Assembly: GCF_014201145.1 (NCBI RefSeq)
Contig: NZ_JACHDP010000001.1
Location: 868,001-932,000, forward strand
Length of the DNA stretch: 64,000 nt
Direction of reading: 5' to 3'
From: Micromonospora parathelypteridis
GTDB taxonomy: Bacteria > Actinomycetota > Actinomycetes > Mycobacteriales > Micromonosporaceae
Below, one piece after another: positions 1 to 64,000 of the stretch. The notes below the pieces were generated by a model, which was not told where the DNA came from, did not search any database, and saw nothing but the letters and a program-made list of their open reading frames with translations. Every line of letters starts with the position of its first letter. Within the stretch, counting starts at the first letter, position 1. Made by a program: the position numbers and the translations under genes.

Positions 1-1
1 G

Positions 2-940
2 GTCACCGACTCCAACGGTCAGCCGGCACTGCGGGTACGCATCCACGTCGGGGCGGCAAGCTGGCTCGCCGGGCCCGGCGCCGACGTGCAGCTCGCGGCC
101 ACGTTCCGGCGTACCCCGACGATGGTCGACCAGAACGCCGACGACGCCGCCTACAACGCGCTGGTCGCGGGCTATCTGACGGACCTGCAGGAGTGGCAGG
201 ACAGGCGCGACGCGGTGCTGGCGGCGGCCGAGGAGGCCGGGGACGAGTTCGAGGCACGACTGCGCAACGGGTTCTCACCGGTGAACGAGATGGTCTCGCA
301 GATCATCGAGGCGCACTTCCCGGCCAGCGTGCGGGACGAGGCGTGGGAGATCGACTTCTGGCACCGTGTCTTCGACTGGGAGCGCGCCTCGTTCGTGTCG
401 TACCCCGGTTGGTGGTCCGGCGGCGACGCCCGTGCCCCCGAGCGCGACCCGAGTGACTTCCTCAACGCCAGCTGGGCGAAGCTCTACCTGCCGGTACGGG
501 CCGGGATGGAGCTGGCGGCGCTGCGGTGGATCTTCGGCAAGGTCGTGGCGACCCGGCTCCCGCAGGAGGTGGAGCACCAGCTGGCGGCGTTCGTCGACGA
601 ACTGGCCGCGTTCCGCACCAGCCACCTCGGCACGGGCGACGAGATGCCCGACCTGACCAGCGAGTGCCAGGAGGTGCCGGAGCGGGTCTACTGCCTGGCC
701 AAGTGGACCGAGCTGATGCCCACCGACGGCACCCACCTGGAGGTCGTGCAGGGCGCCACGACTGCGGCCGACGCGGTGACCAGCCAGGAGATCACGGACG
801 CGGAGGCGCTGCGGGCGGCGCTGCTCGACGGCGAGCTGCAGACCAACCGGCTCAAGACCAAGGCGTACGACCAGATGACCGAGCCCGCCGACGTCGACAT
901 CCACCTCGGCACGCCGGGCAACAGCAGCCCGACGGCGTGA
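2..940 (+). CDS. C-terminal part of an unrecognised large protein (5' end outside window)
   Basis: An open frame runs from the window edge to a TGA at 938-940, so only the last ~312 residues are visible; the internal GTG at 86 is probably not the start because the frame is open upstream with ordinary coding bias. The visible part is acidic and rich in Trp and Phe (for example WEIDFWHRVFDWERASF), with no membrane segment and no motif I recognise. I cannot assign a function. A strong hairpin terminator follows directly, so this is the last gene of its unit. Confidence 0.75.
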   Translation, partial: VTDSNGQPALRVRIHVGAASWLAGPGADVQLAATFRRTPTMVDQNADDAAYNALVAGYLTDLQEWQDRRDAVLAAAEEAGDEFEARLRNGFSPVNEMVSQIIEAHFPASVRDEAWEIDFWHRVFDWERASFVSYPGWWSGGDARAPERDPSDFLNASWAKLYLPVRAGMELAALRWIFGKVVATRLPQEVEHQLAAFVDELAAFRTSHLGTGDEMPDLTSECQEVPERVYCLAKWTELMPTDGTHLEVVQGATTAADAVTSQEITDAEALRAALLDGELQTNRLKTKAYDQMTEPADVDIHLGTPGNSSPTA

Positions 941-944
941 CGCA

Positions 945-977
945 GCGGCGGGTGCCCCTCCCCGGGGCACCCGCCGC
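945..977. terminator. Bidirectional hairpin terminator
   Basis: Perfect 14-bp inverted repeat (left arm 945-958, right arm 964-977, five-base loop). It lies between two convergent genes, the one ending at 940 and the response regulator ending at 1045, and can end both transcripts. There is no U-tract, as is usual in actinomycetes. Confidence 0.75.
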
Positions 978-1044
978 GTGACGCGGGAGTTCATTCGGTT
1001 CGGCGTCGTGAGGTGGTCAAACGGCCTAGCCGTGGTGCTCGCTC

Positions 1045-1710
1045 TCACTGACGTGGCCGCACCAGCCCTGCGTCGAATGCCGCGATCACCAACTGTGCCC
1101 GATCTCGTACGGCCAGCTTCGCCATCAGGTGCGTGATGTGCGTCTTCACCGTCTTCACCGAGATCACCAGTGCGGTTGCGATCTCGTCGTTCGACAAGCC
1201 GCCGCCGATCAGTGTCAGCACCTCGACCTCACGGCCGGTCAGCCGCCGCAGTGTCGGCGTCGGCCGATCCGGTCGCGGAGCCGTGACGTAGTGCGCGACG
1301 AGCCGGGTGAGGATCGACGGCGCGAACAGCGATTCACCGCGGTGGGTGCGGCGGATCGCCTCGATCAGCTCGTCGGGGCGGGAGTCCTTGAGCAGGAAGC
1401 CGGACGCGCCGGCGTGCAGCGCCTCGTACACGTACTCGTCGAGTTCGAACATGCTCAGGACCAGGACGCGGGCGGCGGACAGTGCGGGGTCGGCGCAGAT
1501 GCGGCGGGTGGCCTTGAGGCCGTCGAGGTGCGGCATCCGTACGTCCATCAGGATGACGTCGGGGCGGGTGGTCCGGGCACACGCGACGGCGTGCGCACCA
1601 TCGCCTGCCTCGCCGACGACGGCCAGGTCCGGCTCATTGTCGATGATCATGGCGAGGCTGTGTCGGAGCAGCGCCTGATCGTCCACCAGGAGTACCCGGA
1701 TGCCGCTCAC
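1045..1710 (-). CDS. NarL/LuxR-family response regulator
   Basis: A 221-residue DNA-binding response regulator. The receiver domain starts IRVLLVDDQALLRHSL and has the phospho-acceptor Asp in VILMDVRMP. The C-terminal LuxR helix-turn-helix starts LTGREVEVLTLIGGG and contains SNDEIATAL and VKTVKTH. The GTG start at 1710 overlaps the kinase stop codon as GTGA, which fixes the start and implies translational coupling. The partner is the kinase just upstream; the likely target is the divergent ABC exporter, by analogy with DesKR/LiaRS-type systems (inference). Confidence 0.93.
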   Translation of the reverse strand: MSGIRVLLVDDQALLRHSLAMIIDNEPDLAVVGEAGDGAHAVACARTTRPDVILMDVRMPHLDGLKATRRICADPALSAARVLVLSMFELDEYVYEALHAGASGFLLKDSRPDELIEAIRRTHRGESLFAPSILTRLVAHYVTAPRPDRPTPTLRRLTGREVEVLTLIGGGLSNDEIATALVISVKTVKTHITHLMAKLAVRDRAQLVIAAFDAGLVRPRQ

Positions 1711-2558
1711 GCCGCCTCGTCCCGGATCCGCGCAGTGAGGCGGAAGCCCCCGTCGACGTGCTCCGCCGACAGCGTGCCGCCGAGACTGCCGACCCGCTCC
1801 CGTAACCCGGCCAGCCCGTGCCCGGCGCCCGGCGAGGCCAGCCATCCGTCGTCTGACGGGCCGGCGTCGGCAACCGTGGCCACCACGTACGCGTCGTCTC
1901 GATACACCCGTACCCGCACGTCCGTCGGTCCCGCGTACCGCGCCGCATTGCTGAGCGCTTCTCGCACGGTCTTGCAGACGGCGACCTGTACACCCTGCGA
2001 CACCGGGCCGAGTGGCTCGACCGTCAGCCGTGTCCGAAGCCCCGTGAGCGACGCCCCGTGCACGATGCCGGGCAGGTCGTCGAGGTTGTCCACCGGCGCG
2101 CGGCGGCTGGCGGTCGACGGCTCACGCAAGACCGTGAGCATGCGGCGCAACTCGGCCGTCGCATGCCGGCTCGCGTCCTCGATGTCGGTAAGTGCCGCCG
2201 CCACCTCGGCGGGCTTGGGTAGGTGCCGGGTGGCCGCCGCGCGGACCGTGATCAGACCCAAGCCGTGCGAGACGATGTCGTGCAGGTCGCGGGCGATCCG
2301 CAGCCGTTCGGCGAGCACCGCCTCGGACGCGGCCCAGGCGGTCAACCGGGACTCGTAGGCGGTTCGGTCGGTGCGTGACCGCCGCACCGCCCACACCGCC
2401 GCCGCGACGGCGCTGCCGACTATCACCGGCGGCAGTATGACCGCGAGCGGGCCCTGCGCGCCGACCGTACACATGGCCATCACCAGCACGCTGATCACCA
2501 CGACGACGACCGGCACGGCTCTGGACTGCCCGGAGGGGCGCGGATGGGCGTTCACCAC
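1707..2558 (-). CDS. DesK/NarX-like sensor histidine kinase
   Basis: A 283-residue kinase of the HisKA_3 type. Two hydrophobic segments near the N-terminus (about residues 14-55) form a small membrane anchor without a large sensor domain. The phospho-acceptor His is in RIARDLHDIVSHGL. The HATPase part has REALSNAARYAG (N box) and GHGLAGLRERVGSLGG. I chose the GTG at 2558; GTG 2555 is also possible. A longer open frame upstream is antisense to the ABC ATPase and was discarded. It forms an operon with the response regulator. Confidence 0.9.
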   Translation of the reverse strand: MVNAHPRPSGQSRAVPVVVVVISVLVMAMCTVGAQGPLAVILPPVIVGSAVAAAVWAVRRSRTDRTAYESRLTAWAASEAVLAERLRIARDLHDIVSHGLGLITVRAAATRHLPKPAEVAAALTDIEDASRHATAELRRMLTVLREPSTASRRAPVDNLDDLPGIVHGASLTGLRTRLTVEPLGPVSQGVQVAVCKTVREALSNAARYAGPTDVRVRVYRDDAYVVATVADAGPSDDGWLASPGAGHGLAGLRERVGSLGGTLSAEHVDGGFRLTARIRDEAA

Positions 2559-2572
2559 CCCGACTGTAGATC

Positions 2573-2588
2573 TCAGACCAGGGTCTGA
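2573..2588. promoter_or_regulatory. Palindrome in the kinase/ABC divergent intergenic region
   Basis: Perfect 7-bp inverted repeat (tcagacc, two-base spacer, ggtctga) between the kinase start at 2558 and the ABC ATPase start at 2668. Its position and symmetry fit an operator for the response regulator; that role is inferred, not shown. Confidence 0.5.
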
Positions 2589-2667
2589 CGGTCCGTGGAC
2601 CGACCCGGCCGTCGAGATCCGAGGACGGTCGGATGTACAGGGGCCGAAACACCGGTTGACTCGACTC

Positions 2668-3381
2668 ATGATCACGATCGATCGCGTCAGCAAAACCAAG
2701 AGCAGGACGCAGATCCTGTACGACGTCAGCTTCGAGGCCCGACCTGGCCGGGTCACCGGCTTCCTCGGACCGAACGGAGCCGGCAAGACGTCGACGATTC
2801 GTATCCTGCTCGGCCTGGACCGCCCGCAGAGCGGGACCGCACTGATCTGCGGGCGCCCGTACCGGAAACTGAACGGTCCGCTCACGACGGTCGGCGCGCT
2901 GCTCGACGGCAGCGGGGCGCATCGGGCCCGCACGGCCCGTGCCCACCTGCGCTGGGTAGCCGCCAGCAACGGCCTGCCGGACTCCCGCGCCGACGAGGTC
3001 CTCGAGGTCGTGGGCCTGACCGACGACGCGCGCAAGCGCGCCGGCCGCTTCTCCCTCGGCATGAGCCGCCGGCTCGGGCTCGCCACCGCACTGCTCGGTG
3101 ATCCTGAGGTGCTGGTCCTGGACGAACCGGTCAACGGCCTCGACCCGGCCGGGATCCGCTGGATGCGCGGGTTTCTCAAAGACAGCGCCGCGCAGGGCCG
3201 CACGGTCCTGCTCTCCAGCCACCTGATGGGCGAACTGGCCGAGATCGCCGACGACGTCATCGTGATCGACAAGGGCCGGATCGTGATCCAAGGCAGACTC
3301 GCCGACGTCACCGGCGGTCATCGCACGCTCGAGGACGCCTTCTTCGCGCTGACCGCCACCGAGACGGGTGGCCCGTGGTGA
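2668..3381 (+). CDS. ABC transporter ATP-binding protein
   Basis: A 237-residue ATPase of the drug/lantibiotic export type (CcmA-like). Walker A is GPNGAGKTS, the signature region LSLGMSRRLGLA, and Walker B/D-loop VLVLDEPVNGLDPAG. The ATG at 2668 begins MITIDRVSK, right at the fold start. The stop overlaps the next gene (GTGA). It powers the two following ABC-2 membrane proteins. Divergence from a DesK/NarL-type two-component system suggests an envelope-stress or antibiotic-induced exporter, but the substrate is unknown. Confidence 0.92.
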   Translation: MITIDRVSKTKSRTQILYDVSFEARPGRVTGFLGPNGAGKTSTIRILLGLDRPQSGTALICGRPYRKLNGPLTTVGALLDGSGAHRARTARAHLRWVAASNGLPDSRADEVLEVVGLTDDARKRAGRFSLGMSRRLGLATALLGDPEVLVLDEPVNGLDPAGIRWMRGFLKDSAAQGRTVLLSSHLMGELAEIADDVIVIDKGRIVIQGRLADVTGGHRTLEDAFFALTATETGGPW

Positions 3382-4127
3382 GTCTGGTCCGCGCCGAACT
3401 CCGTAAGCTGCTCGGCCTGCCCACCGCCTGGGTCGGTCTGGCGCTGGGCACACTGATCGCACCCGTGGTCGTCCTGCTGAACGCGCCGTACACCCGCCGC
3501 GCGATCGCTGCCGGCACCCTCAGCGACACGTCCGACCTGGGCCTACGCGACTTGGGTATCGGCCTGATCGGTCCGATGGTCCTCGGCGTGATCGTGGTGA
3601 GCAGCGAATACACGTCCACTGGTCAGGATGCCCCCGGCGCCCGCCAGCTCACCGCGACGCTCGCCGCAGTTCCCGACCGGCTGCGTCTGCTCCTGGCGAA
3701 GACCACCGCGCTCGTGCTGGTCGTCGCGGCACAGGCAGCGGTCACCGCAGCCGCCACACTCACCCTCACTCAGGTGCTGCACGGCGAACACGCAGCGGCA
3801 CCAGCCCCGGGCCGAGTGGCCGCGGCGATCCTCTACTGGACGCTGACCGCACTACTGGCGTACGCGATCACGCTGATCACTCGCAACGGCATCGTGCCGC
3901 TCACGCTGCTGATCATCAACAGCTCCGTCGTCTCAGTGTCCTACCTGCTGACGAAGGTCACCGACCTCGCCGCCTACCTGCCGGACATCGCCGGGACGCA
4001 GATGTTCCTCCGCAGCGGGGACTTCCCCGTCGAGATCGCTCCGGTGACCGCCGGACTGGTGATGATCGCCTGGGTCGTGGCACTACTCGCGGTCGGCGCG
4101 GTCCTGTTTCACCGGCGGGACGTGTGA
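3378..4127 (+). CDS. ABC-2 type permease subunit
   Basis: A 249-residue membrane protein with about six hydrophobic segments; the N-terminus SLVRAELRKLLGLPTA is the usual ABC-2 amphipathic start. The GTG at 3378 overlaps the ATPase stop as GTGA (GTG 3375 is an alternative). The C-terminus GAVLFHRRDV recurs in the next gene, so the two are paralogues that probably form a heterodimeric channel. Confidence 0.88.
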   Translation: MSLVRAELRKLLGLPTAWVGLALGTLIAPVVVLLNAPYTRRAIAAGTLSDTSDLGLRDLGIGLIGPMVLGVIVVSSEYTSTGQDAPGARQLTATLAAVPDRLRLLLAKTTALVLVVAAQAAVTAAATLTLTQVLHGEHAAAPAPGRVAAAILYWTLTALLAYAITLITRNGIVPLTLLIINSSVVSVSYLLTKVTDLAAYLPDIAGTQMFLRSGDFPVEIAPVTAGLVMIAWVVALLAVGAVLFHRRDV

Positions 4128-4765
4128 ACACCGCACACGCGGAACTCCGCAAACTGCTGACCCTGCCGTCGCTGCGCCTGACCGCACTGCTGACCTGGAC
4201 CGCCAACCTGGTGCTGACCTACGCGTACCGGGCGGCCGAGTCCGGCGGTGAGCCGCTCGGCGACAATGTCGCTCTGGTCCCGCTCGGCTACACCCAGGCC
4301 GGCTTCCTGGTGCTCGGCGTGCTGGCGGTCGCATCCGAATACCAGGAGGGCGGCCAAATCCGCACGACTCTGCTCGCCATGCCCCGACGCCTGCCACTGC
4401 AGGCAGCGAAAGCCGTTGCGCTGGCCGCTCTGACGCTCCCGGTGGCCGCCGCGACGGCTACCACCAGCACCGTGTCGGCCGGCGAGGCCACCTCGACGCC
4501 TGCCGCGACCGGGTACCTGACGCTCACCACGCTGCTCGGGGCGGCAGTCGCCAGCGTCGTCCGCCGCGCGGTGCCCGCCGTGATCCTGTTGCTCGCTCTG
4601 TACTTCATCGCGGGCCCACTGCTGCGCGCCTGGTCCGCTACCAGCGCCGCCTACCTACCGGACACCGCCGCCCTCGAACCGTCCCGCGGCGCCGCCGCGA
4701 CGATCATCTGGACACTCTCCGTCCTGACGCTCGCCGCTTTCACCTTCCACCGTCGCGACGCGTAG
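4124..4765 (+). CDS. ABC-2 type permease subunit, second paralogue
   Basis: A 213-residue membrane protein starting with GTG inside the previous stop (GTGA). It begins NTAHAELRKLLTLPSLRLT and ends TFHRRDA like its neighbour. Several long hydrophobic stretches are visible (for example VPAVILLLALYFIAGPLL). It is shorter than the first permease. It completes a three-gene exporter operon. Confidence 0.86.
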   Translation: MNTAHAELRKLLTLPSLRLTALLTWTANLVLTYAYRAAESGGEPLGDNVALVPLGYTQAGFLVLGVLAVASEYQEGGQIRTTLLAMPRRLPLQAAKAVALAALTLPVAAATATTSTVSAGEATSTPAATGYLTLTTLLGAAVASVVRRAVPAVILLLALYFIAGPLLRAWSATSAAYLPDTAALEPSRGAAATIIWTLSVLTLAAFTFHRRDA

Positions 4766-4802
4766 TCCGAGTCAGCCGACTTGCCGGGGGGAGAGCAGAG
4801 CG

Positions 4803-4837
4803 TTGACGACATATGATCAGCAATATATGTTGCCTTG
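4803..4837 (+). promoter_or_regulatory. padR promoter with overlapping palindromic operator
   Basis: TTGACG at 4803-4808 is followed after 17 bases by TATGTT (4826-4831). The spacer and -10 box are covered by an inverted repeat acatat-N10-atatgt (4809-4830), an A/T-rich symmetric site of the kind PadR repressors use. The GTG at 4838 starts six bases after the -10, so the mRNA is probably leaderless and autorepressed. The motif is seen directly; regulation is inferred. Confidence 0.7.
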
Positions 4838-5167
4838 GTGACTGAGATGCGCGAGGCCACCTTCCTGATCCTGACTGCGTTGGCCGACGAGCCGCGCCAC
4901 GGTTACGGGATCATCCAGGAGGTCGCCCTCGTGTCGGACGGTCGCGTCACCCTGCTGCCGGGAACCCTCTACGCCGCCCTGGACCGGCTGGTCGCGCAGG
5001 GCCTGGTCGAGCTCAGCCACGAGCAGGTCGTCGACGGCCGGCTGCGCCGGTACTACCGGTTGCAGGCCGACGGCCGTGCTGAGCTCGCGCGCCAGACGGA
5101 ACGGCTGCGCCAGCTGGCGTCCGCCGCCGAATCCCGGCTGCGCGTCCTACGGCCCAACCTCGCCTGA
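4838..5167 (+). CDS. PadR-family transcriptional repressor
   Basis: A 109-residue winged-helix regulator: TFLILTALADEPRHGYGI is the PadR N-terminal helix pattern, LLPGTLYAALDRLVAQGLVE the recognition helix and wing, and RLRRYYRLQADGR the wing end. I chose the GTG at 4838 because a -10 box lies six bases upstream; TTG 4835 and ATG 4847 are alternatives. It precedes a membrane protein, a common PadR-plus-target layout. Confidence 0.92.
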   Translation: MTEMREATFLILTALADEPRHGYGIIQEVALVSDGRVTLLPGTLYAALDRLVAQGLVELSHEQVVDGRLRRYYRLQADGRAELARQTERLRQLASAAESRLRVLRPNLA

Positions 5168-5198
5168 CCCCGACTGTCGCAGCGTCCTGGGAGGACTC

Positions 5199-6266
5199 AT
5201 GCACCGCTGGCTACTGCTGTCCTACCCGCGCGACTACCGTCGAACGCGCGGCGCAGAGATCCTCGAGACGGTGCAGGACATCGCACCCACCAGCCGAGGT
5301 GCGCGGGTTGCGGCGAATCTCGTACGTCACGGCCTGCGCACCCGCTTGGGGCGACCAGCAAGTCGTACGGTGGTCGTCTGGGCATCGGTCTTCACGGTGG
5401 CCTGCGGTCTGTTCGCCGCGTCGTTCGGCACCTGGCTCACCTGGCTCGGCTCCCGCCCGCTCGACCACAACGAGCTGGCCGTCGCAGTCAGTCAGCTGTA
5501 TCCGGACAAGCAGGTGAGTCACATCGACACGGACGACCCGCCCTCCGTGTTCATCATCTACGGCAGTCCGCTGAGCTGGAGCTTCGCTTCCGATCTGCTG
5601 ATGGGTGACGGCGGCGAATATTCGCTGGCCGGGCTCGGCGCGTCCTTCGAGCAACTGCCGGCCGACAGCCGTCCGCGGGTTCTCGCCGAGCTTCGACAGC
5701 GACTCCAGGCCGCCGGATGGGACCACGCCGAGCCGGTCTACTCCAACGCCTACGAATGCATTCCTGACGATCCGCGCTGCGATCCTGCCTCGATACCCTC
5801 CAACATCACGGTGTACGCGCAGCGTGACGACAACGTCCTCGAAGTACACATCTACGACGACAGCACGACGCCGAAGATGGACTTCGCCATGACCCGGTCG
5901 ACCCCGTCGAGCGCGTATCCCGTCGGCGTTGTCGCCTTCGTGCTGGGCACGCTGAGTGGCTGGTGCCTGTTCGGCTGGGCCAGTCGACGCACGGAGGGGC
6001 GCCCTCCGCTGACCCAGGGGACGGCGAAACTCCTGTTCGGCGTCGCGGTGTTCCTGTGGTGGGCACCGATTCTGCTGAGTGCGCCACTGGTGCTCTTGCA
6101 CCACCTACGTGAGCCGCATTTCCGCTGGCATCCAATGTGGGAATGGCTCGGCCAGCCCACCTTGTCGCTGCCGTTCCTCTGCGGCTGTCTCATGCTGGCC
6201 CTCGCGCTGGGCCTTGCCGCGCTACCCCAGCGCCAGCCGGCCGACCAGACGCTCGCGCACCGTTGA
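5199..6266 (+). CDS. Membrane protein associated with PadR regulator
   Basis: 355 residues from an ATG at 5199 with GGGAGG a few bases upstream. The N-terminus RWLLLSYPRDYRRTRGAEIL is a pattern often seen in proteins paired with PadR regulators. One membrane segment follows (about residues 58-85), then a large exported loop with acidic stretches and Cys, then three membrane segments in the last 110 residues. I recognise no enzyme motif. It is probably co-transcribed with and controlled by the PadR gene 31 bases upstream. Confidence 0.75.
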   Translation: MHRWLLLSYPRDYRRTRGAEILETVQDIAPTSRGARVAANLVRHGLRTRLGRPASRTVVVWASVFTVACGLFAASFGTWLTWLGSRPLDHNELAVAVSQLYPDKQVSHIDTDDPPSVFIIYGSPLSWSFASDLLMGDGGEYSLAGLGASFEQLPADSRPRVLAELRQRLQAAGWDHAEPVYSNAYECIPDDPRCDPASIPSNITVYAQRDDNVLEVHIYDDSTTPKMDFAMTRSTPSSAYPVGVVAFVLGTLSGWCLFGWASRRTEGRPPLTQGTAKLLFGVAVFLWWAPILLSAPLVLLHHLREPHFRWHPMWEWLGQPTLSLPFLCGCLMLALALGLAALPQRQPADQTLAHR

Positions 6267-6283
6267 ACCACTCCGCCAATCGG

Positions 6284-6856
6284 CTACAGGTGCCCGGTGT
6301 CGTTGAAGCTGACCAGGGTCGGCGGGCGATCGGAATCCCACTGCACGATGGTGATCGCGCAGTTGTCCTGGTTGAGGCCGATCCAACGCCAGTCCGGAGC
6401 GTCGAGGACGTGACGGACGAACCAGCCGATCACGAAGTTGTGTGTGATCAGCAGTTCGTTCCGGTCCTGCTCGCCGGTCACACCGAAGTGTTCGACAGCG
6501 GCTCGCAGGGCGACGGCGTCCTCGTCCCGCTCGTTCGCGGGCACACGGTCCAGCCAGGAATGCGACCGGTCCGGGTACCGGCCGCGTTGCCCGGCCGAGG
6601 GCACCGGCGTTCGATCCACCACGAAGTCGCAGGCGTGTCTGGGCACGCGTGCGAGGTGGCCACCGACGATGTCGGCGGTCTGGGCCGCTCGGGTGATCGG
6701 GCTGTGGTGGATCGCCGCGAAAGGCACCGTACGCAGCCGCCGGCCCAGCTGATCCGCCTGCTCGCGGCCGAGGGGTGAAAGACCTCCGCCGGAGGCGTGG
6801 TTGGAGTCCGGATCCTGCTCACCGTGGCGGACGAGGTACAGCTTCGTACGAGCCAT
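6284..6856 (-). CDS. Histidine phosphatase family protein (phosphoglycerate-mutase-like)
   Basis: A 190-residue branch-1 histidine phosphatase. The catalytic motif is KLYLVRHGEQD, with the second Arg in IHHSPITRAAQTA and the second His in LLITHNFVIGWFV. The ATG at 6856 is preceded by GGAGGT eight bases away, which decides the start over the GTG at 6862. The substrate cannot be predicted. It stands alone, convergent with the membrane protein ending at 6266. Confidence 0.9.
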   Translation of the reverse strand: MARTKLYLVRHGEQDPDSNHASGGGLSPLGREQADQLGRRLRTVPFAAIHHSPITRAAQTADIVGGHLARVPRHACDFVVDRTPVPSAGQRGRYPDRSHSWLDRVPANERDEDAVALRAAVEHFGVTGEQDRNELLITHNFVIGWFVRHVLDAPDWRWIGLNQDNCAITIVQWDSDRPPTLVSFNDTGHL

Positions 6857-6975
6857 CGACACGCACCTCCGATCAGTCTTCGGTGAAGATCACAATAGAC
6901 CGCGCGGAGGCGAATGATCCCGGCCGGGCTGTCGACGGCCTCCCGCTACGCTTCTCCCTGGTGGCCGTGGCGTGA

Positions 6976-7602
6976 CTACGCGAAAGTGAGGCCACCGGAC
7001 CGGGCTCGTTTGAGTTCGGAGAAGGACCGGCAGTCGGCGAGCAGGCGGGCGCCGTCGAAGACGCGCAGGGCCTCCTCCCCGCGGGGGATCGAGGTCAGCA
7101 CGGGGCCGAAGAAGGCCACGTCGTCGACCACGACCGTCGGGGTGCCGAGGTCCTCGCCCACGAGTTGCTGTGCGCGGGCGGTGCTCGCCCGCATCTGCGG
7201 GTCGACGTCGCTCCGGTGGGCGGCGTCGGCCAGGTCGGCGGGAAGGCCGGCCTCGGCCAGGGCCAGCGGGACGACGGTGTCGAAGTCCTTGTCGCCGTCG
7301 TCGTGGATCCGGCGGCCGAGCGCCGGGTACAGACGCGCGAGGGCGGCCGGGCCGTGTTGTGCGGCTGCCGCCACGCACACCCTGGCCGGACCCCACGCCC
7401 GGTCGTTGAATTCGCGGTACCAGGGCTCCAGGTCGCGATGCTCGTTGATCACCGCGAGGCTCATCACCTCGAACCGCAAGTCGAGCGGCCGCAGTTGCGC
7501 CACCTCCATCAGCCAGCGAGAGGTGATCCAGGCGAAGGGGCAGGACGGATCCACGTATGCCATGACCACCGGGATCGACGTTCGGGGCGAGTTGTCTTCC
7601 AC
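6976..7602 (-). CDS. DsbA-fold protein of the Rv2466c (mycothiol-dependent reductase) type
   Basis: 208 residues. The thioredoxin-fold active-site region is AYVDPSCPFAWITSRWL, the pattern of the Rv2466c/DsbA-like family, with one Cys where Rv2466c has CPWC. The C-terminal half has GTPTVVVDDVAFFGPV (cis-Pro region). Family members act on nitro-aromatics or mycothiol mixed disulfides (known for Rv2466c; inferred here). The GTG start at 7602 lies seven bases after a TAATTT -10 box, so the mRNA is probably leaderless. Divergent from a MarR gene with shared operators. Confidence 0.85.
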   Translation of the reverse strand: MEDNSPRTSIPVVMAYVDPSCPFAWITSRWLMEVAQLRPLDLRFEVMSLAVINEHRDLEPWYREFNDRAWGPARVCVAAAAQHGPAALARLYPALGRRIHDDGDKDFDTVVPLALAEAGLPADLADAAHRSDVDPQMRASTARAQQLVGEDLGTPTVVVDDVAFFGPVLTSIPRGEEALRVFDGARLLADCRSFSELKRARSGGLTFA

Positions 7603-7635
7603 GGAAGACAAATTACCTTCCTCGGAAGGTAAGAT
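7594..7635. promoter_or_regulatory. Two tandem MarR-type palindromes with two divergent leaderless promoters
   Basis: Palindrome 1 is gtcttcc-ac-ggaagac (7594-7609) and palindrome 2 accttcc-tc-ggaaggt (7615-7630); their centres are 21 bp apart, two helix turns. Minus-strand -10 box TAATTT (7615-7610) serves the GTG at 7602; plus-strand -10 box TAAGAT (7630-7635) serves the GTG at 7642. Both start codons fall at the predicted +1. A bound MarR would block both promoters. Confidence 0.8.
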
Positions 7636-7641
7636 GCAACC

Positions 7642-8184
7642 GTGGATGACGACCGAATCGCCGAGATCGTTGGCCAGTGGTCTCGTGAGCGACCGGACCT
7701 CGACCCCAGCCCGTTGCTGATCATCGGTCGCATCCAGCAGATCGCCGCCGTACTCGATGCGGCCCTGCGGCCACCGTTCGCCGCCGCGGACCTCGGCAAC
7801 GGCGACTTCGACGTCCTCGCGGCGCTGCGCCGGGAGGGCGAGCCATACACGCTCACGGCGGGCCAGTTGAGCCAACGGATGCTCGTGACCACCGGAGCGG
7901 TGACCAAGCGGGTGGACCGGTTGATCGCCCACGGGCTCGTGTCACGCTCGGTCTCCGCGGCCGACGCACGCGGCAGAGTGGTCGGGCTGACTCCCGCCGG
8001 GGCGGCGTTGACCGACCGGCTGATCGAGGAACATCTGGCCAACGAGGCGGCCATCCTTGGTGGACTCAGTGACAGCGACCGCAGAACGTTTGAACGGCTA
8101 CTGGCAGCGATGACCCGGACCCTGGCCTCCGGCGATTTTCAGCCCGAGGGGATGACTCACCCGGAAGCACCGACGCAGCGCTGA
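7642..8184 (+). CDS. MarR-family transcriptional regulator
   Basis: 180 residues with the MarR winged helix: DFDVLAALRREGEPYTLT, QLSQRMLVTTGAVTKRVDRL (recognition helix) and GLVSRSVSAADARGRVVGLT (wing). The N-terminal helices (RPDLDPSPLLIIGRIQQIA) match the subgroup with a long dimerisation helix. GTG start at 7642, predicted to coincide with the transcription start. Probably represses itself and the divergent DsbA-like gene, perhaps in response to electrophiles or quinones (inference). Confidence 0.92.
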   Translation: MDDDRIAEIVGQWSRERPDLDPSPLLIIGRIQQIAAVLDAALRPPFAAADLGNGDFDVLAALRREGEPYTLTAGQLSQRMLVTTGAVTKRVDRLIAHGLVSRSVSAADARGRVVGLTPAGAALTDRLIEEHLANEAAILGGLSDSDRRTFERLLAAMTRTLASGDFQPEGMTHPEAPTQR

Positions 8185-8283
8185 GGGCTCAGTCGGCGCA
8201 CCAGGCAGGTTCACCGACCGGTGATCGGACGTGCGGTATCCGCCACACGCCGATCAGTAGGTCCAGCGGTCTGCAGCGCAGGC

Positions 8284-8700
8284 CTAGCTGGGTGTGGCCT
8301 CGGGCGCCCTGTCTCGGGGCGCCGGATCGCCCGCTGGGGCCGATCGCGCGGAACGCCGAGGACGCGCGGTTGCGGCGACGATGGCGGCTGTGCCGCACAG
8401 GATCGCGGTCCACGCCAGAGTGACGGCGGCCGAGGCGCCGTCGGCGAGGACACCGGCGATCCAGGGGCCGGCGGTTTGACCGGCAGCGAAGAGCACGATG
8501 AAGGCCGAGAGTGCGCCGGTCCGATCGGCCGGCGGGGTGCCGCCCTTAATGAGGGCGGCGGCGGGAATGCCCACGAACGTCGCTCCGCAGATGATCGCCG
8601 AGGCGAGGATGACCGGCGGTGTGGGCGTAGGAAGGCGATGTAGGTGATGTGACCGGCGGCGAACAGCACGCGGGCCGGGGCGATTCGAGACAGTGGACGT
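8284..8700 (-). pseudogene. C-terminal remnant of an MFS transporter
   Basis: The lower part of the frame reads GIPAAALIKGGTPPADRTG then LFAAGQTAGPWIAGVLADG, typical of the last helices of YbfB/YjiJ-like major facilitator permeases. Upstream the homologous text continues in another frame (ARVLFAAGHITYIAFL), so there is a frameshift near 8612-8632, and the N-terminal two thirds are gone where the DUF418 gene ends at 8710. Not functional as a transporter. Confidence 0.65.
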
Positions 8701-8709
8701 ACCGGCCCG

Positions 8710-9915
8710 TCATGCCGGGTCCGCGGCCCGCAGCCGTGGCCACTGCTGCTCGGTCCAGGCCCGCAACAGCCACTCGACCGGGCCGTACCGGAACCGGGCC
8801 ATCCACGCCGCGCTCGCGGCGAGCTGCACACAGTAGATCGCGACCGCGATGAGTACGACGACCGGAGGTGCGACGGCACCGGCGAGGCCCAGCCCGACGC
8901 CGGTGAAGACCAGCACGCAGAGCAGCGACTGACCCAGGTAGTTCGACAGGGACATCCGGCCGGCCGGCGCGAGTACGGCGACAATCCGCCGCCCCCGGTC
9001 GGTCTGGAAGAACTGGAGCAGGGTGGCGCCGTACGCGGCCGCGAGCAGCGGCGCGGTGAGCACGCCCGCCGTCAGCCCGGTCAGGTTGGCGGTGCCGCCA
9101 CCCGTCGCGAAGATCACCGCACCGGCCAGGCCGACCGGATAGCCCACCTGCTGCACCCGGCGCAGGAACTGCCGGTTCTCGACGACGTTGGTAAGCAGCC
9201 GCCGCCGCCCGGCCGCGTAACCGAAGAGGAAAGCCGAGAGGGCAAGCGGCCCCTGCACGACGAGTGCGCCGAACATCGCCGGCAGCTGGCGTACGTGCTC
9301 GGCGATCACCGAGCCCATCCCGCCCTGTAGCGCCTCAGTGGACCGCTGCCCCTCCGCGAGCGCCGTCGCCTGATCGGTCACCAGCTCGGTCCCGCCCGTG
9401 GCGGCGAGCGCGAGGACGAAGCCGATCCCGCCAGTCACCAGTACGGCCGTGCGCAACGCGGTGCCGACACTGACTCCCCGCATGGCGAGCAGGACCAGAC
9501 CGAGCAGTGCGTACGTGGTCAGGATGTCGCCCTGGAACAGCAGCACCGCGTGCAGGATGCCGAGCACGAAGAGCCCGGCCAGCCGTCGCCGGAATCGTGG
9601 GGCGAAGTCGACGCCGCGCCGCGCGGCGGAATCGAGCTGCAGCGTGAAGCTGTAGCCGAACAGAAAGGAGAAGAGCAGGTACGCCTTCATCGTGAAGAAC
9701 AGCTCGACCAGCCACCGGACCGTCTGGTCGACCCACGAGTCGTACGCGGGATCCGGAACCAGCTGGAAAGAATAGCCGGAGGCGAAGTAGGCGATGTTGA
9801 CGACCAGGATGAGAAGCAGCGCCACGGCGCGCAAGGCATCAACGTCGACGATCCGGGAGAGCGTCCCGGATGACGCTCGATTCCCGACCGGCGGGTCTTC
9901 GATGGAAGGATTCAC
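8710..9915 (-). CDS. DUF418 (YeiB-like) membrane protein
   Basis: 401 residues with about ten membrane segments. N-terminus RIVDVDALRAVALLLILVVN and the C-terminal DUF418 block with PAGRMSLSNYLGQSLLCVLV and RYGPVEWLLRAWTEQQW are diagnostic. GTG start at 9915 with GGAGGT six bases upstream. The biochemical role of the family is unknown. An 8-bp inverted repeat (cggacagg 9932-9939, cctgtccg 9977-9984) flanks the likely promoter (TAGGGT on the minus strand). Confidence 0.9.
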   Translation of the reverse strand: MNPSIEDPPVGNRASSGTLSRIVDVDALRAVALLLILVVNIAYFASGYSFQLVPDPAYDSWVDQTVRWLVELFFTMKAYLLFSFLFGYSFTLQLDSAARRGVDFAPRFRRRLAGLFVLGILHAVLLFQGDILTTYALLGLVLLAMRGVSVGTALRTAVLVTGGIGFVLALAATGGTELVTDQATALAEGQRSTEALQGGMGSVIAEHVRQLPAMFGALVVQGPLALSAFLFGYAAGRRRLLTNVVENRQFLRRVQQVGYPVGLAGAVIFATGGGTANLTGLTAGVLTAPLLAAAYGATLLQFFQTDRGRRIVAVLAPAGRMSLSNYLGQSLLCVLVFTGVGLGLAGAVAPPVVVLIAVAIYCVQLAASAAWMARFRYGPVEWLLRAWTEQQWPRLRAADPA

Positions 9916-10223
9916 GTGACTACCTCCGGAACGGACAGGAGTCGTGTTCGATGACTTCCCCGACCCTAGAAAGCGGCCTGTCCGGATGACAGCCAGTGAG
10001 CGGGAAGGTCGCCGGTGGGGCTGGCCCTACCCAGGCCTCGAAAGACACCGTCCTTGGCGGGAGTCACCCATCCCCTGCCATCGGACCCCTTGATCGAGAG
10101 CGCTCTTCTCAGCACGGCTGCATGCAGGCACCAGCGATCCGGACACCTTGCGTGACGAGCACGTCGCGGCAGAAGTGGATGCCGCGAGACGCCACTGCTA
10201 GCCTCCCGGCGGAGGAGGTCATT

Positions 10224-10604
10224 ATGGAGTCCGATGAGCCGCCCGATGATGCGATGGAGGCCGCGACGGCGGACCTACTCCACCTGGGCTTTCTAGAGAT
10301 CCGTTCCCTCACTGTGCCGCCACCGGAAGCCGAGCCGGCGACCGCGCTGACTCGACGTCGTGAGCGCGCAAGCATGATCGCCGACATCTGCCACCAGCTT
10401 CCTGGGCTTCTCGCGCCGCAGCGGCGCCATCAGCTCGCCGACGGGCTGCGATACCAATGGAGAACGGCGAGCGCGACCAAGCGCGAGTGGCTACGGTCCC
10501 GCTGGGACCACCTGAACTACGACCACCGCTGGCTCACCGAGGCCGCAATTACTGAAAGGACGACCACCGGCAAGCACGACCGCATCGACCGACCGCCGGT
10601 CTGA
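10224..10604 (+). CDS. Small hypothetical protein
   Basis: 126 residues from an ATG at 10224 with GGAGGAGG nine bases upstream, which decides this start over the longer frame from 9996. Acidic N-terminus (MESDEPPDDAMEAATADLL), then an Arg/Trp-rich helical C-terminus (LRYQWRTASATKREWLRSRW). No known domain recognised and no membrane segment. Stands alone. Confidence 0.6.
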   Translation: MESDEPPDDAMEAATADLLHLGFLEIRSLTVPPPEAEPATALTRRRERASMIADICHQLPGLLAPQRRHQLADGLRYQWRTASATKREWLRSRWDHLNYDHRWLTEAAITERTTTGKHDRIDRPPV

Positions 10605-10788
10605 CCTGTTGAACCCAGCGCTCCCTGACCTCGGAGACGGCGCCGAACCATCCACTGCGTCCCGTCATTGACGTCTCGAAAGAGGTGGCTCGCCTGTTCG
10701 AGACGCCGGTCGCCAGCAGATGCGGATGCCGCCGCAGGTTCGTTTCGGCTGGCGCTGGGGGCGCGGAATCTCGGTTGAGCAGTCGAGT

Positions 10789-10808
10789 CCCGATCGGTGA
10801 CGATCGGG
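10789..10808. promoter_or_regulatory. Inverted repeat just before the DUF4291 start
   Basis: cccgatcg (10789-10796), four-base loop, cgatcggg (10801-10808), ending two bases before the GTG at 10811. It could be an operator or a 5' hairpin limiting ribosome access; nothing in the sequence decides between these. Confidence 0.4.
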
Positions 10809-10810
10809 CT

Positions 10811-11557
10811 GTGTCCGTTCCCGCCCGTCAAATCCGCGCCCGCTACTCGGCCGACACCATCACCGTGTACCAGGCATACCCTCCGCAGATTGCGCTGCCA
10901 GCGGTGGCAGCCGGCCGTTTCGTGGCCCCCTTCAAGCGGGATCGGATGACGTGGATCAAGCCGTCATTCCTGTGGATGATGTACCGCTGCGGTTGGGCCA
11001 CCAAGCCCGGGCAAGAGCACGTGCTGTCCATCGACATCATGAGAGAGGGATTTGAATGGGCGCTGGCACGAGCCAGCCTGAGCCACTACGACCGAGACCT
11101 GCACGGCGACAAGGCGACCTGGGCCCGACAACTGAAGACCAGTCCCGTACGAGTGCAGTGGGATCCGGAACGATCGCTGCACTTGACGGCACTGCCGCAC
11201 CGGTCACTGCAGGTCGGGTTATCCAACGAGGCTGTCGACCGGTACGTCGATGACTGGATCGTGGCCGTCACGGACATCACCCCCACCGTCCACCGCGTCA
11301 GGGACCTTCTGCGTGGCGGCGACATACAGGCGGCAGCAGCCCACCTGCCTATCGAACATGTCTACCCGCTGCCGGTTCAGATCGCCGCCGGCCTGACCGT
11401 CAGCCCGGACTCCACCTCTGCGGGAACCAGGACGCCGCACCCATCTGACCCGTGCAAAGGGCAGCAGGCATCGCTACGTCGAGTCGACGGCTGCGGCCAG
11501 TGCGCGTACTGCCGGGGTCTCGTTGGCTGTCCGCCATACCAATGCCCATCGGCATGA
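10811..11557 (+). CDS. DUF4291 domain protein with a run-on C-terminus
   Basis: 248 residues. The DUF4291 pattern is clear: RQIRARYSADTITVYQAY, RDRMTWIKPSFLWMMYRCGW and EGFEWALARASLSHYD. The start GTG at 10811 fits the domain start; an upstream extension to 10685 has no conserved content. The family domain should end near LPVQIAAGL (about 11397); the last ~50 residues, with several Cys, are antisense to the LysR gene by 84 bases and look like read-through after loss of the original stop. Function of the family unknown. Confidence 0.8.
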   Translation: MSVPARQIRARYSADTITVYQAYPPQIALPAVAAGRFVAPFKRDRMTWIKPSFLWMMYRCGWATKPGQEHVLSIDIMREGFEWALARASLSHYDRDLHGDKATWARQLKTSPVRVQWDPERSLHLTALPHRSLQVGLSNEAVDRYVDDWIVAVTDITPTVHRVRDLLRGGDIQAAAAHLPIEHVYPLPVQIAAGLTVSPDSTSAGTRTPHPSDPCKGQQASLRRVDGCGQCAYCRGLVGCPPYQCPSA

Positions 11558-12346
11558 CGGGGCATCGCGGATGGGGACGTAGACGATTCCCGGCCACGGG
11601 TAGAAGCTGATGGCTTCACCGGCCGACCCCGAGACGACTTTTCCTGCCGCGACAGTCGACAGTATCTCGTGCCAGCTGGTGACGGTCGGCCCGCGAGGGA
11701 TCGAGCGTCCGGACGGGGTGTGGAGCGGGTGGAAGACCTCCTCCATCGAGCGCGGCAGCGCCGGAAGGTCCACCACGGTGCAGTCGCCGAGATCCTCCAG
11801 GCATACCGACTCCCGTGCGGCGAGCGTATGGCCGGCGCTCATGGCGAGCAGGATATTCGACGTGTGGACCACCGGCCCGACGGTCAGGTCCGGTTCGTGC
11901 AACGGCAGCCAGACCAGCGCGACGTCCACGTCGCCGGAGCGCAGTTCGTCGAGCGGGGCGGTCGGATGAATCTCACGCAACCGCAGATCGGCAGCGGGAT
12001 GACGCGCCCGGAACCGGTCCAGCACCGCGTTGATCGTCCAGGCCTGCGCACCCATGCAGCCCAGCCGTAAAACGCCGGTCACCGTGCCCGCTGCCGCGGC
12101 GGCGTCCTCGATCGCCTCGGTGATCTGCCGGTATCCGGCACTGAGCTGTTGATTCAGGTGCACACCGAGTGGCGTCAGCCGGACGGTCCTGGTCGTGCGG
12201 TCGAATAGCGCGGCCCCGACGCGCCGCTCCTGCTTCTTGATCGACTGGCTGACCCGGGCCGGGGTGATCCGCAGCCGCTCGGCTGTGCGGCCGAAGTGCA
12301 ACTCCTCTGCCAGCGCGAGGAAAATCTCGATGTCGCGCAGCTCCAC
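11474..12346 (-). CDS. LysR-family transcriptional regulator
   Basis: 290 residues. N-terminal helix-turn-helix ELRDIEIFLALAEELHFGRTAERL...PARVSQSIKKQE, then an effector-binding domain with LRLGCMGAQAWTINAVLDRF and SGDVDVALVWLP. GTG start at 12346 with GGGAGG upstream. Divergent from the erythromycin-esterase-like gene across 157 bases, so it is the likely controller of that gene (typical LysR layout; inferred). Confidence 0.92.
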   Translation of the reverse strand: MELRDIEIFLALAEELHFGRTAERLRITPARVSQSIKKQERRVGAALFDRTTRTVRLTPLGVHLNQQLSAGYRQITEAIEDAAAAAGTVTGVLRLGCMGAQAWTINAVLDRFRARHPAADLRLREIHPTAPLDELRSGDVDVALVWLPLHEPDLTVGPVVHTSNILLAMSAGHTLAARESVCLEDLGDCTVVDLPALPRSMEEVFHPLHTPSGRSIPRGPTVTSWHEILSTVAAGKVVSGSAGEAISFYPWPGIVYVPIRDAPSCRWALVWRTANETPAVRALAAAVDST

Positions 12347-12503
12347 CAGCCCTCCCGATTGCCTCCGTTTCGCTTAACAGTACGGTGCCGAGGTTGTCGT
12401 TGATCCACTGGCCGAGGCGGCGGACGCTGGTGGCACAACTCGATCAACCGGCGGGCACCTCGTGAGCCGCGCGACGTCGATCCACCCATCCACGGAGACT
12501 CCC

Positions 12504-13838
12504 TTGAACCGATACACACCAGACCGCCGCCGTCTGCTCGGCGCCGCCGCCGGAACGATCGCGACCGGACTGATCGGCGTGCCCACCGGTCCGGCGCATG
12601 CCGCCGCGAGCGGTGATCCTGTCGCCACACTCCGTCGTCACGCCAACCCGCTCGGTGACCTGAGCAACCTCGTACGCGTGGTCGGCGATGCCCGAATCGT
12701 CGGACTCGGCGAGGCCAGTCACAGCGCGCACGAGTTCTTCACCCTCAAGCAGAACATTTTTGAGCGCCTCGTCGCGGCCAAAGGGTTCACCACGTTCGTG
12801 TTGGAAGCCAGCTGGCACACCGGGCTCCTTCTGGACGACTACGTGGTCAACGGCGTGGGTGACCCAGCGCAAATCATGCGTGAGGAGTTCCAGGGCCAGT
12901 ACATCTTCTGGAACACCCAGGAATACCTGGACCTCATCACCTGGATGCGTCGCTACAACACCGATCGCCGTGGACAGCACGCGCTCCGCTTCGTCGGCAA
13001 CGACCTCGGCTACCCCGGTCCGAGACCCTTTGAGGAGGTGCTCGGCTACCTTCGTCGCCATCGGCCCGAACTCGTCGCTCGAATCGAAGCACTGTACTCG
13101 TCGCTGAGGCCTGCCGCCGCCGTCCAGGCAGGCCCGTGGATGGGCCATCAGCTCACCAAGACGCTAGAGGCCCGCCAGGTCGACGCTGATCACGCCACCA
13201 CGGCGCTCAGCCTCGTACAGGACCACGGCCGACCCATCCGCGCGGACCACCGCGACAGTCGAGCCCACGCGTGGGCGGTGCAGAACGCCGTCGCGATCGG
13301 GCAGAGCTTCACCGCGTACGCGTTCCCGGACACGCAGTTCTCCGAGCGGATGCGGTTCCGTGACCGCGCGATGGCCGACAACACCGCTTGGTGGCTGAAT
13401 CACCATCACGGCAAAATCCTGCTCGCTTCCAACAACGGCCACGTCGCATACACCAGCGACGACCCCACCGAATTCCCGCAGCCGGTCGGATACTTCCTTC
13501 GCGAACAACTCGGTCCGGACTACATCAACATCGGTGTGACCTTCGGCCGGGGCACCGTGAACGCGTTGCCCGACTTCTTCACCGAACAACCGCAGACCTA
13601 CACCGTCACGCCGGCGCCGCCCGGGCACAACGAGCACACCCTCGAACAGGTACACCGTCACGACTACGTCCTCGACATGCGCACCGTCCGGCCCGCGGCC
13701 CGCGAATGGCTCGGCATCGCCCGGCCCACCCGCTCCTACGGCCTGTACTGGTCCACCGACGACCCGCTCACCGCGCTGGCCCGGTCGTACGACATCCTTA
13801 TCCACCTGCACGACGTTCGGGCAGCGCACCTGCGCTAA
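12504..13838 (+). CDS. Erythromycin-esterase family protein with Tat signal
   Basis: 444 residues. Tat signal at the N-terminus: NRYTPDRRRLLGAAAG followed by a hydrophobic stretch and an AHAAA cleavage region. The Ere-fold motifs are GLGEASHSAHEFFTLKQ (catalytic His region), FVLEASWH and ILLASNNGHVAY. I chose TTG 12504 because GGAG lies at 12494-12497 and this gives a compact signal peptide; GTG 12462 is an alternative. Ere enzymes hydrolyse macrolide lactones, but most distant members are uncharacterised, so macrolide resistance is only a possibility. Export is unusual, since classical Ere enzymes are cytoplasmic. Confidence 0.85.
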   Translation: MNRYTPDRRRLLGAAAGTIATGLIGVPTGPAHAAASGDPVATLRRHANPLGDLSNLVRVVGDARIVGLGEASHSAHEFFTLKQNIFERLVAAKGFTTFVLEASWHTGLLLDDYVVNGVGDPAQIMREEFQGQYIFWNTQEYLDLITWMRRYNTDRRGQHALRFVGNDLGYPGPRPFEEVLGYLRRHRPELVARIEALYSSLRPAAAVQAGPWMGHQLTKTLEARQVDADHATTALSLVQDHGRPIRADHRDSRAHAWAVQNAVAIGQSFTAYAFPDTQFSERMRFRDRAMADNTAWWLNHHHGKILLASNNGHVAYTSDDPTEFPQPVGYFLREQLGPDYINIGVTFGRGTVNALPDFFTEQPQTYTVTPAPPGHNEHTLEQVHRHDYVLDMRTVRPAAREWLGIARPTRSYGLYWSTDDPLTALARSYDILIHLHDVRAAHLR

Positions 13839-13982
13839 CACGAACACGCGAGCGCCGACCACGGCGCCGAGGCGGCACACCCGGTCTCGGCGCCGAACGA
13901 CAACAGCACTGGCACCCGACCGCTCAGTCGAAACGAACTTCCCAGACGTCGGGGACGCCGTCACCTGCGAAGCTGTCCGCCG

Positions 13983-14924
13983 CTAGCCTCGGCGACGCCG
14001 TGACGCCAGGTCTGCGGCCGCGGTCCGCCAATGCGGATAGGCGAAGGTGAATCCCGCATCGGAGAGCCGACCCGGGGCGACCCGCCGGCTCTTCAGCAGC
14101 AGTTCGGTGTCCGACCGCATCGCGAACGCCCCGACCCCAGCCATCCATCTGCTGGCCGGCAGACCAACCGGCATCCGCCAGGCCGAACGCAGCTCTCGCA
14201 TGAATTCTCGCTGTGGCAACGGGCCGGGTGCGGCCAGGTTCACGGCCCCGGCGAGGTCGTCGCGTTCGATCAGGAATCGGATGGCGCGGGCGAAGTCCTG
14301 GTCGTGGATCCACGAGACATACTGCCTACCGCCCGCGACCGGTCCGCCGAGTCCGAGCCGCGCAAGCCAGCTCAGCACGTCGAACACGCCACTGCGGTCG
14401 GGGCTCATCACCATTGCCGACCGCAACGCAACCTTGCGGGTATAGGGAGTTGCCGCCTGTTCCTGCGCGACTTCCCAGTTTTGAGCGATCTTGACGCTGT
14501 ACGCCCAGTACCCGGGCACACCGTGCTCGCCGCCGCCGATCAGACCGCCGTACTCGTCGTTGGCCGCGTCAAAGCTGTGTGCATAGATCGTTGCGGTGCT
14601 CATCTGCAGCCACACCTTGGGTGGCCGGGCCGCCTCGGCGATGGCCTCGCCGACAACCCGCGCCGACTCCACGCGCGAGCTCATCATGGCTTCGAGGTTC
14701 TCCGCGGTGTACCGACAGCTCACACTGCGCCCCGCCAGATTGATGACCACATCGCTGCCGTTGATCTGCTTGGCCCAATCGCCAAGGGTGGAGCCGTCCC
14801 AGTGAACCTGACGCTCACCCTTCGGTGAGCGCGTCAACAGCACAACGTCGTGACCATCCGCGGTCAACGCCCGGTCCAGAATCGTGCCGACCTGCCCAGT
14901 CCCACCGGGAATGACGACCTTCAC
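13983..14924 (-). CDS. TIGR01777-family NAD(P)-binding epimerase-like protein
   Basis: 313 residues. Rossmann motif KVVIPGGTGQVGTIL, then VVINLAGRSVSCRYTAEN, a hallmark of TIGR01777 proteins, VWLQMSTATIYAHS and the C-terminal DUF1731-like tail RRVAPGRLSDAGFTFAYP. Atypical SDR family related to sugar epimerases; substrate unknown. GTG start at 14924 preceded by GAGGAGG. A perfect 14-bp palindrome lies 27 bases upstream. Confidence 0.92.
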   Translation of the reverse strand: MKVVIPGGTGQVGTILDRALTADGHDVVLLTRSPKGERQVHWDGSTLGDWAKQINGSDVVINLAGRSVSCRYTAENLEAMMSSRVESARVVGEAIAEAARPPKVWLQMSTATIYAHSFDAANDEYGGLIGGGEHGVPGYWAYSVKIAQNWEVAQEQAATPYTRKVALRSAMVMSPDRSGVFDVLSWLARLGLGGPVAGGRQYVSWIHDQDFARAIRFLIERDDLAGAVNLAAPGPLPQREFMRELRSAWRMPVGLPASRWMAGVGAFAMRSDTELLLKSRRVAPGRLSDAGFTFAYPHWRTAAADLASRRRRG

Positions 14925-14950
14925 AGCCCCTCCTCATCCGGCTTCGTAAT

Positions 14951-14964
14951 TTGAACATGTTCAA
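14951..14964. promoter_or_regulatory. Perfect 14-bp palindrome TTGAACATGTTCAA
   Basis: Located 27 bases upstream of the TIGR01777 start, where an operator would overlap the promoter. It has the size and symmetry of a MarR or TetR site. No regulator gene adjoins it, so the controlling protein is elsewhere or was lost with the decayed region 15043-15186. Confidence 0.6.
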
Positions 14965-15042
14965 CCACGCTCTGAGCGTACCGCTGTGCCGGGCCGACGA
15001 CCTTACGCGCCGACGCCGGTCGCGCTTGAAATGGAAGCGTGG

Positions 15043-15186
15043 TCAGGGGCGTGCCGGCCGCAGCATCAGGCTGGCGGCGGCGGCGAAGAGGACCAGGACG
15101 GCGGTGGCGGTCAGGCTGACGCGTAGACCGGACAGCAGGCTCGCTCAGCTGGCGACGACGGCGCCGTAGGAAACCGCAACGCAGAA
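15043..15186 (-). pseudogene. Tiny C-terminal remnant of an MFS transporter
   Basis: Minus-strand frame ending at 15043 reads LLSGLRVSLTATAVLVLFAA then ASLMLRPARP and stop, the look of the last helix of a DHA2-type permease. An in-frame TGA lies just upstream (after SYGAVVAS), and nothing homologous remains further up. Too short to function. Confidence 0.45.
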
Positions 15187-15219
15187 AGCGCCTGCTAGCC
15201 TGCCGCAAACTCTGTAGTC

Positions 15220-15267
15220 GCGGTCAGAGCCTCCTCGGCAATCCTTCTCCGAGGAGGCTCTGACCGC
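15220..15267. terminator. Strong hairpin terminator
   Basis: A perfect 19-bp stem (15220-15238 with 15249-15267) and a 10-base loop, 25 bases beyond the stop of the giant protease gene transcribed toward it. This is one of the strongest hairpins in the window. Confidence 0.85.
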
Positions 15268-15291
15268 TGTTGGCGGATAGGTTTGGCTATC

Positions 15292-18200
15292 TCACAGGCG
15301 CGGGTCCTGCTGGACCTTGAGGGCGTTGAGGATCGGGTCGTTCTCGCCCTTTTCGCGGCTAAGCTCGATCTTCAGATCGCCACCGGCGTGCTCGACGATG
15401 ACCGTGTTCATGTCCGCGGTCAGCGCACCCACCTTCGCCTGCACGTCGTGGTCGTAGAGCGCGACCTTCCCGTCGACCAGCACATCGAAGGCACGCTTGC
15501 CCGCCTTGACCTTCTCGATCTCCGCGAAGTCGAGGGCGATTCGGTACTTCCCGGCGGGGGCGTTCTTGAACACGTAGCTGAACGTATCGCCGGTCCGCTG
15601 GGTGCGGAACAGCGCGTCGTCCTCGGTGCCGGCGATGTCGGCCCTGGTGGTACGCGCCTTGCCGCCGACGTAGCCCCAAGGCCGCGAGCCGAGCTGCTGG
15701 TCGGGCGACCAGAAGAAGCCGTCGGTGCCGACGTACCCGGATCCGCCGACGTCGACGCCCTTCCAGTAGGCCGAGGTCGCCAGGCGGACCGGCTTGAGCT
15801 GGGCCTCGTCCTTGCCGGTGTTCGACGCCACGAGCACGTCGCCGACGAGCACTCCGGGCTTGACGTCGGCGTTGTCGGCCGTCGCCGTGACCGTGGTGGA
15901 CGCGCCGACCGCCAGCTTGACCGTGCCGGTTGCGGCCGCGCCCGTGAGGGTCAGCCACGGAAGGTCGGCGGCCTCGTGCCCGCCGTCGCTGGTGCGCTTC
16001 TGCTCGCTGATCCGCACCTCGAGCGGGGCCGATCCCTTGTTGGTCACCGTCACGTCGGCGGTCGCCTTCTGGTCCGGGCCGACGAGCCAGTCGAAGTCAC
16101 CTCCGGTGACGGTGGCGACGCCCGTGGTCAACGCCGTGTCGACCACCTCGGCCTGATCCTTCTTGGCGATGGTCACCGGGTGACTGGCGGTGACGTAGTT
16201 CGGCGCGGACACCTCCACGATGTTTTCGCCAACCAGCGCCTGGGCCTTCCACCGGCCCTTCGCGTCGGCAGTGATGACCCGCTCACCGCCTGGCCCCTTG
16301 AGCGTGATGATCGCGCCCTCGATCGGCTTGCGGTCGTTCGCGTCGGTGACCGTTCCCTCGATCGTGCCCCCGGCCGGGAGGGTGTACTCCAGCCCCAGGC
16401 CGGCCTTCAGGATGGGCTGGTTGAAGGAGTACTGGCTCGCGGGGTTGCGGTTCAGGCTCTCCAGGCCCACCGTCGCCGACGACCCTCGGGTGAGGGGGTT
16501 GTCGCCGCCGACGCCGTCGCCGTACCCGATCTGGACCCGTCCGTCCGCGATCAGGGTGACCGAGAAGCTCACGCGAGCCGTCCGGTCGCTGTAGAAGGCG
16601 ACGTTGCGCCACTCGATCACCTGCGCCGCCAGCCCGTCCACCTCGGTCGTGCCGAAGTAGATGCCTGCCTCGTCGTCGACGATGAGGTCGGCCCAGAGCG
16701 GATAGATCGCATCGATCGGGTACGGCGACGGCAGTGCGGTGTTGTTCCCCAGCGTGCTGGCGCGGTCGAAGGCCAGCGTGCCGTTCGTCGTCACGCACAC
16801 CCCGTCCCAGGCCGTGTCGTAGAACGGGAACAGGAAGCTGGTGTCGAACCACAACACGCCGCAGGAGTCATCGCCGTGCCACCCGGACTCCTCCGTTCCC
16901 TGGCGGTAGAACCCGTCGGTCACCTTCATCGAGTACGAGCGACCGGCGGGCGCCACCGGCACCGATCCCGGCGCCGGCTCCTCGGGCTGAGGCTCCGGTT
17001 CCGCCTCGTCCGCGCGCGGGTCGAGCGTCACCCGCAGCGCGGCGATGGTCGGAGCCTTCAGGCCCTTCGAGCCCCGTAGCTCCACGGTCAGCGGACCGCC
17101 CTCGTGCTTCACGACGGCGGTACGCCAGTCGGCGACGTTCGGCCCGACGGCTGCGGCCGGGTCGTACGCGTACTCCGTCAGCGTTCCGTCCACGAGGACG
17201 TCGAACACCCGCTTGCCCTTGGCCACCTTCTCGATCTCGGCGAACCCGAGATCGATCGCGTAGGTGCCCTTGGGCGCGTCGGGGAAGCGGTAGAACAACT
17301 GCTTGTCCGGCGTGGTGCGCTGCGACTGGAACAGGGCGTCGTCCGTCGTGCCGGCGATCCCGGCCGTCGTGGAGGCGACCTTCGTCTTCCCCTCGTAGCC
17401 CCACGCCTTCTTGCCGGCGGGCTGGTCGGCGGACCAGGTGTAGCCGGAGCCGTCGGTGAACTTCGCGCCGCCGGCGTTGACGCCGACCTGGTACTTCGTG
17501 GTCGTGAGCGTCACCGGGACGTAGGTCTTGGACTGGCGTCCGGAGTCGGACCTGACCACGATGTTCGCGCCGAGGACTCCTGGCTTGGCGCCCTTCGAGG
17601 AGATCGAGACCTTGACGGTCGTTGACTTGCCCGGGGCAAGGGTGCCGGCGGTCGAGGAGAGCGACAGCCACGGCAGGTCGGTGAGCAGGTCGTCCTCGAC
17701 GTCAACCAGCACGACGTCATCGGCGACCTGGTCGGCCGCCCACAGCGCACCGGTCGAGTCGGTTTCGAGGCCGCCGCCCTGGCCCGCCTTCTGGCCGGGG
17801 AACCACCACGCGTTCACCAGCGAGCAGTCGTCGGGGTCGACCTGCAGCAGGCGGGTGGGCCGGTTCGAGGTGAGGTCGGTGTACCAGATGGTGTCGGACG
17901 CCTGGTTGTAGGCCAGGCCCATCACCTCGGGCAGCGGCGGGGCGCAGAAGGACAGCAGCGCACCCGGGTTGTCGTGCGACGTCCCGGCGACGGTCCCGAT
18001 CATGCCGTTCGCCCGGCCGCCGACGTAGAACACGTCCTCCTTCGGGTTGTAGGCGAGTCCGGTCAACTGCAGCGTGGACCAGTCACCCTTGACCTGCCGG
18101 GTTTCCTTCCCGGTCTTCCGGTCGAAGCAGTGGATGTAGCTGGCCGGGCTGTCCTCCATCTGGCACATGTCACCGGTCTTGGTGTCGAGCGCCATGTCGA

Positions 18201-21200
18201 ACGCCCGGTACGCGGGGTTCCACGACGCGTCGAAGACCTTCCCGGTCTTCCTGCCCGTCACCGTGTAGGCGGTGTTGGTCCGCGCGTTGTAGTCGTGGAC
18301 CCAGACGTCGCCGTCGTACCCGACGCCGGAGGGCTCCTTCTCCGCGATCGTGCCCGGAATGGCGATCCGGGTGATGACGTCACCGCCGGAGGTCGCGCCG
18401 ACCTTGCCGGCCGCCTGTGCCTCCGCGGCCTTCGCCGTCGCCACCTTGCCGTCGACGTTCGACGGCTTCATGCCGCTCGCACCGGTCTTCCACGCGGTGA
18501 GGTCGATCGTGCTGTCCGCACCCTTCCCGGTGCGCGCGGTGGCGCCGGCGGCATCAAGGTCGGGGTGGCGCGCGGCCTCGCCCAGGTTGTACGTGAGTGG
18601 GGCGGAACCGTTGTTGGTCAGCGTCAGCGAGCCCACACCGTTCTGGTCGGTGCCCAACACGGCGTCGAGGCCGTCGGCCTTCAGGCCGGCGACGCCCGTG
18701 GTCAGACGCGCGTCGATCTTGGCCTTCGCGTAGAGCTTGCCGAGGGAGAAGGGGTAGTTCGCGGTCGTGTAGTTCGGCACGTCGACCGTCATGGTGTAGT
18801 CGCCGACGGGGAGCTGGCGATGCACGATGCCGGTCCCGTCGGTCGTGACGGCCTCGACGAGCCCACTCTTGTTCGTGAAGGAGACCTTTGCTCCGGCCAC
18901 CGGCAGCCCGTCGTTCTTGTCCACGACGGTCGCGTCGAGGTACCCGAAGTCAGGCATGTCGTAGGTGACGATCATCCCGTCGTGCAGCACCGGGGCGCTG
19001 TCGGAGAACCGGATGCCGTCGACGCCGGCCCAGCCCTGTATGCCGGTGATGCCGTGAGCGCCGGCGGTCACCGGGTCGTCGGTCCCGATGCCGTCGCCGT
19101 AGCCGAAGATCACGGTGCCGGAGCGGGTGAGCGTGGCCGAGAAGCTGACCGGCTCCGTGTACTCCGACCGGATCGGATAGGCCCAGAGTTTGGCGTTGCG
19201 GAACTCGACGACGAACGCGTCCTCGCCGTTGACCTTGGTAGCTGCCGTGAAGACTCCCCCGCCCGGGGCGAACTCGACAGGAGATTGGACGTAGAACGGG
19301 AAGATGCCCGCACCGCCGCTGCCGGGTCCGGTGCCGGTGTCCGGGGAGATCACGCCGCGCAGGCTGACACCGAGAGTGTCGTGGCTGCCGTTGTAGAGCG
19401 CGATCGGGAACGGCAGCTGCACCGTCGCCCACACGCCGCTGGTGAAGGCGACCGGGGCGGTGCCGCGCAGGTATTCGCCCTCGGAGACGGCGCAGCTGTA
19501 GCCGCCCTTGTCGACGACGAGCCCGACGGGGATCTCGCGCGACTCGTTCTGCGCGCCGACGGTCAGCGGGAGGGTCGTGGGCGAGAAGCAGGCGTTGGGC
19601 TTGACGTTCAGCGTGTACCCGCCCTCGGGGACAGCGCTGATCGTGAACGCGCCGTTGGCATCGGTGCGTACCGGCTTCAGCGGCGTGTCCTTGACGGAGA
19701 CGTCGGCGTTCGGGACGGGCTTCTTCTTGTCGTCGACGACTCTGCCGCTGATGTCGTGCCTCGCGGCGGCCGTGAGCGGCAGCTTGACAGAGGTGTCCTG
19801 GCCAAGGGTGATCGTGACGTTGGTGGTCGCGGTCAGGTAGCCGAAGACCTTGGTGCTGAGCTGGTAGTCGCCGACCGGGAGGTTCGTGGTGAACTTACCG
19901 TCCTTGTCGGTTCCGATCGACCGGCTGAACGGTCCGCTGATCGTCACCTCGGCGGCGGGGACCGGGGCGCCGTTGGCGGTGACGACACCGGTGAGGGTGC
20001 CGCCCTTGCGCGGCGCGAGCTCGAGCAGTCGGACGAGGTCGAGCCGACCTTCGCCGTACTTGTTGTTGAAGTCGGCGGTGCCGCCGCACTCGGTGTCGTC
20101 GACGTCGACGGCCGACTCGCCGAGCAGGCGGCGGGTCTCCTCGACCTGCCCGATGAGGGTCGGGTCGTAGCTCCACAGCGCCGCGACGGCGCCGGCGACG
20201 TGAGGGGCCGCCATCGAGGTGCCGGACATCTCGACGTAGCTGTTGTTCGGGTAGGACGATCGGACAGCGTCGCCCGGAGCGGAGATCTCGGGCTTGATCC
20301 GGTCGCCCTCACCCTCGCCCTTGCGGGAGAACGACGCGAGCGTGCCGTCCGACGCGTAGGCGCCGACGGAGTAGGCACTCTCGGCGGAGCCGGGCGAGGA
20401 GACGGTGTCGCAGGCCGCGTACGGCGTGGTGTTGCCCGATGACCAGACGCTGAAGATGCCCGCGGCGCTCCAGGCATCGTCGATGGCCTGGAAGAAGTCG
20501 TTGAAGGCGTGCTCTTCGGTTTGGCCCCACGAGTTGTTGATGACGTGCGGGCGCTTCGACGGGTCGGGGTTGCTCCCGTGGACGTCGGTCGGGGCGAGCA
20601 GCCACCAGCCGGACTCAAGCAGCGACTCGACGCCGGTGCTGTCGCAGCAGCCGTTCGTCGCGATCCACTGCGCGTCCGGGGCGACGCCGACGTGGTTGGT
20701 GCCGTCGTCGCCGACCATGGTGCCCATGGTGTGCGTGCCGTGTCCGTTGTCGTCGCACGGCGCGTCCGTGCACGTGCCCCGGGTGGCCATCCAGTTGTAG
20801 TTGTGGTCGACGGTGCCGTCGGGCTTCGTGCCGCGGTACTGGTGCATCAACGCGGGGTGGTCGAACTGGACGCCCGAGTCGAGGTTGGACACGGTGATGC
20901 CGGCACCGGTGGCGCCCATGGCCCAGGCCTCGGGGGCGTGGATGGCGTCCAGACCCCACGTGGAGGTGCCGTCCGCGGCGGTCTTCGGGGCGGCGGGGCG
21001 GGCGGCCTGGTCAGCCGGGCTCTTTTCGTCGACGGGCTTGACCAGTGCGACCTGCGGCGTCGCGTGGATCTCGGCGACCTGCACCTTCGAGGCCACGTTG
21101 AGGGCGAGCTTTTCGTTGCCCCCCTTGACCAGCACGGTGTTGGCGATCGGGTAGGAGGTGTATTTGACGCCTGCCCGGTCGAGTTCGGTGGAGACGGACG

Positions 21201-21477
21201 CCAGGGACTTCTTCGCCGCTGTGGTCATCGCGTCGTAGACGAACTGTCCGCGAGCGGTCCAGTCGGTGATCTTCTTCGCCGGCTCAAGGTCGGCTCTGGT
21301 GTCGAACGTGATCCAGAAGTCGGACGCCGGGGACGTACGGAAGCGGTCCTTCAGGTTCGAGGCGATCTTGTTGGCGGCGGCGCCTGGATCCGGCTCAGCG
21401 GCGGACGCCGGTGGTGCCTGAATCATGCTCAGGCCGACCGCTGCGGCAAGCGTTGCCGCGAGGGTTCTGAGTTTCAT
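15292..21477 (-). CDS. Giant secreted S8 (subtilisin) peptidase with carbohydrate-binding-like modules
   Basis: 2061 residues. Sec signal MKLRTLAATLAAAVGLSM...ASAAEP; propeptide to about 170; catalytic triad Asp200 (SNLDSGVQFDHP), His246 (DDNGHGTHTMG), Ser421 (GTSMAAPHVAG). Carboxypeptidase-regulatory-like beta domains start near 492, 572, 842 and 1704. A region near 1050-1300 reads like a repeat-propeller. Two malectin-like domains (about 1328-1480 and 1904-2061) share AIDLGFAEIEK / IALDFAEIEK and FDVLVDG. The architecture suggests a secreted protease acting on glycosylated or complex polymers. ATG start preceded by AAGGA; terminator downstream. No cell-wall anchor seen. Confidence 0.93.
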   Translation of the reverse strand: MKLRTLAATLAAAVGLSMIQAPPASAAEPDPGAAANKIASNLKDRFRTSPASDFWITFDTRADLEPAKKITDWTARGQFVYDAMTTAAKKSLASVSTELDRAGVKYTSYPIANTVLVKGGNEKLALNVASKVQVAEIHATPQVALVKPVDEKSPADQAARPAAPKTAADGTSTWGLDAIHAPEAWAMGATGAGITVSNLDSGVQFDHPALMHQYRGTKPDGTVDHNYNWMATRGTCTDAPCDDNGHGTHTMGTMVGDDGTNHVGVAPDAQWIATNGCCDSTGVESLLESGWWLLAPTDVHGSNPDPSKRPHVINNSWGQTEEHAFNDFFQAIDDAWSAAGIFSVWSSGNTTPYAACDTVSSPGSAESAYSVGAYASDGTLASFSRKGEGEGDRIKPEISAPGDAVRSSYPNNSYVEMSGTSMAAPHVAGAVAALWSYDPTLIGQVEETRRLLGESAVDVDDTECGGTADFNNKYGEGRLDLVRLLELAPRKGGTLTGVVTANGAPVPAAEVTISGPFSRSIGTDKDGKFTTNLPVGDYQLSTKVFGYLTATTNVTITLGQDTSVKLPLTAAARHDISGRVVDDKKKPVPNADVSVKDTPLKPVRTDANGAFTISAVPEGGYTLNVKPNACFSPTTLPLTVGAQNESREIPVGLVVDKGGYSCAVSEGEYLRGTAPVAFTSGVWATVQLPFPIALYNGSHDTLGVSLRGVISPDTGTGPGSGGAGIFPFYVQSPVEFAPGGGVFTAATKVNGEDAFVVEFRNAKLWAYPIRSEYTEPVSFSATLTRSGTVIFGYGDGIGTDDPVTAGAHGITGIQGWAGVDGIRFSDSAPVLHDGMIVTYDMPDFGYLDATVVDKNDGLPVAGAKVSFTNKSGLVEAVTTDGTGIVHRQLPVGDYTMTVDVPNYTTANYPFSLGKLYAKAKIDARLTTGVAGLKADGLDAVLGTDQNGVGSLTLTNNGSAPLTYNLGEAARHPDLDAAGATARTGKGADSTIDLTAWKTGASGMKPSNVDGKVATAKAAEAQAAGKVGATSGGDVITRIAIPGTIAEKEPSGVGYDGDVWVHDYNARTNTAYTVTGRKTGKVFDASWNPAYRAFDMALDTKTGDMCQMEDSPASYIHCFDRKTGKETRQVKGDWSTLQLTGLAYNPKEDVFYVGGRANGMIGTVAGTSHDNPGALLSFCAPPLPEVMGLAYNQASDTIWYTDLTSNRPTRLLQVDPDDCSLVNAWWFPGQKAGQGGGLETDSTGALWAADQVADDVVLVDVEDDLLTDLPWLSLSSTAGTLAPGKSTTVKVSISSKGAKPGVLGANIVVRSDSGRQSKTYVPVTLTTTKYQVGVNAGGAKFTDGSGYTWSADQPAGKKAWGYEGKTKVASTTAGIAGTTDDALFQSQRTTPDKQLFYRFPDAPKGTYAIDLGFAEIEKVAKGKRVFDVLVDGTLTEYAYDPAAAVGPNVADWRTAVVKHEGGPLTVELRGSKGLKAPTIAALRVTLDPRADEAEPEPQPEEPAPGSVPVAPAGRSYSMKVTDGFYRQGTEESGWHGDDSCGVLWFDTSFLFPFYDTAWDGVCVTTNGTLAFDRASTLGNNTALPSPYPIDAIYPLWADLIVDDEAGIYFGTTEVDGLAAQVIEWRNVAFYSDRTARVSFSVTLIADGRVQIGYGDGVGGDNPLTRGSSATVGLESLNRNPASQYSFNQPILKAGLGLEYTLPAGGTIEGTVTDANDRKPIEGAIITLKGPGGERVITADAKGRWKAQALVGENIVEVSAPNYVTASHPVTIAKKDQAEVVDTALTTGVATVTGGDFDWLVGPDQKATADVTVTNKGSAPLEVRISEQKRTSDGGHEAADLPWLTLTGAAATGTVKLAVGASTTVTATADNADVKPGVLVGDVLVASNTGKDEAQLKPVRLATSAYWKGVDVGGSGYVGTDGFFWSPDQQLGSRPWGYVGGKARTTRADIAGTEDDALFRTQRTGDTFSYVFKNAPAGKYRIALDFAEIEKVKAGKRAFDVLVDGKVALYDHDVQAKVGALTADMNTVIVEHAGGDLKIELSREKGENDPILNALKVQQDPRL

Positions 21478-21733
21478 GGGGGTCCTTCGGCCTACAGGGG
21501 TTGGTAGGGGTCGTGGTTCTTGTGGTCGTCGGCACCGTCGCCACCGTGGGCGTCGCGGGCTTCGGGGGCGCTGACGCGCGGCTCACGAGGCAGTTCGGGA
21601 GGTGGCGGGTGCTCGATGGCGGCGTCGTCACGTGCGACTGGACGCTCAGACATGCATCGCCCCAGGGCTATGGATCATGGAGCAATGCTCGGGGGGATCA
21701 GTGGCCGTCGCTATCCAGCGGATACGTCAATTT
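21478..21733. other. Intergenic region between the protease and LuxR genes
   Basis: 256 bases without a convincing gene. It should carry the protease promoter (minus strand) and the 3' end of the LuxR gene. I see no clear hairpin or palindrome in it. Confidence 0.4.
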
Positions 21734-24688
21734 TCACGACGGGACGTCGAGGGAGTCCTCTTCTGCGAACACTCCGGCCTCTACTGCCTTGACCGCGAGC
21801 GCGGTTCGGGAGGTCACCTTCAACTTGCGCATCGCCGCACGCAACTGTTGATCCACTGTGGCCGGCGACTTGGCCAGGATCCGGCTGATCTCCCGGTTCG
21901 TCTTGCCGGCGACAACCAGTTGGACCACGTCCAGCTCGCGCGGTGAGAGCTGGTCGCCGTACCCTCGTCGGCCGCCGCGCCACAGTCGCGGAACCTCGGC
22001 CCCGTGTTCGCGAAGCCGCTGTGCGACACGGTCTGCGTCGCCGCGGGCTCCGAGCCTGAACAGTTGCTCGTACTGTGCGGCCAGCAGCTCTCGGCCGTGT
22101 TCGATCTGGCCTTGCGCGATGAGCGACTCGGCTTGACGCTCGCGGGCGAGCATGGCGTCGTAGGGGCGCGGCAACGCGCTCCAGGCGCGGGCAGCCCGAT
22201 CGTATGCCGTCGCCGCGCGGGCATGGTCTCCTGCTGCGGCCAGCAGTAGGGCACGGCATACGGCGAGCGCGGCGCGGGGCGCGGGCGCCGTACGGCCGCG
22301 CAGTCCTCTGGCGAGCTGGTCGCCCAGGCGTGTCGCGGTCTTGAGGTCACCCGCGGCGAGGTGCGCCTCGATCCGAGCGGGGACGAGGTCCGTCGCCCAG
22401 ATCCAGATGCCCTTCCTCCGGACGGTGTCCATCGGCTCGTTCGTGATCTGCAGCGCCCGGCCGCTGTTCCCGTCCGTCAGCCACAGTCTGGCCAGCGCGG
22501 CGGCGGCCTCCATCGTGTCGTCGGCTGCGCCGAGGCGGGCGGACTCCTCGAGGACCAGGCGGAACTGCTCCTCCGCTGCGCGCCGCCGTCCCGCTGCGGC
22601 TGCCAGCCGGGCCGCGAGCCGGATGCTGCCGAGGTAGTGCGCCGGCCGGTCCCGGTCGGCGTCGGCGAGGGCCGCGCTCTGTTCCGCGAGACCCTCCCAC
22701 CGGCCGGTGAGCCACGCCAGGTTGGCCTGTTCGAGTCGGACGTTGTGTTGCAACCGGGACGCCTGCTCGGTCTCGGCGATGTGCATCGCCACGGCGAGGT
22801 GTTTGTCCGCGTCGGCGTACCGGCCCCAGATCAGTGCGCCGGTCCCGACGTTTGCGTGGATGCGGGCCACGTCGAGACGCTCCGCCGAGGTCGCGCCGTC
22901 GACGGGCAGGCCGGCGACGACGTCCCAGGCCTCCTCTTCGCCGAGCATGAGCAACGCGGCGGCTCGGTTGCCGGCCAGGTTCAGCCGTTCTGCGGGAGAG
23001 TCGAATTCGGTGGTGAGCTCAGCGGCGCGATCCAGCCAATGCCGATGGGTCGACGCCGGCCACGGTCCCGCATAGGCCCATCCGAGGTAGGTCATCGCCC
23101 GGGCCGCCTCGACCGGGTCATGGTCGAGGTTGGCCACCGCCTGCTCGAGCTCGCTGAGTGCGGCCTGCGCCTCGCCCGCGGTGATCAGGAGCCGGCCCAG
23201 GGGGTTGCGGATCTCGGCCTGCTGGCGGGCGGAGAGACCGGGGGTCTCCAGCACCGAGCGCAGGGTACGGATCACCCGGTGGTGGACCTGATCGACCGGT
23301 TCGCGACGGCCCAGTGCGGCAACGCCGGCGATGCGCGCTATTCGTGCCCGATCCGCCGGTGGCAGCACGGCCCACGACAACAGATCGACCAGCATGTCGA
23401 CGGCCTTGGTGTGGTCACCCGATGCGATGGCCAGCTCGGCACCCTGCTCGGCGAATCGCGCCCAGGACTGCGTCTCGCCCGCCTCACGGAAGTGGTGGGC
23501 AAGGCGTGCGACGGGCGGCGGGTGGATGTTCTCCAAGGCTCGGCCGGCCAGCAGGTGGAAGTGTCTGCGGTCGGTCAACGGGATCGCCTCGTAGACGGCC
23601 GTGGCGGCCAGCACATGCCGGAATCGCCACTGGCCGCGGTCGTCGGCGTCCAGGACCCCGGCGTGGGCCGCTTCCGCGATGGCGCCTCGACACGTCTCGG
23701 GTGACAGGCCGGCGGTCACCGCGATCGTGGCCACCGATGACCGCCCTGCCAACGTGGCCGCGGCTCGCAACACCTGCTGCGCCGCCGGCGACAGACGGCC
23801 CACCCGCTCCCGGGTGGAGTCGCGCACCGTTGGCGGCACCCGTAGCTCGCGCAGCTTCAGCCGGACCCACTGCCCGTCGCGGAAGACGAGGTCGGCGCGG
23901 TCGCACATGAGGCGAACCGATTCCTCCAGCGCCAGAGGAACGCCACCGGTCCGCTCGTGCATGAACGTCGCGAACTCCTGCGAGATCGGGTTGCCATCCA
24001 GCATCGAGGACACCAGCGCCGCTGTGTCGTCGGGTCGCATCGGCGCCAGGGCGATCCTCAGCTGGGTCACGCCGGCGGGCAACCGGGACGTCAGCCGCAG
24101 CAACAGCGACCCGTCGTCCACCTCCTCCGGCCGATAGGAGACCACGAGGCTTGGCCCGCCCGTTTGCTGCCGGGAGGTGACGAACAGCAGGAACTCCAAG
24201 GTCACTTCGTCGGCCCAGTGGGCGTCCTCGAGCACGAGAACGTCGACACGCAGAGCCCGCAGCAACTCGTCCAGGGCGCGGAACAGGCGATGCCGGGCTG
24301 CCTTCGCATCGCCCAAGGGCTGCAGTGCGGGCGGCAGGTCCGCGGACCATTCAGGGAAGAGGGGTCGTAACGCACCCGCAAGCGCGGTGAGCGGCAATCC
24401 CGACACCGGGCGGTCGATCCCGCGGAACGCGTCGACGATCGGCCCCAAGGTCAGCGACTCGCGAAGCGGCGGGCACACCGAGACCAGGGCGGTGCGCTGG
24501 TCCGGCGCCGCCAACCACTCTCGCAGCAGTCGGCTCTTCCCGATTCCCGCCTCGCCCTCCACCAGCACGATCGCCGGTGGCCGGGCCAGGGCGCTCCGGA
24601 GCGCCGCCATCTCCCGATCGCGACCCACGAAATCCGGCGTGGAAACTGTCGGTGAAGTCCCGTCGTCCTCGGGCGAGAGGTCGATCAT
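21734..24688 (-). CDS. Large ATP-binding LuxR (LAL/MalT-like) regulator
   Basis: 984 residues. N-terminal AAA-type domain: FVGRDREMAALRSAL, Walker A VEGEAGIGKSRLLREW, Walker B VLVLEDAHWADE. A long helical, TPR-like middle part follows. C-terminal LuxR helix-turn-helix QLSPRELDVVQLVVAGKTN with REISRILAKSPATVDQQL. LAL regulators respond to inducers bound by the helical domain and activate catabolic or secondary-metabolite genes. Its position next to the protease makes that gene a candidate target (inferred). Confidence 0.9.
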   Translation of the reverse strand: MIDLSPEDDGTSPTVSTPDFVGRDREMAALRSALARPPAIVLVEGEAGIGKSRLLREWLAAPDQRTALVSVCPPLRESLTLGPIVDAFRGIDRPVSGLPLTALAGALRPLFPEWSADLPPALQPLGDAKAARHRLFRALDELLRALRVDVLVLEDAHWADEVTLEFLLFVTSRQQTGGPSLVVSYRPEEVDDGSLLLRLTSRLPAGVTQLRIALAPMRPDDTAALVSSMLDGNPISQEFATFMHERTGGVPLALEESVRLMCDRADLVFRDGQWVRLKLRELRVPPTVRDSTRERVGRLSPAAQQVLRAAATLAGRSSVATIAVTAGLSPETCRGAIAEAAHAGVLDADDRGQWRFRHVLAATAVYEAIPLTDRRHFHLLAGRALENIHPPPVARLAHHFREAGETQSWARFAEQGAELAIASGDHTKAVDMLVDLLSWAVLPPADRARIARIAGVAALGRREPVDQVHHRVIRTLRSVLETPGLSARQQAEIRNPLGRLLITAGEAQAALSELEQAVANLDHDPVEAARAMTYLGWAYAGPWPASTHRHWLDRAAELTTEFDSPAERLNLAGNRAAALLMLGEEEAWDVVAGLPVDGATSAERLDVARIHANVGTGALIWGRYADADKHLAVAMHIAETEQASRLQHNVRLEQANLAWLTGRWEGLAEQSAALADADRDRPAHYLGSIRLAARLAAAAGRRRAAEEQFRLVLEESARLGAADDTMEAAAALARLWLTDGNSGRALQITNEPMDTVRRKGIWIWATDLVPARIEAHLAAGDLKTATRLGDQLARGLRGRTAPAPRAALAVCRALLLAAAGDHARAATAYDRAARAWSALPRPYDAMLARERQAESLIAQGQIEHGRELLAAQYEQLFRLGARGDADRVAQRLREHGAEVPRLWRGGRRGYGDQLSPRELDVVQLVVAGKTNREISRILAKSPATVDQQLRAAMRKLKVTSRTALAVKAVEAGVFAEEDSLDVPS

Positions 24689-24781
24689 GCGTGATGATCT
24701 CGCTTTTCGACGCTCAGGCGCAAGTACATGGCGGCGACTCGCGTGCCCTCGAACTCCACGACACTGCGGCGCTCGCCGCCG

Positions 24782-25588
24782 CTACACCCGGGGACGCAGC
24801 TCGGCCGAACGGGGCAGGGGGACGACCAGAGGCGTGCCGGTGGCAGGGTCGGGCACCACCATCGCCCGCAAGCCGAAGACGGTTTCCAGCAACTCGGGGG
24901 TGAGAACCTCGGCCGGAGTTCCGGTCGCGACGATCCGGCCGTCCTTCATGGCGATGAGCACGTCGGCGTAACGCGCTGCGAGGCTCAGATCGTGCAGGAC
25001 CATGACGACGGTGCGGCCCCTCTCCTGGTGCAGGCGACCAATCAGATCGAGCACGTCGATCTGGTGCGCCAGATCGAGGAAGGTCGTCGGCTCGTCGAGC
25101 AGCAGCAGATCCGTGCCCTGGGCCAGGGCCATGCTGATCCAGGCACGCTGCCGCTGGCCACCCGAGAGCGCATCGACCGGGCGGTCGGCGTAGTCGAGCA
25201 TGTCGGTCCATCGCAGCGCGTCGGCGGCCAGCGTCTCGTCGTCGCGGGACCACTGGCGAAACCAGCTCTGGTGCGGATGGCGACCGCGCATCACGAGGTC
25301 GGCGACCGTCAGCCCGTCGGGCGCGGTAGGTGACTGTGGCAGGACGCCGAGGGCGCGGGCCACCTCCCGGGTCGGCAGCCGGTCGATCCGGTTGCCATCC
25401 AGCAGCACCTGCCCCGACGTCGGCCGGAGCAGCCGGCCGAGCGCCTTGAGCAGCGTCGACTTTCCGCAGCCGTTCGGGCCGATGATGGTGGTCACCCGGC
25501 CGTCGTGGATGTCGACGTCGAGGCCGTCGATCACCGTCAGATCCCCGTACGCGAGGCGCAGGCCCTCGCCGCGCAGCCGGGCGTTCAT
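24782..25588 (-). CDS. Iron-siderophore ABC transporter ATPase (FepC/FecE-like)
   Basis: 268 residues. Walker A IIGPNGCGKSTLL, signature ALSGGQRQRAWISMALAQ, Walker B LLLLDEPTTFLDLAHQ, H-loop VMVLHDLSLAARYAD: the standard ferric-siderophore import ATPase. The ATG at 25588 overlaps the upstream permease stop (ATGA). Last gene of the five-gene siderophore operon. Confidence 0.95.
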   Translation of the reverse strand: MNARLRGEGLRLAYGDLTVIDGLDVDIHDGRVTTIIGPNGCGKSTLLKALGRLLRPTSGQVLLDGNRIDRLPTREVARALGVLPQSPTAPDGLTVADLVMRGRHPHQSWFRQWSRDDETLAADALRWTDMLDYADRPVDALSGGQRQRAWISMALAQGTDLLLLDEPTTFLDLAHQIDVLDLIGRLHQERGRTVVMVLHDLSLAARYADVLIAMKDGRIVATGTPAEVLTPELLETVFGLRAMVVPDPATGTPLVVPLPRSAELRPRV

Positions 25589-26673
25589 CCGCTGGTCCTC
25601 CTGGATCGTCTGAGCAGTAGCCAGAGCAGGTACGGGGTGCCGATCATCGCGGTGAGCAGGCCGACGGGCAGCTCCTTCGGCGCGATCACGATCTGGGCTG
25701 CCAGATCGGCGCCCACGACGAGCAGCGCGCCGAGCAGCGCCGAGGCGAGCAGTGGCGGTCGGCTGCCCCCGCAGAGGCGTAGGGCGACCTGTGGCACCAG
25801 GAACGCCACGAACTCGATCGGACCGGCGGCGGCCACCGCGGCGGCGGCGAGCGCGGCCGCGAGGGCGACGACGAGGAGTTGGGCGCTCTGCAGGCGTAGA
25901 CCCAGCGCACGTGCGGTGTCCTCACGGAACTGCAGGACCCGCAACGCTACCGAGGCGGCCATGGCGAGCGGCAACAGCACGGCCAGCGCCGCCGCGAGCG
26001 GCCGGACGTGCGCCCATTCGCGGCCGGCCAGAGAGCCGGTGATCCAGATGGTGGCGCGGGTCGCGTCGACCAGATCGGCCCGGATAAGCAACCACGAGGT
26101 GATCCCACCGAGGATCTCGCCGACGCCGAGCCCGATCAACACCAACCGGTAGCCATCGATACCGCGGCGCCAGGCCAGCAGGTAGATCAGGGTCGCGCTG
26201 ATCGCCGCGCCGCCGAGGGCGGCCAGTGGTACGCCGTAGGCGCCGACTGCCCCGCCGAGCACGATGGCGGCGACCGCCCCGACCGCGGCGCCGTTGGTCA
26301 CGCCGAGCACGTCGGGGCTGGCGAGCGGATTGCGGGCGAAGGTCTGGGTGAGCGCTCCGGCGACCGCGAGGGCGGCGCCGACCAGCAGCGCGCACAGCAC
26401 CCGGGGCAGGCGGAGGTTGAGCACGATGTGCCGCTCGATGCGGGTGCCGCCGCCGGTGAGCACCTCCCACACGGCCGGTGGGGTGATCGGGAAGTCGCCG
26501 TGGCACACGCTGACCACGGCGAGCGCTACGGCTCCGAGGAGGGCGACCAGCGTGACGGCCACGCCGCGGGCGGGCACCGCGGCCGACACAGGTCCGATCC
26601 GGATGACGGTCCGGCCGGGTAGCGCCAGCCCGGCGGGCTCGGCTGCGGTCGATCGGGTGAGGGTGTCGTTCAC
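25585..26673 (-). CDS. FecCD-family siderophore permease, subunit 2
   Basis: 362 residues, about nine to ten membrane helices. FecCD hallmarks: LRLPRVLCALLVGAALAVAG, QTFARNPLASPDVLGVTNGA, and the C-terminal FVAFLVPQVALRLCGG. GTG start at 26673 overlaps the other permease stop (GTGA). Forms a heterodimeric inner-membrane channel with the next upstream gene. Confidence 0.94.
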   Translation of the reverse strand: MNDTLTRSTAAEPAGLALPGRTVIRIGPVSAAVPARGVAVTLVALLGAVALAVVSVCHGDFPITPPAVWEVLTGGGTRIERHIVLNLRLPRVLCALLVGAALAVAGALTQTFARNPLASPDVLGVTNGAAVGAVAAIVLGGAVGAYGVPLAALGGAAISATLIYLLAWRRGIDGYRLVLIGLGVGEILGGITSWLLIRADLVDATRATIWITGSLAGREWAHVRPLAAALAVLLPLAMAASVALRVLQFREDTARALGLRLQSAQLLVVALAAALAAAAVAAAGPIEFVAFLVPQVALRLCGGSRPPLLASALLGALLVVGADLAAQIVIAPKELPVGLLTAMIGTPYLLWLLLRRSRRTSG

Positions 26674-27698
26674 AGCTGCACCAGTCTGACCCGGCGGACC
26701 AGCCAGATGAAGAAGGGTGCGCCTGCCACCGCCAGGACGATGCCGGTCTGCACCTCGGCGGGCCGGGCCACGAGCCGTCCGGCCACGTCCGCGAGCAACA
26801 CGGCGACCACCCCGAGCAGCCCGGCGAACGGCAGCAGCCAGCGATGGTCGGGGCCGGTCAGGGCGCGGGCGAGGTGCGGCACCACCAGGCCGACGAAGCC
26901 GATGGGGCCGCACGCCGCGGTGGCGGCGCCGGTGAGCAGCATGATCGCGGCGACGCCGACGACCCGGGCCAGCGGAACGCTCTGCCCGAGGGCCCGGGCA
27001 ACGTCCTCGCCGAGCCCCAACGTGTTGAGCGCGGGGGCGTTCGCCGCGGCGAGCACCAGGCCGACCGCGATGAACGGGATGACCTGCCAGGCCGTGTCGA
27101 GGTCCCGACCGGCGAGCGACCCGACCACCCAGAAGCGGAACACGTTCAGCGTCTCCGGAGAGGTGACCAGGATCGACGAGGTGAAGGAGAAGAGCAGCGC
27201 GCCGATCGCCATTCCGGCAAGCGCCAGGGTCACCGGCGTGGGGCCGTTGCGGCCTCCGGAGCCAACGGCGAAGACGACGACGCTGGTGACCAACGCACCG
27301 GCGAAGGCGAACCAGATGTACCCGCCGAACGAATCCACACCGAACACGGCGATGGCGACGACCACGGCGAACGACGCACCCGCCGACACGCCGAGCAGGC
27401 CCGGGTCGGCGATCGGGTTGCGGGTGTGGCCCTGGATCAGGGCGCCGGCCACGCCGAGGGCGAGCCCGACCGCCACCCCCAGCACGGTACGCGGCGCCCG
27501 CAGTTCCCAGACCAGGGCGCTGGCGTCCGAACCGTCCGCGCTGAGCAGCACACGCCACACCTCGCCGGGGTGCAGGGTCTGCGCGCCCAGCCCGAGGCTG
27601 AGCAGCACCGCCACGACGGCGAGCAGGAGCAGCCCGAGCAGGCCGACGACCCGACGCCGCCGGCCCGACCGCAACGCCAGGTCAGGCGTCGACGTCAT
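26670..27698 (-). CDS. FecCD-family siderophore permease, subunit 1
   Basis: 342 residues. LRAPRTVLGVAVGLALGVAG, IQGHTRNPIADPGLLGVSAG and FVGLVVPHLARALTGPDHR identify the FecCD family. ATG start at 27698, 17 bases inside the end of the upstream SIP gene. Longer frames upstream are antisense or shadow text. Confidence 0.94.
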   Translation of the reverse strand: MTSTPDLALRSGRRRRVVGLLGLLLLAVVAVLLSLGLGAQTLHPGEVWRVLLSADGSDASALVWELRAPRTVLGVAVGLALGVAGALIQGHTRNPIADPGLLGVSAGASFAVVVAIAVFGVDSFGGYIWFAFAGALVTSVVVFAVGSGGRNGPTPVTLALAGMAIGALLFSFTSSILVTSPETLNVFRFWVVGSLAGRDLDTAWQVIPFIAVGLVLAAANAPALNTLGLGEDVARALGQSVPLARVVGVAAIMLLTGAATAACGPIGFVGLVVPHLARALTGPDHRWLLPFAGLLGVVAVLLADVAGRLVARPAEVQTGIVLAVAGAPFFIWLVRRVRLVQL

Positions 27699-28485
27699 GG
27701 TGGTCCAGGTTGACGATGCCGCGCTTCCAGTAGCCGTCCACCTCGACGTGGTCGCGCGGCAGGCCCAGCGCCCGCAGGTGCCGCCGGATCGGCTTGAGCG
27801 CGGTCGCCTCCCCGGCGACCCAGACGAAGCCGGCACCCTGCGGAGCACGGAAGTCGGTCAGCGCGGCGCCGAGTGACTGACCCGCGCCGCGGTGCAGCCA
27901 GGTGAGCGTGGTCTCCGCGGACCGCGCCAGGTCCTGTTCCTCGGCGACGTCTGCCACCTCGGCGAACGCGTACACCGGCACGCCGGCCGGCAACTGCTCC
28001 AGCCAGGCGCCCAGCGCGGGCAGCGCGGTCTCGTCCCCGGCGACGAGATACCAGTCGAAGGTCAGCGGATTCACGTACGAACCGCGCGGTCCCAGCACGC
28101 CGAGTCGCTGGCCGGGCGCGGCGGCGGCCGCCCAGGACGCACCGGGACCGTGCCCGTGCAACGCGAAGTCAATGTCGATCTCGCGCTGCTCCCGGCGAAC
28201 GTACCGGACGGTGTAGTCGCGGAAGATCGGTTGCGGCGCATCGGGGCCGGGCGGCTCGAATCCCTCCGGGCCGAGCGTCGGCAGCAGCGGCAACTCCGTG
28301 CCGGGGGCCGGGAAGAAGACCTTCACGTGGTCCTCCGGAGCGGCGTAGGCGAACGTGTCCAGGTCGTCCCCGGTGAGCGTGACCCGGGCCATGCGCGGAG
28401 TGATCCGCTCGGCGCGCACCACCGTGAGCAGACGTGGGACGAGATCGTGCCAGACGAGTTCGATCTCTCGTACCGGGGAGCTCAT
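27682..28485 (-). CDS. Siderophore-interacting protein (FAD-dependent ferric reductase, ViuB-like)
   Basis: 267 residues. FAD-binding barrel with RMARVTLTGDDL and FRDYTVRYVRREQREIDIDF; C-terminal NAD(P)H-binding SIP domain with WYLVAGDETALPAL and GFVWVAGEATALKPIRRHL. Reduces imported ferric siderophores to release iron in the cytoplasm. Being inside the uptake operon supports this. Confidence 0.95.
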   Translation of the reverse strand: MSSPVREIELVWHDLVPRLLTVVRAERITPRMARVTLTGDDLDTFAYAAPEDHVKVFFPAPGTELPLLPTLGPEGFEPPGPDAPQPIFRDYTVRYVRREQREIDIDFALHGHGPGASWAAAAAPGQRLGVLGPRGSYVNPLTFDWYLVAGDETALPALGAWLEQLPAGVPVYAFAEVADVAEEQDLARSAETTLTWLHRGAGQSLGAALTDFRAPQGAGFVWVAGEATALKPIRRHLRALGLPRDHVEVDGYWKRGIVNLDHHDVDA

Positions 28486-28543
28486 GGCATCTCCTTGTGG
28501 AAGGTGGGACGACCTCGTTCACGCGAAGCGGGGTGGATACCAG

Positions 28544-29545
28544 TCAGGACGCTGCGGCCGCGGCGGCGACCTTCGGCAGCACGTTGTCGATGAAGTACGG
28601 GGTCGACAGCGGGCTGGGGTTACGCAACGACAGAAACTCGACGAGGTCCAGCGGCACGTAGTGCCCGCCCCGTACGGCCTTCAGGTTCTTGAAGAGCGTG
28701 TTGGCCTCCAGGGCTGTCTTGAACTGCGGCTCGGTTGGGTAGACCAGCACCACGTCGGCGTCGATCGTCGCGATCTTCTCCAGGCTCAACGTCACCGCGA
28801 AGTCCTCGCTCTTGAGCGCCTTCACGGCCGGGGTCAGCTCCATCCCGAACGAGTTGAACGACTTCACGCCGGTGTCCTCGGGTGACCGGAGCACTCCGAT
28901 GGTGCCGGCCTCGAACGCCTGCGAGAGGCTGAAGGTCTTGCCGGCCAGGGCCGGGTACTGGGTCCGGACGCCGGCGACCTTCGCCTCCACGTCCCTGATG
29001 ATCTGCTCACCCTGCTCGACCTTGCCCACCAGCTTGGCCACCTGTCGCAGAGTGATCTGCCACGGGTCCTCGAACGGCCCGGTCTCGTAGGCGGTGGTCG
29101 GCACCAGCGGGGAGAGGGCCTTGTACTCGGAGTCGACGTAGTAGTCGCCACCCGCCAGCACGAGGTCGGGGTTCAGCTTCGCGACCTGCTCGGCGTCCAC
29201 ACCGTTCTCGCCGGGCTCGAGGAGGGCCGGCTGGCCGGTGAGCTTCGGCTTGGCCCACGGCGTGATGCCGCCGTCGTGCACCGAGGCGCCAATACCGACC
29301 GGCTGGATGCCGAGTAGCAACAGGGCGTCGAGATCGGCGTCCGAGAGCGCCACGATGCGCTGCGGAGCCTTGTCCAGCTTCGTGGTGCCAAGCTTGTGCG
29401 TGACGGTCACGGGGTAAGCGGCGGCAGCCGAGGACGACGTGCCGGCCGACGGCGTGCTCGGCTCGTCGGTGCCGCAGGCGGCGAGCGAGCCGCCAACGAG
29501 CGCCAGTGCGAGCGCAGAGGTCAGGACGCGGAGTGTGGAAGACAC
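28544..29545 (-). CDS. Siderophore-binding lipoprotein (FepB/FhuD-like)
   Basis: 333 residues if started at GTG 29545 (AAGG eight bases upstream); GTG 29560 would add five residues but starts only three bases after the iron box. Signal peptide with lipobox LVGGSLAAC, then a periplasmic-binding fold of the helical-backbone class: QRIVALSDADLDALLLLG, LNPDLVLAGG. First gene of the operon; delivers the ferric siderophore to the permease. Confidence 0.93.
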   Translation of the reverse strand: MSSTLRVLTSALALALVGGSLAACGTDEPSTPSAGTSSSAAAAYPVTVTHKLGTTKLDKAPQRIVALSDADLDALLLLGIQPVGIGASVHDGGITPWAKPKLTGQPALLEPGENGVDAEQVAKLNPDLVLAGGDYYVDSEYKALSPLVPTTAYETGPFEDPWQITLRQVAKLVGKVEQGEQIIRDVEAKVAGVRTQYPALAGKTFSLSQAFEAGTIGVLRSPEDTGVKSFNSFGMELTPAVKALKSEDFAVTLSLEKIATIDADVVLVYPTEPQFKTALEANTLFKNLKAVRGGHYVPLDLVEFLSLRNPSPLSTPYFIDNVLPKVAAAAAAS

Positions 29546-29563
29546 AGAACTCACCTTCACTTA

Positions 29564-29582
29564 TTAGGTTTGGCTAACCTAA
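29564..29582. promoter_or_regulatory. IdeR/DmdR1 (DtxR-type) iron box
   Basis: The 19-bp site ttaggtttggctaacctaa matches the actinobacterial iron-box consensus TTAGGTTAGGCTAACCTAA at 17 of 19 positions (read on either strand), directly upstream of the siderophore lipoprotein gene. A minus-strand TAGGTT inside it may be the -10 box. Iron-loaded repressor would shut off the whole uptake operon. Confidence 0.93.
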
Positions 29583-29688
29583 GACACCCCCATCGCGCGC
29601 CACAACCCCGGGTCCATCCGCCCCAGCCGAGCCATGTTGTAAAGTCCCGCCGCCGAAGCTGGCGCCCCGCTCGCGCGGGGCGCCGACG

Positions 29689-30192
29689 TCATCGGGACAT
29701 GCGCGAGAGGAAGATGCCGAGACCGGCCAGCAACAGGCTGATCAGGCTCGCGCCGGCGCGTACCGAGTTCCACCACGTCCAGCGGGACGAGTAGGAAGCC
29801 CACACCCGGACCGCCTCCGCAGGATCGGTCGGCACGCCCGCGGCGTCGAGCGTGTCGTTCATCGGCACGTTGACGACCACCGTCGGGATGAACGCGCCCA
29901 CCAGGTACACCCCCGCGGCCACCAGGAACAGCACACCCGCCGTCCGCTTTCCGAGGATCAACAGGAGCACACCGGTCACCGTGGCGGCAACGAGCGGGCC
30001 GAAGAACGTGACGAAGAAGAGCGGATTCTGGATTTTCTGGTTGATGCTCGTCATGGCCCGGATCGCGGTGCCGGCGTCGGCGGCGTTCAGACCGGGCATC
30101 ACCGCTACCGAAAAGGCGTAGTAGACACCGGTGATCGCACCCGTCACCGCCAGGGTCACCGCCGCCGACCAGGCAGCCAGGGTGGCGTTCAT
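29689..30192 (-). CDS. DUF1772 (anthrone-oxygenase-like) membrane protein
   Basis: 167 residues with four membrane segments. AITGVYYAFSVAVMPGL, NQKIQNPLFFVTFFGPL and NVPMNDTLDA are the DUF1772 signature. ATG start at 30192 overlaps the stop of the NmrA-like gene (ATGA), so the two are translationally coupled. The fungal relatives oxidise anthrones; the role of bacterial members is not established. Confidence 0.9.
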   Translation of the reverse strand: MNATLAAWSAAVTLAVTGAITGVYYAFSVAVMPGLNAADAGTAIRAMTSINQKIQNPLFFVTFFGPLVAATVTGVLLLILGKRTAGVLFLVAAGVYLVGAFIPTVVVNVPMNDTLDAAGVPTDPAEAVRVWASYSSRWTWWNSVRAGASLISLLLAGLGIFLSRMSR

Positions 30193-31046
30193 GCCCGGTC
30201 TCCACCGGGCGAGGCGTCCCACGCACCAGCGGCGGCGGCGTCCCGGGCATAGTCGGTGAAGTCACGCGGCCCGCGGCCCAGCGCCCGTTGCACACCATCG
30301 GTGAGCTGTGCGTTGCGGCCGTCCAGGACCTTGCCGAACAGCTCGGTCAGCACCGCCACGAGCTCCGCCGGCACGTCGTACCCGGCCAGCACGGCGGCGT
30401 ACTCCTCGGGCGAAACCGATCGGTAGCGGATCTCCCTCCCGAGCGCGTTGCCGATCTCCGAGGTCGCCTCGGCGAAGGTGAGAAGCCGAGGGCCGGTCAC
30501 CTCGTAGAGCTGCCCCGCGTGCCCGTCGTCGGTCAGCGCCGCGACCACGATGTCGGCGATGTCGTCGGCGTCGACGAACGGCTCCGGCACATTGCCGGCC
30601 GGGAGGATGACCTCGCCGCCGCGTATCGAGTCGGTCAGGAAGTCCTCGCTGAAGTTCTGGCTGAACCAGCTCGCCCGCACGATCGTCCAGGCCACTCCGG
30701 AGTCCTGGATTACCCGCTCACTGAGTTTGGCCTCCTCCTCGCCCCGGCCGGAAAGCAGAACCAACCGTTCGATCCCGCCGGACACCGCCTGTTCGGTGAA
30801 CGAGCGGATCGTCGCGAGGGCGTCCGGCGCGACCAGGTCCGGGTAGTACACCAGGTAGACCGACGAAACCCCGTCCAGTACGGGTGCCCAGGTGTGCTGG
30901 TCGGTCCAGTCGAACGGCGGCTCGCCGGAGCGGGAGCCGACCCGTACCGGCCGGTCGAGTTTGGTGAGCCGGTCCACCACCCGGCGGCCGGTCTTGCCGG
31001 TGCCGCCCAGTACGAGGATTGGCTGCTCATCAACGTTCTTCGTCAT
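30189..31046 (-). CDS. NmrA-like NAD(P)H-binding protein
   Basis: 285 residues. Rossmann motif PILVLGGTGKTGRRVVDRL, then VSSVYLVYYPDLVAPDAL and VAWTIVRASWFSQNFSED, typical of the NmrA/QOR2-like atypical SDR group. Catalysis or redox sensing is possible. Divergent from an AraC regulator starting at 31149 across 102 bases, which probably controls this two-gene operon. Confidence 0.9.
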   Translation of the reverse strand: MTKNVDEQPILVLGGTGKTGRRVVDRLTKLDRPVRVGSRSGEPPFDWTDQHTWAPVLDGVSSVYLVYYPDLVAPDALATIRSFTEQAVSGGIERLVLLSGRGEEEAKLSERVIQDSGVAWTIVRASWFSQNFSEDFLTDSIRGGEVILPAGNVPEPFVDADDIADIVVAALTDDGHAGQLYEVTGPRLLTFAEATSEIGNALGREIRYRSVSPEEYAAVLAGYDVPAELVAVLTELFGKVLDGRNAQLTDGVQRALGRGPRDFTDYARDAAAAGAWDASPGGDRA

Positions 31047-31136
31047 GCCAACCAGTCAAGTCGAGGGCGAGCGCACCGGGAATGGGCGAGACTCTCGGTC
31101 CCATGTCCCAGCGTCTCGACCGCCCCGTCGCAGGGC

Positions 31137-31148
31137 TAACCTGAGCGC
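31137..31148 (+). promoter_or_regulatory. -10 box of leaderless araC-family gene
   Basis: TAACCT at 31137-31142 lies six bases before the ATG at 31149, so transcription probably begins at the start codon. Confidence 0.5.
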
Positions 31149-32108
31149 ATGGATGCGCTCGCGGGGCTGCTGGACGGGCCGAGGGCACGCGGTGCGTTCC
31201 TGATGCGGTCGGTGTTCGACCCGCCCTGGTCGGTACGGATCCAGGATCGCGCGCCCCTCACCCTGGTCACCATGCTGCGCGGCACGGCGTGGGTGGTGCC
31301 GGACCGGGGTGCTCCGGTGCCGCTGCGCCCCGGCGATGTCGCGATCATCCGCGGCCCGGAGCCGTACACGATCGCCGACGACCCGGCCACGGCCCCGCAG
31401 GCGGTGATCCATCCGGGTGAGCGCACCACCACGCCCGCCGGGGACGAGTTGTGCGAAGTGATGGACCTGGGTGTCCGGACCTGGGGCGAACGCGCTGACG
31501 GGGCGGCGGTGCTGCTCAGTGGCACGTACCAGTTGCAGGGTGAGGTCAGCCAACGGTTGCTGCGGGTCCTGCCCCACGTACTGGTGCTGCCGGCCGGAGC
31601 CCTGGACAGCCCGCTCATCCCGTTGCTCAGCGACGAGATGACCAAGGACGAGCCGGGGCAGGAGGTGGTCCTGGACCGGCTGCTCGACCTACTGCTCATC
31701 GCCGTACTCCGGGCCTGGTTCTCCCGGCCGGAGGCGGCGGCGCCGGCCTGGTACCGAGCGCACGGCGATCCGGTGGTCGGTAGGGCCTTGCGGCTGCTGC
31801 ACGACCACCCGGCAAAGCCCTGGACGGTGGCCACCCTCGCGGCCGGCACCGGTATCTCGCGGGCCGTGCTGGCCCGCCGGTTCACCGACCTGGTCGGCGA
31901 GCCTCCGATGGCGTACCTCACCAACTGGCGGCTCGCGCTGGCCGCCGACCTGCTGCGCGAACCGGACGCCACCGTCGGCGCGGTGGCCCGCCAGGTCGGC
32001 TACGGCAGCTCATTCGCACTCAGCGCGGCCTTCAAACGGGTACGCGGTCTCAGCCCGGCCGAACACCGGCAGACCATCAGGTCGCCCGAGCTCACTCCAC
32101 TGGGATGA
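31149..32108 (+). CDS. AraC-family regulator with cupin-like sensor (AraC_binding_2 type)
   Basis: 319 residues. N-terminal cupin part (DRGAPVPLRPGDVAIIRGPE) and two C-terminal helix-turn-helix motifs: WTVATLAAGTGISRAVLARR and VGAVARQVGYGSSFALSAAF with LSPAEHRQ at the end. Members are often paired with short-chain or NmrA-like oxidoreductases. Predicted leaderless transcript from ATG 31149. Confidence 0.93.
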   Translation: MDALAGLLDGPRARGAFLMRSVFDPPWSVRIQDRAPLTLVTMLRGTAWVVPDRGAPVPLRPGDVAIIRGPEPYTIADDPATAPQAVIHPGERTTTPAGDELCEVMDLGVRTWGERADGAAVLLSGTYQLQGEVSQRLLRVLPHVLVLPAGALDSPLIPLLSDEMTKDEPGQEVVLDRLLDLLLIAVLRAWFSRPEAAAPAWYRAHGDPVVGRALRLLHDHPAKPWTVATLAAGTGISRAVLARRFTDLVGEPPMAYLTNWRLALAADLLREPDATVGAVARQVGYGSSFALSAAFKRVRGLSPAEHRQTIRSPELTPLG

Positions 32109-32586
32109 CCGTGCCGAGGCTGGCCGTGGGCATCCGTTCCGCATTGTGGACTGTCCTCCGGTCAACCTGACTGCGGCCGAGCATCGGCGTGGTCGGAGAC
32201 CTGTCCCGACTGAACGTCTTCTCCTCCCTCCTCGGGATTGACCATCGAAGACGTCCGATGTTAACTGCATGTCAACGATGTAGATCGATGTTCATCTCGT
32301 CGCCGGGAACCCGGTGCGATGGCAACGATCCACGTCATCTCGACATCGCCCTCGTTTCGGCGGACGTGGGCAGACCGGGGGCACTTCCCGGGGTGCGAGA
32401 CATCCGCACGGACGATCCAGAGGAGATCGTGTCGATGAAGATGACGTCGCCGCTTCGAATCGCGCCCGCTGCCCTGCTCGTCGGTGGTCTGGAACGACAA
32501 CGGCCTGATTGCCCTCTGACGCCGGAGCTGGCGGGCCCGTGTGGGCTCGTCGGCCGTGTGTGTCGCCCCGAACGCCGGAGAATCCC
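32109..32586. other. 478-base intergenic region upstream of the sugar dehydrogenase
   Basis: No convincing gene. It contains a less GC-rich block (32236-32300) with helix-phased ATGT repeats, reported separately. A short frame from GTG 32430 (MKMTSPLRIAPAALLVGG on an internal ATG) resembles a signal peptide but leads nowhere and may be a truncated secreted-protein relic. Confidence 0.45.
32258..32300. promoter_or_regulatory. Helix-phased ATGT direct repeats (PHO-box-like)
   Basis: ATGT recurs at 32258, 32269, 32278 and 32288, spaced 11, 9 and 10 bases. Read as 11-base units from 32260 (GTTAACT, GTCAACG, then GTTCATC at 32290) it resembles the direct-repeat units bound by PhoP in Streptomyces. 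Likely control element of the secreted-enzyme genes about 290 bases downstream; assignment tentative. Confidence 0.4.
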
Positions 32587-35457
32587 ATGATCAGTAAACC
32601 GCGTCCGCGTTGCGCCGCGGCCGTCGTCCTGGCCACCCTCGCCAGCCTGCTGCCGATCCTGCTGGGGGTCACCGCCGCCGCACCGGCAGCGGTCGCGGCG
32701 CCGCCCGCGACCACGCAGTTCGAGAAGGTCAAGCTCGACGGTGGGCTCTCCATGGGAGAGCCGATCGAACTGTCGGTCCTGCCCGACGCCAAGGTGCTCT
32801 ACATCAACCGGGGCACCAGTTCCGGCGGTGGGCAGGTGCGCCTCTACAACCCAGCCACCCGTACGACGACTGTCGCGCTGACCCTTCAACTGGACGCCCG
32901 GTTCGAGGACGGCCTGATCGGCATCACGACGCACCCGAGGTTCGCCACGAACCGCTGGGTGTACCTGTTCTACTCGCCGGCCGCGACGCCGCTGGTCAAC
33001 CGCATTTCGCGGTTCACCTTCAACCCGAGCACCCTCGTGCTCGACCCGGCGAGCGAGACCCGGCTGATCGAGTGGCCGACCGAACGCCGGCTCTGCTGCC
33101 ACTCGGCGGGCTCGATGACCTGGGACAGCAACGAGAATCTCTACTTCGCCGTCGGCGACAACACCAATTCCGGTGGAGACTCGGCGGGCATGGCCCCGAT
33201 CGACGAGCGGACGAGCCGCGACGCCCAGTACGACGCACAGCGGACCTCGGGCAACACCAACGACCTGCGCGGGAAGATCAATCGCATCCACCCGGAGGAC
33301 AACGGCACGTACACCGTTCCGACGGGCAACCTCTTCGCCGCGGGCACCAGCGGCACCCGTCCGGAGATCTACGTGATGGGGGTGCGCAACCCGTACCGCG
33401 TGTGGGTGGACCGGAAGAGCAGCAACACCCTCTACTGGGGTGAGGTCGGGCCGGACGCCGGAGCGACGATCGCGAACCGGGGGCCGGCGGCGTACGACGA
33501 GTGGAACCGGGCCACCGCGCCGGGCAACCACGGTTGGCCGTACTGCGGCGGCCCGAACGTCGCCTACAACGACTGGGACTTTGCCACCAACTCGCCACGC
33601 GGCTGGTTCCCGTGCGGTGGCAGCACCGGCCCGGTGAACAACTCGCCGCGCAACACCGGCCTCCAGCAGCTGCCGCCGACCCGGGGCGCCCTGGTGTGGG
33701 AGCAGCACGGCGGCAGCCGGGAGTGGCCGGCCCTGGACAGCCCGGGCGGCTGTGGCTCACCCAACCACGCCGAGGTCTACCACTACGATCCCAGCCTCGC
33801 GTCGGACGTGAAGTGGCCGCAGTACTACGACAACAATTTGATCATCACGGAGTACTGCCGTAATTGGATCAAGGCGGTCCAGTTCGACAACGGCAACGCG
33901 CGCACCGGTACCCCGACCGTCATCGAGCCGGTACTCGCCGGCATGTCCTTCGTCCACCCGATCGACATGGAGTTCGGGCCGGACGGATCTCTCTACCTGC
34001 TGGAGTACGGCAACGGCTACTTCTCGGGCGACACCGCCGCCGGCCTTTACAAGATCAATTATGTGGCCGGTGGCCGGTCCCCGACCGCCGTCGCGTCAGC
34101 CACCCCCGACAACGGCGTCAGCCCACTGACGGTCAACTTCTCCAGCGCGGGCAGCACCGACCCGGACGGTGACCCGCTGACCTACGCGTGGGACTTCGAC
34201 AGCAACGGCACCATCGACTCCACCGCCGCGAACCCCACCCACACGTACGCCAGCAACGGCGACAAGCGCGCCCGACTCACGGTGTCCGACGGCACGGGCC
34301 GGTCCGGCACCACCCAGGTGGCCGTCGTGGTGGGCAACACCCGGCCCACCGTGTCCCTCAACGGCATTCCCAACGGAGGGCTGTTCTCCTGGGACGAGAA
34401 CCTGACCGCCACCGCCACCGCCGCGGACGCCCAGGACGGGACAATCCCGTGCGCGAACGTAACGATCCGGGCGGCCCTCGGTCATCAGGAGCACGCGCAC
34501 GAGGAGGGCCAGGGCACCGGCTGCGGCTTCACCGTCAACACCGGACCGGTGCACGCCGGGCCGGACTCGGTGCTCTTCTTCCTGCTGCGGGCCGGTTACA
34601 CCGACCGGGGCGCCGCCGGCACGGTGCCGCTCACCGCCGAGAAGGACGTCACCGTGTGGCCCAAGCAGTGGCAGGCCGAGCACTACGTCTCGCTGCACGG
34701 CCCCCAGGTGATCAACGCGGGTGGCGCCGAGGGCGGCCGGCGGCTCGGTGACATCCAGAACGGTGAGTACGTCCGGCACCACGGGGTGAGCCTCAAGGGC
34801 ATCACCGGCGTACGGGCCAGGGTCTCCTCGGACAAGGCCGGCAACGTCGCCTCCTTCCGGTACGACTCGCCGACGGGTCCCGAGGTCGCCCGGGTCACCG
34901 TGCCCAACACCGGCGGTTGGGACAGCTACACCGAGATCAGCGCGCCGGTCACCAAGCCCGACGACAACACCCACGATCTGTACGTCGTGTTCAGCGGCGG
35001 CAGTGGAGGAGCCCTGCTCGACCTGGACAGCTACACGTTCACCGGCGCCGGGGTGAGCACCCCGGCGAGCGGCCCCCGCACCGGCCCGATCCGGGGCATG
35101 GGCAAGTGCGTCGACGTCAACGCCGGCGGGACCGCCGACGGCACCAGCGTCCAGATGTGGGACTGCATCGCCGGCGCGACCAACCAGCAGTGGACGCTGC
35201 CCGGCGACGGCACCATCCGCAGCCTGGGCAAGTGCCTGGACGTGAAGTCCAGCGGCACCACCAACGGCACCCCGATCCACCTGTGGACCTGCAACGGCAC
35301 CGGGGCCCAGCAGTGGGTGCCCGGCACCGCGGGCAGCCTGCGCAACCCGCAGGCCAACCGGTGCCTCGACATCCCCGCCTCCACCCCGACCAACGGACGG
35401 CAGCTGCAGATCTACGAGTGCAACGGCACCGCCGCGCAGAACTGGACCCTGCCGTGA
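32587..35457 (+). CDS. Secreted PQQ-type sugar dehydrogenase with PKD, CBM6 and ricin-B modules
   Basis: 956 residues. Sec signal (to about 38); glucose/sorbosone dehydrogenase-like six-bladed propeller about 45-490 (FEDGLIGITTHPRFATNRWV, HSAGSMTWDSNENLYFAVGD, MGVRNPYRVWVD); PKD about 497-580 (YAWDFDSNGTIDS); CBM6-like about 692-825 (WQAEHYVSLHG); three ricin-B repeats about 830-956 (GKCVDV, GKCLDV, RCLDI with QQW). Oxidises sugars or sugar derivatives outside the cell, tethered to polysaccharide. Start ATG 32587. The ThuA gene follows after 32 bases, so they are one unit. Confidence 0.92.
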   Translation: MISKPRPRCAAAVVLATLASLLPILLGVTAAAPAAVAAPPATTQFEKVKLDGGLSMGEPIELSVLPDAKVLYINRGTSSGGGQVRLYNPATRTTTVALTLQLDARFEDGLIGITTHPRFATNRWVYLFYSPAATPLVNRISRFTFNPSTLVLDPASETRLIEWPTERRLCCHSAGSMTWDSNENLYFAVGDNTNSGGDSAGMAPIDERTSRDAQYDAQRTSGNTNDLRGKINRIHPEDNGTYTVPTGNLFAAGTSGTRPEIYVMGVRNPYRVWVDRKSSNTLYWGEVGPDAGATIANRGPAAYDEWNRATAPGNHGWPYCGGPNVAYNDWDFATNSPRGWFPCGGSTGPVNNSPRNTGLQQLPPTRGALVWEQHGGSREWPALDSPGGCGSPNHAEVYHYDPSLASDVKWPQYYDNNLIITEYCRNWIKAVQFDNGNARTGTPTVIEPVLAGMSFVHPIDMEFGPDGSLYLLEYGNGYFSGDTAAGLYKINYVAGGRSPTAVASATPDNGVSPLTVNFSSAGSTDPDGDPLTYAWDFDSNGTIDSTAANPTHTYASNGDKRARLTVSDGTGRSGTTQVAVVVGNTRPTVSLNGIPNGGLFSWDENLTATATAADAQDGTIPCANVTIRAALGHQEHAHEEGQGTGCGFTVNTGPVHAGPDSVLFFLLRAGYTDRGAAGTVPLTAEKDVTVWPKQWQAEHYVSLHGPQVINAGGAEGGRRLGDIQNGEYVRHHGVSLKGITGVRARVSSDKAGNVASFRYDSPTGPEVARVTVPNTGGWDSYTEISAPVTKPDDNTHDLYVVFSGGSGGALLDLDSYTFTGAGVSTPASGPRTGPIRGMGKCVDVNAGGTADGTSVQMWDCIAGATNQQWTLPGDGTIRSLGKCLDVKSSGTTNGTPIHLWTCNGTGAQQWVPGTAGSLRNPQANRCLDIPASTPTNGRQLQIYECNGTAAQNWTLP

Positions 35458-35489
35458 CCTGCCCGTCCACTGTCCCGCAAGGAGCCCCC

Positions 35490-37619
35490 ATGCGCAGACG
35501 CGCCATCATCGCGGTCGCCGCCGCCGTGGTCGCCGGACTCACCGTCGCCGCCGGAGCGATGACGGTGGCCCCGACCCCGGCCGAGGCCGCACCGCTGAGC
35601 AAGGTCCTGGTCTTCTCCAAGACCGCCGGTTTCCGGCACTCCTCCATCCCGAACGGCATCGCCGCCATCCAACAACTCGGTGCGGCGAACGGCTTCACCG
35701 TCACCACCACCGAGGACGCGACCAGCTTCACCACGGCCAACCTCGCCCAGTACCAGACGGTGGTCTTTCTCAGCACCACCGGCGACGTGCTCAACGCCGG
35801 CCAGCAGGGCGCGTTCGAGGCGTACATCGCCGCTGGCGGTGGCTTCGTCGGGGTGCACGCCGCCGCCGACACCGAGTACGACTGGCCGTGGTACGGCGGC
35901 CTGGTCGGGGCGTACTTCGACTCGCACCCGGCCACCCAGCAGGCGACCGTCCGGGTCGAAGACCGGGCGAACGCTTCCACCGCGCACCTGCCGTCAACCT
36001 GGACCCGCACCGACGAGTGGTACAACTACCGGGCCACCCCCCGCTCCGCGGTCAAGGTGCTGGCCAGCCTCGACGAGTCGTCGTATTCCGGTGGGTCCAT
36101 GGGTGGCGACCACCCGATCACCTGGTGCCATGCCTACGGCGGCGGACGCTCCTGGTACACCGGCCTCGGCCACACCGAGCAGAGCTACAGCGACCCGAAC
36201 TTCACCCGCATGCTGCTCGGCGGCATTCAGGTGGCGGCCGGGGCCGTGGCAGCCGACTGCCGTCCGGAGCCCGGCTACACCCCGCTGTTCGACGGCACCC
36301 AGGCCAGCCTCGGGCAGTGGCGGCAGGCGGGGCCGGGCGGCTTCACGCTGGCCGACGGCACCTTGACCTCGAACGGCGGGATGGGGTTGCTCTGGTACCC
36401 GGTGCGCACCTTCGGCAACTACTCGCTCAAGGTCGACTGGATGATGCCGGGCGACGACAATGGCGGGGTCTTCATCGGGTTCCCCGATCCGCAGGGCGAC
36501 CCGTGGGGCCCGGTCGATGCCGGTCACGAGATCCAGATCGACGCCACCGACGGCGACCCGACGCGCACCACCGGCAGCGTCTACAGCTTCCAGGCACCGA
36601 ACCAGGCCGCCCGTGCGGCGGCGCTCAAGCCACCCGGCGGCTGGAACACCTACGAGATCGCCGTACACGGCCAGCGGGTCGAGATCTGGCTCAACGGGGT
36701 CAAGATCAACGATTACGTCAGCAGTCGGGCCATCGCCAACGGCTACATCGGGTTGCAGAACGACGGCGCCGGGATGGACATCAACTACCGCAACGTGCGG
36801 ATCAGGACGGACGGCCCGAGCGAACCGCCCGCCACCGACCTGGCCCGGGGCCGGCCGGCGACGGCGTCCAGCGTCGAGCCCGGCAGTACGCACGCAGCGG
36901 CCAACGCCGTGGACGGCAACGCGGCAACCCGGTGGGGCAGCGCGTACACCGACCCGCAGTGGATCACCGTCGACCTGGGTGCCACGTACGCGATCAACCG
37001 GGTGCGGCTGGCCTGGGAGACGGCCCACGCGCGGGCCTACCAGGTACAGGTGTCGCCAGACAACGTGGCCTGGTCGCCGGTGCACACCACGACCACCGGC
37101 GACGGTGGCGTCGACGACCTCACGGTCACCGGCACCGGCCGCTACCTGCGGGTGTACGGCACCCAGCGGGCCACCCAGTGGGGCTACTCGCTGTGGGACC
37201 TCAACGTCTACGGCACCTCCTCCGGTGGCACTTTGCTCTCCCGGGGGCGACCGGTCACCACGTCGAGCGTGGAGCCGGGCAGCGCGCACGTGGCAGCCAA
37301 CGCCGTGGACGGCAACGCGGCCACCCGCTGGGGCAGCGCCTACGCCGACCCGCAGTGGATCTCGGTGGACCTCGGCGCCTCCCACACCCTCGACCGTGTC
37401 CGGCTGACCTGGGAGGCGGCTTACGCGCGGGCGTACCAGGTCCAGGTCTCCCCGGACAACGTCACCTGGTCGCCGGTCCACACCACGACCAGCGGCGACG
37501 GCGGGGTGGATGACATCGCCATCTCGGCCACCGGCCGCTACCTGCGCGTCCAGGGCACCCAGCGGGCCCTGCCCGCGTACGGCTACTCACTGTGGGAGTT
37601 GGAGGTCCACGGCACCTGA
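35490..37619 (+). CDS. Secreted ThuA/DUF1080 protein with two F5/8-type C domains
   Basis: 709 residues. Signal MRRRAIIAVAAAVVAGL...AEAAP; ThuA domain about 36-250 (VLVFSKTAGFRHSSI, GGFVGVHAAADTEYDW); DUF1080 / 3-keto-disaccharide hydrolase-like lectin fold about 261-445 (GYTPLFDGTQASLGQW, NGGVFIGFPDP); two F5/8 type C (discoidin) domains about 450-577 and 583-709. ThuA/DUF1080 proteins act on 3-keto-sugars, which fits the dehydrogenase upstream making keto-sugars (inference). ATG 35490 with AAGGAG six bases upstream. Confidence 0.92.
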   Translation: MRRRAIIAVAAAVVAGLTVAAGAMTVAPTPAEAAPLSKVLVFSKTAGFRHSSIPNGIAAIQQLGAANGFTVTTTEDATSFTTANLAQYQTVVFLSTTGDVLNAGQQGAFEAYIAAGGGFVGVHAAADTEYDWPWYGGLVGAYFDSHPATQQATVRVEDRANASTAHLPSTWTRTDEWYNYRATPRSAVKVLASLDESSYSGGSMGGDHPITWCHAYGGGRSWYTGLGHTEQSYSDPNFTRMLLGGIQVAAGAVAADCRPEPGYTPLFDGTQASLGQWRQAGPGGFTLADGTLTSNGGMGLLWYPVRTFGNYSLKVDWMMPGDDNGGVFIGFPDPQGDPWGPVDAGHEIQIDATDGDPTRTTGSVYSFQAPNQAARAAALKPPGGWNTYEIAVHGQRVEIWLNGVKINDYVSSRAIANGYIGLQNDGAGMDINYRNVRIRTDGPSEPPATDLARGRPATASSVEPGSTHAAANAVDGNAATRWGSAYTDPQWITVDLGATYAINRVRLAWETAHARAYQVQVSPDNVAWSPVHTTTTGDGGVDDLTVTGTGRYLRVYGTQRATQWGYSLWDLNVYGTSSGGTLLSRGRPVTTSSVEPGSAHVAANAVDGNAATRWGSAYADPQWISVDLGASHTLDRVRLTWEAAYARAYQVQVSPDNVTWSPVHTTTSGDGGVDDIAISATGRYLRVQGTQRALPAYGYSLWELEVHGT
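36862..37617. repeat. Tandem duplicated F5/8C module
   Basis: Two copies (about 36862-37218 and 37255-37617) with high nucleotide similarity, including the identical stretch NAVDGNAATRWGSAY. A recent in-frame duplication within the ThuA gene. Confidence 0.8.
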
Positions 37620-37687
37620 GCCGGTCGGTCGCGAGCGATGTAGCGGCAGGCCCAGCAGGCAAAATCACGAGCGAGCGGGCACGTTCG

Positions 37688-38206
37688 TCATGGCTGCGGT
37701 GAGGGCGAACCCGAGCGCGGTTCCGACCGACCAGGCTTCGACTTCGCGGCCAACGATGTGCTGTCCGGTCGAGGCGCGGCAGGTGCGTCTCGTCTCGCCA
37801 GTTCTCGGCGTGAGGTGATGTCGAGCTTGCGAAAGATCTTGCGTAGGTGATAGTCCACGGTGCTGGGGCTGATGAACAGTTGTGCCGCCACTTCGCGGTT
37901 GGACGCGCCGTTCGAGACCCGGCGCGCGATGTCGCGCTCCTGGCTGGTCAGGCAGCAGCTCTGGGTGAAGTGGTTGGTCGAGTCGTGCAGGGCCAGCGCG
38001 CTGCGCAGTTCACGGCGGGATGCGACGCCCAGCCGGTGGAACACCCCGCGTAGGTGATGTTTGACCGTATGGGTGCTGATGACCAGGTGCGTCGCGACTT
38101 CGACATTGGTGGAGCCTGCCGCCACCAGCAGGGCGATCTGTTCCTGTCGTGGGGTCAGTACCGCACGGGAGAGGACTCGGGCAGGCTCGGCTACGGCGCA
38201 GTGCAT
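37688..38206 (-). CDS. Small regulator with two tandem LuxR-type helix-turn-helix domains
   Basis: 172 residues. HTH 1: [20 protein letters not shown] with [22 protein letters not shown] 2: [20 protein letters not shown] with [19 protein letters not shown]; then a Pro/Ser-rich tail. No receiver or sensor domain. ATG 38206 is favoured by GAGGAG four bases upstream over ATG 38245. LuxR proteins normally carry one HTH and dimerise; this one could bind as a monomer or bridge sites. Sits downstream of the SARP gene on the same strand. Confidence 0.82.
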
Positions 38207-38298
38207 GGTGCTCCTCGGGCGAGGGTTCGGGGTCTCGACGACCATCCGATCGCACCGCGGTGCACGACGAGTGCAGACTGAGTGCTCGCCCTACCGGC

Positions 38299-41181
38299 CT
38301 ACGACGCGCCCCTCATCAAGCTCAGCCGGGCCCGGACATACGCGACCATGGTCCGGTATGCCTCGGCCTCCTCCATGCCGGAGAACTCGATGAGTTCCCG
38401 GAAGCCGTTGTCGGCGATCAGGTTCTCGAACTGCTGGCAGCCCCGTTCCGCGCGAACCTGGTCGCCAAGATCGAATGCGGCCCAGGCGAGGATCGCCGCG
38501 ACGGCACACCGGGGGCCGTTCGACTCAGAGACGCCTTCCGTCAATCCCCACTCCGACACCTTCACCGCTCGTTCGAGCCGGCCGAGTTTCCAGGACGACT
38601 CCGCGATGAGCTGTGCGTAGTAGATCTTCAGGTGATCGAGGTGCTTCGCCACCGCAATGGCCAGCCCCTCGTCCGCGACCCGTGTGCCAGCCTCGAACCG
38701 ATCGGACCCCAGAAGCGCTCTCGTGAGTGTCAGCAGCGAGACGGCGAGCAGTTCCTGGCGCCCCGTCTGCCGGGCAAGACCCACCGAGCGTTCACCGTAC
38801 GCGTTGGCGGCGTCGTGGTCGCCACGCGACAACGACAGCACGGCGAGGTTGCGCAGGACCTCGGCTTGTCCGGCGAGTTCTCCGGCACCTTCGAAGATGG
38901 ACAGGGCTCGACGGAGATATTCGTCGGCCTGTGGCAGCGGGGCGAAGACCTCGCCGACGGTGCGAAGAAGTTCGGCCTCCATCAGCGGCTCACCGAGCAC
39001 GCTGACCAGATCGAGGATCGCGAGTACGGTCTGTGTCCGGCCCGCGGGTATGGAGTTGCTACCCGGTGCTGAGGCGGCGAGGACCATAGCTGCCGCGTCG
39101 CGCCCCAGGCCATGCGCGAGGGCCAGATCGATCGTCGCCCACAACCCGGCCCGTTCCCGTGCATACCACGCGGCAGCCTGTGGCACGCTGTCGAACGATT
39201 CAGGCGTCACATCCGACGGCGGTTCGCTGACGGCGCCGACTGGCTGCCGGTGGTGCCTCGCGTACGCGGCGCGGGCCGTGTGCAGGTAATGGATGATGAG
39301 ACGCCGCTCGTACTCCGGTCGTTCTTGATCCTCGTCGAGGAGCTCACCCGCGTAGGCCCGCAACAGGTCGTGCAGGACGTACCGCCCGGACTGCGGCTCG
39401 TCGAGCAGATTCGCGGTCATCAGTTCCATGAGCAGTTCGCGTGCCTGTGCGCTGCTGACTCCGACGACACTGGCCACCGACTCCAGCGAGATCCCTGGAC
39501 CCGGATGGACGGCGAGGGCACGAAACATCTGCGCCGCTGCTGGATCGAGGGCCCGGTACGACCACGAGAACACCGACCGGACATCGTCGGACGAGTCCGT
39601 GCTGGACAAGGCGTCGAGTCTGGCGGTCGGCGCCGAGACGTCGCTGAGGACCGCGCTCAATGGCAGGGCCGGGTTGAGGGCCACGCGGGCCGCGACGATC
39701 GCCAGTGCGAGCGGCAGCCCGGCACAGAGGTTGATGACCTTCTCTAACGCGTCCGGGTTCGTGGTGGCGCGACGGGCGCCGAGGCGGTTGATCAGAAGCT
39801 GTCGGGACTCGGCCCCGGTCAGCCGATCGACTTGCAGGTAACGTGCGCCCTCCCGGGTGACCAGGCTCGTCATCCGGTTGCGGCTTGTCACGATGACCAG
39901 ACAGCCCCGGGAGGCTGGCAGCAGCGGGCGGACCTGATCGGAGTCGCGCGCGTTGTCCAGAAGAATCAGGAGGCGACGACCGAAAAGGCGACTGCGGTAA
40001 CGAGCCGCCTGCGCGTCGACGTTCTCCTGCGGTGACGAGACCGCCGGCTCGCCCAGGGACGCGAGCAACGTGGCGAGCGCCTCCTCCGACGACATGACGC
40101 GTCCGTCCGGATCGAGACCCCTCAGGTTCAGGAACAACTGGCCATCGGGAAACTCGCTGGCGATCTGGTGGGCCCAGTGCACGGCGAGCGCGGTCTTGCC
40201 GATGCCACCCATGCCACCGAGCACGGTGATCACGATGTTCGCGTCGCCGAACGCGTCAGACAGTTGGTCGTCGAGCACGGCGGCCACGTCGTTTCGGCGG
40301 ACGAAGCCCGCGACCTGCGGCGGCAACTGTGCGGGCCGGGGAGCATCCGGCGGGCGCAGTTCCTCCTGCAGTGTCCAGCCGCTGGCGAGGAGCTCCCGAT
40401 ACGCCTCCCGCAGCTCCGGCCCCGGGTCCACCCCCAGTTCCTCGGCGAGACGTTGACGGGTCCGCTCGAAGACCCGCACCCCTTCCGCCCGGTGACCGGT
40501 GGCCACGTACGCGCGCATCAGGCACGCCTGGAGCGCCTCGTCCAGCGGCGCTGCGGCGGCCACGCTCAGGAGGGGGGTCAACACGGCGCCGGCCATGCCG
40601 TGGGCGATCGCTGCCTCGCTGGCCGCGAGCGCCACCGCGACGCGCTCCCGTTCGATGGCGACGAACTCCGGCGAACTCAACGCGCTGGTCGGAAGGTCGG
40701 TGAACGCAGGGCTGCGGCCAAGCTCCAGAGCGGTCAGGTACGCCCGTACGCCGGCCACGACGTCTCCGCCGGCGAGCGCCTCGCGGGCCCGCCGCACCAA
40801 CTCGCGATACATGGCCAGATCGGAGTCCTCGGTCGCGAGGGTCAACCGGTAGCCCGTACCGGCAGGTAGGAGGTAGCGACCGGTCTCGCGAACGTCCAGG
40901 TCCGGTTCGAAAATCCGCCGGATGTGCCCGACATGCCGGTGGACCTGGTTGGCGGCGCTGGGCGGCGGTTCTTCGTCCCACACGCCGTCGATGATGTTGT
41001 CGAGGCTGACCGCGTCTCCCCCGGCGGCGAGGAGCTTGGCCAGGATGATCCGCTGGCGAACCGGACCGAGATCGACATCCGAGCCGTCCCGCCGGCAGCC
41101 AAGACCGCCGAAGACCTTGAACTCGCAGTGGGAACGCGGCGCGTCCGGGAGCCTGCGGTCGGGCGTCGTCACGATTGACAT
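38299..41181 (-). CDS. SARP/AfsR-like regulator (OmpR-type HTH, BTAD, NB-ARC, TPR)
   Basis: 960 residues. OmpR-like winged helix (FKVFGGLGCRRDGSDVDLG, VWDEEPPPSAANQVHRHVG), BTAD (LRRAREALAGGD, ACLMRAYVATGHRAEGVRVF), NB-ARC with Walker A VLGGMGGIGKTALAVHWAHQ near residue 322 and LLILLDNARD, then TPR-like repeats. ATG 41181 follows CTAGG. Such proteins activate secondary-metabolite or secreted-enzyme genes; targets here may be the adjacent hydrolases. Faces the hydrolase gene at 41382 divergently. Confidence 0.93.
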   Translation of the reverse strand: MSIVTTPDRRLPDAPRSHCEFKVFGGLGCRRDGSDVDLGPVRQRIILAKLLAAGGDAVSLDNIIDGVWDEEPPPSAANQVHRHVGHIRRIFEPDLDVRETGRYLLPAGTGYRLTLATEDSDLAMYRELVRRAREALAGGDVVAGVRAYLTALELGRSPAFTDLPTSALSSPEFVAIERERVAVALAASEAAIAHGMAGAVLTPLLSVAAAAPLDEALQACLMRAYVATGHRAEGVRVFERTRQRLAEELGVDPGPELREAYRELLASGWTLQEELRPPDAPRPAQLPPQVAGFVRRNDVAAVLDDQLSDAFGDANIVITVLGGMGGIGKTALAVHWAHQIASEFPDGQLFLNLRGLDPDGRVMSSEEALATLLASLGEPAVSSPQENVDAQAARYRSRLFGRRLLILLDNARDSDQVRPLLPASRGCLVIVTSRNRMTSLVTREGARYLQVDRLTGAESRQLLINRLGARRATTNPDALEKVINLCAGLPLALAIVAARVALNPALPLSAVLSDVSAPTARLDALSSTDSSDDVRSVFSWSYRALDPAAAQMFRALAVHPGPGISLESVASVVGVSSAQARELLMELMTANLLDEPQSGRYVLHDLLRAYAGELLDEDQERPEYERRLIIHYLHTARAAYARHHRQPVGAVSEPPSDVTPESFDSVPQAAAWYARERAGLWATIDLALAHGLGRDAAAMVLAASAPGSNSIPAGRTQTVLAILDLVSVLGEPLMEAELLRTVGEVFAPLPQADEYLRRALSIFEGAGELAGQAEVLRNLAVLSLSRGDHDAANAYGERSVGLARQTGRQELLAVSLLTLTRALLGSDRFEAGTRVADEGLAIAVAKHLDHLKIYYAQLIAESSWKLGRLERAVKVSEWGLTEGVSESNGPRCAVAAILAWAAFDLGDQVRAERGCQQFENLIADNGFRELIEFSGMEEAEAYRTMVAYVRARLSLMRGAS

Positions 41182-41381
41182 CCTAGTGATGAAAGGGTAG
41201 CGGCTTCGCTTTTCGGCCCAGCCTGCGGCTTGCCCCGGGTCGACCGCATCCCCCATCTCTCGCTGTCCGTCGAGTCGGTCGACAAACACGAGGACTACGC
41301 GATTCGGGTGATTCGCTAAACGCGCCATATCCATACCTTTGGCAAGGTTCCCAGCCCGGAACGCAAGCCCAAGGAGTGCGC

Positions 41382-42215
41382 ATGCCCCGTGTCACCGTTG
41401 GCTCAGAGGGAGCCAACCCGATCGAAATCTATTACGAGGATCACGGCACCGGCACACCGGTGGTACTCAGTCACGGCTATCCGCTCAGCGGGCGAGCCTG
41501 GGAGAAGCAGGTCTCCGCACTGCTCGCAGCCGGATACCGCGTGATCACGTATGACCGGCGGGGCTGGGGCAATTCCAGCCAGCCCGCTGGTGGATACGAC
41601 TACGACACGTTCGCCAGCGATGTGGACGTGCTGCTCACGGAACTGGACGTACGCGACGCCATCCTCGTGGGTCACTCGATGGGAACCGGCGACGTCGCCC
41701 GGTACCTGGGTCGCTATGGCACCGGACGGGTCGCGAAGGCCGTACTGATGTCGCCGATCCCGCCGTTCCTCCTGCGGACCGACGACAATCCCGAAGGCGC
41801 ACCGCAGTCGTTGTTCGATGGGTTCATTCAGGCCGCCCAGGCGGACCGGCACGCGTGGCTCAAGCAGTTCCTGGAGAACTTCTACAACCTCGATGTCTAC
41901 GGCGGCTCGCTGGTCAGCGACGAGGCGTTCCAGGCCAGCTTGAACGAGGCCGCGGCCGGATCCCCCGTCGCCGCGGTGGCCTGTATCCCGACCTGGCTCA
42001 CCGACTTCCGAGACGACCTGTCCAAGATTGACGTGCCGGTACTCGTGATTCAGGGCGACCAGGACCGGGTCCTACCCATCGGGGTGACCGGCCAGCGGCT
42101 GTCCGCCTTCATCGGGGATTCGCGATTGCTCGTCATCGAGGGCGGGCCGCACGCCATTGCCTGGACCCACTCCGATCAGGTCAACGCCGCCCTGCTCGAC
42201 TTCTTGCAGCAGTGA
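41382..42215 (+). CDS. Alpha/beta hydrolase (non-haem chloroperoxidase-like)
   Basis: 277 residues, cytoplasmic. Nucleophile elbow LVGHSMGTGDVARYL, oxyanion region VVLSHGYPLSGRAWEKQ, YDRRGWGNSSQP, acid QGDQDRVLP and catalytic His in GGPHAIAWTH. Close to cofactor-free haloperoxidases/esterases. ATG 41382 with AAGGAG five bases upstream. The next hydrolase gene follows after 11 bases, so they form an operon. Confidence 0.93.
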   Translation: MPRVTVGSEGANPIEIYYEDHGTGTPVVLSHGYPLSGRAWEKQVSALLAAGYRVITYDRRGWGNSSQPAGGYDYDTFASDVDVLLTELDVRDAILVGHSMGTGDVARYLGRYGTGRVAKAVLMSPIPPFLLRTDDNPEGAPQSLFDGFIQAAQADRHAWLKQFLENFYNLDVYGGSLVSDEAFQASLNEAAAGSPVAAVACIPTWLTDFRDDLSKIDVPVLVIQGDQDRVLPIGVTGQRLSAFIGDSRLLVIEGGPHAIAWTHSDQVNAALLDFLQQ

Positions 42216-42226
42216 AAGGAAACACC

Positions 42227-43081
42227 GTGAAACTGTCCTTCCGGCGGCGCCTCTTCTACGTAGGCGCGGCCATCGGTGCCCTCACCCTGACTGGCGCCGG
42301 CATCGGCACCGCGCAGGCCTCGACGGGTATCGGCTCCCTCCATTCGCACCCTGCGGCGGCCAAGCCGACCGTCGTGCTCGTGCACGGCGCGTGGGCGGAC
42401 GGGTCCAGCTGGGACAAGGTGACAGCCAAGCTCCAGCACGACGGCTACCGGGTGGTCACGCCGCCGAATCTGCTGTCGGGCGTGGAGAACGACGCCGCGA
42501 ATCTCCGCGCATACCTGGACACCATCACCGGACCGGTCGTCCTCGTCGGGCACTCCTACGGCGGCACGGTCATCACGAACGCCGCGCTGGGCGACGAGCA
42601 GATCAAGGCTCTGGTGTACGTCGACGCGTACATCCCGGACACCCACGACAGCGTGTACTCGCTGACCTCGGCCCAGCCAGGCTCGGTCTTCGCGGCTGAC
42701 CCGTCCACCCTCTTCGACCAGGTCGCCATCCCCGGCGCCGAGGAGGGAAATGCCAACCTCTACGTGAAGCCGTCGATCTTCGGCAAGGCGTTCGCCGACA
42801 AGACCATCCCCGCCAAGGACGTGGCGGTACTTGCCGCCCGGCAGCGCCCCCTGGCCTCGAAGGCCCTGCTCGACGAGTCCGGCGAGCCGGCCTGGCGCAC
42901 CATCCCCTCGTGGTCCGTGATCGGCAAGCAGGACGCCGTCATCCCTGCCGCAGAGCAGATCGCCATGTCCAAGAGGGCGAAGGCACACACCGTCGAGATC
43001 AACGCCCCCCACCTGTCGATGGTCACCGACGCGGGCGCGGTCACCAACCAGATCGAGGCGGCTGCCAAGGCAACCAACTGA
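42227..43081 (+). CDS. Secreted alpha/beta hydrolase
   Basis: 284 residues with a signal peptide (KLSFRRRLFYVGAAIGAL...TAQAS). VVLVHGAWADGSSWDKV, nucleophile elbow VLVGHSYGGTVI, acid GKQDAVIP and His in APHLSM. GTG 42227 with AAAGGA six bases upstream. A paralogue lies at 43384-44250 on the other strand. Substrate unknown. Confidence 0.92.
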   Translation: MKLSFRRRLFYVGAAIGALTLTGAGIGTAQASTGIGSLHSHPAAAKPTVVLVHGAWADGSSWDKVTAKLQHDGYRVVTPPNLLSGVENDAANLRAYLDTITGPVVLVGHSYGGTVITNAALGDEQIKALVYVDAYIPDTHDSVYSLTSAQPGSVFAADPSTLFDQVAIPGAEEGNANLYVKPSIFGKAFADKTIPAKDVAVLAARQRPLASKALLDESGEPAWRTIPSWSVIGKQDAVIPAAEQIAMSKRAKAHTVEINAPHLSMVTDAGAVTNQIEAAAKATN

Positions 43082-43089
43082 CACAACGA

Positions 43090-43126
43090 CCGGCCGTGGC
43101 ATCGCTCACCGCGATGCCACGGCCGG
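43090..43126. terminator. Hairpin terminator of the hydrolase operon
   Basis: Perfect 16-bp stem (43090-43105 with 43111-43126) and five-base loop, beginning nine bases after the stop of the secreted hydrolase. Confidence 0.85.
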
Positions 43127-43383
43127 CCTCTCGCAACTCCGCATCTTCGAGGTGTCACGATCATGATCGACACAACGTCGCCGACGTGGGGGTGTCGCGC
43201 GCCGAGGATGTCCCAATATCGGCGATCTGGAGTGGATCAGGATCGCCCGGTGCCCGCCATCCGCCCTGGCAGCGCGACGGCTTGACCGGCACCATCGACG
43301 AATCCAGGTATCCCGGTCAGCGTGACCGCGTCGGCCGGTTCGGCCCACGCGGCCACGGTTGCTGCCGATGTCACGAGATCCCG
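43127..43383. other. Intergenic region between convergent hydrolase genes
   Basis: About 257 bases after the terminator without a gene I can support; short frames on both strands have poor composition. Together with the terminator it separates two convergent paralogous hydrolases. Confidence 0.4.
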
Positions 43384-44250
43384 TCAGGCCGTCGCCCGGG
43401 CCGCCTTCAGGATGACCTCGGTGACCTCGTCGGGATGCGAGATCAGCCCGAGGTGAGAGGCATCGATCCGGGTGATGTCGGCTCCCGCCCGCTCCATCAT
43501 CTTCTCCTGGCTGGCCGGCGGGATAACCCGGTCCTCGGTACCGATCACCGCCCATACCGGGATCGTCTTCCACGCCGGCTCGGTGGCCGGCTCTGCCAGG
43601 GCGTTCGTGGCCAGGGCACTCTGGGATACGGCGAGCACCTCCGCCTGCCGCCGAGGCAGATCGTTGGCGAAGCCGTTGATGAACACCTTCGGCAGGACGT
43701 ACGTGTCAACCGCACCTTCCGGGGCACCAGGGAACGGCACGAGCTTGAAGACGCTGGTGGGGTCGGTCAAGGCCGGCTCAAGCACCGAGCCGGAGCCGGC
43801 GGTAAGTTCTTCCACCGTCTCCCCCTTGTCCGGGGCGAAGGCGTCGACGAACACGAGCGCCTTGACGTTGCTGTTGCCGGTCGCGGCGTCGCTTGCCACA
43901 AAGCCGCCGTACGAGTGGGCCGCGAGCACGATGGGACCTTCGATGGTGGACAGAAAGTCCTTCAGGTAACCGCTGTCGATCGTCGGCCCCCGGTTGGGTT
44001 GCGGCGCAACCTGGACCTCAAAACCGCGCGCCTGGAGTCTGCGGACCTCCCCACTCCAGCTTGAGCCATCGGCCCAGGCGCCATGCACCAGAACGATTGT
44101 TGGCTTGCCGTCATGCCCCTCGTCGGGAGTTGGTTGCACACGACCGTCCGCGAACACGTGTGGGGCGGCTGAGCCGAGCACCGTCACCAGCGTCGCGGCG
44201 GCGAGCGTTGCCGCGATGGTCTTCGGCCGACGTAGCGAGATACCGAGCAT
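43384..44250 (-). CDS. Secreted alpha/beta hydrolase, paralogue
   Basis: 288 residues. Signal segment TIAATLAAATLVTVLGSAAP; IVLVHGAWADGSSWSGEV; elbow IVLAAHSYGGFVA; acid GTEDRVIP; His in DASHLGLISHPDE. Same architecture and motifs as the gene at 42227, so the two arose by duplication. ATG 44250 with GGGAG upstream. Confidence 0.92.
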   Translation of the reverse strand: MLGISLRRPKTIAATLAAATLVTVLGSAAPHVFADGRVQPTPDEGHDGKPTIVLVHGAWADGSSWSGEVRRLQARGFEVQVAPQPNRGPTIDSGYLKDFLSTIEGPIVLAAHSYGGFVASDAATGNSNVKALVFVDAFAPDKGETVEELTAGSGSVLEPALTDPTSVFKLVPFPGAPEGAVDTYVLPKVFINGFANDLPRRQAEVLAVSQSALATNALAEPATEPAWKTIPVWAVIGTEDRVIPPASQEKMMERAGADITRIDASHLGLISHPDEVTEVILKAARATA

Positions 44251-44729
44251 GTCTCTTCTCCCTCGTTGGTCAGTGGCTTCCGAACGCAGACAGATGTGCA
44301 TGGCTGCCAACGTGACCCCGCCGAAGCCGCAACCGGGAAGCACCGCCGAGCGGCGCGTGCGCCGATGGCGGCCGGGCTTCGGTGCCGCGATGGCTGCGTG
44401 ATCGCCCAACCCTCACCGTACTGATGGTCGGCGGACATCTCGGATAGAAGAGGAAAATCACTCAAGTTTCACCTTGCGGGAGGACAGACCATCAAACGGG
44501 GCTCCCCTCAACCGCGGGCGCCGCCCTCGCGCTGCCATCGGTCCTGCCTACTGAACGCGGCCCCCAGCCGGCCCACGAGCTGCACCACCCAGAAGGTGGC
44601 TACGCTGCCAGATCGGATGCCGTCGCAAGTCACCGCCGCCTACACCCGATCCCCTGTGGTGCCCAGGATGCGCGGCGCGGCTCGCGGCCGCCCAAGACGC
44701 CCCGAACCCCGGGTTGGAGATGCCCAACG
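44251..44729. other. 479-base intergenic region
   Basis: Holds the promoters of the divergent secreted hydrolase and MpaB-like genes. A less GC-rich patch lies around 44440-44480 (gatagaagaggaaaatcact). No gene, clear palindrome or RNA recognised. Confidence 0.4.
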
Positions 44730-45584
44730 ATGAGACAGCGCTACGCCAACCTGGTCCGCATCCGCACGCTGGACCCCGAGCTTGACTGGCTGGACATCTA
44801 CCAGACCATGCTGCGTCTGGAGTTCCCGTGGGACATGAAGCTTGGGCTGAACCTGGCGTTCAACCGGTCATTCTCCTTACCGGCCATCGCCGCGGTGCAT
44901 ACCGCCACCGGGGAGCTGACCGAGCGCACCCAGAAACGGATCGACGATACCGGCCTGCTGATGTACGAGATGGTGCTCAACGGATTCGACCAACCACGCG
45001 GTCGAGACGCGCTGCGCCAGATCAACCGGATCCACCGCCCGTACGACATCCCCAACGAGGATTACCTCTATGTCCTCGGTTGCCTGGTGGTCATCCCTAC
45101 GCGGTGGCTCCAGAGGTACGGCTGGCGCCAACCCTGCTGCCATGAGCGGCGGGCCACGCACCTGTTCTACCGGGAGCTGGGTCAGCGGATGGGCATCACC
45201 GACATCCCCGGCTCCTATGAGGAGTTCGAGACCTGGTTCAACGCGTACGACGCCGGTCACCTGACACCCAACGACGATGCCGCGGCCATCGAACGCGCCA
45301 CCCGGTCGTTGATGCTCGGCCGGATTCCCAGACCCCTCGCGCCGCTCGGTGACGGGCTGGTCAACGCCATGTACGACGATCGACTGCGGCGCGCGACTCG
45401 GGTCGTCGCACCGGCGCGGCCGGTCCGAGCCGGCCTGCACCTGGCGTTGAAGGTTCGCGCCCGACTGCAGTGTTGGCTCGGAGCCCCGCAGAAAACGCCG
45501 TTGTTCTCTGACGGAATCAACACCAGGACGTACCCCGGCGGATACGAGATCAACAAGCTCGGGCCGCAGACCGACGAAACGTGA
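44730..45584 (+). CDS. MpaB/latex-clearing-type oxygenase (DUF2236)
   Basis: 284 residues. Family pattern: LVRIRTLDPELDWLDIYQ, LEFPWDMKLGLNLAFNRSFS, TGELTERTQKRIDDTGLL, HRPYDIPNEDYLYVLGCLVV and RYGWR. The family contains haem oxygenases such as MpaB and the rubber oxygenase Lcp; the conserved Arg/Lys/Thr and His residues are present. Substrate unknown. Converges on the tRNA array. Confidence 0.88.
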   Translation: MRQRYANLVRIRTLDPELDWLDIYQTMLRLEFPWDMKLGLNLAFNRSFSLPAIAAVHTATGELTERTQKRIDDTGLLMYEMVLNGFDQPRGRDALRQINRIHRPYDIPNEDYLYVLGCLVVIPTRWLQRYGWRQPCCHERRATHLFYRELGQRMGITDIPGSYEEFETWFNAYDAGHLTPNDDAAAIERATRSLMLGRIPRPLAPLGDGLVNAMYDDRLRRATRVVAPARPVRAGLHLALKVRARLQCWLGAPQKTPLFSDGINTRTYPGGYEINKLGPQTDET

Positions 45585-45645
45585 TCGAACGCGTTGCAGA
45601 TGATGGCCCGAACGTAGGGAGCTATCCGCAGTGGATGGCAGTCGA

Positions 45646-45715
45646 GGCCGTGACCGGGATCGAACCGGTGTACGCGGTTTTGCAGACCGCTCCCTTACCA
45701 CTCGGGCACACGACC
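45646..45715 (-). tRNA. tRNA-Cys (GCA)
   Basis: Full cloverleaf; acceptor GGTCGTG/CACGGCC, anticodon loop CTGCAAA, T-loop TTCGATC, U73 as expected for Cys, no encoded CCA. It is the 3'-most tRNA of the array (transcription runs leftward). Confidence 0.92.
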
Positions 45716-45725
45716 AGGCAGAAGC

Positions 45726-45797
45726 GCCCGCGGAGGGAATCGAACCCCCGACACCCAGCTCCGGAAGCTGGTGCTCTATCCCCTGAGCTACACGGGC
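45726..45797 (-). tRNA. tRNA-Arg (CCG)
   Basis: Anticodon arm CCAGC-TTCCGGA-GCTGG; acceptor GCCCGTG/CGCGGGC; T-loop TTCGATT; no CCA. Ten bases from tRNA-Cys. Confidence 0.92.
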
Positions 45798-45803
45798 ATG
45801 CGT

Positions 45804-45886
45804 GGGAGCGGAGAGATTCGAACTCCCTGAGCGCGAACGCACCGGGGTTACAGCCCGGCCCACCTCACCATCGGTGGCGCACTCCC
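45804..45886 (-). tRNA. tRNA-Tyr (GTA)
   Basis: Class II tRNA with a long variable arm, loop CTGTAAC, acceptor GGGAGTG/CGCTCCC, A73. Six bases from its neighbours. Confidence 0.93.
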
Positions 45887-45891
45887 TTGGG

Positions 45892-45961
45892 GTGACTGGC
45901 CGGTACTGACCCGGCGTCTGCGGGACCACGACCCGCGGCTCTACCATTGAGCTACAGCCAC
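45892..45961 (-). tRNA. tRNA-His (GTG), atypical
   Basis: Anticodon arm GCGGG-TCGTGGT-CCCGC gives GTG, but position 33 is C instead of the invariant U. T-arm GCCGG-GTCAGTA-CCGGC lacks the TTC of a normal T-loop. Base -1 is U opposite C73, so the G-1 identity element of His is not encoded. Geometry is otherwise regular (70 bases). Confidence 0.75.
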
Positions 45962-45982
45962 AACTACGGCCCGAAGGCCAGT

Positions 45983-46053
45983 ACCCGCACCTGGACTCGA
46001 ACCAGGGCAACCCGCTGTGTGGGAGCGGTGCTCTGCCGCTGAGCTATACGGGC
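45983..46053 (-). tRNA. tRNA-Val (CAC), C33 variant
   Basis: Arm CCGCT-CCCACAC-AGCGG gives CAC with C at 33. Acceptor GCCCGTA/TGCGGGT has a G1-U72 wobble; A73; T-loop TTCGAGT. Confidence 0.85.
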
Positions 46054-46058
46054 GCGGC

Positions 46059-46130
46059 TCCGGTGGCTGGGCTCGAACCAGCGCCTGACGGATTAACAGT
46101 CCGTTGCCCTACCGACTGGGCGACACCGGA
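46059..46130 (-). tRNA. tRNA-Asn (GTT)
   Basis: Perfect acceptor TCCGGTG/CACCGGA, loop CTGTTAA, T-loop TTCGAGC, G73. No CCA. Confidence 0.94.
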
Positions 46131-46131
46131 A

Positions 46132-46205
46132 TGGTCGCGCGTGCGGGGCTCGAACCCGCTTCATCGCCTTGAAAGGGCGAGGGCCTACCCATAACCGAAC
46201 GCGCG
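46132..46205 (-). tRNA. tRNA-Glu (TTC)
   Basis: Acceptor CGCGCGT/ACGCGCG, anticodon arm TCGCC-CTTTCAA-GGCGA, A73 and CCA encoded (46132-46134). Confidence 0.92.
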
Positions 46206-46211
46206 TTGCGT

Positions 46212-46282
46212 GCCCCGAGCTGGTGTCGAACCAGCGACCTCCGCCTTGTCGAGACGGCGTTCTCCCGCTGAACTACCGGGGC
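46212..46282 (-). tRNA. tRNA-Val (GAC), C33 variant
   Basis: Arm CCGTC-TCGACAA-GGCGG gives GAC with C at 33; acceptor GCCCCGG/TCGGGGC, T-arm GCTGG-TTCGACA-CCAGC, A73. Geometry regular. Confidence 0.82.
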
Positions 46283-46292
46283 AGGGAATAGG

Positions 46293-46353
46293 GGGCCGGT
46301 CGCGGAGTGTTTGCCGCGCTTACGCCTGGCACTCCCTGTGCCAGGACCGACCC
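46293..46353 (-). ncRNA. tRNA-like element lacking a D-arm
   Basis: Between tRNA-Val and tRNA-Met. An 8-bp closing stem (GGGTCGGT/ACCGGCCC), a hairpin CCTGGCAC-AGGGA-GTGCCAGG and a T-arm-like CGCGG-N8-CCGCG immediately before the 3' strand form a three-stem tRNA-like fold without D-arm or TTCGA loop. It may be a degenerate tRNA or a mimic; expression unknown. Confidence 0.45.
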
Positions 46354-46368
46354 GAACGGATAAGGATG

Positions 46369-46447
46369 TGGTGGCGGGGGCGGGATTCGAACCCGCGATC
46401 TCCGGCTTATGAGGCCGGCGAGGACAACCGAACTCCTCTACCCCGCA
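46369..46447 (-). tRNA. tRNA-Met (CAT), initiator-like
   Basis: Loop CTCATAA. Position 1 (U) cannot pair with C72, followed by six pairs GCGGGG/CCCCGC; D-stem has A11-U24. Both are initiator hallmarks. The anticodon stem has only two of the three conserved G-C pairs (GGC/GCC). A73 and CCA encoded. Could be an initiator-type tRNA or a derivative. Confidence 0.85.
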
Positions 46448-46449
46448 GT

Positions 46450-46522
46450 GGGCCGCCGGGGACTCGAACCCCGAACCCTCTGATTAAAAGTCAGCAGCTC
46501 TACGCCATTGAGCTAGCGGCCC
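46450..46522 (-). tRNA. tRNA-Lys (TTT)
   Basis: Acceptor GGGCCGC/GCGGCCC, loop CTTTTAA, T-loop TTCGAGT, A73. Two bases from tRNA-Met. Confidence 0.93.
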
Positions 46523-46529
46523 GTGTTGT

Positions 46530-46601
46530 GCCCCGCGCTGGAATCGGACCAGCGACACGCAGTTTAGGAAACTGCTGCTCTATCCCCTGAGCTAGCGGGG
46601 C
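46530..46601 (-). tRNA. tRNA-Arg (CCT)
   Basis: Acceptor GCCCCGC/GCGGGGC, arm GCAGT-TTCCTAA-ACTGC. T-loop is TCCGATT (C in place of U55), otherwise regular. Confidence 0.9.
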
Positions 46602-46610
46602 GTACCTTGT

Positions 46611-46681
46611 GCCTCCGGGGAATTTCGAAATCCCGCCCCTCCGATTAAGAGTCGGATGCTCTACCTCTGAGCTACGAAGGC
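46611..46681 (-). tRNA. tRNA-Lys (CTT)
   Basis: Arm TCCGA-CTCTTAA-TCGGA, acceptor GCCTTCG/CGGAGGC, A73. T-stem last pair is U-U instead of the conserved G53-C61. Confidence 0.9.
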
Positions 46682-46682
46682 T

Positions 46683-46769
46683 TGGCGGAAGGTTGACGAG
46701 TCGAACGCCAGGGCTTGCACCCCCCTCCGGTTTTCAAGACCGGCTGGCCCCCACGGGCCGGAACCCTCC
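46683..46769 (-). tRNA. tRNA-Ser (TGA)
   Basis: Class II tRNA with long variable arm; arm CCGGT-CTTGAAA-ACCGG; acceptor GGAGGGT/ACCTTCC; G73 and CCA encoded (46683-46685). Confidence 0.93.
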
Positions 46770-46817
46770 AAGCTGTGCGATTCGTCGGCTGGCCCCGCCG
46801 CTACGTCTGCCAGACGT

Positions 46818-46897
46818 GCCCGGGGAGTCGAACCCCGGCAACACCCACCGCCCCCGGGTAACCCCAGACCGGCGACATACCCGGTGGCGATCCGGGC
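46818..46897 (-). pseudogene. Degenerate tRNA remnant
   Basis: A good T-arm (GGGG-TTCGACT-CCCC) is followed directly by GGGCA, which can pair with GCCC about 75 bases upstream (GCCCGGA), but part of the acceptor strand is missing and no sound D or anticodon arm can be drawn. Probably a decayed class II tRNA. Confidence 0.35.
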
Positions 46898-46912
46898 CTT
46901 GCGAATCAACGT

Positions 46913-46986
46913 CGGGTAGACAGGATTCGAACCTGCGAGCCTCCCGGTCCCGAACCGGGCGCGCTACCAAACTGCGCCACTACCCG
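46913..46986 (-). tRNA. tRNA-Pro (CGG)
   Basis: Perfect acceptor CGGGTAG/CTACCCG, arm CCCGG-TTCGGGA-CCGGG, T-loop TTCGAAT, A73. Confidence 0.95.
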
Positions 46987-47024
46987 TAGACGGCGCGGGA
47001 CTTACGCGCCGCGCTCACAACTAC

Positions 47025-47037
47025 TACTCTCCGGTGC
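47025..47037 (+). promoter_or_regulatory. -10 box of the antisense membrane-protein gene
   Basis: TACTCT at 47025-47030, seven bases before the GTG at 47038: a probable leaderless start on the strand opposite to the tRNAs. Confidence 0.35.
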
Positions 47038-47592
47038 GTGCCCCCGACATCACCGTCCCCCTGGGCCTGGGCCGGATGGGGCGCGCTCGAAGCCCTCGGA
47101 ACGCTCGCCGCCGCGCTCGTCGCCCTCTCCGTGTACCTCAGCGAGGTTCGCCGCCGCCGCCGCGCCGAGCGGAGCACGGTCCGAGTCTGGGCGTCCAAGG
47201 AAGCCGACGAGACCGTGATTTACATCGCCAACGATTCCGCCGTCCCGATCGTGGATATCACCCTCGACGCCTTCTATCAGGAGGATTTCTGGTCAAGCTG
47301 GCTTTCGGGTGGAGTGAGATGGTCTGCAATCGGGTGGCTCGCTAGGGGTCCAGCCATCGTCCACCCGTCTCAAACGTTGGCCCTTAAGCTGAATTACCTG
47401 AGGCTATATGGCGTGAAGGAGGCAATCAAAAGGCTACCCGAATTGACCCTTCTGCAAATGCGCTACGAAGCGCGTGCGGAGCCGAGGAGGGTGGCGAGCT
47501 TCCGCCGCGTCAAGAATCCCCCTACGAAAATTCGCATCGTCGGTTTCGGTGAGTTGGAGCAATGCGTTGGGCAGTACCCGAAGTCGGGATAG
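47038..47592 (+). CDS. Small membrane-anchored protein inside the tRNA array (antisense)
   Basis: 184 residues on the plus strand, against the tRNA direction. One N-terminal membrane helix (about 12-36: WGALEALGTLAAALVALSVY) followed by basic SEVRRRRRAER and a soluble domain with no family I recognise. Codon us is less GC-rich than the neighbours (for example TATCAGGAGGATTTCTGG). Its last eight bases overlap tRNA-Pro(GGG). Probably cargo of the island; function unknown. Confidence 0.65.
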   Translation: MPPTSPSPWAWAGWGALEALGTLAAALVALSVYLSEVRRRRRAERSTVRVWASKEADETVIYIANDSAVPIVDITLDAFYQEDFWSSWLSGGVRWSAIGWLARGPAIVHPSQTLALKLNYLRLYGVKEAIKRLPELTLLQMRYEARAEPRRVASFRRVKNPPTKIRIVGFGELEQCVGQYPKSG

Positions 47593-47657
47593 CCGGATTC
47601 GAACCGACGACCTCTGCACCCCCGGTGCAGCGCGCTACCAACCTGCGCCATATCCCG
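47585..47657 (-). tRNA. tRNA-Pro (GGG), C33 variant
   Basis: Arm CTGCA-CCGGGGG-TGCAG gives GGG with C at 33; acceptor CGGGATA/TATCCCG; T-loop TTCGAAT; A73. Confidence 0.88.
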
Positions 47658-47662
47658 AAAGA

Positions 47663-47734
47663 GCCCCCGGCGCGAATCGAACGCGCGACACCGAGATCCG
47701 TAATCTCGTGCTCTATCCACTGAGCTACGGGGGC
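47663..47734 (-). tRNA. tRNA-Arg (ACG)
   Basis: Acceptor GCCCCCG/CGGGGGC, arm CGAGA-TTACGGA-TCTCG, T-loop TTCGATT. Lies 20 bases downstream of the RNase P RNA gene. Confidence 0.94.
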
Positions 47735-47754
47735 AATGTGTTGCGGCGAGGGAA

Positions 47755-48109
47755 GCCGGCCGGTACGCCGGGTTCTGTCCCACCCCGGCGACCCGGTGGT
47801 GGGGGCGACCATCCATCTCGGCCTACCGTCGCCGGCAGGCTCTAGCGGCCAACCCGCACGCATCAGGCGGGCCGCCCGCGTGCTGTTCGGCCTTGCTCCG
47901 GGTGGGGTTTACCGTGCCGCCCCCGTCACCGGAGGCGCGGTGGGCTCTTACCCCACCGTTTCACCCTTACCGGCGGTGGTGCTGCCGGCGGTCTGTTCTC
48001 TGTGGCACTGTCCCGCGCCTTTCGGCGGGTTCCCGTTAGGAACCACCCTGCCCTGCGGAGCCCGGACGTTCCTCGGCGGCCTGGTGGCCGACGCGGTCGC
48101 CTGGCTGGC
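47755..48109 (-). ncRNA. rnpB: RNase P RNA (type A) embedded in the tRNA array
   Basis: About 355 bases. All conserved blocks occur in order on the minus strand: GAGGAACGTCCGGGCTCC (P4 5' strand), GGGCAGGGTGGTTCCTAACG, CCACAGAGAACAGACCGCC, GGTAAGGGTGAAACGGTG with GGTAAGAGCCCACCGC, GGTAAACCCCACCCGGAGC, GAGATGGATGG, and GGGACAGAACCCGGCGTACC (P4 3' strand). P1 pairs GCCAGCC with GGCCGGC. The usual GAGGAAAGUC has A changed to C and the partner U in CCCGGCUU is G, so P4 pairing is kept. It sits 13 bases after tRNA-Ile and 20 bases before tRNA-Arg, so it is in the array transcript. Confidence 0.95.
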
Positions 48110-48122
48110 ATTCTCGCTGCGT

Positions 48123-48196
48123 GCCGACGGCTGGATTCGAACCAGCGGCCCCCGACTTATCAGGTCGGTGCTCTTACCGGGCTGAGCTACGACGGC
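48123..48196 (-). tRNA. tRNA-Ile (GAT)
   Basis: Arm CCGAC-CTGATAA-GTCGG, T-loop TTCGAAT, A73. Acceptor GCCGTCG/CGTCGGC has one U-U mismatch at 5-68. Confidence 0.92.
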
Positions 48197-48197
48197 T

Positions 48198-48287
48198 TGG
48201 CGAAGGGTGAGGGATTCGAACCCCCGGCGGTGTTACCCGCTCCGCATCAGCAGTGCGGCGCCATCGACCAGACTCGGCCAACCCTTC
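48198..48287 (-). tRNA. tRNA-Ser (GCT)
   Basis: Class II tRNA; perfect acceptor GAAGGGT/ACCCTTC, arm CCGCA-CTGCTGA-TGCGG, variable stem GCGG/CCGC, G73 and CCA encoded (48198-48200). Confidence 0.95.
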
Positions 48288-48295
48288 AAGGGCCT

Positions 48296-48904
48296 TCAAA
48301 CGACGAAGGCCGCGTACTTCTCGTCTAGGACGATGCTCGATCGAACGTTCCGAACGACCGCGAACGGGAGTAGGTATGTGGTGCCGGCGGCGGTCGCCAC
48401 GAAGAAGTAGTCGACCTCGTCGTTCGTGTAGGGAACCTGCCGAACACGCCCGCGCGAGTTCAGCTCCGCTGCTGCCTGATACGAACTGCGCAGCAGTCGG
48501 ACCCGATAGCGGCCACTCCTGCGTTCCACGGCCGCCGTTGTCTTGACCTGCACCCGCTTCAGCCCGTCGTCCGACTCGGCGATGAGGTCGTAAACCGCCG
48601 GCTCCAGTGGTACCGACACGTTGTACCCCCGGTCGAGGAACCAGCGAGCCGCAATGCTGAGCCCCGATCGGCCGTCGGGCGCAGGCGGGCGCGAGAAGTG
48701 GTGCGCCTGCGGCGGTACCGGCACGGAGCTGTTCTGCCGGCCGAGGTGGGACACATCCAACCCAAGCTCCGTGGCGGTCCTCTTGACGAACGTCTGGGGA
48801 TAGGTCCGGCTCTTGCCCAACGCTTCCATCACGTCGGCCCAGCAGGAGGCGGATTTGACCGCATCACGGACCTGCTCGTCGGTGTACGTGCGCTGACTTC
48901 CCAC
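48296..48904 (-). CDS. PD-(D/E)XK endonuclease of the group-I-intron-associated (homing) type
   Basis: 202 residues. N-terminal DNA-binding helix pair like HNH/homing enzymes (TDEQVRDAVKSASCWADVME, GLDVSHLGR); catalytic core with PAVYDLIAESDDGLKRVQVKTT, giving the Asp and QVK of the fold. Its 3' end lies nine bases from tRNA-Ser(GCT). No intron remains around it, so it looks like a free-standing homing endonuclease of the array. GTG 48904 is preceded by TAAGCT and six bases: probably leaderless. Confidence 0.8.
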   Translation of the reverse strand: MGSQRTYTDEQVRDAVKSASCWADVMEALGKSRTYPQTFVKRTATELGLDVSHLGRQNSSVPVPPQAHHFSRPPAPDGRSGLSIAARWFLDRGYNVSVPLEPAVYDLIAESDDGLKRVQVKTTAAVERRSGRYRVRLLRSSYQAAAELNSRGRVRQVPYTNDEVDYFFVATAAGTTYLLPFAVVRNVRSSIVLDEKYAAFVV

Positions 48905-48966
48905 GGGTATAGCTTACAGTCCAGCAGGGCAGCGCCATAGACCGCTCATGCCACCCCTCCGTGCGC

Positions 48967-49038
48967 GCTGACGACGGGACTCGAACCCGCGGCCTTCCGG
49001 CTGACAACCGGATGCTCTTGCCACTGAGCTACGCCAGC
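48967..49038 (-). tRNA. tRNA-Asp (GTC)
   Basis: Arm TCCGG-TTGTCAG-CCGGA, acceptor GCTGGCG/CGTCAGC, T-loop TTCGAGT, G73. Confidence 0.94.
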
Positions 49039-49065
49039 TTGGTCCCGGCCGGTGGCCGGGAGAGT

Positions 49066-49137
49066 GGAGACGAGGGGGGTCGAACCCCTGACCTTCTGAT
49101 TGCGAAACAGATGCCCTACCACCTGGGCCACGTCCCC
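49066..49137 (-). tRNA. tRNA-Ala (CGC)
   Basis: Loop TTCGCAA; acceptor GGGGACG/CGTCTCC contains the G3-U70 identity pair of Ala; A73. One U-U mismatch at 31-39. Confidence 0.93.
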
Positions 49138-49152
49138 ATGATGTTGCTGCGT

Positions 49153-49225
49153 ACCCGGAGCGCGATTCGAACGCGCACTGTCCCCGCCCTGAACGGGGTG
49201 CCTCCTGCCGTTGGGCTACCCGGGC
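49153..49225 (-). tRNA. tRNA with Leu anticodon (CAG), class I
   Basis: Arm CCCCG-TTCAGGG-CGGGG gives CAG. D-arm GCC...GGC and variable loop ACAGT of five bases only, whereas bacterial tRNA-Leu is class II. Acceptor GCCCGGG/TCCGGGT with G1-U72; A73. Amino-acid identity therefore uncertain. Confidence 0.85.
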
Positions 49226-49237
49226 ATATTTTGGCGT

Positions 49238-49308
49238 GCCGACGCCCGGTGTCGATCCGGGTGCCCCTCCGTTATGAGCGGAGTGCTCTGCCGTTGAGCT
49301 ACGTCGGC
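49238..49308 (-). tRNA. tRNA (CAT): elongator Met or Ile2
   Basis: Perfect acceptor GCCGACG/CGTCGGC, arm CTCCG-CTCATAA-CGGAG, T-loop ATCGACA (A54). Fully paired 1-72, so not an initiator; a lysidine-modified Ile tRNA is possible. Confidence 0.88.
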
Positions 49309-49315
49309 GAGGAGA

Positions 49316-49387
49316 GCCAGCGACGGGAGTTGAACCCGCTGCCTCCGGATTACGAAACCGGCGCTCGGCCTGGTGAGCTTCGCTGGC
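49316..49387 (-). tRNA. tRNA-Thr (CGT)
   Basis: Perfect acceptor GCCAGCG/CGCTGGC, loop TTCGTAA, T-loop TTCAACT; U-U at 31-39. No CCA. Confidence 0.92.
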
Positions 49388-49388
49388 G

Positions 49389-49464
49389 TGGAGCCGGCGG
49401 CCGGGATCGAACCGGCCCGCTCGCGCTTACAAGACGCGTGCTCTGCCAACTGAGCTACGCCGGC
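49389..49464 (-). tRNA. tRNA-Thr (TGT)
   Basis: Perfect acceptor GCCGGCG/CGCCGGC, loop CTTGTAA, T-arm GCCGG-TTCGATC-CCGGC, U73 and CCA encoded. Confidence 0.94.
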
Positions 49465-49465
49465 C

Positions 49466-49541
49466 TGGTGCCCCCGACACGATTCGAACGTGCGCTGACG
49501 GCCGCCTCACGACCGTGCCTCTACCGTTGGGCTACGAGGGC
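49466..49541 (-). tRNA. tRNA with Leu anticodon (GAG), class I
   Basis: Arm CGGTC-GTGAGGC-GGCCG gives GAG; D-arm GCC...GGC; variable loop TCAGC of five bases; A73 and CCA encoded. Same unusual build as the CAG and CAA tRNAs of the array. Confidence 0.85.
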
Positions 49542-49547
49542 TTGCGC

Positions 49548-49618
49548 TCCCAGGCCAGGATTCGAACCCAGCTCCCCGCATCCAGAGTGCGGTGTCTTAC
49601 CGAATAGACGACCCGGGA
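49548..49618 (-). tRNA. tRNA-Gln (CTG)
   Basis: U1-A72 start typical of Gln, acceptor TCCCGGG/CCTGGGA, arm CCGCA-CTCTGGA-TGCGG, T-loop TTCGAAT, G73. Confidence 0.93.
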
Positions 49619-49655
49619 ATGGTGGCCGGCGAGCCGCGGACTCGCCGGCCGGCGA

Positions 49656-49898
49656 TCAGCGCTGCACCGTACTGGACCAGGTGGGGACCGACGGCTGGAA
49701 CCGCAGCTCCATGCCCGCCTCGGCGGGGGTCAGGTCGCAAAGGCGCAGGATCTTTGGCATCGGGAAGACGCCGATGAGCCTGTCGGGCTCGGCTTCGTGG
49801 ATCTCGGCGACCTGGCGCATGAGCATCCGGATCGCGTGTCTGACCGGGACCCGGTGCAGCGGTCCCAGGTCGGCGTTGAGGACCATAACGGCGTCCAC
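49656..49898 (-). CDS. HNH-endonuclease-type N-terminal domain without the HNH motif
   Basis: 80 residues. VMVLNADLGPLHRVPVRHAI and IGVFPMPKILRL match the N-terminal segment that precedes the HNH motif in many actinobacterial HNH endonucleases, but the protein stops before any HNH residues. GTG 49898 has AAGGAGG upstream, so it is well translated. Either a truncated homing endonuclease or a small tRNA-array protein using the same fold. Confidence 0.6.
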   Translation of the reverse strand: MDAVMVLNADLGPLHRVPVRHAIRMLMRQVAEIHEAEPDRLIGVFPMPKILRLCDLTPAEAGMELRFQPSVPTWSSTVQR

Positions 49899-49931
49899 CG
49901 GGCCCTCCTTTCTCTCGTGGCCGGTGGCGCT

Positions 49932-50007
49932 TGGAGCCGCCGGCCGGAGTCGAACCGGCGACCTGCTCCCTACCATGGAGCTGCTCTACCGACTGAGCTA
50001 CGACGGC
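49932..50007 (-). tRNA. tRNA-Thr (GGT)
   Basis: Acceptor GCCGTCG/CGGCGGC, arm GCTCC-ATGGTAG-GGAGC, T-arm GCCGG-TTCGACT-CCGGC, U73 and CCA encoded. Confidence 0.92.
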
Positions 50008-50021
50008 ATGGTGTGCTGAGT

Positions 50022-50095
50022 GCCCCGAGCGGGATTCGAACCCGCACTGTGCGCAGTTTGAGTGCGCTGCCTCCTACCAGTTGGGCTACCGGGGC
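50022..50095 (-). tRNA. tRNA with Leu anticodon (CAA), class I
   Basis: Arm GCGCA-CTCAAAC-TGCGC gives CAA; D-arm GCC...GGC; variable loop ACAGT; acceptor GCCCCGG/TCGGGGC; A73. Third class I Leu-anticodon tRNA. Confidence 0.87.
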
Positions 50096-50200
50096 ATGCT
50101 TCCGCAGGTAGCGGCATCAGGCCTTGATCATCCACTGAGCGGCAGTAAGTTCCGGATCGGTAACTCCCGCGGCGACTTCCCCCACTGGTCGAGTGTGAGC
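50096..50200. other. Spacer inside the tRNA array
   Basis: About 105 bases between tRNA(CAA) and tRNA-Gln(TTG) without a cloverleaf. I looked here for the missing tRNA-Phe and did not find it. Confidence 0.4.
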
Positions 50201-50276
50201 TCCGGGAGCAGGAATCGAACCTGCGTCTGTACCGGGATCCAAAGTCCCGTCGCCCTTGCCAGCAGAGCATCCCGGA
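50201..50276 (-). tRNA. tRNA-Gln (TTG)
   Basis: Perfect acceptor TCCGGGA/TCCCGGA with U1-A72, arm CGGGA-CTTTGGA-TCCCG, T-loop TTCGATT, G73. Confidence 0.93.
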
Positions 50277-50284
50277 ACGGTTGA

Positions 50285-50356
50285 GCGGTCGGCGGGCACC
50301 GACCCCGCTTCTTCGGTTTGGAAGACCGACGTGTCCGCCAAGTTCACCACGACCGC
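50285..50356 (-). tRNA. tRNA-Gly (TCC), atypical T-loop
   Basis: Perfect acceptor GCGGTCG/CGACCGC, arm TCGGT-CTTCCAA-ACCGA. T-arm GCGGG-GTCGGTG-CCCGC: G54 and no A58, similar to the odd T-loop of the array's tRNA-His. U73. Confidence 0.85.
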
Positions 50357-50374
50357 GTGGCGTTTTGCTTGCGT

Positions 50375-50447
50375 AGGCCGTACGGGGCTCGAACCCGTAA
50401 TCTCCTGGCTGAGAACCAGGTGAGCTGCCAGCTTGCTCCAACGGCCC
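50375..50447 (-). tRNA. tRNA-Glu (CTC)
   Basis: Arm CCTGG-TTCTCAG-CCAGG, T-loop TTCGAGC, acceptor GGGCCGT/ACGGCCT with G1-U72, A73. Confidence 0.9.
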
Positions 50448-50458
50448 ATGGAGCCGGC

Positions 50459-50544
50459 GGGGATCGCGGTCGCGCATCCACGATCGCCGCCAACGTGCCC
50501 TCCGGTCTGTCGAACCGGCGCTCTCTTAGCTGAGCTACAACCCC
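50459..50544 (-). pseudogene. Degenerate tRNA with Val-type anticodon (GAC)
   Basis: The 5' half is regular (GGGGTTG, D-arm GCTC/GAGC, arm CCGGT-TCGACAG-ACCGG giving GAC with C33). The 3' half has no TTCGA loop; a T-arm-like CGTGG-N8-CCGCG precedes ATCCCC, which pairs only partly with the 5' end. Decayed or highly divergent. Confidence 0.4.
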
Positions 50545-50545
50545 A

Positions 50546-50621
50546 TGGTCCGGGACCGGGGTGTCGAACCCCGTGTCTCTCGCTCCCAAAGCGAGCGGGT
50601 CAGCCGTCTCCCTCGTCCCGG
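50546..50621 (-). tRNA. tRNA-Pro (TGG)
   Basis: Perfect acceptor CCGGGAC/GTCCCGG (C1-G72 as in Pro), arm CTCGC-TTTGGGA-GCGAG, T-loop TTCGACA, A73 and CCA encoded. Confidence 0.94.
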
Positions 50622-50629
50622 AGGTGGTG

Positions 50630-50666
50630 CCCCCGGCCGGCCCATGCAGGCGCCGGCCGGGGTTTT
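50630..50666 (+). terminator. GC-rich hairpin with U-tract on the strand opposite to the tRNAs
   Basis: Stem ccccggccggc (50631-50641) with gccggccgggg (50652-50662), ten-base loop, followed by TTTT at 50663-50666 on the plus strand. It could stop antisense transcription into the array; on the minus strand it would fold just ahead of tRNA-Pro. Confidence 0.5.
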
Positions 50667-50731
50667 ACCTATGCCATCCACTGTGGAGTTGAGAATCTGC
50701 GACGCCGCCGGCCGCAGCCGGGACGAAAAGC

Positions 50732-50803
50732 AGGGGCGGCAGGACTCGAACCTGCAACCTTCGGTTTTGGAGACCGGTGCTCTACCAGTTGAGCTACGCC
50801 CCT
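50732..50803 (-). tRNA. tRNA-Trp (CCA)
   Basis: Perfect acceptor AGGGGCG/CGCCCCT, loop CTCCAAA, T-loop TTCGAGT, G73. First tRNA of the array in the direction of transcription; one C-A mismatch at 27-43. Confidence 0.94.
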
Positions 50804-50823
50804 ATGAAGTTGTTGCCAGGTAA

Positions 50824-50862
50824 CGAAAAAGCCGCCCTATCCCTGTCGGGGTGGGCGGCTTC
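50824..50862 (-). terminator. Intrinsic terminator between the small upstream gene and the array
   Basis: Stem gccgccc/gggcggc with an inner ccc/ggg helix; read on the minus strand it is followed by TTTTT. It ends the transcript of the gene at 50879-51178 before the tRNAs begin, so the array needs its own promoter. Confidence 0.75.
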
Positions 50863-50878
50863 GCAGCTTGCGCTGGCG

Positions 50879-51178
50879 CTATTCGCGCCGCCACCCCGGC
50901 TTCCAGTTCTGCTCACTCACGCACAGATCGTGGGTTCGCCCAATCGAGGGCAGCACGCCACCGCTGCGCGGCATGAACCGCGTGGTTTCGGTGTAGGCGT
51001 ACTGCAACACGGGGAACTCCTTGGGTTGGTCGGGACGGCCTTGCTCATTCAAGGTAGGCGCTGTGCCGATCGGATGGCAATGGATATTCCGAGCTGCCTT
51101 CATGTGACTCGCAGCCGCGATGTGCCCATATTTCTGGACAGGGCGGGGGGCTTCGAGCAGCTCGTCCAGCTCGGCCAT
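50879..51178 (-). CDS. Small hypothetical protein at the head of the tRNA island
   Basis: 99 residues from ATG 51178 (MAELDELLEAPRPVQKYGHI...). No membrane segment and no family recognised; scattered His and Cys. Support comes from an intrinsic terminator right after the stop and from TAGCAT upstream as a possible -10 box. Coding status moderate. Confidence 0.45.
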   Translation of the reverse strand: MAELDELLEAPRPVQKYGHIAAASHMKAARNIHCHPIGTAPTLNEQGRPDQPKEFPVLQYAYTETTRFMPRSGGVLPSIGRTHDLCVSEQNWKPGWRRE

Positions 51179-51218
51179 CCGGGAACGGCATGCTACTGAA
51201 GCCGAGCGCGGGAGCGGA

Positions 51219-51488
51219 TCAACCCTCGACAGCGGGTCGGCTGCGCACCACCAGCTCGTCGATCTCCAACCGGCCGACGCGCAGCTCCCGCACGACCGCC
51301 CGGCGGATGACCAGCCGCCCAACGACCAGCACCCCGACGGCCACGGCGCCGACGGCCAGGGCCCCTACGGCGAGGGCGCCGAGCGACGCCGCCCCCGCAG
51401 CCTGCGCGCCTGTAGCCACCGCGCCCGTCGCCACCGCGCCGTTGGCGCGCGTCCTGGTCAACCGCATCAGGCGAACCTCTCGCTTCAT
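51219..51488 (-). CDS. Small repeat protein (ALAVG-type pentad repeats)
   Basis: 89 residues from ATG 51488. The middle consists of five-residue repeats (ALAVG ALAVG AVAVG VLVVG) flanked by GAVATGAVATGA and, after it, RLVIRRAVVRELRVGRLEID. The period suggests a solenoid, bactofilin- or pentapeptide-like, or a membrane-inserting segment with a charged beta tail. Function unknown. Confidence 0.65.
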   Translation of the reverse strand: MKREVRLMRLTRTRANGAVATGAVATGAQAAGAASLGALAVGALAVGAVAVGVLVVGRLVIRRAVVRELRVGRLEIDELVVRSRPAVEG

Positions 51489-51674
51489 GCCCCCATTGTC
51501 CGTGCACCGTCGGCCACCCGCGCCCCACAGATCCCGGATGTCACCCCACAGTTCCATCGTCGCCGGTACCGCCCGGCGTCATTCGCTGCATCCATGCGTC
51601 GAAGGCGCCGGCATTGGACGGCAAGTCTCGTCCCGGCGCGAACAGCGCCGGGACGAGCGCTCGGTTCACCACCG

Positions 51675-53096
51675 TCAGCGGCCGTATGTCTCCAACAGCC
51701 GCAGCCACACCTCGCTGACGGTCGGGTATGCCGGAACCGCATGCCACAAGCGGTCCAGCGGGACCTCTCCGACGATGGCGATCGTCGCGGCGTGGATCAG
51801 TTCCGCGACGTCCGGACCGGCGAGGGTGCAGCCGACGATCACCTTCCGGTCCTCGTCGACGACCATCCGGGCGTGCCCCTTGTAGCCATCCGCGTGCAGA
51901 GCGGACCCGGCCACGGCGCTCAGGTCGTAGTCCACGACTCGGATCCGCAGCCCAGCCGTTTCAGCGGCGGCCGCCGTCAGGCCCACCGAGGCGATTTCCG
52001 GGTCGGTGAAGACCACCTGCGGCACCGCACGCTCGTCAGCCGTCGCGACGTGCCGGCCCCACCGGGCGTCCTCGACCTTCTCACCCTTAGCCCGGGCCAC
52101 GATCACGTCGCCCACCGCCCGCGCCTGATACTTACCCTGATGGGTCAACAGCACCCGCCGGTTCACGTCACCCGCCGCATACAGCCACCCACCGCCGTCG
52201 ACGACGCGCAAGGTGTCGTCGACCGCCAGCCAAGCACCCGGCGCCAGGCCAACGCCGTCTAGGCCGATGTCCTGAGTGTTAGGTGTACGGCCGACTGCCA
52301 CCAGGACCTCGTCAGCCTCGACCCGCTCGCCGGAGGCGGTCTCGATGTGGACGGTTCCGCTGTCGTCGCGCTTGACGGATACGGCCTCCGCGCCGAGGCG
52401 TACCGACACACCGGCCTCGCGCAGCGAATCCGTGACCAGTTCACCGGCGAACGGCTCCACCGACGGCAACACACCGTCGCGAGCCAGCACCGTCACCGAG
52501 GACCCCAGGGCGGCGAACGCGGTCGCCATCTCGGCCGCCACCACGCCGCCACCGATGATCGCGAGCCGGCGGGGAACCGACCCGGCCGAAGCCGCCTCGC
52601 GGCTGGACCAGGGCGCCGCCTCACGTAGACCCGGGATATCCGGCAACAGAGCGCTACTGCCGGTCGCGACGACCACCGCGTGCCGCGCGGTCAGCCTCGT
52701 CGTGACACCGTCGACGCCGGTCACCTCGACAACCCGGGGGGAACTGATCCGCCCCTGACCACGGTGCAGCGCGATGCCAGCCGAATCCAGCCACGAAACC
52801 TGCCCGTCGTCCTGCCAATGCGACGCGAAGGAGTCCCGCCGACCCAGCACCGCAACCGCGTCCAGGTCTCCCGTCACCGCCTCACGCGCACCCGGCAATT
52901 GGCGAGCCGCCCGCAACGCGGACGCGCTGCGCAGCAACGCCTTGGTTGGCATACAGGCCCAGTACGAGCACTCGCCACCAACCAACTCCCGCTCGACGAT
53001 CGCGGCGGTCAGCCCACCCTGCACGACCCGGTCGGCAACGTTCTCCCCGACCGGACCCGCACCGATCACGACGACGTCGTACTCGACGGCGGTCAT
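51675..53096 (-). CDS. FAD-dependent disulfide oxidoreductase (mercuric reductase/Lpd-like)
   Basis: 473 residues. FAD motif YDVVVIGAGPVGENVADRV, redox-active disulfide GGECSYWACMPTKALLR, NAD(P) motif RLAIIGGGVVAAEMATAFA, second FAD motif WLYAAGDVN, dimerisation domain with HAATIAIVGEVPLDRLWHAV. The CSYWAC spacing marks the group of class I reductases of unknown substrate. Follows the DUF308 gene by two bases, in a TetR-controlled operon. Confidence 0.94.
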   Translation of the reverse strand: MTAVEYDVVVIGAGPVGENVADRVVQGGLTAAIVERELVGGECSYWACMPTKALLRSASALRAARQLPGAREAVTGDLDAVAVLGRRDSFASHWQDDGQVSWLDSAGIALHRGQGRISSPRVVEVTGVDGVTTRLTARHAVVVATGSSALLPDIPGLREAAPWSSREAASAGSVPRRLAIIGGGVVAAEMATAFAALGSSVTVLARDGVLPSVEPFAGELVTDSLREAGVSVRLGAEAVSVKRDDSGTVHIETASGERVEADEVLVAVGRTPNTQDIGLDGVGLAPGAWLAVDDTLRVVDGGGWLYAAGDVNRRVLLTHQGKYQARAVGDVIVARAKGEKVEDARWGRHVATADERAVPQVVFTDPEIASVGLTAAAAETAGLRIRVVDYDLSAVAGSALHADGYKGHARMVVDEDRKVIVGCTLAGPDVAELIHAATIAIVGEVPLDRLWHAVPAYPTVSEVWLRLLETYGR

Positions 53097-53098
53097 GT

Positions 53099-53659
53099 TC
53101 AGTTGCCCTTAGCGGCACGGCCGAGGCGGATAGCCGCGATGAGGAAGAAGATGGCGCCGGGAATGGCGTAACCGGCCGCGTTGGTCAGCGACGGGTGATC
53201 CGCAGAGGCTCCGACGATGAAGGACCCGCCAGCCAGCACCGAGATGCCGCCGCTGATGATCATCGGCCACTGGCCGCCCATCTTCCGACGGGTGACACCG
53301 ACGATCAACTGGACCAGACCGGCGACGACCGCCCAGGCACCCCACACCCGCAGGACAGCGGGAACACCGGACGCGCCGGCGACACCCACGCCGACCGCCG
53401 TGACCAGGCTCACCGCGATGTTCACGTACAGCAGGGTCGGCGAGCCGGTGGTCCGCGACGCACGAAGGTCGTAGACGGCGGCGCCCACGTCGAACAGCGG
53501 GTAGAGCACGAACAGCGTCACCGCGAGCGGGCCGATCTCCTTGGCGGTAGCGATCGTCACGAGTGCCCACACGATGGCGAACGCGAAGCGGACGAAGTAC
53601 AGCCGCCGCAGTGCGGACGCAGTCTGGGAGATGCCGGGCAAAGCAGCAATGGTGGTCAC
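53099..53659 (-). CDS. DUF308/HdeD-like membrane protein
   Basis: 186 residues with about six membrane segments (VRFAFAIVWALVTI, AVTLFVLYPLFDVGAAVY, WGAWAVVAGLVQLIVGVTRR, SGGISVLAGGSFIVGAS). First gene of the operon with the flavin reductase; preceded by GAAAGGG and two TetR operators. Confidence 0.85.
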   Translation of the reverse strand: MTTIAALPGISQTASALRRLYFVRFAFAIVWALVTIATAKEIGPLAVTLFVLYPLFDVGAAVYDLRASRTTGSPTLLYVNIAVSLVTAVGVGVAGASGVPAVLRVWGAWAVVAGLVQLIVGVTRRKMGGQWPMIISGGISVLAGGSFIVGASADHPSLTNAAGYAIPGAIFFLIAAIRLGRAAKGN

Positions 53660-53687
53660 GGGTGACCCTTTCAGCGGAGGGGTAGAG

Positions 53688-53764
53688 AGACCGAACGTTC
53701 TGTCTTCCCGAGCATGACAGACTCAACCCGTACCGTCAAGACCGAACGTTCTATCCGCTAAGAT
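53688..53764. promoter_or_regulatory. Two TetR operators between DUF308 and tetR, with leaderless tetR promoter
   Basis: Site 1 AGACCGAACGTTCTGTCT (53688-53705) and site 2 AGACCGAACGTTCTATC (53739-53755) share a 14-base core and the palindrome GAACGTTC, 51 bases apart. Site 2 lies just before TAAGAT (53759-53764), six bases ahead of the tetR ATG. The arrangement predicts repression of both divergent transcripts. Confidence 0.85.
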
Positions 53765-53770
53765 GGCGAC

Positions 53771-54379
53771 ATGACGCCCACCGCACCCGGTGCCCGGCCC
53801 TCCGAGGCGCGCCACCGGCTCCTCACCACGGCAACCAGGATCTTCTACTCGGAGGGCATCCACTCCGTCGGCGTCGACCGGATCATCGCCGAGGCGAAGG
53901 TGACCCGGGCGACCTTCTACCGGCACTTCCCGAGCAAGGACGATCTCATCCTCGCCTACCTGCGTGAAGTCCATCAGATGGAACGCGGCACGATCGACGC
54001 GGCCATCGCCACCGACTCATCGCCGGCCGGTTCACTCCTGGCCATTGCCGGCTCCATCGCTCAGAACATCCAGTCCCCCGGGTTCCGTGGATGCGCCTTT
54101 CTGAACGCTGCGGCGGAGTATCCCGACACGGAACATCCCGTGCGTCAGGAGATCATCGCCCACCGGCAATGGTTCCTGGACACGCTCAGCATGCTGATGG
54201 CACAGGTTCACCAGGAAACGGCGGACCCTGCCGCACGCCATTTCGTCATGCTCCGCGACGGCGCCATGGCAGCCGGATGCCTTTTCGACCCCGCGTTGGT
54301 GTCCGAGACCTTCCTCCGCGGCGTCGAGGGCCTTCTTCTGATCAATGCCGAGCGCCAGTCGACCGAATCCGCCGGCTAG
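53771..54379 (+). CDS. TetR-family repressor
   Basis: 202 residues. HTH: RHRLLTTATRIFYSEGIHSV, GVDRIIAEAKVTRATFYRHF, PSKDDLILAYL. Ligand domain with GFRGCAFLNAAAEYPDTEHP, typical of the group sensing reactive or lipophilic compounds. ATG at the predicted transcription start. Regulates itself and the DUF308/flavin reductase operon (from operator positions). Confidence 0.94.
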   Translation: MTPTAPGARPSEARHRLLTTATRIFYSEGIHSVGVDRIIAEAKVTRATFYRHFPSKDDLILAYLREVHQMERGTIDAAIATDSSPAGSLLAIAGSIAQNIQSPGFRGCAFLNAAAEYPDTEHPVRQEIIAHRQWFLDTLSMLMAQVHQETADPAARHFVMLRDGAMAAGCLFDPALVSETFLRGVEGLLLINAERQSTESAG

Positions 54380-54542
54380 CACTACAGCAGCCCGAGTGAC
54401 GCCGCGTTACGCGGCGAGGCGGGCGATCACGGCGATCGGTCGGTCTGCATCTGCTTCGATCGTGGTGGCGTTCGACACGAAGATCCGCATGGGCGCCCGA
54501 GTCGCATGTCCACGTGGTCGCAGGTCCGCCTTTGCCGTGCGG

Positions 54543-55778
54543 TCACGCCTCGGAGTCGCGAACGTCGGATGCCTCCCGCGCGATCGGCGAGGAGGAAACC
54601 TCCAGCGGCCGTCCCCGGCTGCGCAACGCGTCGAGGAGCGCGACCAGGGTCAGCACCCCGGCCACCACGCTCAGCCCGACCATCGGCGCCCACCGCGCCA
54701 ACAGCGGCGTGAACAGCAACAGGACTACCAAGCCGATCACCCGGGACCGGGACAGCCGACCGAAGATCTCATACTCCAGCCGTATACGAGCGACGAGAAA
54801 CAACGCCGGCCCGCCCACCACGAACAGGAGCCAACTGGGCCGCGGTTGCCCGAACGGATGATCGATCACCAGCTCGTAGCCGACCGCCGTGGCGAGCACG
54901 CTGAGCACGATCAGCAGATGCGTCCGTTCCGACGCCGTACCCAGCCGACCGGGCATCACCGCCCGATCCAACGCATCGCTCAGCAGCAGACCGGCGCGGT
55001 GGAAGTAGATCCGCCAGAGCAGCGCGCTGGTGGCGAACGCGACCGTGAAGGCGGCTGCTCGCTCGGCGGAATAGTCCGCGCCGCTGAAAACCACGCCGAG
55101 GACCAGAATCGACTCACCGAGTGCGATGAGAAACATCTGCTGGTAACGGTCGGCGAGGTGAGTCCCCGCGATCCGCCAGTGGGACACCTTCGAGACCCCG
55201 AGCCACGGCAACGGCCAGCCCAGGCCCCAGGCGAGATAGTCGACGGCGAGGGCGGCGGCCCACAGCGGCAGGCGAAGTCGGTCCGGACCCAATGCGCCGG
55301 CCAGCCACAGCGGCGCGCTCACCACAGCCCACCCGGCAAGCCGGAACGGCACCAACCGCCGCGGGTGGCCACGCAGCGCGGCGGCGATCACCAGCGGCCG
55401 CACCACCATCACCATCAAGTACGCGGCCGCAAACGGCAGCGCCCGCTCCTCCATCGCGCGCGGCAGCGTCACCGCCATGATCAGGCCGGCGAACATGGTG
55501 CCGACCACGACGGCCTGGATGATCGGCTGCTCTGGTTCGTAGCGACTGGTGATCCAGGCGGTGTGCGACCAGATCAGCCAGAGCGCCAGAAAGAGCAGCA
55601 GGGTACGACCAACCCCGACGACGAGCGCCCAGCCAGTGTCATTACCCAGGTCGGCGAATCGTTGCGAGACCCGAGTGAGAGCCACCACGAAGGCCAGATC
55701 GAAGAACAGCTCCAGGAACGTCGCGCGACCTGAACTGGTGGGAGGACGCAGCAGTTCGGCACCCCGCCCCGCCGCCAT
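54543..55778 (-). CDS. Low temperature requirement protein A (LtrA) family
   Basis: 411 residues, about ten membrane helices. Signature motifs TFLELFFDLAFVVALTRVSQ, DRYQQMFLIALGESILVLG, and WRIYFHRAG. LtrA proteins are polytopic proteins of unknown activity, first linked to cold growth in Listeria. Single gene. Confidence 0.92.
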   Translation of the reverse strand: MAAGRGAELLRPPTSSGRATFLELFFDLAFVVALTRVSQRFADLGNDTGWALVVGVGRTLLLFLALWLIWSHTAWITSRYEPEQPIIQAVVVGTMFAGLIMAVTLPRAMEERALPFAAAYLMVMVVRPLVIAAALRGHPRRLVPFRLAGWAVVSAPLWLAGALGPDRLRLPLWAAALAVDYLAWGLGWPLPWLGVSKVSHWRIAGTHLADRYQQMFLIALGESILVLGVVFSGADYSAERAAAFTVAFATSALLWRIYFHRAGLLLSDALDRAVMPGRLGTASERTHLLIVLSVLATAVGYELVIDHPFGQPRPSWLLFVVGGPALFLVARIRLEYEIFGRLSRSRVIGLVVLLLFTPLLARWAPMVGLSVVAGVLTLVALLDALRSRGRPLEVSSSPIAREASDVRDSEA

Positions 55779-55978
55779 CGCCCGCCCCCGTCCGCCCCTT
55801 GCTGCACCAACGAGCCGCCGCCAAAGGAGTTGCGCCAGCTCTCATCCCCCGCAGTGACGCGAAGACAGGTTGAATCGGCGGCGCCGGGGCACTGCATCGG
55901 CCCTCGAATCAGCCCCGAGCATGTCCGCTGATCATGCTGCCGTACCGGGAAACACCAAGATCCCCGTCAGGGTCAAGC
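55779..55978. other. Intergenic region, nothing recognised
   Basis: 200 bases between LtrA and the AraC gene, both on the minus strand; must hold the LtrA promoter. No clear hairpin. Confidence 0.35.
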
Positions 55979-56878
55979 TCAGGGCAGCGCAGTGACAAGT
56001 TCTGCTGACGGAGTGCGGAGTTGGGTGTCCTTGCTGGGCGGTGTGCCGAACATGCGGCGGTATTCGCGGCTGAACTGGGAGGGGCTGTCGTAGCCGACGC
56101 TGAGGCCCACACCGGTGATGTCTGAGGGGCGGCTGGCGAACAGGAGCCGGGCTTCCTGCAGGCGGATGCGTTTTTGGAACTGGATGGGGCTCATCCCTGT
56201 GACGGTCTGGAAGTTGCGGTGGAACGCGGAAACGCTCATACCGGCGATGTCCGCCAGGTGCTCCACGCGGAAGGCGGTGGCGTAGTTCTCCCGGATCTGA
56301 CGCACGGCGCGGTTGATGTGGGCCAGTCCGCTGTCGGCGAGACCGAGCTGACGGATGGCGACTCCCTGCTCGCCGCGCAGGAGATGCCAGAGGATTTCCC
56401 GCTTGACCATGGGCGCGAGGATCTTGCGGTCTGCGGGCTGCTCCAGCAGCCGCAGCAGGCGCACGATGGCGTCCAGCAGTGGAGGCGGGGCCGTGGAGAC
56501 GGCAATGCCGGGTGATGCGGTGCGTGGGGTGGCCGGCAGGTCTCGGGGGTCGGCTTCCAGGAGGAGTTCGGCAAGGGCTGAGGGGGCGAGAGTCATGCCG
56601 AAGCCGAGGGTGGGCTGCCCGGTGTCCAGGACATGGCCGGTGACGGGGAGGTCGGCGGAGGCGATCAGGTACTCGCCGGGCCCATACTCGTAGAGGCGCT
56701 CGCCCAGGGCGAGGCGTTTGCCGCCCTGGGCGATGACTGCGAGCACGGTCCCGGACATCCCGGCCGCCGAAGTATTCGGATGAGTGAACCTGCATACCTG
56801 GATGCCGTCGATCGCCGTGCTCATGTCGGGCCGCGCGTGCCGGTTAAGAAGCTCCCGCATTTCGTCCAAGGCAGGCAT
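55979..56878 (-). CDS. AraC-family regulator (AraC_N type)
   Basis: 299 residues. N-terminal AraC_N domain (VCRFTHPNTSAAGMSGTVLA, GGKRLALGERLYEYGPGEYL) and C-terminal double HTH (VEHLADIAGMSVSAFHRNFQ, ITGVGLSVGYDSPSQFSREY). Members of this group typically activate a neighbouring oxidoreductase gene. The SDR gene lies 62 bases upstream on the same strand. Confidence 0.94.
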   Translation of the reverse strand: MPALDEMRELLNRHARPDMSTAIDGIQVCRFTHPNTSAAGMSGTVLAVIAQGGKRLALGERLYEYGPGEYLIASADLPVTGHVLDTGQPTLGFGMTLAPSALAELLLEADPRDLPATPRTASPGIAVSTAPPPLLDAIVRLLRLLEQPADRKILAPMVKREILWHLLRGEQGVAIRQLGLADSGLAHINRAVRQIRENYATAFRVEHLADIAGMSVSAFHRNFQTVTGMSPIQFQKRIRLQEARLLFASRPSDITGVGLSVGYDSPSQFSREYRRMFGTPPSKDTQLRTPSAELVTALP

Positions 56879-56939
56879 GAACCCATTCTTGCACGAATCT
56901 CCACACGTGGCCGCTGGCCGGGCGGGATCGGGCAGGCAT

Positions 56940-57698
56940 TCAGAGGTTCTGGCCTCCGGAGACTTCGATGTCCTGGGCGGTGATCCACCGGCCTTCCTCG
57001 GAGACCAACATGGCGATGACCATGCCGATGTCGTCGGGCTCGCCGACGCGGCCGAGAGTGAAGGTCTTCGCCAGTTCCGGGATGATCTCCGGGTTCTTGC
57101 TGAATGCGTCGTCGGCGAAACGGGTGACGGTGGCTCCCGGTGCGACCGAGTTCACGCGGATGCCGCGGGGACCGAACTCCTTGGCCATGTAGCGGGTGAG
57201 CACCGCCACGGCGCCCTTGAGAGCCGCGTAGACGGAGTATCCCGGCGCCGTCACCTGGGGCAGCGTGGCGTTGCTGGTCAGGTTGACGATGGCGCCGCCG
57301 TCGGAGAGGAGCGGCAGCAGGGCCTGGGTGAGGAAGAAGGGCCCCTTGAACAGGCCGTCCGTGAGCCGGTCGAACTCCTCCTCGCGGGCGTCCTCGATCA
57401 TCGCCATACCGGCGAATCCGGCGTTGTTGACCAGGTGGTCGAAGGAATGCCGCTGGAAGGTCTCGCGCAGCACCTCGGTAACGGTCTCCCGGAAGATGGT
57501 GAATCCCGCCGTGTCGCCGAGATCCAGGTGCAGCGCCACGGCAGTGCCGCCCTGCTGCTCGATCCGCGCGACGGTGTCCTTGGCGCCCTGTTCGTTGGAG
57601 CTGTAGGTCAAGATGACGCCGGTACCGCGCCGGGCGATCTGCAGGGCGGCGCTCTGGCCGATGCCGGAGCTTGCACCGGTGACGACGGCTACCTTCAT
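56940..57698 (-). CDS. Short-chain dehydrogenase/reductase
   Basis: 252 residues. TGASSGIGQS cofactor loop, LVNNAGFAGMAM, catalytic Ser-Tyr-Lys in IVNLTSNATLP...YSVYAALKGAV (Tyr and Lys present), RVNSVAPGATVT. Classical SDR; substrate unknown. ATG 57698 with AGGAGG nine bases upstream. Likely target of the adjacent AraC regulator. Confidence 0.94.
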   Translation of the reverse strand: MKVAVVTGASSGIGQSAALQIARRGTGVILTYSSNEQGAKDTVARIEQQGGTAVALHLDLGDTAGFTIFRETVTEVLRETFQRHSFDHLVNNAGFAGMAMIEDAREEEFDRLTDGLFKGPFFLTQALLPLLSDGGAIVNLTSNATLPQVTAPGYSVYAALKGAVAVLTRYMAKEFGPRGIRVNSVAPGATVTRFADDAFSKNPEIIPELAKTFTLGRVGEPDDIGMVIAMLVSEEGRWITAQDIEVSGGQNL

Positions 57699-57790
57699 GG
57701 TGTGTGCCTCCTGGGCCTGAGGATTCGTCGGAATCCGTGGGATGTGTGTCTCTTCCAGGAGACCGCTGTGCCGGGTCCGCGAAAAGAATG

Positions 57791-57819
57791 ATCCTCTTCG
57801 CCTCTTGCCCAATCCTCTT
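57791..57819. promoter_or_regulatory. 21-bp-spaced direct repeats upstream of the SDR gene
   Basis: ATCCTCTT occurs at 57791-57798 and 57812-57819, exactly 21 bases apart (two helix turns), in the same orientation, 93 bases upstream of the SDR start in a less GC-rich patch. Direct repeats with this spacing are the usual binding site of AraC-type activators. Confidence 0.6.
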
Positions 57820-57982
57820 GGATGAACGGGGGCAGGAGGCCGCGTCAGCCGTCCCCCCGTCACTGCCTGCCCGTGGGCAGGATCGTGCAAGGATCCGCCA
57901 GGATGCCCCTAGCAGCCTTCCCGGCGTGACGGTTGACTTGCCCAAAAGCCATTTCCGTGAGGCACGAGTGAGGCAGCCGACC

Positions 57983-58444
57983 ATGACCGAAACCGCGGAC
58001 AGAAGCTACGACGTGGCCGCGGTCAGGCGCGCTCTGGCCATCGGCCCGGGCTCTCCGCGCGAGGCACGCACCATCGACATCACCACCCTGGGCCGGCGCA
58101 CCGGTCGCCCGAGGCGCATCGAAATCTGGTTCCACCATGTCGACGGCCGCTGGTACCTCAGCGGGATGCCGGTGCCTCGAAGCTGGCACGCCAACCTGTC
58201 GGCACACCCGCACTTCACCTTCCACCTCAAGAACGGCATCCACGCGGACCTGCCGGCCACGGCAGTGCCGGTCAAGGATTCCGCGGTGCGCCATCGCGTA
58301 CTGTCTGCGGTAGTCGCCCTGCAGGACCAGCCCGGCTTGCGCATGCGCGTCACCCAACGCCAGCGCCTGGAAGACTGGCTCGAGCACAGCCCGCTGATCG
58401 AGATCGTTTTCGACGACGAACGGCTGCGCCCGCCGCTGAGCTGA
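57983..58444 (+). CDS. DUF385/deazaflavin-dependent nitroreductase-fold protein
   Basis: 153 residues. TIDITTLGRRTGRPRRIEIW, WYLSGMPVPRSWHANLSAHP and FTFHLKN are characteristic of the F420/FMN split-barrel (Ddn-like, PF04075) family. Probably an F420H2-dependent reductase or a binding protein. ATG 57983; no strong ribosome site, GTG 57968 possible. Confidence 0.88.
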   Translation: MTETADRSYDVAAVRRALAIGPGSPREARTIDITTLGRRTGRPRRIEIWFHHVDGRWYLSGMPVPRSWHANLSAHPHFTFHLKNGIHADLPATAVPVKDSAVRHRVLSAVVALQDQPGLRMRVTQRQRLEDWLEHSPLIEIVFDDERLRPPLS

Positions 58445-59221
58445 CCACCTGGGCGGCGTGGAGCGGCAGTTTGCGCGAGCATGGCCACGGCCCTGGCCGC
58501 CTCGTCGGCCGCCCTCTCCCTGCAGCTGGGACCGGCGCGCGTCAGAGTCTGGGTGCACGCCGGCGCCGGATTCGGACGGCCGCTTCACATAACCGAGCGT
58601 CCTCTCTCGCCAGGCCGGTTACTACGTCCCCACGGCGGTCGACTTCGGACCGATTGTGAGGTGAACCTCGGTGAAGGCCAAGGCAGTGGCACTCAGGATT
58701 GCGGTTACCGTCATGACGGCCGCGAGCGGCTCAGTAATGTTGGCCGGGCCGGTAGCGGCAGCGGGTACGTGCAGCAAGCACTGCTGCTGCGGCAGTTCCA
58801 ACTCAACGTCGGTCCGAAGTGCAGCGGCTCGTCCAGCCGGGCCGTGAACGGCGGGTTCTCGGTGGCGATGGCCTGTAGTTCGCCGACGGCCTTCCTCGAA
58901 GCCTTCGGCGCCAACCTCTCCGACGCCGCCGGCGAAGCGCGGCTTTTGGAAGCGCTGGATCCGAGGAGGGGTTGCACTTACACCTCGCTCCGCCAGGTGT
59001 CCAGCGGCCATCAGGTGGTGGACATTGCAGCTCGCCGACGGTCTTCTTCAGTGGGACCGGGGCAACCATGACCGGCGCGGCACAAAACGCCCGCCTCGCC
59101 TCCGGCGTTGGCTGATCCTCAACCAGCGTGGTGACCGGGTGCGGGGCTCTGCCCGCTGCCCGTCGGTCTCGACACGATCGCCCGTGAGTCACCGCCATGC
59201 GTCTGTCGTCGGTGCATGCCG
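58445..59221. other. 777-base region without an intact gene
   Basis: Open frames exist on both strands but have inconsistent composition and no domain I recognise; a minus-strand stretch near 58640-58720 (VMTVTAILSATALAFTEVHL) looks like a protein fragment. Probably debris of decayed genes, in line with the adjoining DedA remnant. Confidence 0.5.
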
Positions 59222-59580
59222 TCACTCGTTGCGTGGAGCTGGGGTTTGCGGTTGAACCGACGCGCCGGGGTTCGTCGCCGCGGCGGAGGTCCGGCGGGAT
59301 CGGAGAAGCTGGATTCCGATCGGTAGGACGGAGACCACGACGATGCCGATCAAGATGATCTCGATGTTGGCCTTGACGAACGCGATCTGGCCGAGGAAAT
59401 AGCCCAGCACGGTGACGCCCCAGAGGGTCCCACCGACAATGTTGTAGATGAGGAACTACGACAGCGGAATCTGGCGGGCGCCATCACCGTAGGACTTCCC
59501 GCGATGAATGCCCGCCTCGCACTCGATGACGGGATGCTCAGAGCCATCGCGACATGGTTGCGCCACCTTCCGAGCCAGCG
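59222..59580 (-). pseudogene. Decayed DedA-family membrane protein gene
   Basis: The 3' part is well preserved: FLIYNIVGGTLWGVTVLG then YFLGQIAFVKANIEIILIG. Just upstream the frame has a TAG (PLS-stop-FLIYN), and further up homologous text (ARRAFIAGS) is in another frame. N-terminal part missing. Not functional. Confidence 0.75.
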
Positions 59581-59760
59581 GCCGGGAGCGGTCGCCGCAC
59601 CGTCGTGCCCAACGGCCGCAACGCCCGCTGAGGGCATCCCACGTCCGCAAGCTGCCGATGTAGGCAGGCCGGGGCCCGCCCGACGGTCGAGTCAGCGGCC
59701 GAACGAGACGGTGGCAGCGGACGCACCCTGTCAGGCAAGCCGGTGCGGCATCGGGTTGCG

Positions 59761-60528
59761 TCAGTGGCCCGGCCGGGGTTCCGACGTGACGGGTTGGAGA
59801 CGGCTGCGGGCCACCAACTCGACGGTGAGGACGACGGCGACGGCCTCCACGGCGAGGAGCCCGACGAGGACGACCAACTGCGTTACGCCGGCGGCGAGCG
59901 GGCTCGCTCCCCCGAGCAGCACCCCGACGAACGCGCCGGGCAGGGTCACCAGGCCCACCGTCCGGGTCTGGTCGAGTGCCGGGACCAACGCCTGCCCGGC
60001 CGCCGGACGACACACCAGCAGCACAGCGTCGCGGGGCAGCATGCCCAGGGCCAGACCGGCCTCCACCTCACCACGCCGGCTGGTCAACTCGTCGAGCGCG
60101 CGGCGCCCGGCCAGCGACGTCGCGGTCATCGCCCCACCGATCAAAATCCCGGCGACCGGAATGATCGCGATGCCACGCATCGGCACCAGGCCCGCCACCA
60201 CCAGCCCCGCCACCACCAGCATGCTCCCCGCCACGATCGGCGCGCCAGCCCACCAACCCCGACTGCCACCCGTGACCCGCCGCCCGGACGTGACCGTCGC
60301 GACCACGCACATCAGGACCACAAAGGCAGCCGTGGCCCACAGCGACACCACGATGCCCGCGATCAACAGGGACACGGCACCCAGTTGGATCGCAGCGCGG
60401 ACGGCGGCGACCACGACCTGCCGACCGTGACCCAGTTTTCCGAGGGTCACGACGGCCGCCGCTACCAGGGTCAGGACTACCAGCGCGACACCGAGCTTCG
60501 GGCCAACCACGAGCATCGTCGAGGACAT
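59761..60528 (-). CDS. UPF0014/FetB-like ABC permease
   Basis: 255 residues, about seven membrane helices. AAVRAAIQLGAVSLLIAGIV, VPMRGIAIIPVAGILIGGAM and ARRALDELTSRRGEVEAGLALG-type text are the FetB (YbbM) signature: iron/metal efflux linked to oxidative stress. No cognate FetA ATPase gene adjoins it here, which is unusual. Confidence 0.9.
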   Translation of the reverse strand: MSSTMLVVGPKLGVALVVLTLVAAAVVTLGKLGHGRQVVVAAVRAAIQLGAVSLLIAGIVVSLWATAAFVVLMCVVATVTSGRRVTGGSRGWWAGAPIVAGSMLVVAGLVVAGLVPMRGIAIIPVAGILIGGAMTATSLAGRRALDELTSRRGEVEAGLALGMLPRDAVLLVCRPAAGQALVPALDQTRTVGLVTLPGAFVGVLLGGASPLAAGVTQLVVLVGLLAVEAVAVVLTVELVARSRLQPVTSEPRPGH

Positions 60529-60964
60529 GCCAACAGTTTCCCGCCGACGCCCGGCCGGGGTCGCACGCGCCGCTGGCCGCCGCGGTCGCGGCGGACATGC
60601 CGCGCTGTCGATTACCCCGGCCTGGCGGGAGCGTCGAGCAGCCAGCGGGCGGTGGCTGACGACGTTGCCCCGGACATCGGGTTTCCCGCCGGCTGCCAAT
60701 CAGAAGCGCCGGCTGTCGTACAGCGCGGTCGTGACCACGCTCGGCCGCCTCCACGAAAAAGACGCCGTCACCCGCGCCCGCGACGGCCCGGCCTTCCGGT
60801 ACGTCGCGGTCGTCAACCCCTCTGCGCTCGTGGCATGGCGGATGCGCAGACTCCTCGACACGGACGCCGACCACGCCTCGGTACTCCGCCGATTTGTCAG
60901 CTCGCTCACCAAGCAGGACGAGGAAACACTGCGCCGGCTGCTCAGCGACCCCGACCAGACCTAA
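60527..60964 (+). CDS. BlaI/MecI/CopY-like regulator with disturbed N-terminus
   Basis: The second half is convincing: LSYSAVVTTLGRLHEKDAVT, ARDGPAFRYVAVV and FVSSLTKQDEETLRRLLSD match BlaI-type winged-helix repressors. The first ~60 residues do not resemble the family's first helices, so a frameshift or rearrangement is likely, and the nominal start overlaps the divergent FetB start. Possibly a pseudogene. The usual partner (BlaR-type peptidase) is absent. Confidence 0.6.
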   Translation: MPTVSRRRPAGVARAAGRRGRGGHAALSITPAWRERRAASGRWLTTLPRTSGFPPAANQKRRLSYSAVVTTLGRLHEKDAVTRARDGPAFRYVAVVNPSALVAWRMRRLLDTDADHASVLRRFVSSLTKQDEETLRRLLSDPDQT

Positions 60965-61159
60965 CGCGGGCGCAGACTGGCCGTGGTGAACCGTCCCGGA
61001 CCTGACAACGTCAAACGATCCGGCCACGGCCCCGACCTGGCGGGGGGTCGGCTACGCGGTGCAACTGTCTCTGGTTACCGGTCGAGGTGGGGTCGTATGC
61101 TTCGGGCCGTGAACGCCACCGTTCGTGATTGCTCTGACATGCTGCAGGTGCTGCTGGCG

Positions 61160-61437
61160 CTCCCCGGCCAGATCTGATCACGCTCGACCTGAACATGCCC
61201 CGCATGAATGGCCGGGAGGTCCTCGCCGCAGTCAGGGCTGATGAGGTGCTCAAGGCGATTCCGGTAGTGGTGTTCACGACCTCCGCCGTCGACGCGGACG
61301 TGCTGGGCAGCTACAGCGCCCACGCCAACGCCTACGTCACGAAGCCCATCAATTTGGACGCGTTCGAGCGCGTGGTCGGCGAGATTCACCGGTTCTACAG
61401 CGAGATCGCCGCGTTGCCGCTGCCCGGGGCAGTGTGA
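61160..61437 (+). pseudogene. N-terminally truncated CheY-like receiver (Rcp1 type)
   Basis: Frame GAPRPDLITLDLNMPRMNG (Asp phosphosite in LDLNMP) continues REVLAAVR...VVVFTTSAVDADVLGSY and AYVTKPIN (Thr/Lys switch residues). Upstream of 61160 the frame meets stop codons, so the first beta-alpha units and the acidic pocket are missing. Only a remnant. Confidence 0.7.
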
Positions 61438-61874
61438 GTCCGGGCAGCAGCGACGCGCCGGCGGGGGTTCCGCTGACCTGCACCTCCCCGCCACCGTCGA
61501 CGGCTTTCACGCACCCGTTACGACCACGGGTCGATTCTTGACACGGCAATAACGTCCGCCGCTCGGCCGCCTGCTCGGGCACATGGCTACCCCTACGTGC
61601 GCAGCAGGCCGGCGTATCGGCGGCGTCAATTCTCGGCCGGCTTTCGTATCAGCGGTGTGAAGAGTCTTGTGGCGCATACCCCGCGCGGGATGTGCTCGTC
61701 GTCGGAAGGACGACTCCCGGCCGAGCCGGAAGGAACGACGGTAGCCAGATCGACCCGATGCACCCCGACGGACTCGCGGGTTCGGGCCGATTCAGCTTCG
61801 AACCCGCCGCAGCGTTCTTCTATCGAAGAGAGCCCAACCCAACAGGTGACAGCACACCGGCGTTGAGGAGCCAG

Positions 61875-62702
61875 ATGAGTGAGGTCTCCCGGACCGCTCT
61901 GGTCACCGGGGCCAGCAGCGGCATCGGTTTCGAGGTCGCGTGCGCGTTGGCGGCCCGCGGCTGGCACGTGCTGCTGCACGCCAGGACCGAGGCCGAGGGC
62001 CGCGACGCGACGCGGCGGCTACTCGACGCCGTCGTGACATCGGCGCCGGTCCAGCCGATGATCGCGGACTTCGCGCAGCTGTCGCAGGTGCGAGCGCTCG
62101 CCGACGCGGTGGTCGCCGAGTCCGCCGGGCTGCAGTTGCTCATCAACAACGCAGCGATGGTTGGCCCTGCGCGCAGGGCAGAGACGGTTGACGGCAACGA
62201 ACTGTCGTGGCAGGTGAACTACCTCGCACCGTACCTGTTGACAAGGTCGCTGCTGCCGGCGCTGCGCGACAAGGGCGGCGCGCGCGTGGTCAACGTGTCG
62301 TCTTGCCTGCACCGGATGGGCGACCTGCCGTGGAGTGATCTGAACCGCACCGGGCGGTACGCGCCGGTGACCGCGTACGCCCAGGCCAAGCTGGCGCTGA
62401 CCATGTTCGGGGTGGCGCTGGCCGACAGGTCCTGGCCCGAGGTGACGGTCGCCAATGTTCACCCGGGGGTGGTGGCAACGCGGCTCCTCAGTGTCTATGG
62501 CCGCAGCGGTGTCCCAGTGATCGACGGGATGCAGGCGGTACTGCGAGCGGCCACCGGCAGGGCGCCGGTCAACGGTGCCTACTACGAGGGTTGCCTGCCT
62601 GCGATTCCGGCGCCGCTCGTGACCGACGCAACGGCGGTGCAGCGCCTCTGGCAGCTCAGCGAGCATGCCGTCGGGGCGAGCGCGAGCAGACGTGCAGCGT
62701 GA
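61875..62702 (+). CDS. Short-chain dehydrogenase (retinol-dehydrogenase-like)
   Basis: 275 residues. TALVTGASSGIGFEVACALA, LLINNAAMVGP, VNVSSCLHRMGDLPWSDLN, catalytic Tyr-Lys in AYAQAKLALTMF, VHPGVVATRL. ATG 61875 with GAGGAG upstream. Stands alone. Confidence 0.93.
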   Translation: MSEVSRTALVTGASSGIGFEVACALAARGWHVLLHARTEAEGRDATRRLLDAVVTSAPVQPMIADFAQLSQVRALADAVVAESAGLQLLINNAAMVGPARRAETVDGNELSWQVNYLAPYLLTRSLLPALRDKGGARVVNVSSCLHRMGDLPWSDLNRTGRYAPVTAYAQAKLALTMFGVALADRSWPEVTVANVHPGVVATRLLSVYGRSGVPVIDGMQAVLRAATGRAPVNGAYYEGCLPAIPAPLVTDATAVQRLWQLSEHAVGASASRRAA

Positions 62703-62950
62703 GTCCAGTGACACGTAGCAGCCAGGTGTGCCACCTCCCACCGGCGCGCCGGTATTCGGAGGCGCGGCGAGGAGACCTTCCAGGTGAGCGAGCCGGCGGC
62801 GGCACGCTGCAGTTGCGGTCACAGGACGCAGAGACCGGCTCGAGTGATAACGGGGCAGCCTCACCCCTGTGCCACGAACCCTGTACGTAGAGTGTTCCCG
62901 CGAGCTCACCGCCAGATGGATTCGACAGCCGAGAGGACGTGGAGAGTCGG
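62703..62950. other. Intergenic region upstream of the NAD kinase
   Basis: 248 bases; no gene. A possible -10 box TAGAGT occurs near 62888, about 60 bases before the start. Confidence 0.35.
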
Positions 62951-64000
62951 ATGCTCGTTGCCGTCGTCGTACACCCGACCAGACCGCAGGCCGCCGAGAC
63001 GGCGGAGATGGTGTCGCAGATCTGCGCCGAGCACGGTGCGACGTCGCAGGCCCTGAACGTCTGGCAGGACGAGCAGAGCCCCGCCGACGTACTGGCCGGC
63101 ATGGCGCAGCGTCCCCAACTCGTCGTCACCATCGGCGGTGACGGAACTCTCCTGCGCGGATTGGCCGTCGCCGTCGAGGCCGACGCACCGGTCCTCGGCG
63201 TGAAGGCCGGCCGGGTCGGTTTCCTCACCCCGTTCGACGCGACGGACCTGCCGAGGGTGCTGGGCGCCGCGCTCGCCGGCCGCGCACCCACCCAGGAACG
63301 CATGCTGCTCACCCTGCGGGCGTCCCGGCCGCTGCACGTCCCACCGGAGCTGCGCACCTTGCTGCGCTACGGCCGCGGTCCCGATCCCGTCCCGCCCCTT
63401 CCCCGGCCGGGTACGCCCGACGAGGTGGGTTGGGGTGTCCCGCTGGGTTTGAGCGCCCTCAACGACGTCGTGTTCGAGAAACTCGGCCGGGACCGTCAGA
63501 CCAGCGTGGCGGTTTACTTGTCTGGGCGGCTGTTCGCCACCTACTCCGCCGACGGCGTCATGGTCGCCTCGCCGACGGGCTCCACCGCGTACTCGTTCGC
63601 CGCGGGCGGGCCGGTCTTGTCGCCGCGGCTCAATGCGCTCGTGTTCACCCCGGTCGCCCCGCACATGGCGTTCAACCGCAGCATGGTCACCGCCCCGGAC
63701 GAACCCGTGGGCGTGCAGGTACTCCCGAAATCGGGCCAGGTCGCTGTCGTCGTCGATGGGCGCGTACACGGAATCCTCGACCCCGGCGACTGGGTCGCCG
63801 TCTACCCCGCCCGACGCCGGGCCAAGCTCATCGTCGCGGACGTCGACGACTTCTTCGGCCGACTCCGGGACCAATTCTCGCTGGCCGATGCTCCCGCCGC
63901 CCGCGCCGACGCCGGTAGCGAACCGCCCCTGCTGGTCTACCCGCCTGACCTACCGGTACCAGAGGAGCTACAACACCTGCACCTGCCGTCGAAATCCGGT
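62951..64000 (+). CDS. NAD kinase-like protein (3' end outside window)
   Basis: 350 residues visible, frame still open at the edge. VTIGGDGTLLRGLAVAVEAD is the NAD-kinase GGDGT motif, VKAGRVGFLTPF and SADGVMVASPTGSTAYSFAA the second conserved blocks. Longer than typical NAD kinases: a Pro-rich insert (PDPVPPLPRPGTPDE) lies between the two domains, and the C-terminus extends past the domain. Probably a second NAD kinase besides the housekeeping one, which usually sits near recN. Confidence 0.88.
   Translation, partial: MLVAVVVHPTRPQAAETAEMVSQICAEHGATSQALNVWQDEQSPADVLAGMAQRPQLVVTIGGDGTLLRGLAVAVEADAPVLGVKAGRVGFLTPFDATDLPRVLGAALAGRAPTQERMLLTLRASRPLHVPPELRTLLRYGRGPDPVPPLPRPGTPDEVGWGVPLGLSALNDVVFEKLGRDRQTSVAVYLSGRLFATYSADGVMVASPTGSTAYSFAAGGPVLSPRLNALVFTPVAPHMAFNRSMVTAPDEPVGVQVLPKSGQVAVVVDGRVHGILDPGDWVAVYPARRRAKLIVADVDDFFGRLRDQFSLADAPAARADAGSEPPLLVYPPDLPVPEELQHLHLPSKSG

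What the first reader, a model, noticed from the sequence alone, without database searches (positions are those of the whole stretch)
47755..48109. RNase P RNA gene nested between tRNA-Ile and tRNA-Arg inside the array
Every conserved block of bacterial type A RNase P RNA is present in order, with 13 and 20 bases to the flanking tRNAs, so it must be co-transcribed with its own substrates. rnpB is normally a separate single-copy gene. A tRNA array bringing its own catalytic RNA would be a self-processing tRNA module; I know of no description of this.
Basis: partly seen in the sequence, partly recalled or inferred. Interest (0 to 1): 0.95.

Follow-up and report, generated by a model that had tools for sequence, protein, structure and literature searches.

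The report
Second RNase P RNA inside tRNA array
A cluster of 33 tRNA genes in a bacterial chromosome contains, squeezed between two tRNA genes, a second full-length gene for RNase P RNA, the catalytic RNA that trims tRNA precursors, and dozens of tRNA clusters on viral contigs carry one too, so such clusters likely bring along the enzyme RNA that would process them.

Summary
A class A RNase P RNA gene (253.9 bits, cut-off 100) lies on the minus strand at 47748-48112, 8 nt after tRNA-Ile and 13 nt before tRNA-Arg, in a one-strand array of 33 tRNAs. The same complete genome has a housekeeping rnpB (280 bits) about 650 kb away; the two are 82.5% identical. Another species of the genus has the same Ile-rnpB-Arg arrangement (96.1% identical). 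Three more keep only relics, and 19 of 20 further related arrays show no trace, so the copy is dispensable there. The layout recurs: I tabulated 52 array-embedded rnpBs (43 clusters), 48 of them on IMG/VR viral contigs, often 0-15 nt from the flanking tRNAs. Ten are only 191-243 nt; in the three aligned to Rfam the specificity domain is gone, while catalytic-core helices covary. None of 39 such viral records has a detectable RnpA gene. Best reading: an accessory RNase P RNA, co-transcribed with its substrates, freed by tRNA processing and probably working with host RnpA. Activity is untested. Partial precedents: yeast mitochondrial fMet-RPM1-Pro, engineered self-cleaving conjugates, extra mycobacterial RNase P RNAs.

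The parts
47748..48112 (-). array-embedded RNase P RNA gene (rnpB), bacterial class A, 365 nt
   Evidence: RF00010 253.9 bits, full model
48062..48074 (-). conserved 5' core block GAGGAACGUCCGG (P4 5' strand region)
   Evidence: read from the sequence and the CM alignment
47767..47778 (-). conserved 3' core block ACAGAACCCGGC (P4 3' strand region)
   Evidence: read from the sequence and the CM alignment
48121..48196 (-). tRNA-Ile(gat), immediately upstream in the transcript (8 nt gap)
   Evidence: ARAGORN; RF00005
47661..47734 (-). tRNA-Arg(acg), immediately downstream in the transcript (13 nt gap); RNase P cleavage at its 5' end would also set the 3' end of the rnpB transcript (inferred)
   Evidence: ARAGORN; RF00005
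45644..50803 (-). array of 33 tRNA genes, 32 different anticodons; 25 of 33 gaps between successive RNA genes are 25 nt or less
48296..48904 (-). 202-aa PD-(D/E)XK endonuclease ORF inside the array; relatives lie in the arrays of G122 and G053
   Evidence: Pfam PF11645 3.3e-14, phrog_5018 7.6e-17 and phrog_10822 HNH endonuclease 7.9e-6, tblastn
50804..51110 (-). leader upstream of the first tRNA (Trp); with the first tRNAs it is conserved at >=83% in 25 of 160 genus genomes; possible promoter region (inferred)
   Evidence: query 50640-51110; no good sigma-70-type consensus there
47038..47592 (+). 184-aa ORF on the opposite strand inside the array; no family hit
49656..49976 (-). 106-aa ORF inside the array; no family hit

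Best explanation
This is a second, structurally intact class A RNase P RNA gene inside a one-strand tRNA array, and it is likely transcribed with its neighbouring tRNAs, freed by their processing, and used with the host RnpA protein to help mature the array's own tRNAs. Shown: the gene, its strand and position, its separateness from the housekeeping rnpB, its conserved core and compensated base pairs, and the recurrence of the same layout in viral tRNA arrays. Inferred: with only 8 and 13 nt between rnpB and its tRNA neighbours, 3'-end processing of tRNA-Ile would make its 5' end, and RNase P cleavage at the 5' end of tRNA-Arg would make its 3' end, so each molecule made could help to release the next (a self-reinforcing loop started by host RNase P). 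Inferred: the trait was selected on phages or other mobile elements that must mature a burst of tRNAs quickly or in a cell whose RNase P is limiting; the chromosomal arrays of this genus are resident descendants in which the copy is being lost.
For: CM score and full-length match; two rnpB in a complete genome; same Ile-rnpB-Arg order in G054 at 96.1% identity, both array copies about 82-83% identical to the housekeeping copies; 12 compensatory changes against the own housekeeping copy. Recurrence: a scan for rnpB alone, not selected for tRNAs, gave 37 viral contigs, 35 with an RF00010 match, of which 20 have a tRNA and 19 at least three tRNAs within 1.5 kb; a tRNA-upstream scan added 39 contigs, 34 matching RF00010, 32 with at least three tRNAs. 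All 260 of 260 and 321 of 321 tRNAs within 1.5 kb are on the rnpB strand, against 0 of 25 housekeeping rnpB loci of the genus with any tRNA within 1.5 kb. Of 52 tabulated cases the next tRNA starts within 15 nt of the 3' end in 30 of 49 and the previous ends within 15 nt in 38 of 51 (the 5' count is inflated by the second scan; in the 19 cases of the unselected scan the figures are 11 of 18 and 10 of 19). 33 different flanking-tRNA pairs and several separate branches in a tree point to repeated capture. Core motif GAGGAA-GTC in 52 of 52 (required by both search patterns) and an ACARAA-CC motif at the 3' end in 49 of 52. Viral records: terminase PF03237 in 6 of 39; portal plus terminase in G218, terminase plus tail tube in G220, terminase in G166.
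Against: No expression, processing or activity data. RnpA found in 0 of 39 viral records. In the genus, of 160 genomes only G000 and G054 have an intact array copy; G053 and G122 keep relics, G141 a 48-nt relic, and the other 19 of 20 further arrays fetched show no rnpB by BLAST, 11 of them with Ile and Arg 1-13 nt apart. Between the window and G054 copies, of 6 changed pairs 3 are broken, 2 compensated and 1 half-consistent, so selection between these two is weakly documented; P1 has A-C mismatches. 14 of the 35 unselected viral hits have no tRNA within 1.5 kb of the stretch held. No isolated, named phage with this layout was found by BLAST with six array rnpBs.
Confidence: 0.6

Rival explanations
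1. Passenger copy: an rnpB was captured by chance in a tRNA array and is carried as neutral cargo; it is expressed but irrelevant, or already decaying.
For: Relics in G053 (171 nt), G122 (85 nt) and G141 (48 nt), and no trace in 19 of 20 further arrays of the genus; host has an intact housekeeping rnpB.
Against: 33 different flanking-tRNA pairs, always tRNA-sense orientation, and covariation among ten of the most reduced array RNAs are not expected of repeated chance capture and drift. The array copies of window and G054 stay full length.
Confidence: 0.22
2. Interference: the array RNA titrates host RnpA or competes with host RNase P, shifting tRNA maturation towards the element during infection, rather than adding processing capacity.
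For: No RnpA gene in the 39 viral records searched; three reduced RNAs keep the catalytic domain but lack the specificity domain.
Against: The element's own tRNAs also need RNase P; the catalytic core is kept, which a pure decoy would not need.
Confidence: 0.1
3. Back-up against host defence or shut-off: the copy replaces host RNase P RNA when it is degraded or limiting during phage infection, and position in the array is only a way to share a promoter.
For: Occurs mostly with near-complete tRNA sets on viral contigs, which phages are proposed to carry to resist tRNA-targeting defences (abstract of PMC10264068 in a search listing).
Against: No defence that attacks RNase P RNA was looked for or found here; does not by itself explain abutment with 0-15 nt gaps.
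Confidence: 0.08

Closest known systems
Bacterial RNase P RNA, class A (Rfam RF00010), housekeeping rnpB
   Same: Full-length match, conserved core, 93 of 100 model pairs standard.
   Different: Extra copy, inside a tRNA array, 82.5% identical to the host's own copy and lacking an about 36-nt insertion that the latter has.
tRNA array units of mycobacteria, their phages and plasmids (PMC5966550; section 13 and search passages seen)
   Same: Dense one-region tRNA sets in chromosomes, plasmids and phages, with endonuclease genes and other non-coding RNAs (tmRNA and a structured RNA of about 430 nt).
   Different: RNase P is not mentioned in that text (0 hits). In one such plasmid, pCBMA213_1, the structured RNA in the stretch I fetched is GOLLD (RF02032, 196.7 bits) and no rnpB was found there.
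Yeast mitochondrial RPM1 (PMC3797045; passages seen)
   Same: RNase P RNA gene listed in one transcription unit between tRNA-fMet and tRNA-Pro.
   Different: Organelle, sole mitochondrial RNase P RNA, not an extra copy on a mobile tRNA array.
Engineered self-cleaving pre-tRNA-RNase P RNA conjugates (Frank, Harris, Pace 1994; reference entry and a passage in PMC11143913; original not seen)
   Same: Ribozyme and substrate tRNA in one RNA.
   Different: Artificial; cleavage in cis is shown there and only inferred here.
Extra RNase P RNA homologues in Mycobacterium austroafricanum and M. sp. YC-RL4 (PMC9569102; passages seen)
   Same: Additional RNase P RNA copies, horizontally acquired by the authors' view, next to an endonuclease gene, one with an altered specificity domain.
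   Different: The passages do not place them in a tRNA array or link them to phage arrays; I did not fetch those genomes.
Type P RNase P RNA of Pyrobaculum (PMC4919922; passages seen)
   Same: Catalytic domain with almost no specificity domain, as in L240, L249 and the Achromobacter array RNA.
   Different: Archaeal; the RNAs here match the bacterial class A model.

Membership tests
Bacterial RNase P RNA class A | Score above the curated covariance cut-off over the whole model | tested here: met
   253.9 bits against 100, positions 1-367
Bacterial RNase P RNA class A | Consensus helices formed by standard pairs | tested here: met
   93 of 100 pairs; 12 compensatory changes against the own housekeeping copy
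Bacterial RNase P RNA class A | Conserved core blocks and the GGU that pairs with tRNA 3' RCC (role recalled) | tested here: met
   GAGGAACGUCCGG, GGUAAGGGUGAAA, AGAUGGAUGG, ACAGAACCCGGC and GCGGGUUGGCC read in the alignment
Bacterial RNase P RNA class A | Catalyses 5' maturation of pre-tRNA with RnpA | not testable with these tools
   needs bench work
Extra (non-housekeeping) rnpB | A separate rnpB exists in the same complete genome | tested here: met
   C1:1569589-1570004, 280 bits
[quoted passage not shown]
   33 tRNAs in 5.2 kb, one strand
tRNA-punctuated RNase P RNA (as yeast mitochondrial RPM1) | RNase P RNA between two tRNA genes in one transcription unit | tested here: inconclusive
   position and strand met (8 and 13 nt gaps); co-transcription not testable here
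   PF00825 in 0 of 39 array-bearing viral records, control 10 of 14 genomes; the window array's ORFs gave no RnpA-like hit
Phage-borne module | Array-embedded rnpB on records with phage hallmark genes | tested here: met
   terminase PF03237 in 6 of 39; portal, terminase or tail genes in G218, G220, G166. For the window itself no phage gene was found among the ORFs scanned

The most novel reading that the evidence does not exclude
Large phages and related mobile elements carry self-reinforcing tRNA-maturation modules: tRNA arrays punctuated by their own RNase P RNA, repeatedly captured, always in tRNA sense, released by the very cleavage it catalyses, and in some lineages pared down to a catalytic-domain-only RNA of about 190-225 nt, a form so far seen by me described only for archaea; the window holds a domesticated descendant.
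Probability: 0.45. Interest if true: 0.93.

Novelty: new variant of a known kind. Interest (0 to 1): 0.85.

Why it matters
If active, a mobile tRNA array would carry not only its tRNAs but the ribozyme that matures them, a natural counterpart of laboratory RNase P RNA-tRNA conjugates. It gives phage tRNA biology a missing processing step that can be tested, shows that RNase P RNA can be a mobile accessory gene, and supplies a set of minimal bacterial-type RNase P RNAs (191-243 nt) for the open question of how much of the ribozyme is dispensable.

Tried and rejected
Chance match or pseudogene: rejected for the window by score, core and pair counts. Relocated housekeeping gene: rejected, a second rnpB exists. 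Assembly error: unlikely, an independent assembly (G054) has the same order. Recent duplication of the host rnpB: unlikely at 82.5% identity. Donor of the array rnpB: a tree puts the two array copies with the genus housekeeping copies at 98 support, but most of the 16 'HK' rows that I added proved not to be rnpB or to be cut short, and BLAST finds rnpBs of other families of the order equally close, so the donor is unresolved.

Mycobacterial and Tsukamurella arrays as rnpB carriers: the fetched stretches of pCBMA213_1 and Tsukamurella plasmid 8 hold tRNAs and, in the former, GOLLD, but no rnpB. rnpB hits on named phage or plasmid records: the ones I opened look like chromosomal context or have no tRNA array; not followed further. 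G111's 22-bit second match has no tRNA nearby and no similarity to the window: ignored. Own promoter or terminator at rnpB: none convincing, the scan is at chance level. Integrase or phage genes beside the window array: none among the 10 ORFs scanned with Pfam and 5 with PHROGs; I did not scan every ORF of the window. Empty-site comparison at the window locus: inconclusive, flanks differ between genomes.

Rows dropped before counts: of 34 RF00010-positive records of the second viral scan, one search used the 30 for which loci were returned and dropped L245 (two tRNAs); from the first scan it used the 19 of 35 with at least three tRNAs; L099 (one tRNA) and 15 others were left out. L186 (Berkelbacteria MAG, small tRNA cluster) was left out of the 52 because its array rnpB is the only one found in that genome. 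Eight groups of near-identical RNAs are among the 52; 43 clusters remain.

Full report
WHAT IS THERE. On the minus strand the window has 33 tRNA genes in 5.2 kb (45644-50803), 32 anticodons, with 25 of 33 gaps between successive RNA genes at 25 nt or less. Between tRNA-Ile(gat) and tRNA-Arg(acg) lies a class A RNase P RNA, 48112..47748, 253.9 bits against a cut-off of 100, covering the whole model. The gaps are 8 nt (Ile to rnpB) and 13 nt (rnpB to Arg). There is no room for a promoter other than inside tRNA-Ile, and the sigma-70/terminator scan is at chance level, so co-transcription is the simplest reading, though not shown.

IT IS A SECOND COPY. The window comes from a 7.01-Mb single-contig genome, which has one further RF00010 match at C1:1569589-1570004, 280 bits, with no tRNA within 1.5 kb. 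The array copy is 82.5% identical to it and lacks an insertion of about 36 nt. Of 100 model pairs with letters on both sides the array copy forms 93; against the housekeeping copy 12 pairs changed on both sides and stayed paired, 9 changed on one side consistently, 3 are broken. The genus is not named by the tools; genome size and G+C suggest an actinomycete (my inference).

THE SAME THING IN THE GENUS. All 160 genus genomes searched have an rnpB; five had two matches. G054 has a second full-length copy (267.1 bits) in the same Ile-rnpB-Arg place, 8 and 11 nt from its neighbours, 96.1% identical to the window's. G053 has a 171-nt remnant between Ile and Arg, G122 an 85-nt remnant; G111's weak match has no tRNA beside it. 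I fetched 20 of these arrays (5-37 tRNAs found in each stretch): none has an intact rnpB, one (G141) has a 48-nt relic between Ile and Arg, and in 11 others Ile and Arg are 1-13 nt apart without rnpB. The genes flanking the window array are not next to these arrays, with two exceptions for one repeated small ORF (51219-51557) and a weak match in G091, so the arrays look mobile or dispersed. A PD-(D/E)XK endonuclease sits inside the window array and inside those of G122 and G053. So here the rnpB is an old, dispensable passenger of the array; two intact copies remain in what I searched. In 150 genomes of the order no further near-identical second copy was seen.

THE SAME THING ON VIRAL CONTIGS. 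A scan of IMG/VR for an rnpB motif alone gave 37 contigs; 35 have an RF00010 match, 31 above the cut-off. Of the 35, 20 have a tRNA within 1.5 kb and 19 have at least three, and all 260 tRNAs counted are on the rnpB strand. Of 25 housekeeping rnpB loci of the genus none has a tRNA within 1.5 kb. The other viral hits have none and may be bacterial flanks. A second scan asking for a T-arm upstream of rnpB gave 44 contigs, 39 of them new; 34 of 39 match RF00010, 17 above the cut-off, and 32 of the 34 have at least three tRNAs nearby, 321 of 321 on the rnpB strand. The same scan of 84,980 bacterial and archaeal species genomes gave 85 stretches, 80 fetched: 30 have no tRNA near (chance), 46 have a single tRNA (32 of them tRNA-Gly(ccc) before what is probably the housekeeping rnpB, mostly Bacteroidales MAGs), and 3 lie among several tRNAs: Achromobacter anxifer (32 tRNAs; housekeeping copy 202 bits, array copy 82.7 bits), a Patescibacteria MAG (24 tRNAs and a tmRNA; two copies) and a Berkelbacteria MAG whose only rnpB found is in a small tRNA cluster. 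This shows both that a single tRNA beside a housekeeping rnpB is nothing special in some lineages and that large arrays with rnpB are mainly a viral-contig phenomenon in these collections.

TABLE OF 52. Taking the cases with at least three tRNAs within 1.5 kb (48 viral, the window, G054, Achromobacter, Patescibacteria; drops told in Tried and rejected), the downstream tRNA starts within 15 nt in 30 of 49, the upstream tRNA ends within 15 nt in 38 of 51, and both hold in 23 of 52. The upstream figure is biased by the second scan; in the 19 cases of the unselected scan the numbers are 11 of 18 and 10 of 19. In several the RNA abuts both tRNAs with no spacer (for example L240, L249, L081, L047). 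There are 33 different flanking-tRNA pairs and 43 sequence clusters. 34 of 52 score 100 bits or more; the weakest scores 49.7.

ARE THE CARRIERS PHAGES? IMG/VR calls them viral. Of 39 array-bearing records searched, PF03237 terminase is in 6; by PHROGs, G218 (369 kb) has portal and terminase, G220 (385 kb) terminase and tail tube, G166 (463 kb) terminase; the single proteins I scanned from G210, G194, G231 and G175 gave no structural hit. PF00825 (RnpA) is in 0 of 39, control 10 of 14. BLAST with six array rnpBs found no isolated named phage with this layout among 50,697 records, a limit of the evidence.

REDUCED RNAs. Ten of the 52 are 191-243 nt. For three (L240, L249 and the Achromobacter copy) the Rfam alignment shows the specificity domain replaced by a few to some tens of nt, with P18 also missing, and the core blocks kept. 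An alignment of ten short forms (191-252 nt) folds into 31 pairs, 21 with double-sided changes; covariation score 0.719 against 0.227 in shuffles (0 of 500 reach it) and at most 0.148 when slid. The structure was derived from the same alignment, so the slid control leans its way. Not all ten have the same domain loss. Reduced bacterial RNase P RNAs are reported in CPR bacteria (PMC8172020, passages), and a catalytic-domain-only type P in Pyrobaculum (PMC4919922, passages).

MECHANISM. Shown: position, strand, second copy, core, compensated pairs, recurrence, absence of RnpA in 39 records. Inferred: one long precursor; host RNase P starts; 3' processing of the upstream tRNA and RNase P cleavage at the downstream tRNA free the RNA; it joins host RnpA and adds to the pool that cuts further array precursors.

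LITERATURE. None of their listings showed a description of RNase P RNA inside phage or mobile tRNA arrays; the library lacks most subscription journals and all preprints, so absence in print is not established. Closest items are listed under Closest known systems.

VERDICT. Observation confirmed; interpretation partly supported; a new variant of known parts (class A RNase P RNA plus mobile tRNA array) rather than a new kind, unless activity and self-release are shown.

Noticed in passing
L240:482-672, L249:1501-1695, L259:1501-1724 (Achromobacter anxifer NZ_CAHLAR010000005.1): Array-embedded RNase P RNAs of 191-224 nt that match the bacterial class A model but lack the specificity domain.
   Followed up: partly
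L145-L219 (32 loci with tRNA-Gly(ccc) directly upstream): In many Bacteroidales MAGs a tRNA-Gly(ccc) lies directly upstream of rnpB, probably the housekeeping one; a simple tRNA-rnpB linkage unrelated to arrays.
   Followed up: no
window 48296-48904 (-): PD-(D/E)XK endonuclease with an HNH-family-like N-terminus inside the array; relatives inside the arrays of G122 and G053, a candidate for moving the array.
   Followed up: partly
L112, L128, L188: tmRNA genes in the same stretches as rnpB-bearing tRNA arrays.
   Followed up: no
L275:11904-12328 (pCBMA213_1): GOLLD RNA beside the plasmid tRNA array, probably the structured RNA of about 430 nt mentioned in PMC5966550.
   Followed up: partly
window 51219-51557 (-); L069:17513-17869; L314:7088-7408: A small repetitive ORF that recurs near tRNA arrays in G053 and G054 and in other places of genus genomes.
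   Followed up: no
L280 (NZ_CP108665.1, Streptomyces globisporus plasmid): Full-size rnpB (291.9 bits) on a 1.05-Mb linear plasmid record, no tRNA family hit in the 8-kb stretch.
   Followed up: no
L279 (NZ_CP109732.1, Enterobacter roggenkampii plasmid): An rnpB-like BLAST match next to garR/garL/garD and rsmI on a 91-kb plasmid record with phage genes on the other side: a chromosomal segment on a phage-like plasmid, or an assembly join.
   Followed up: no
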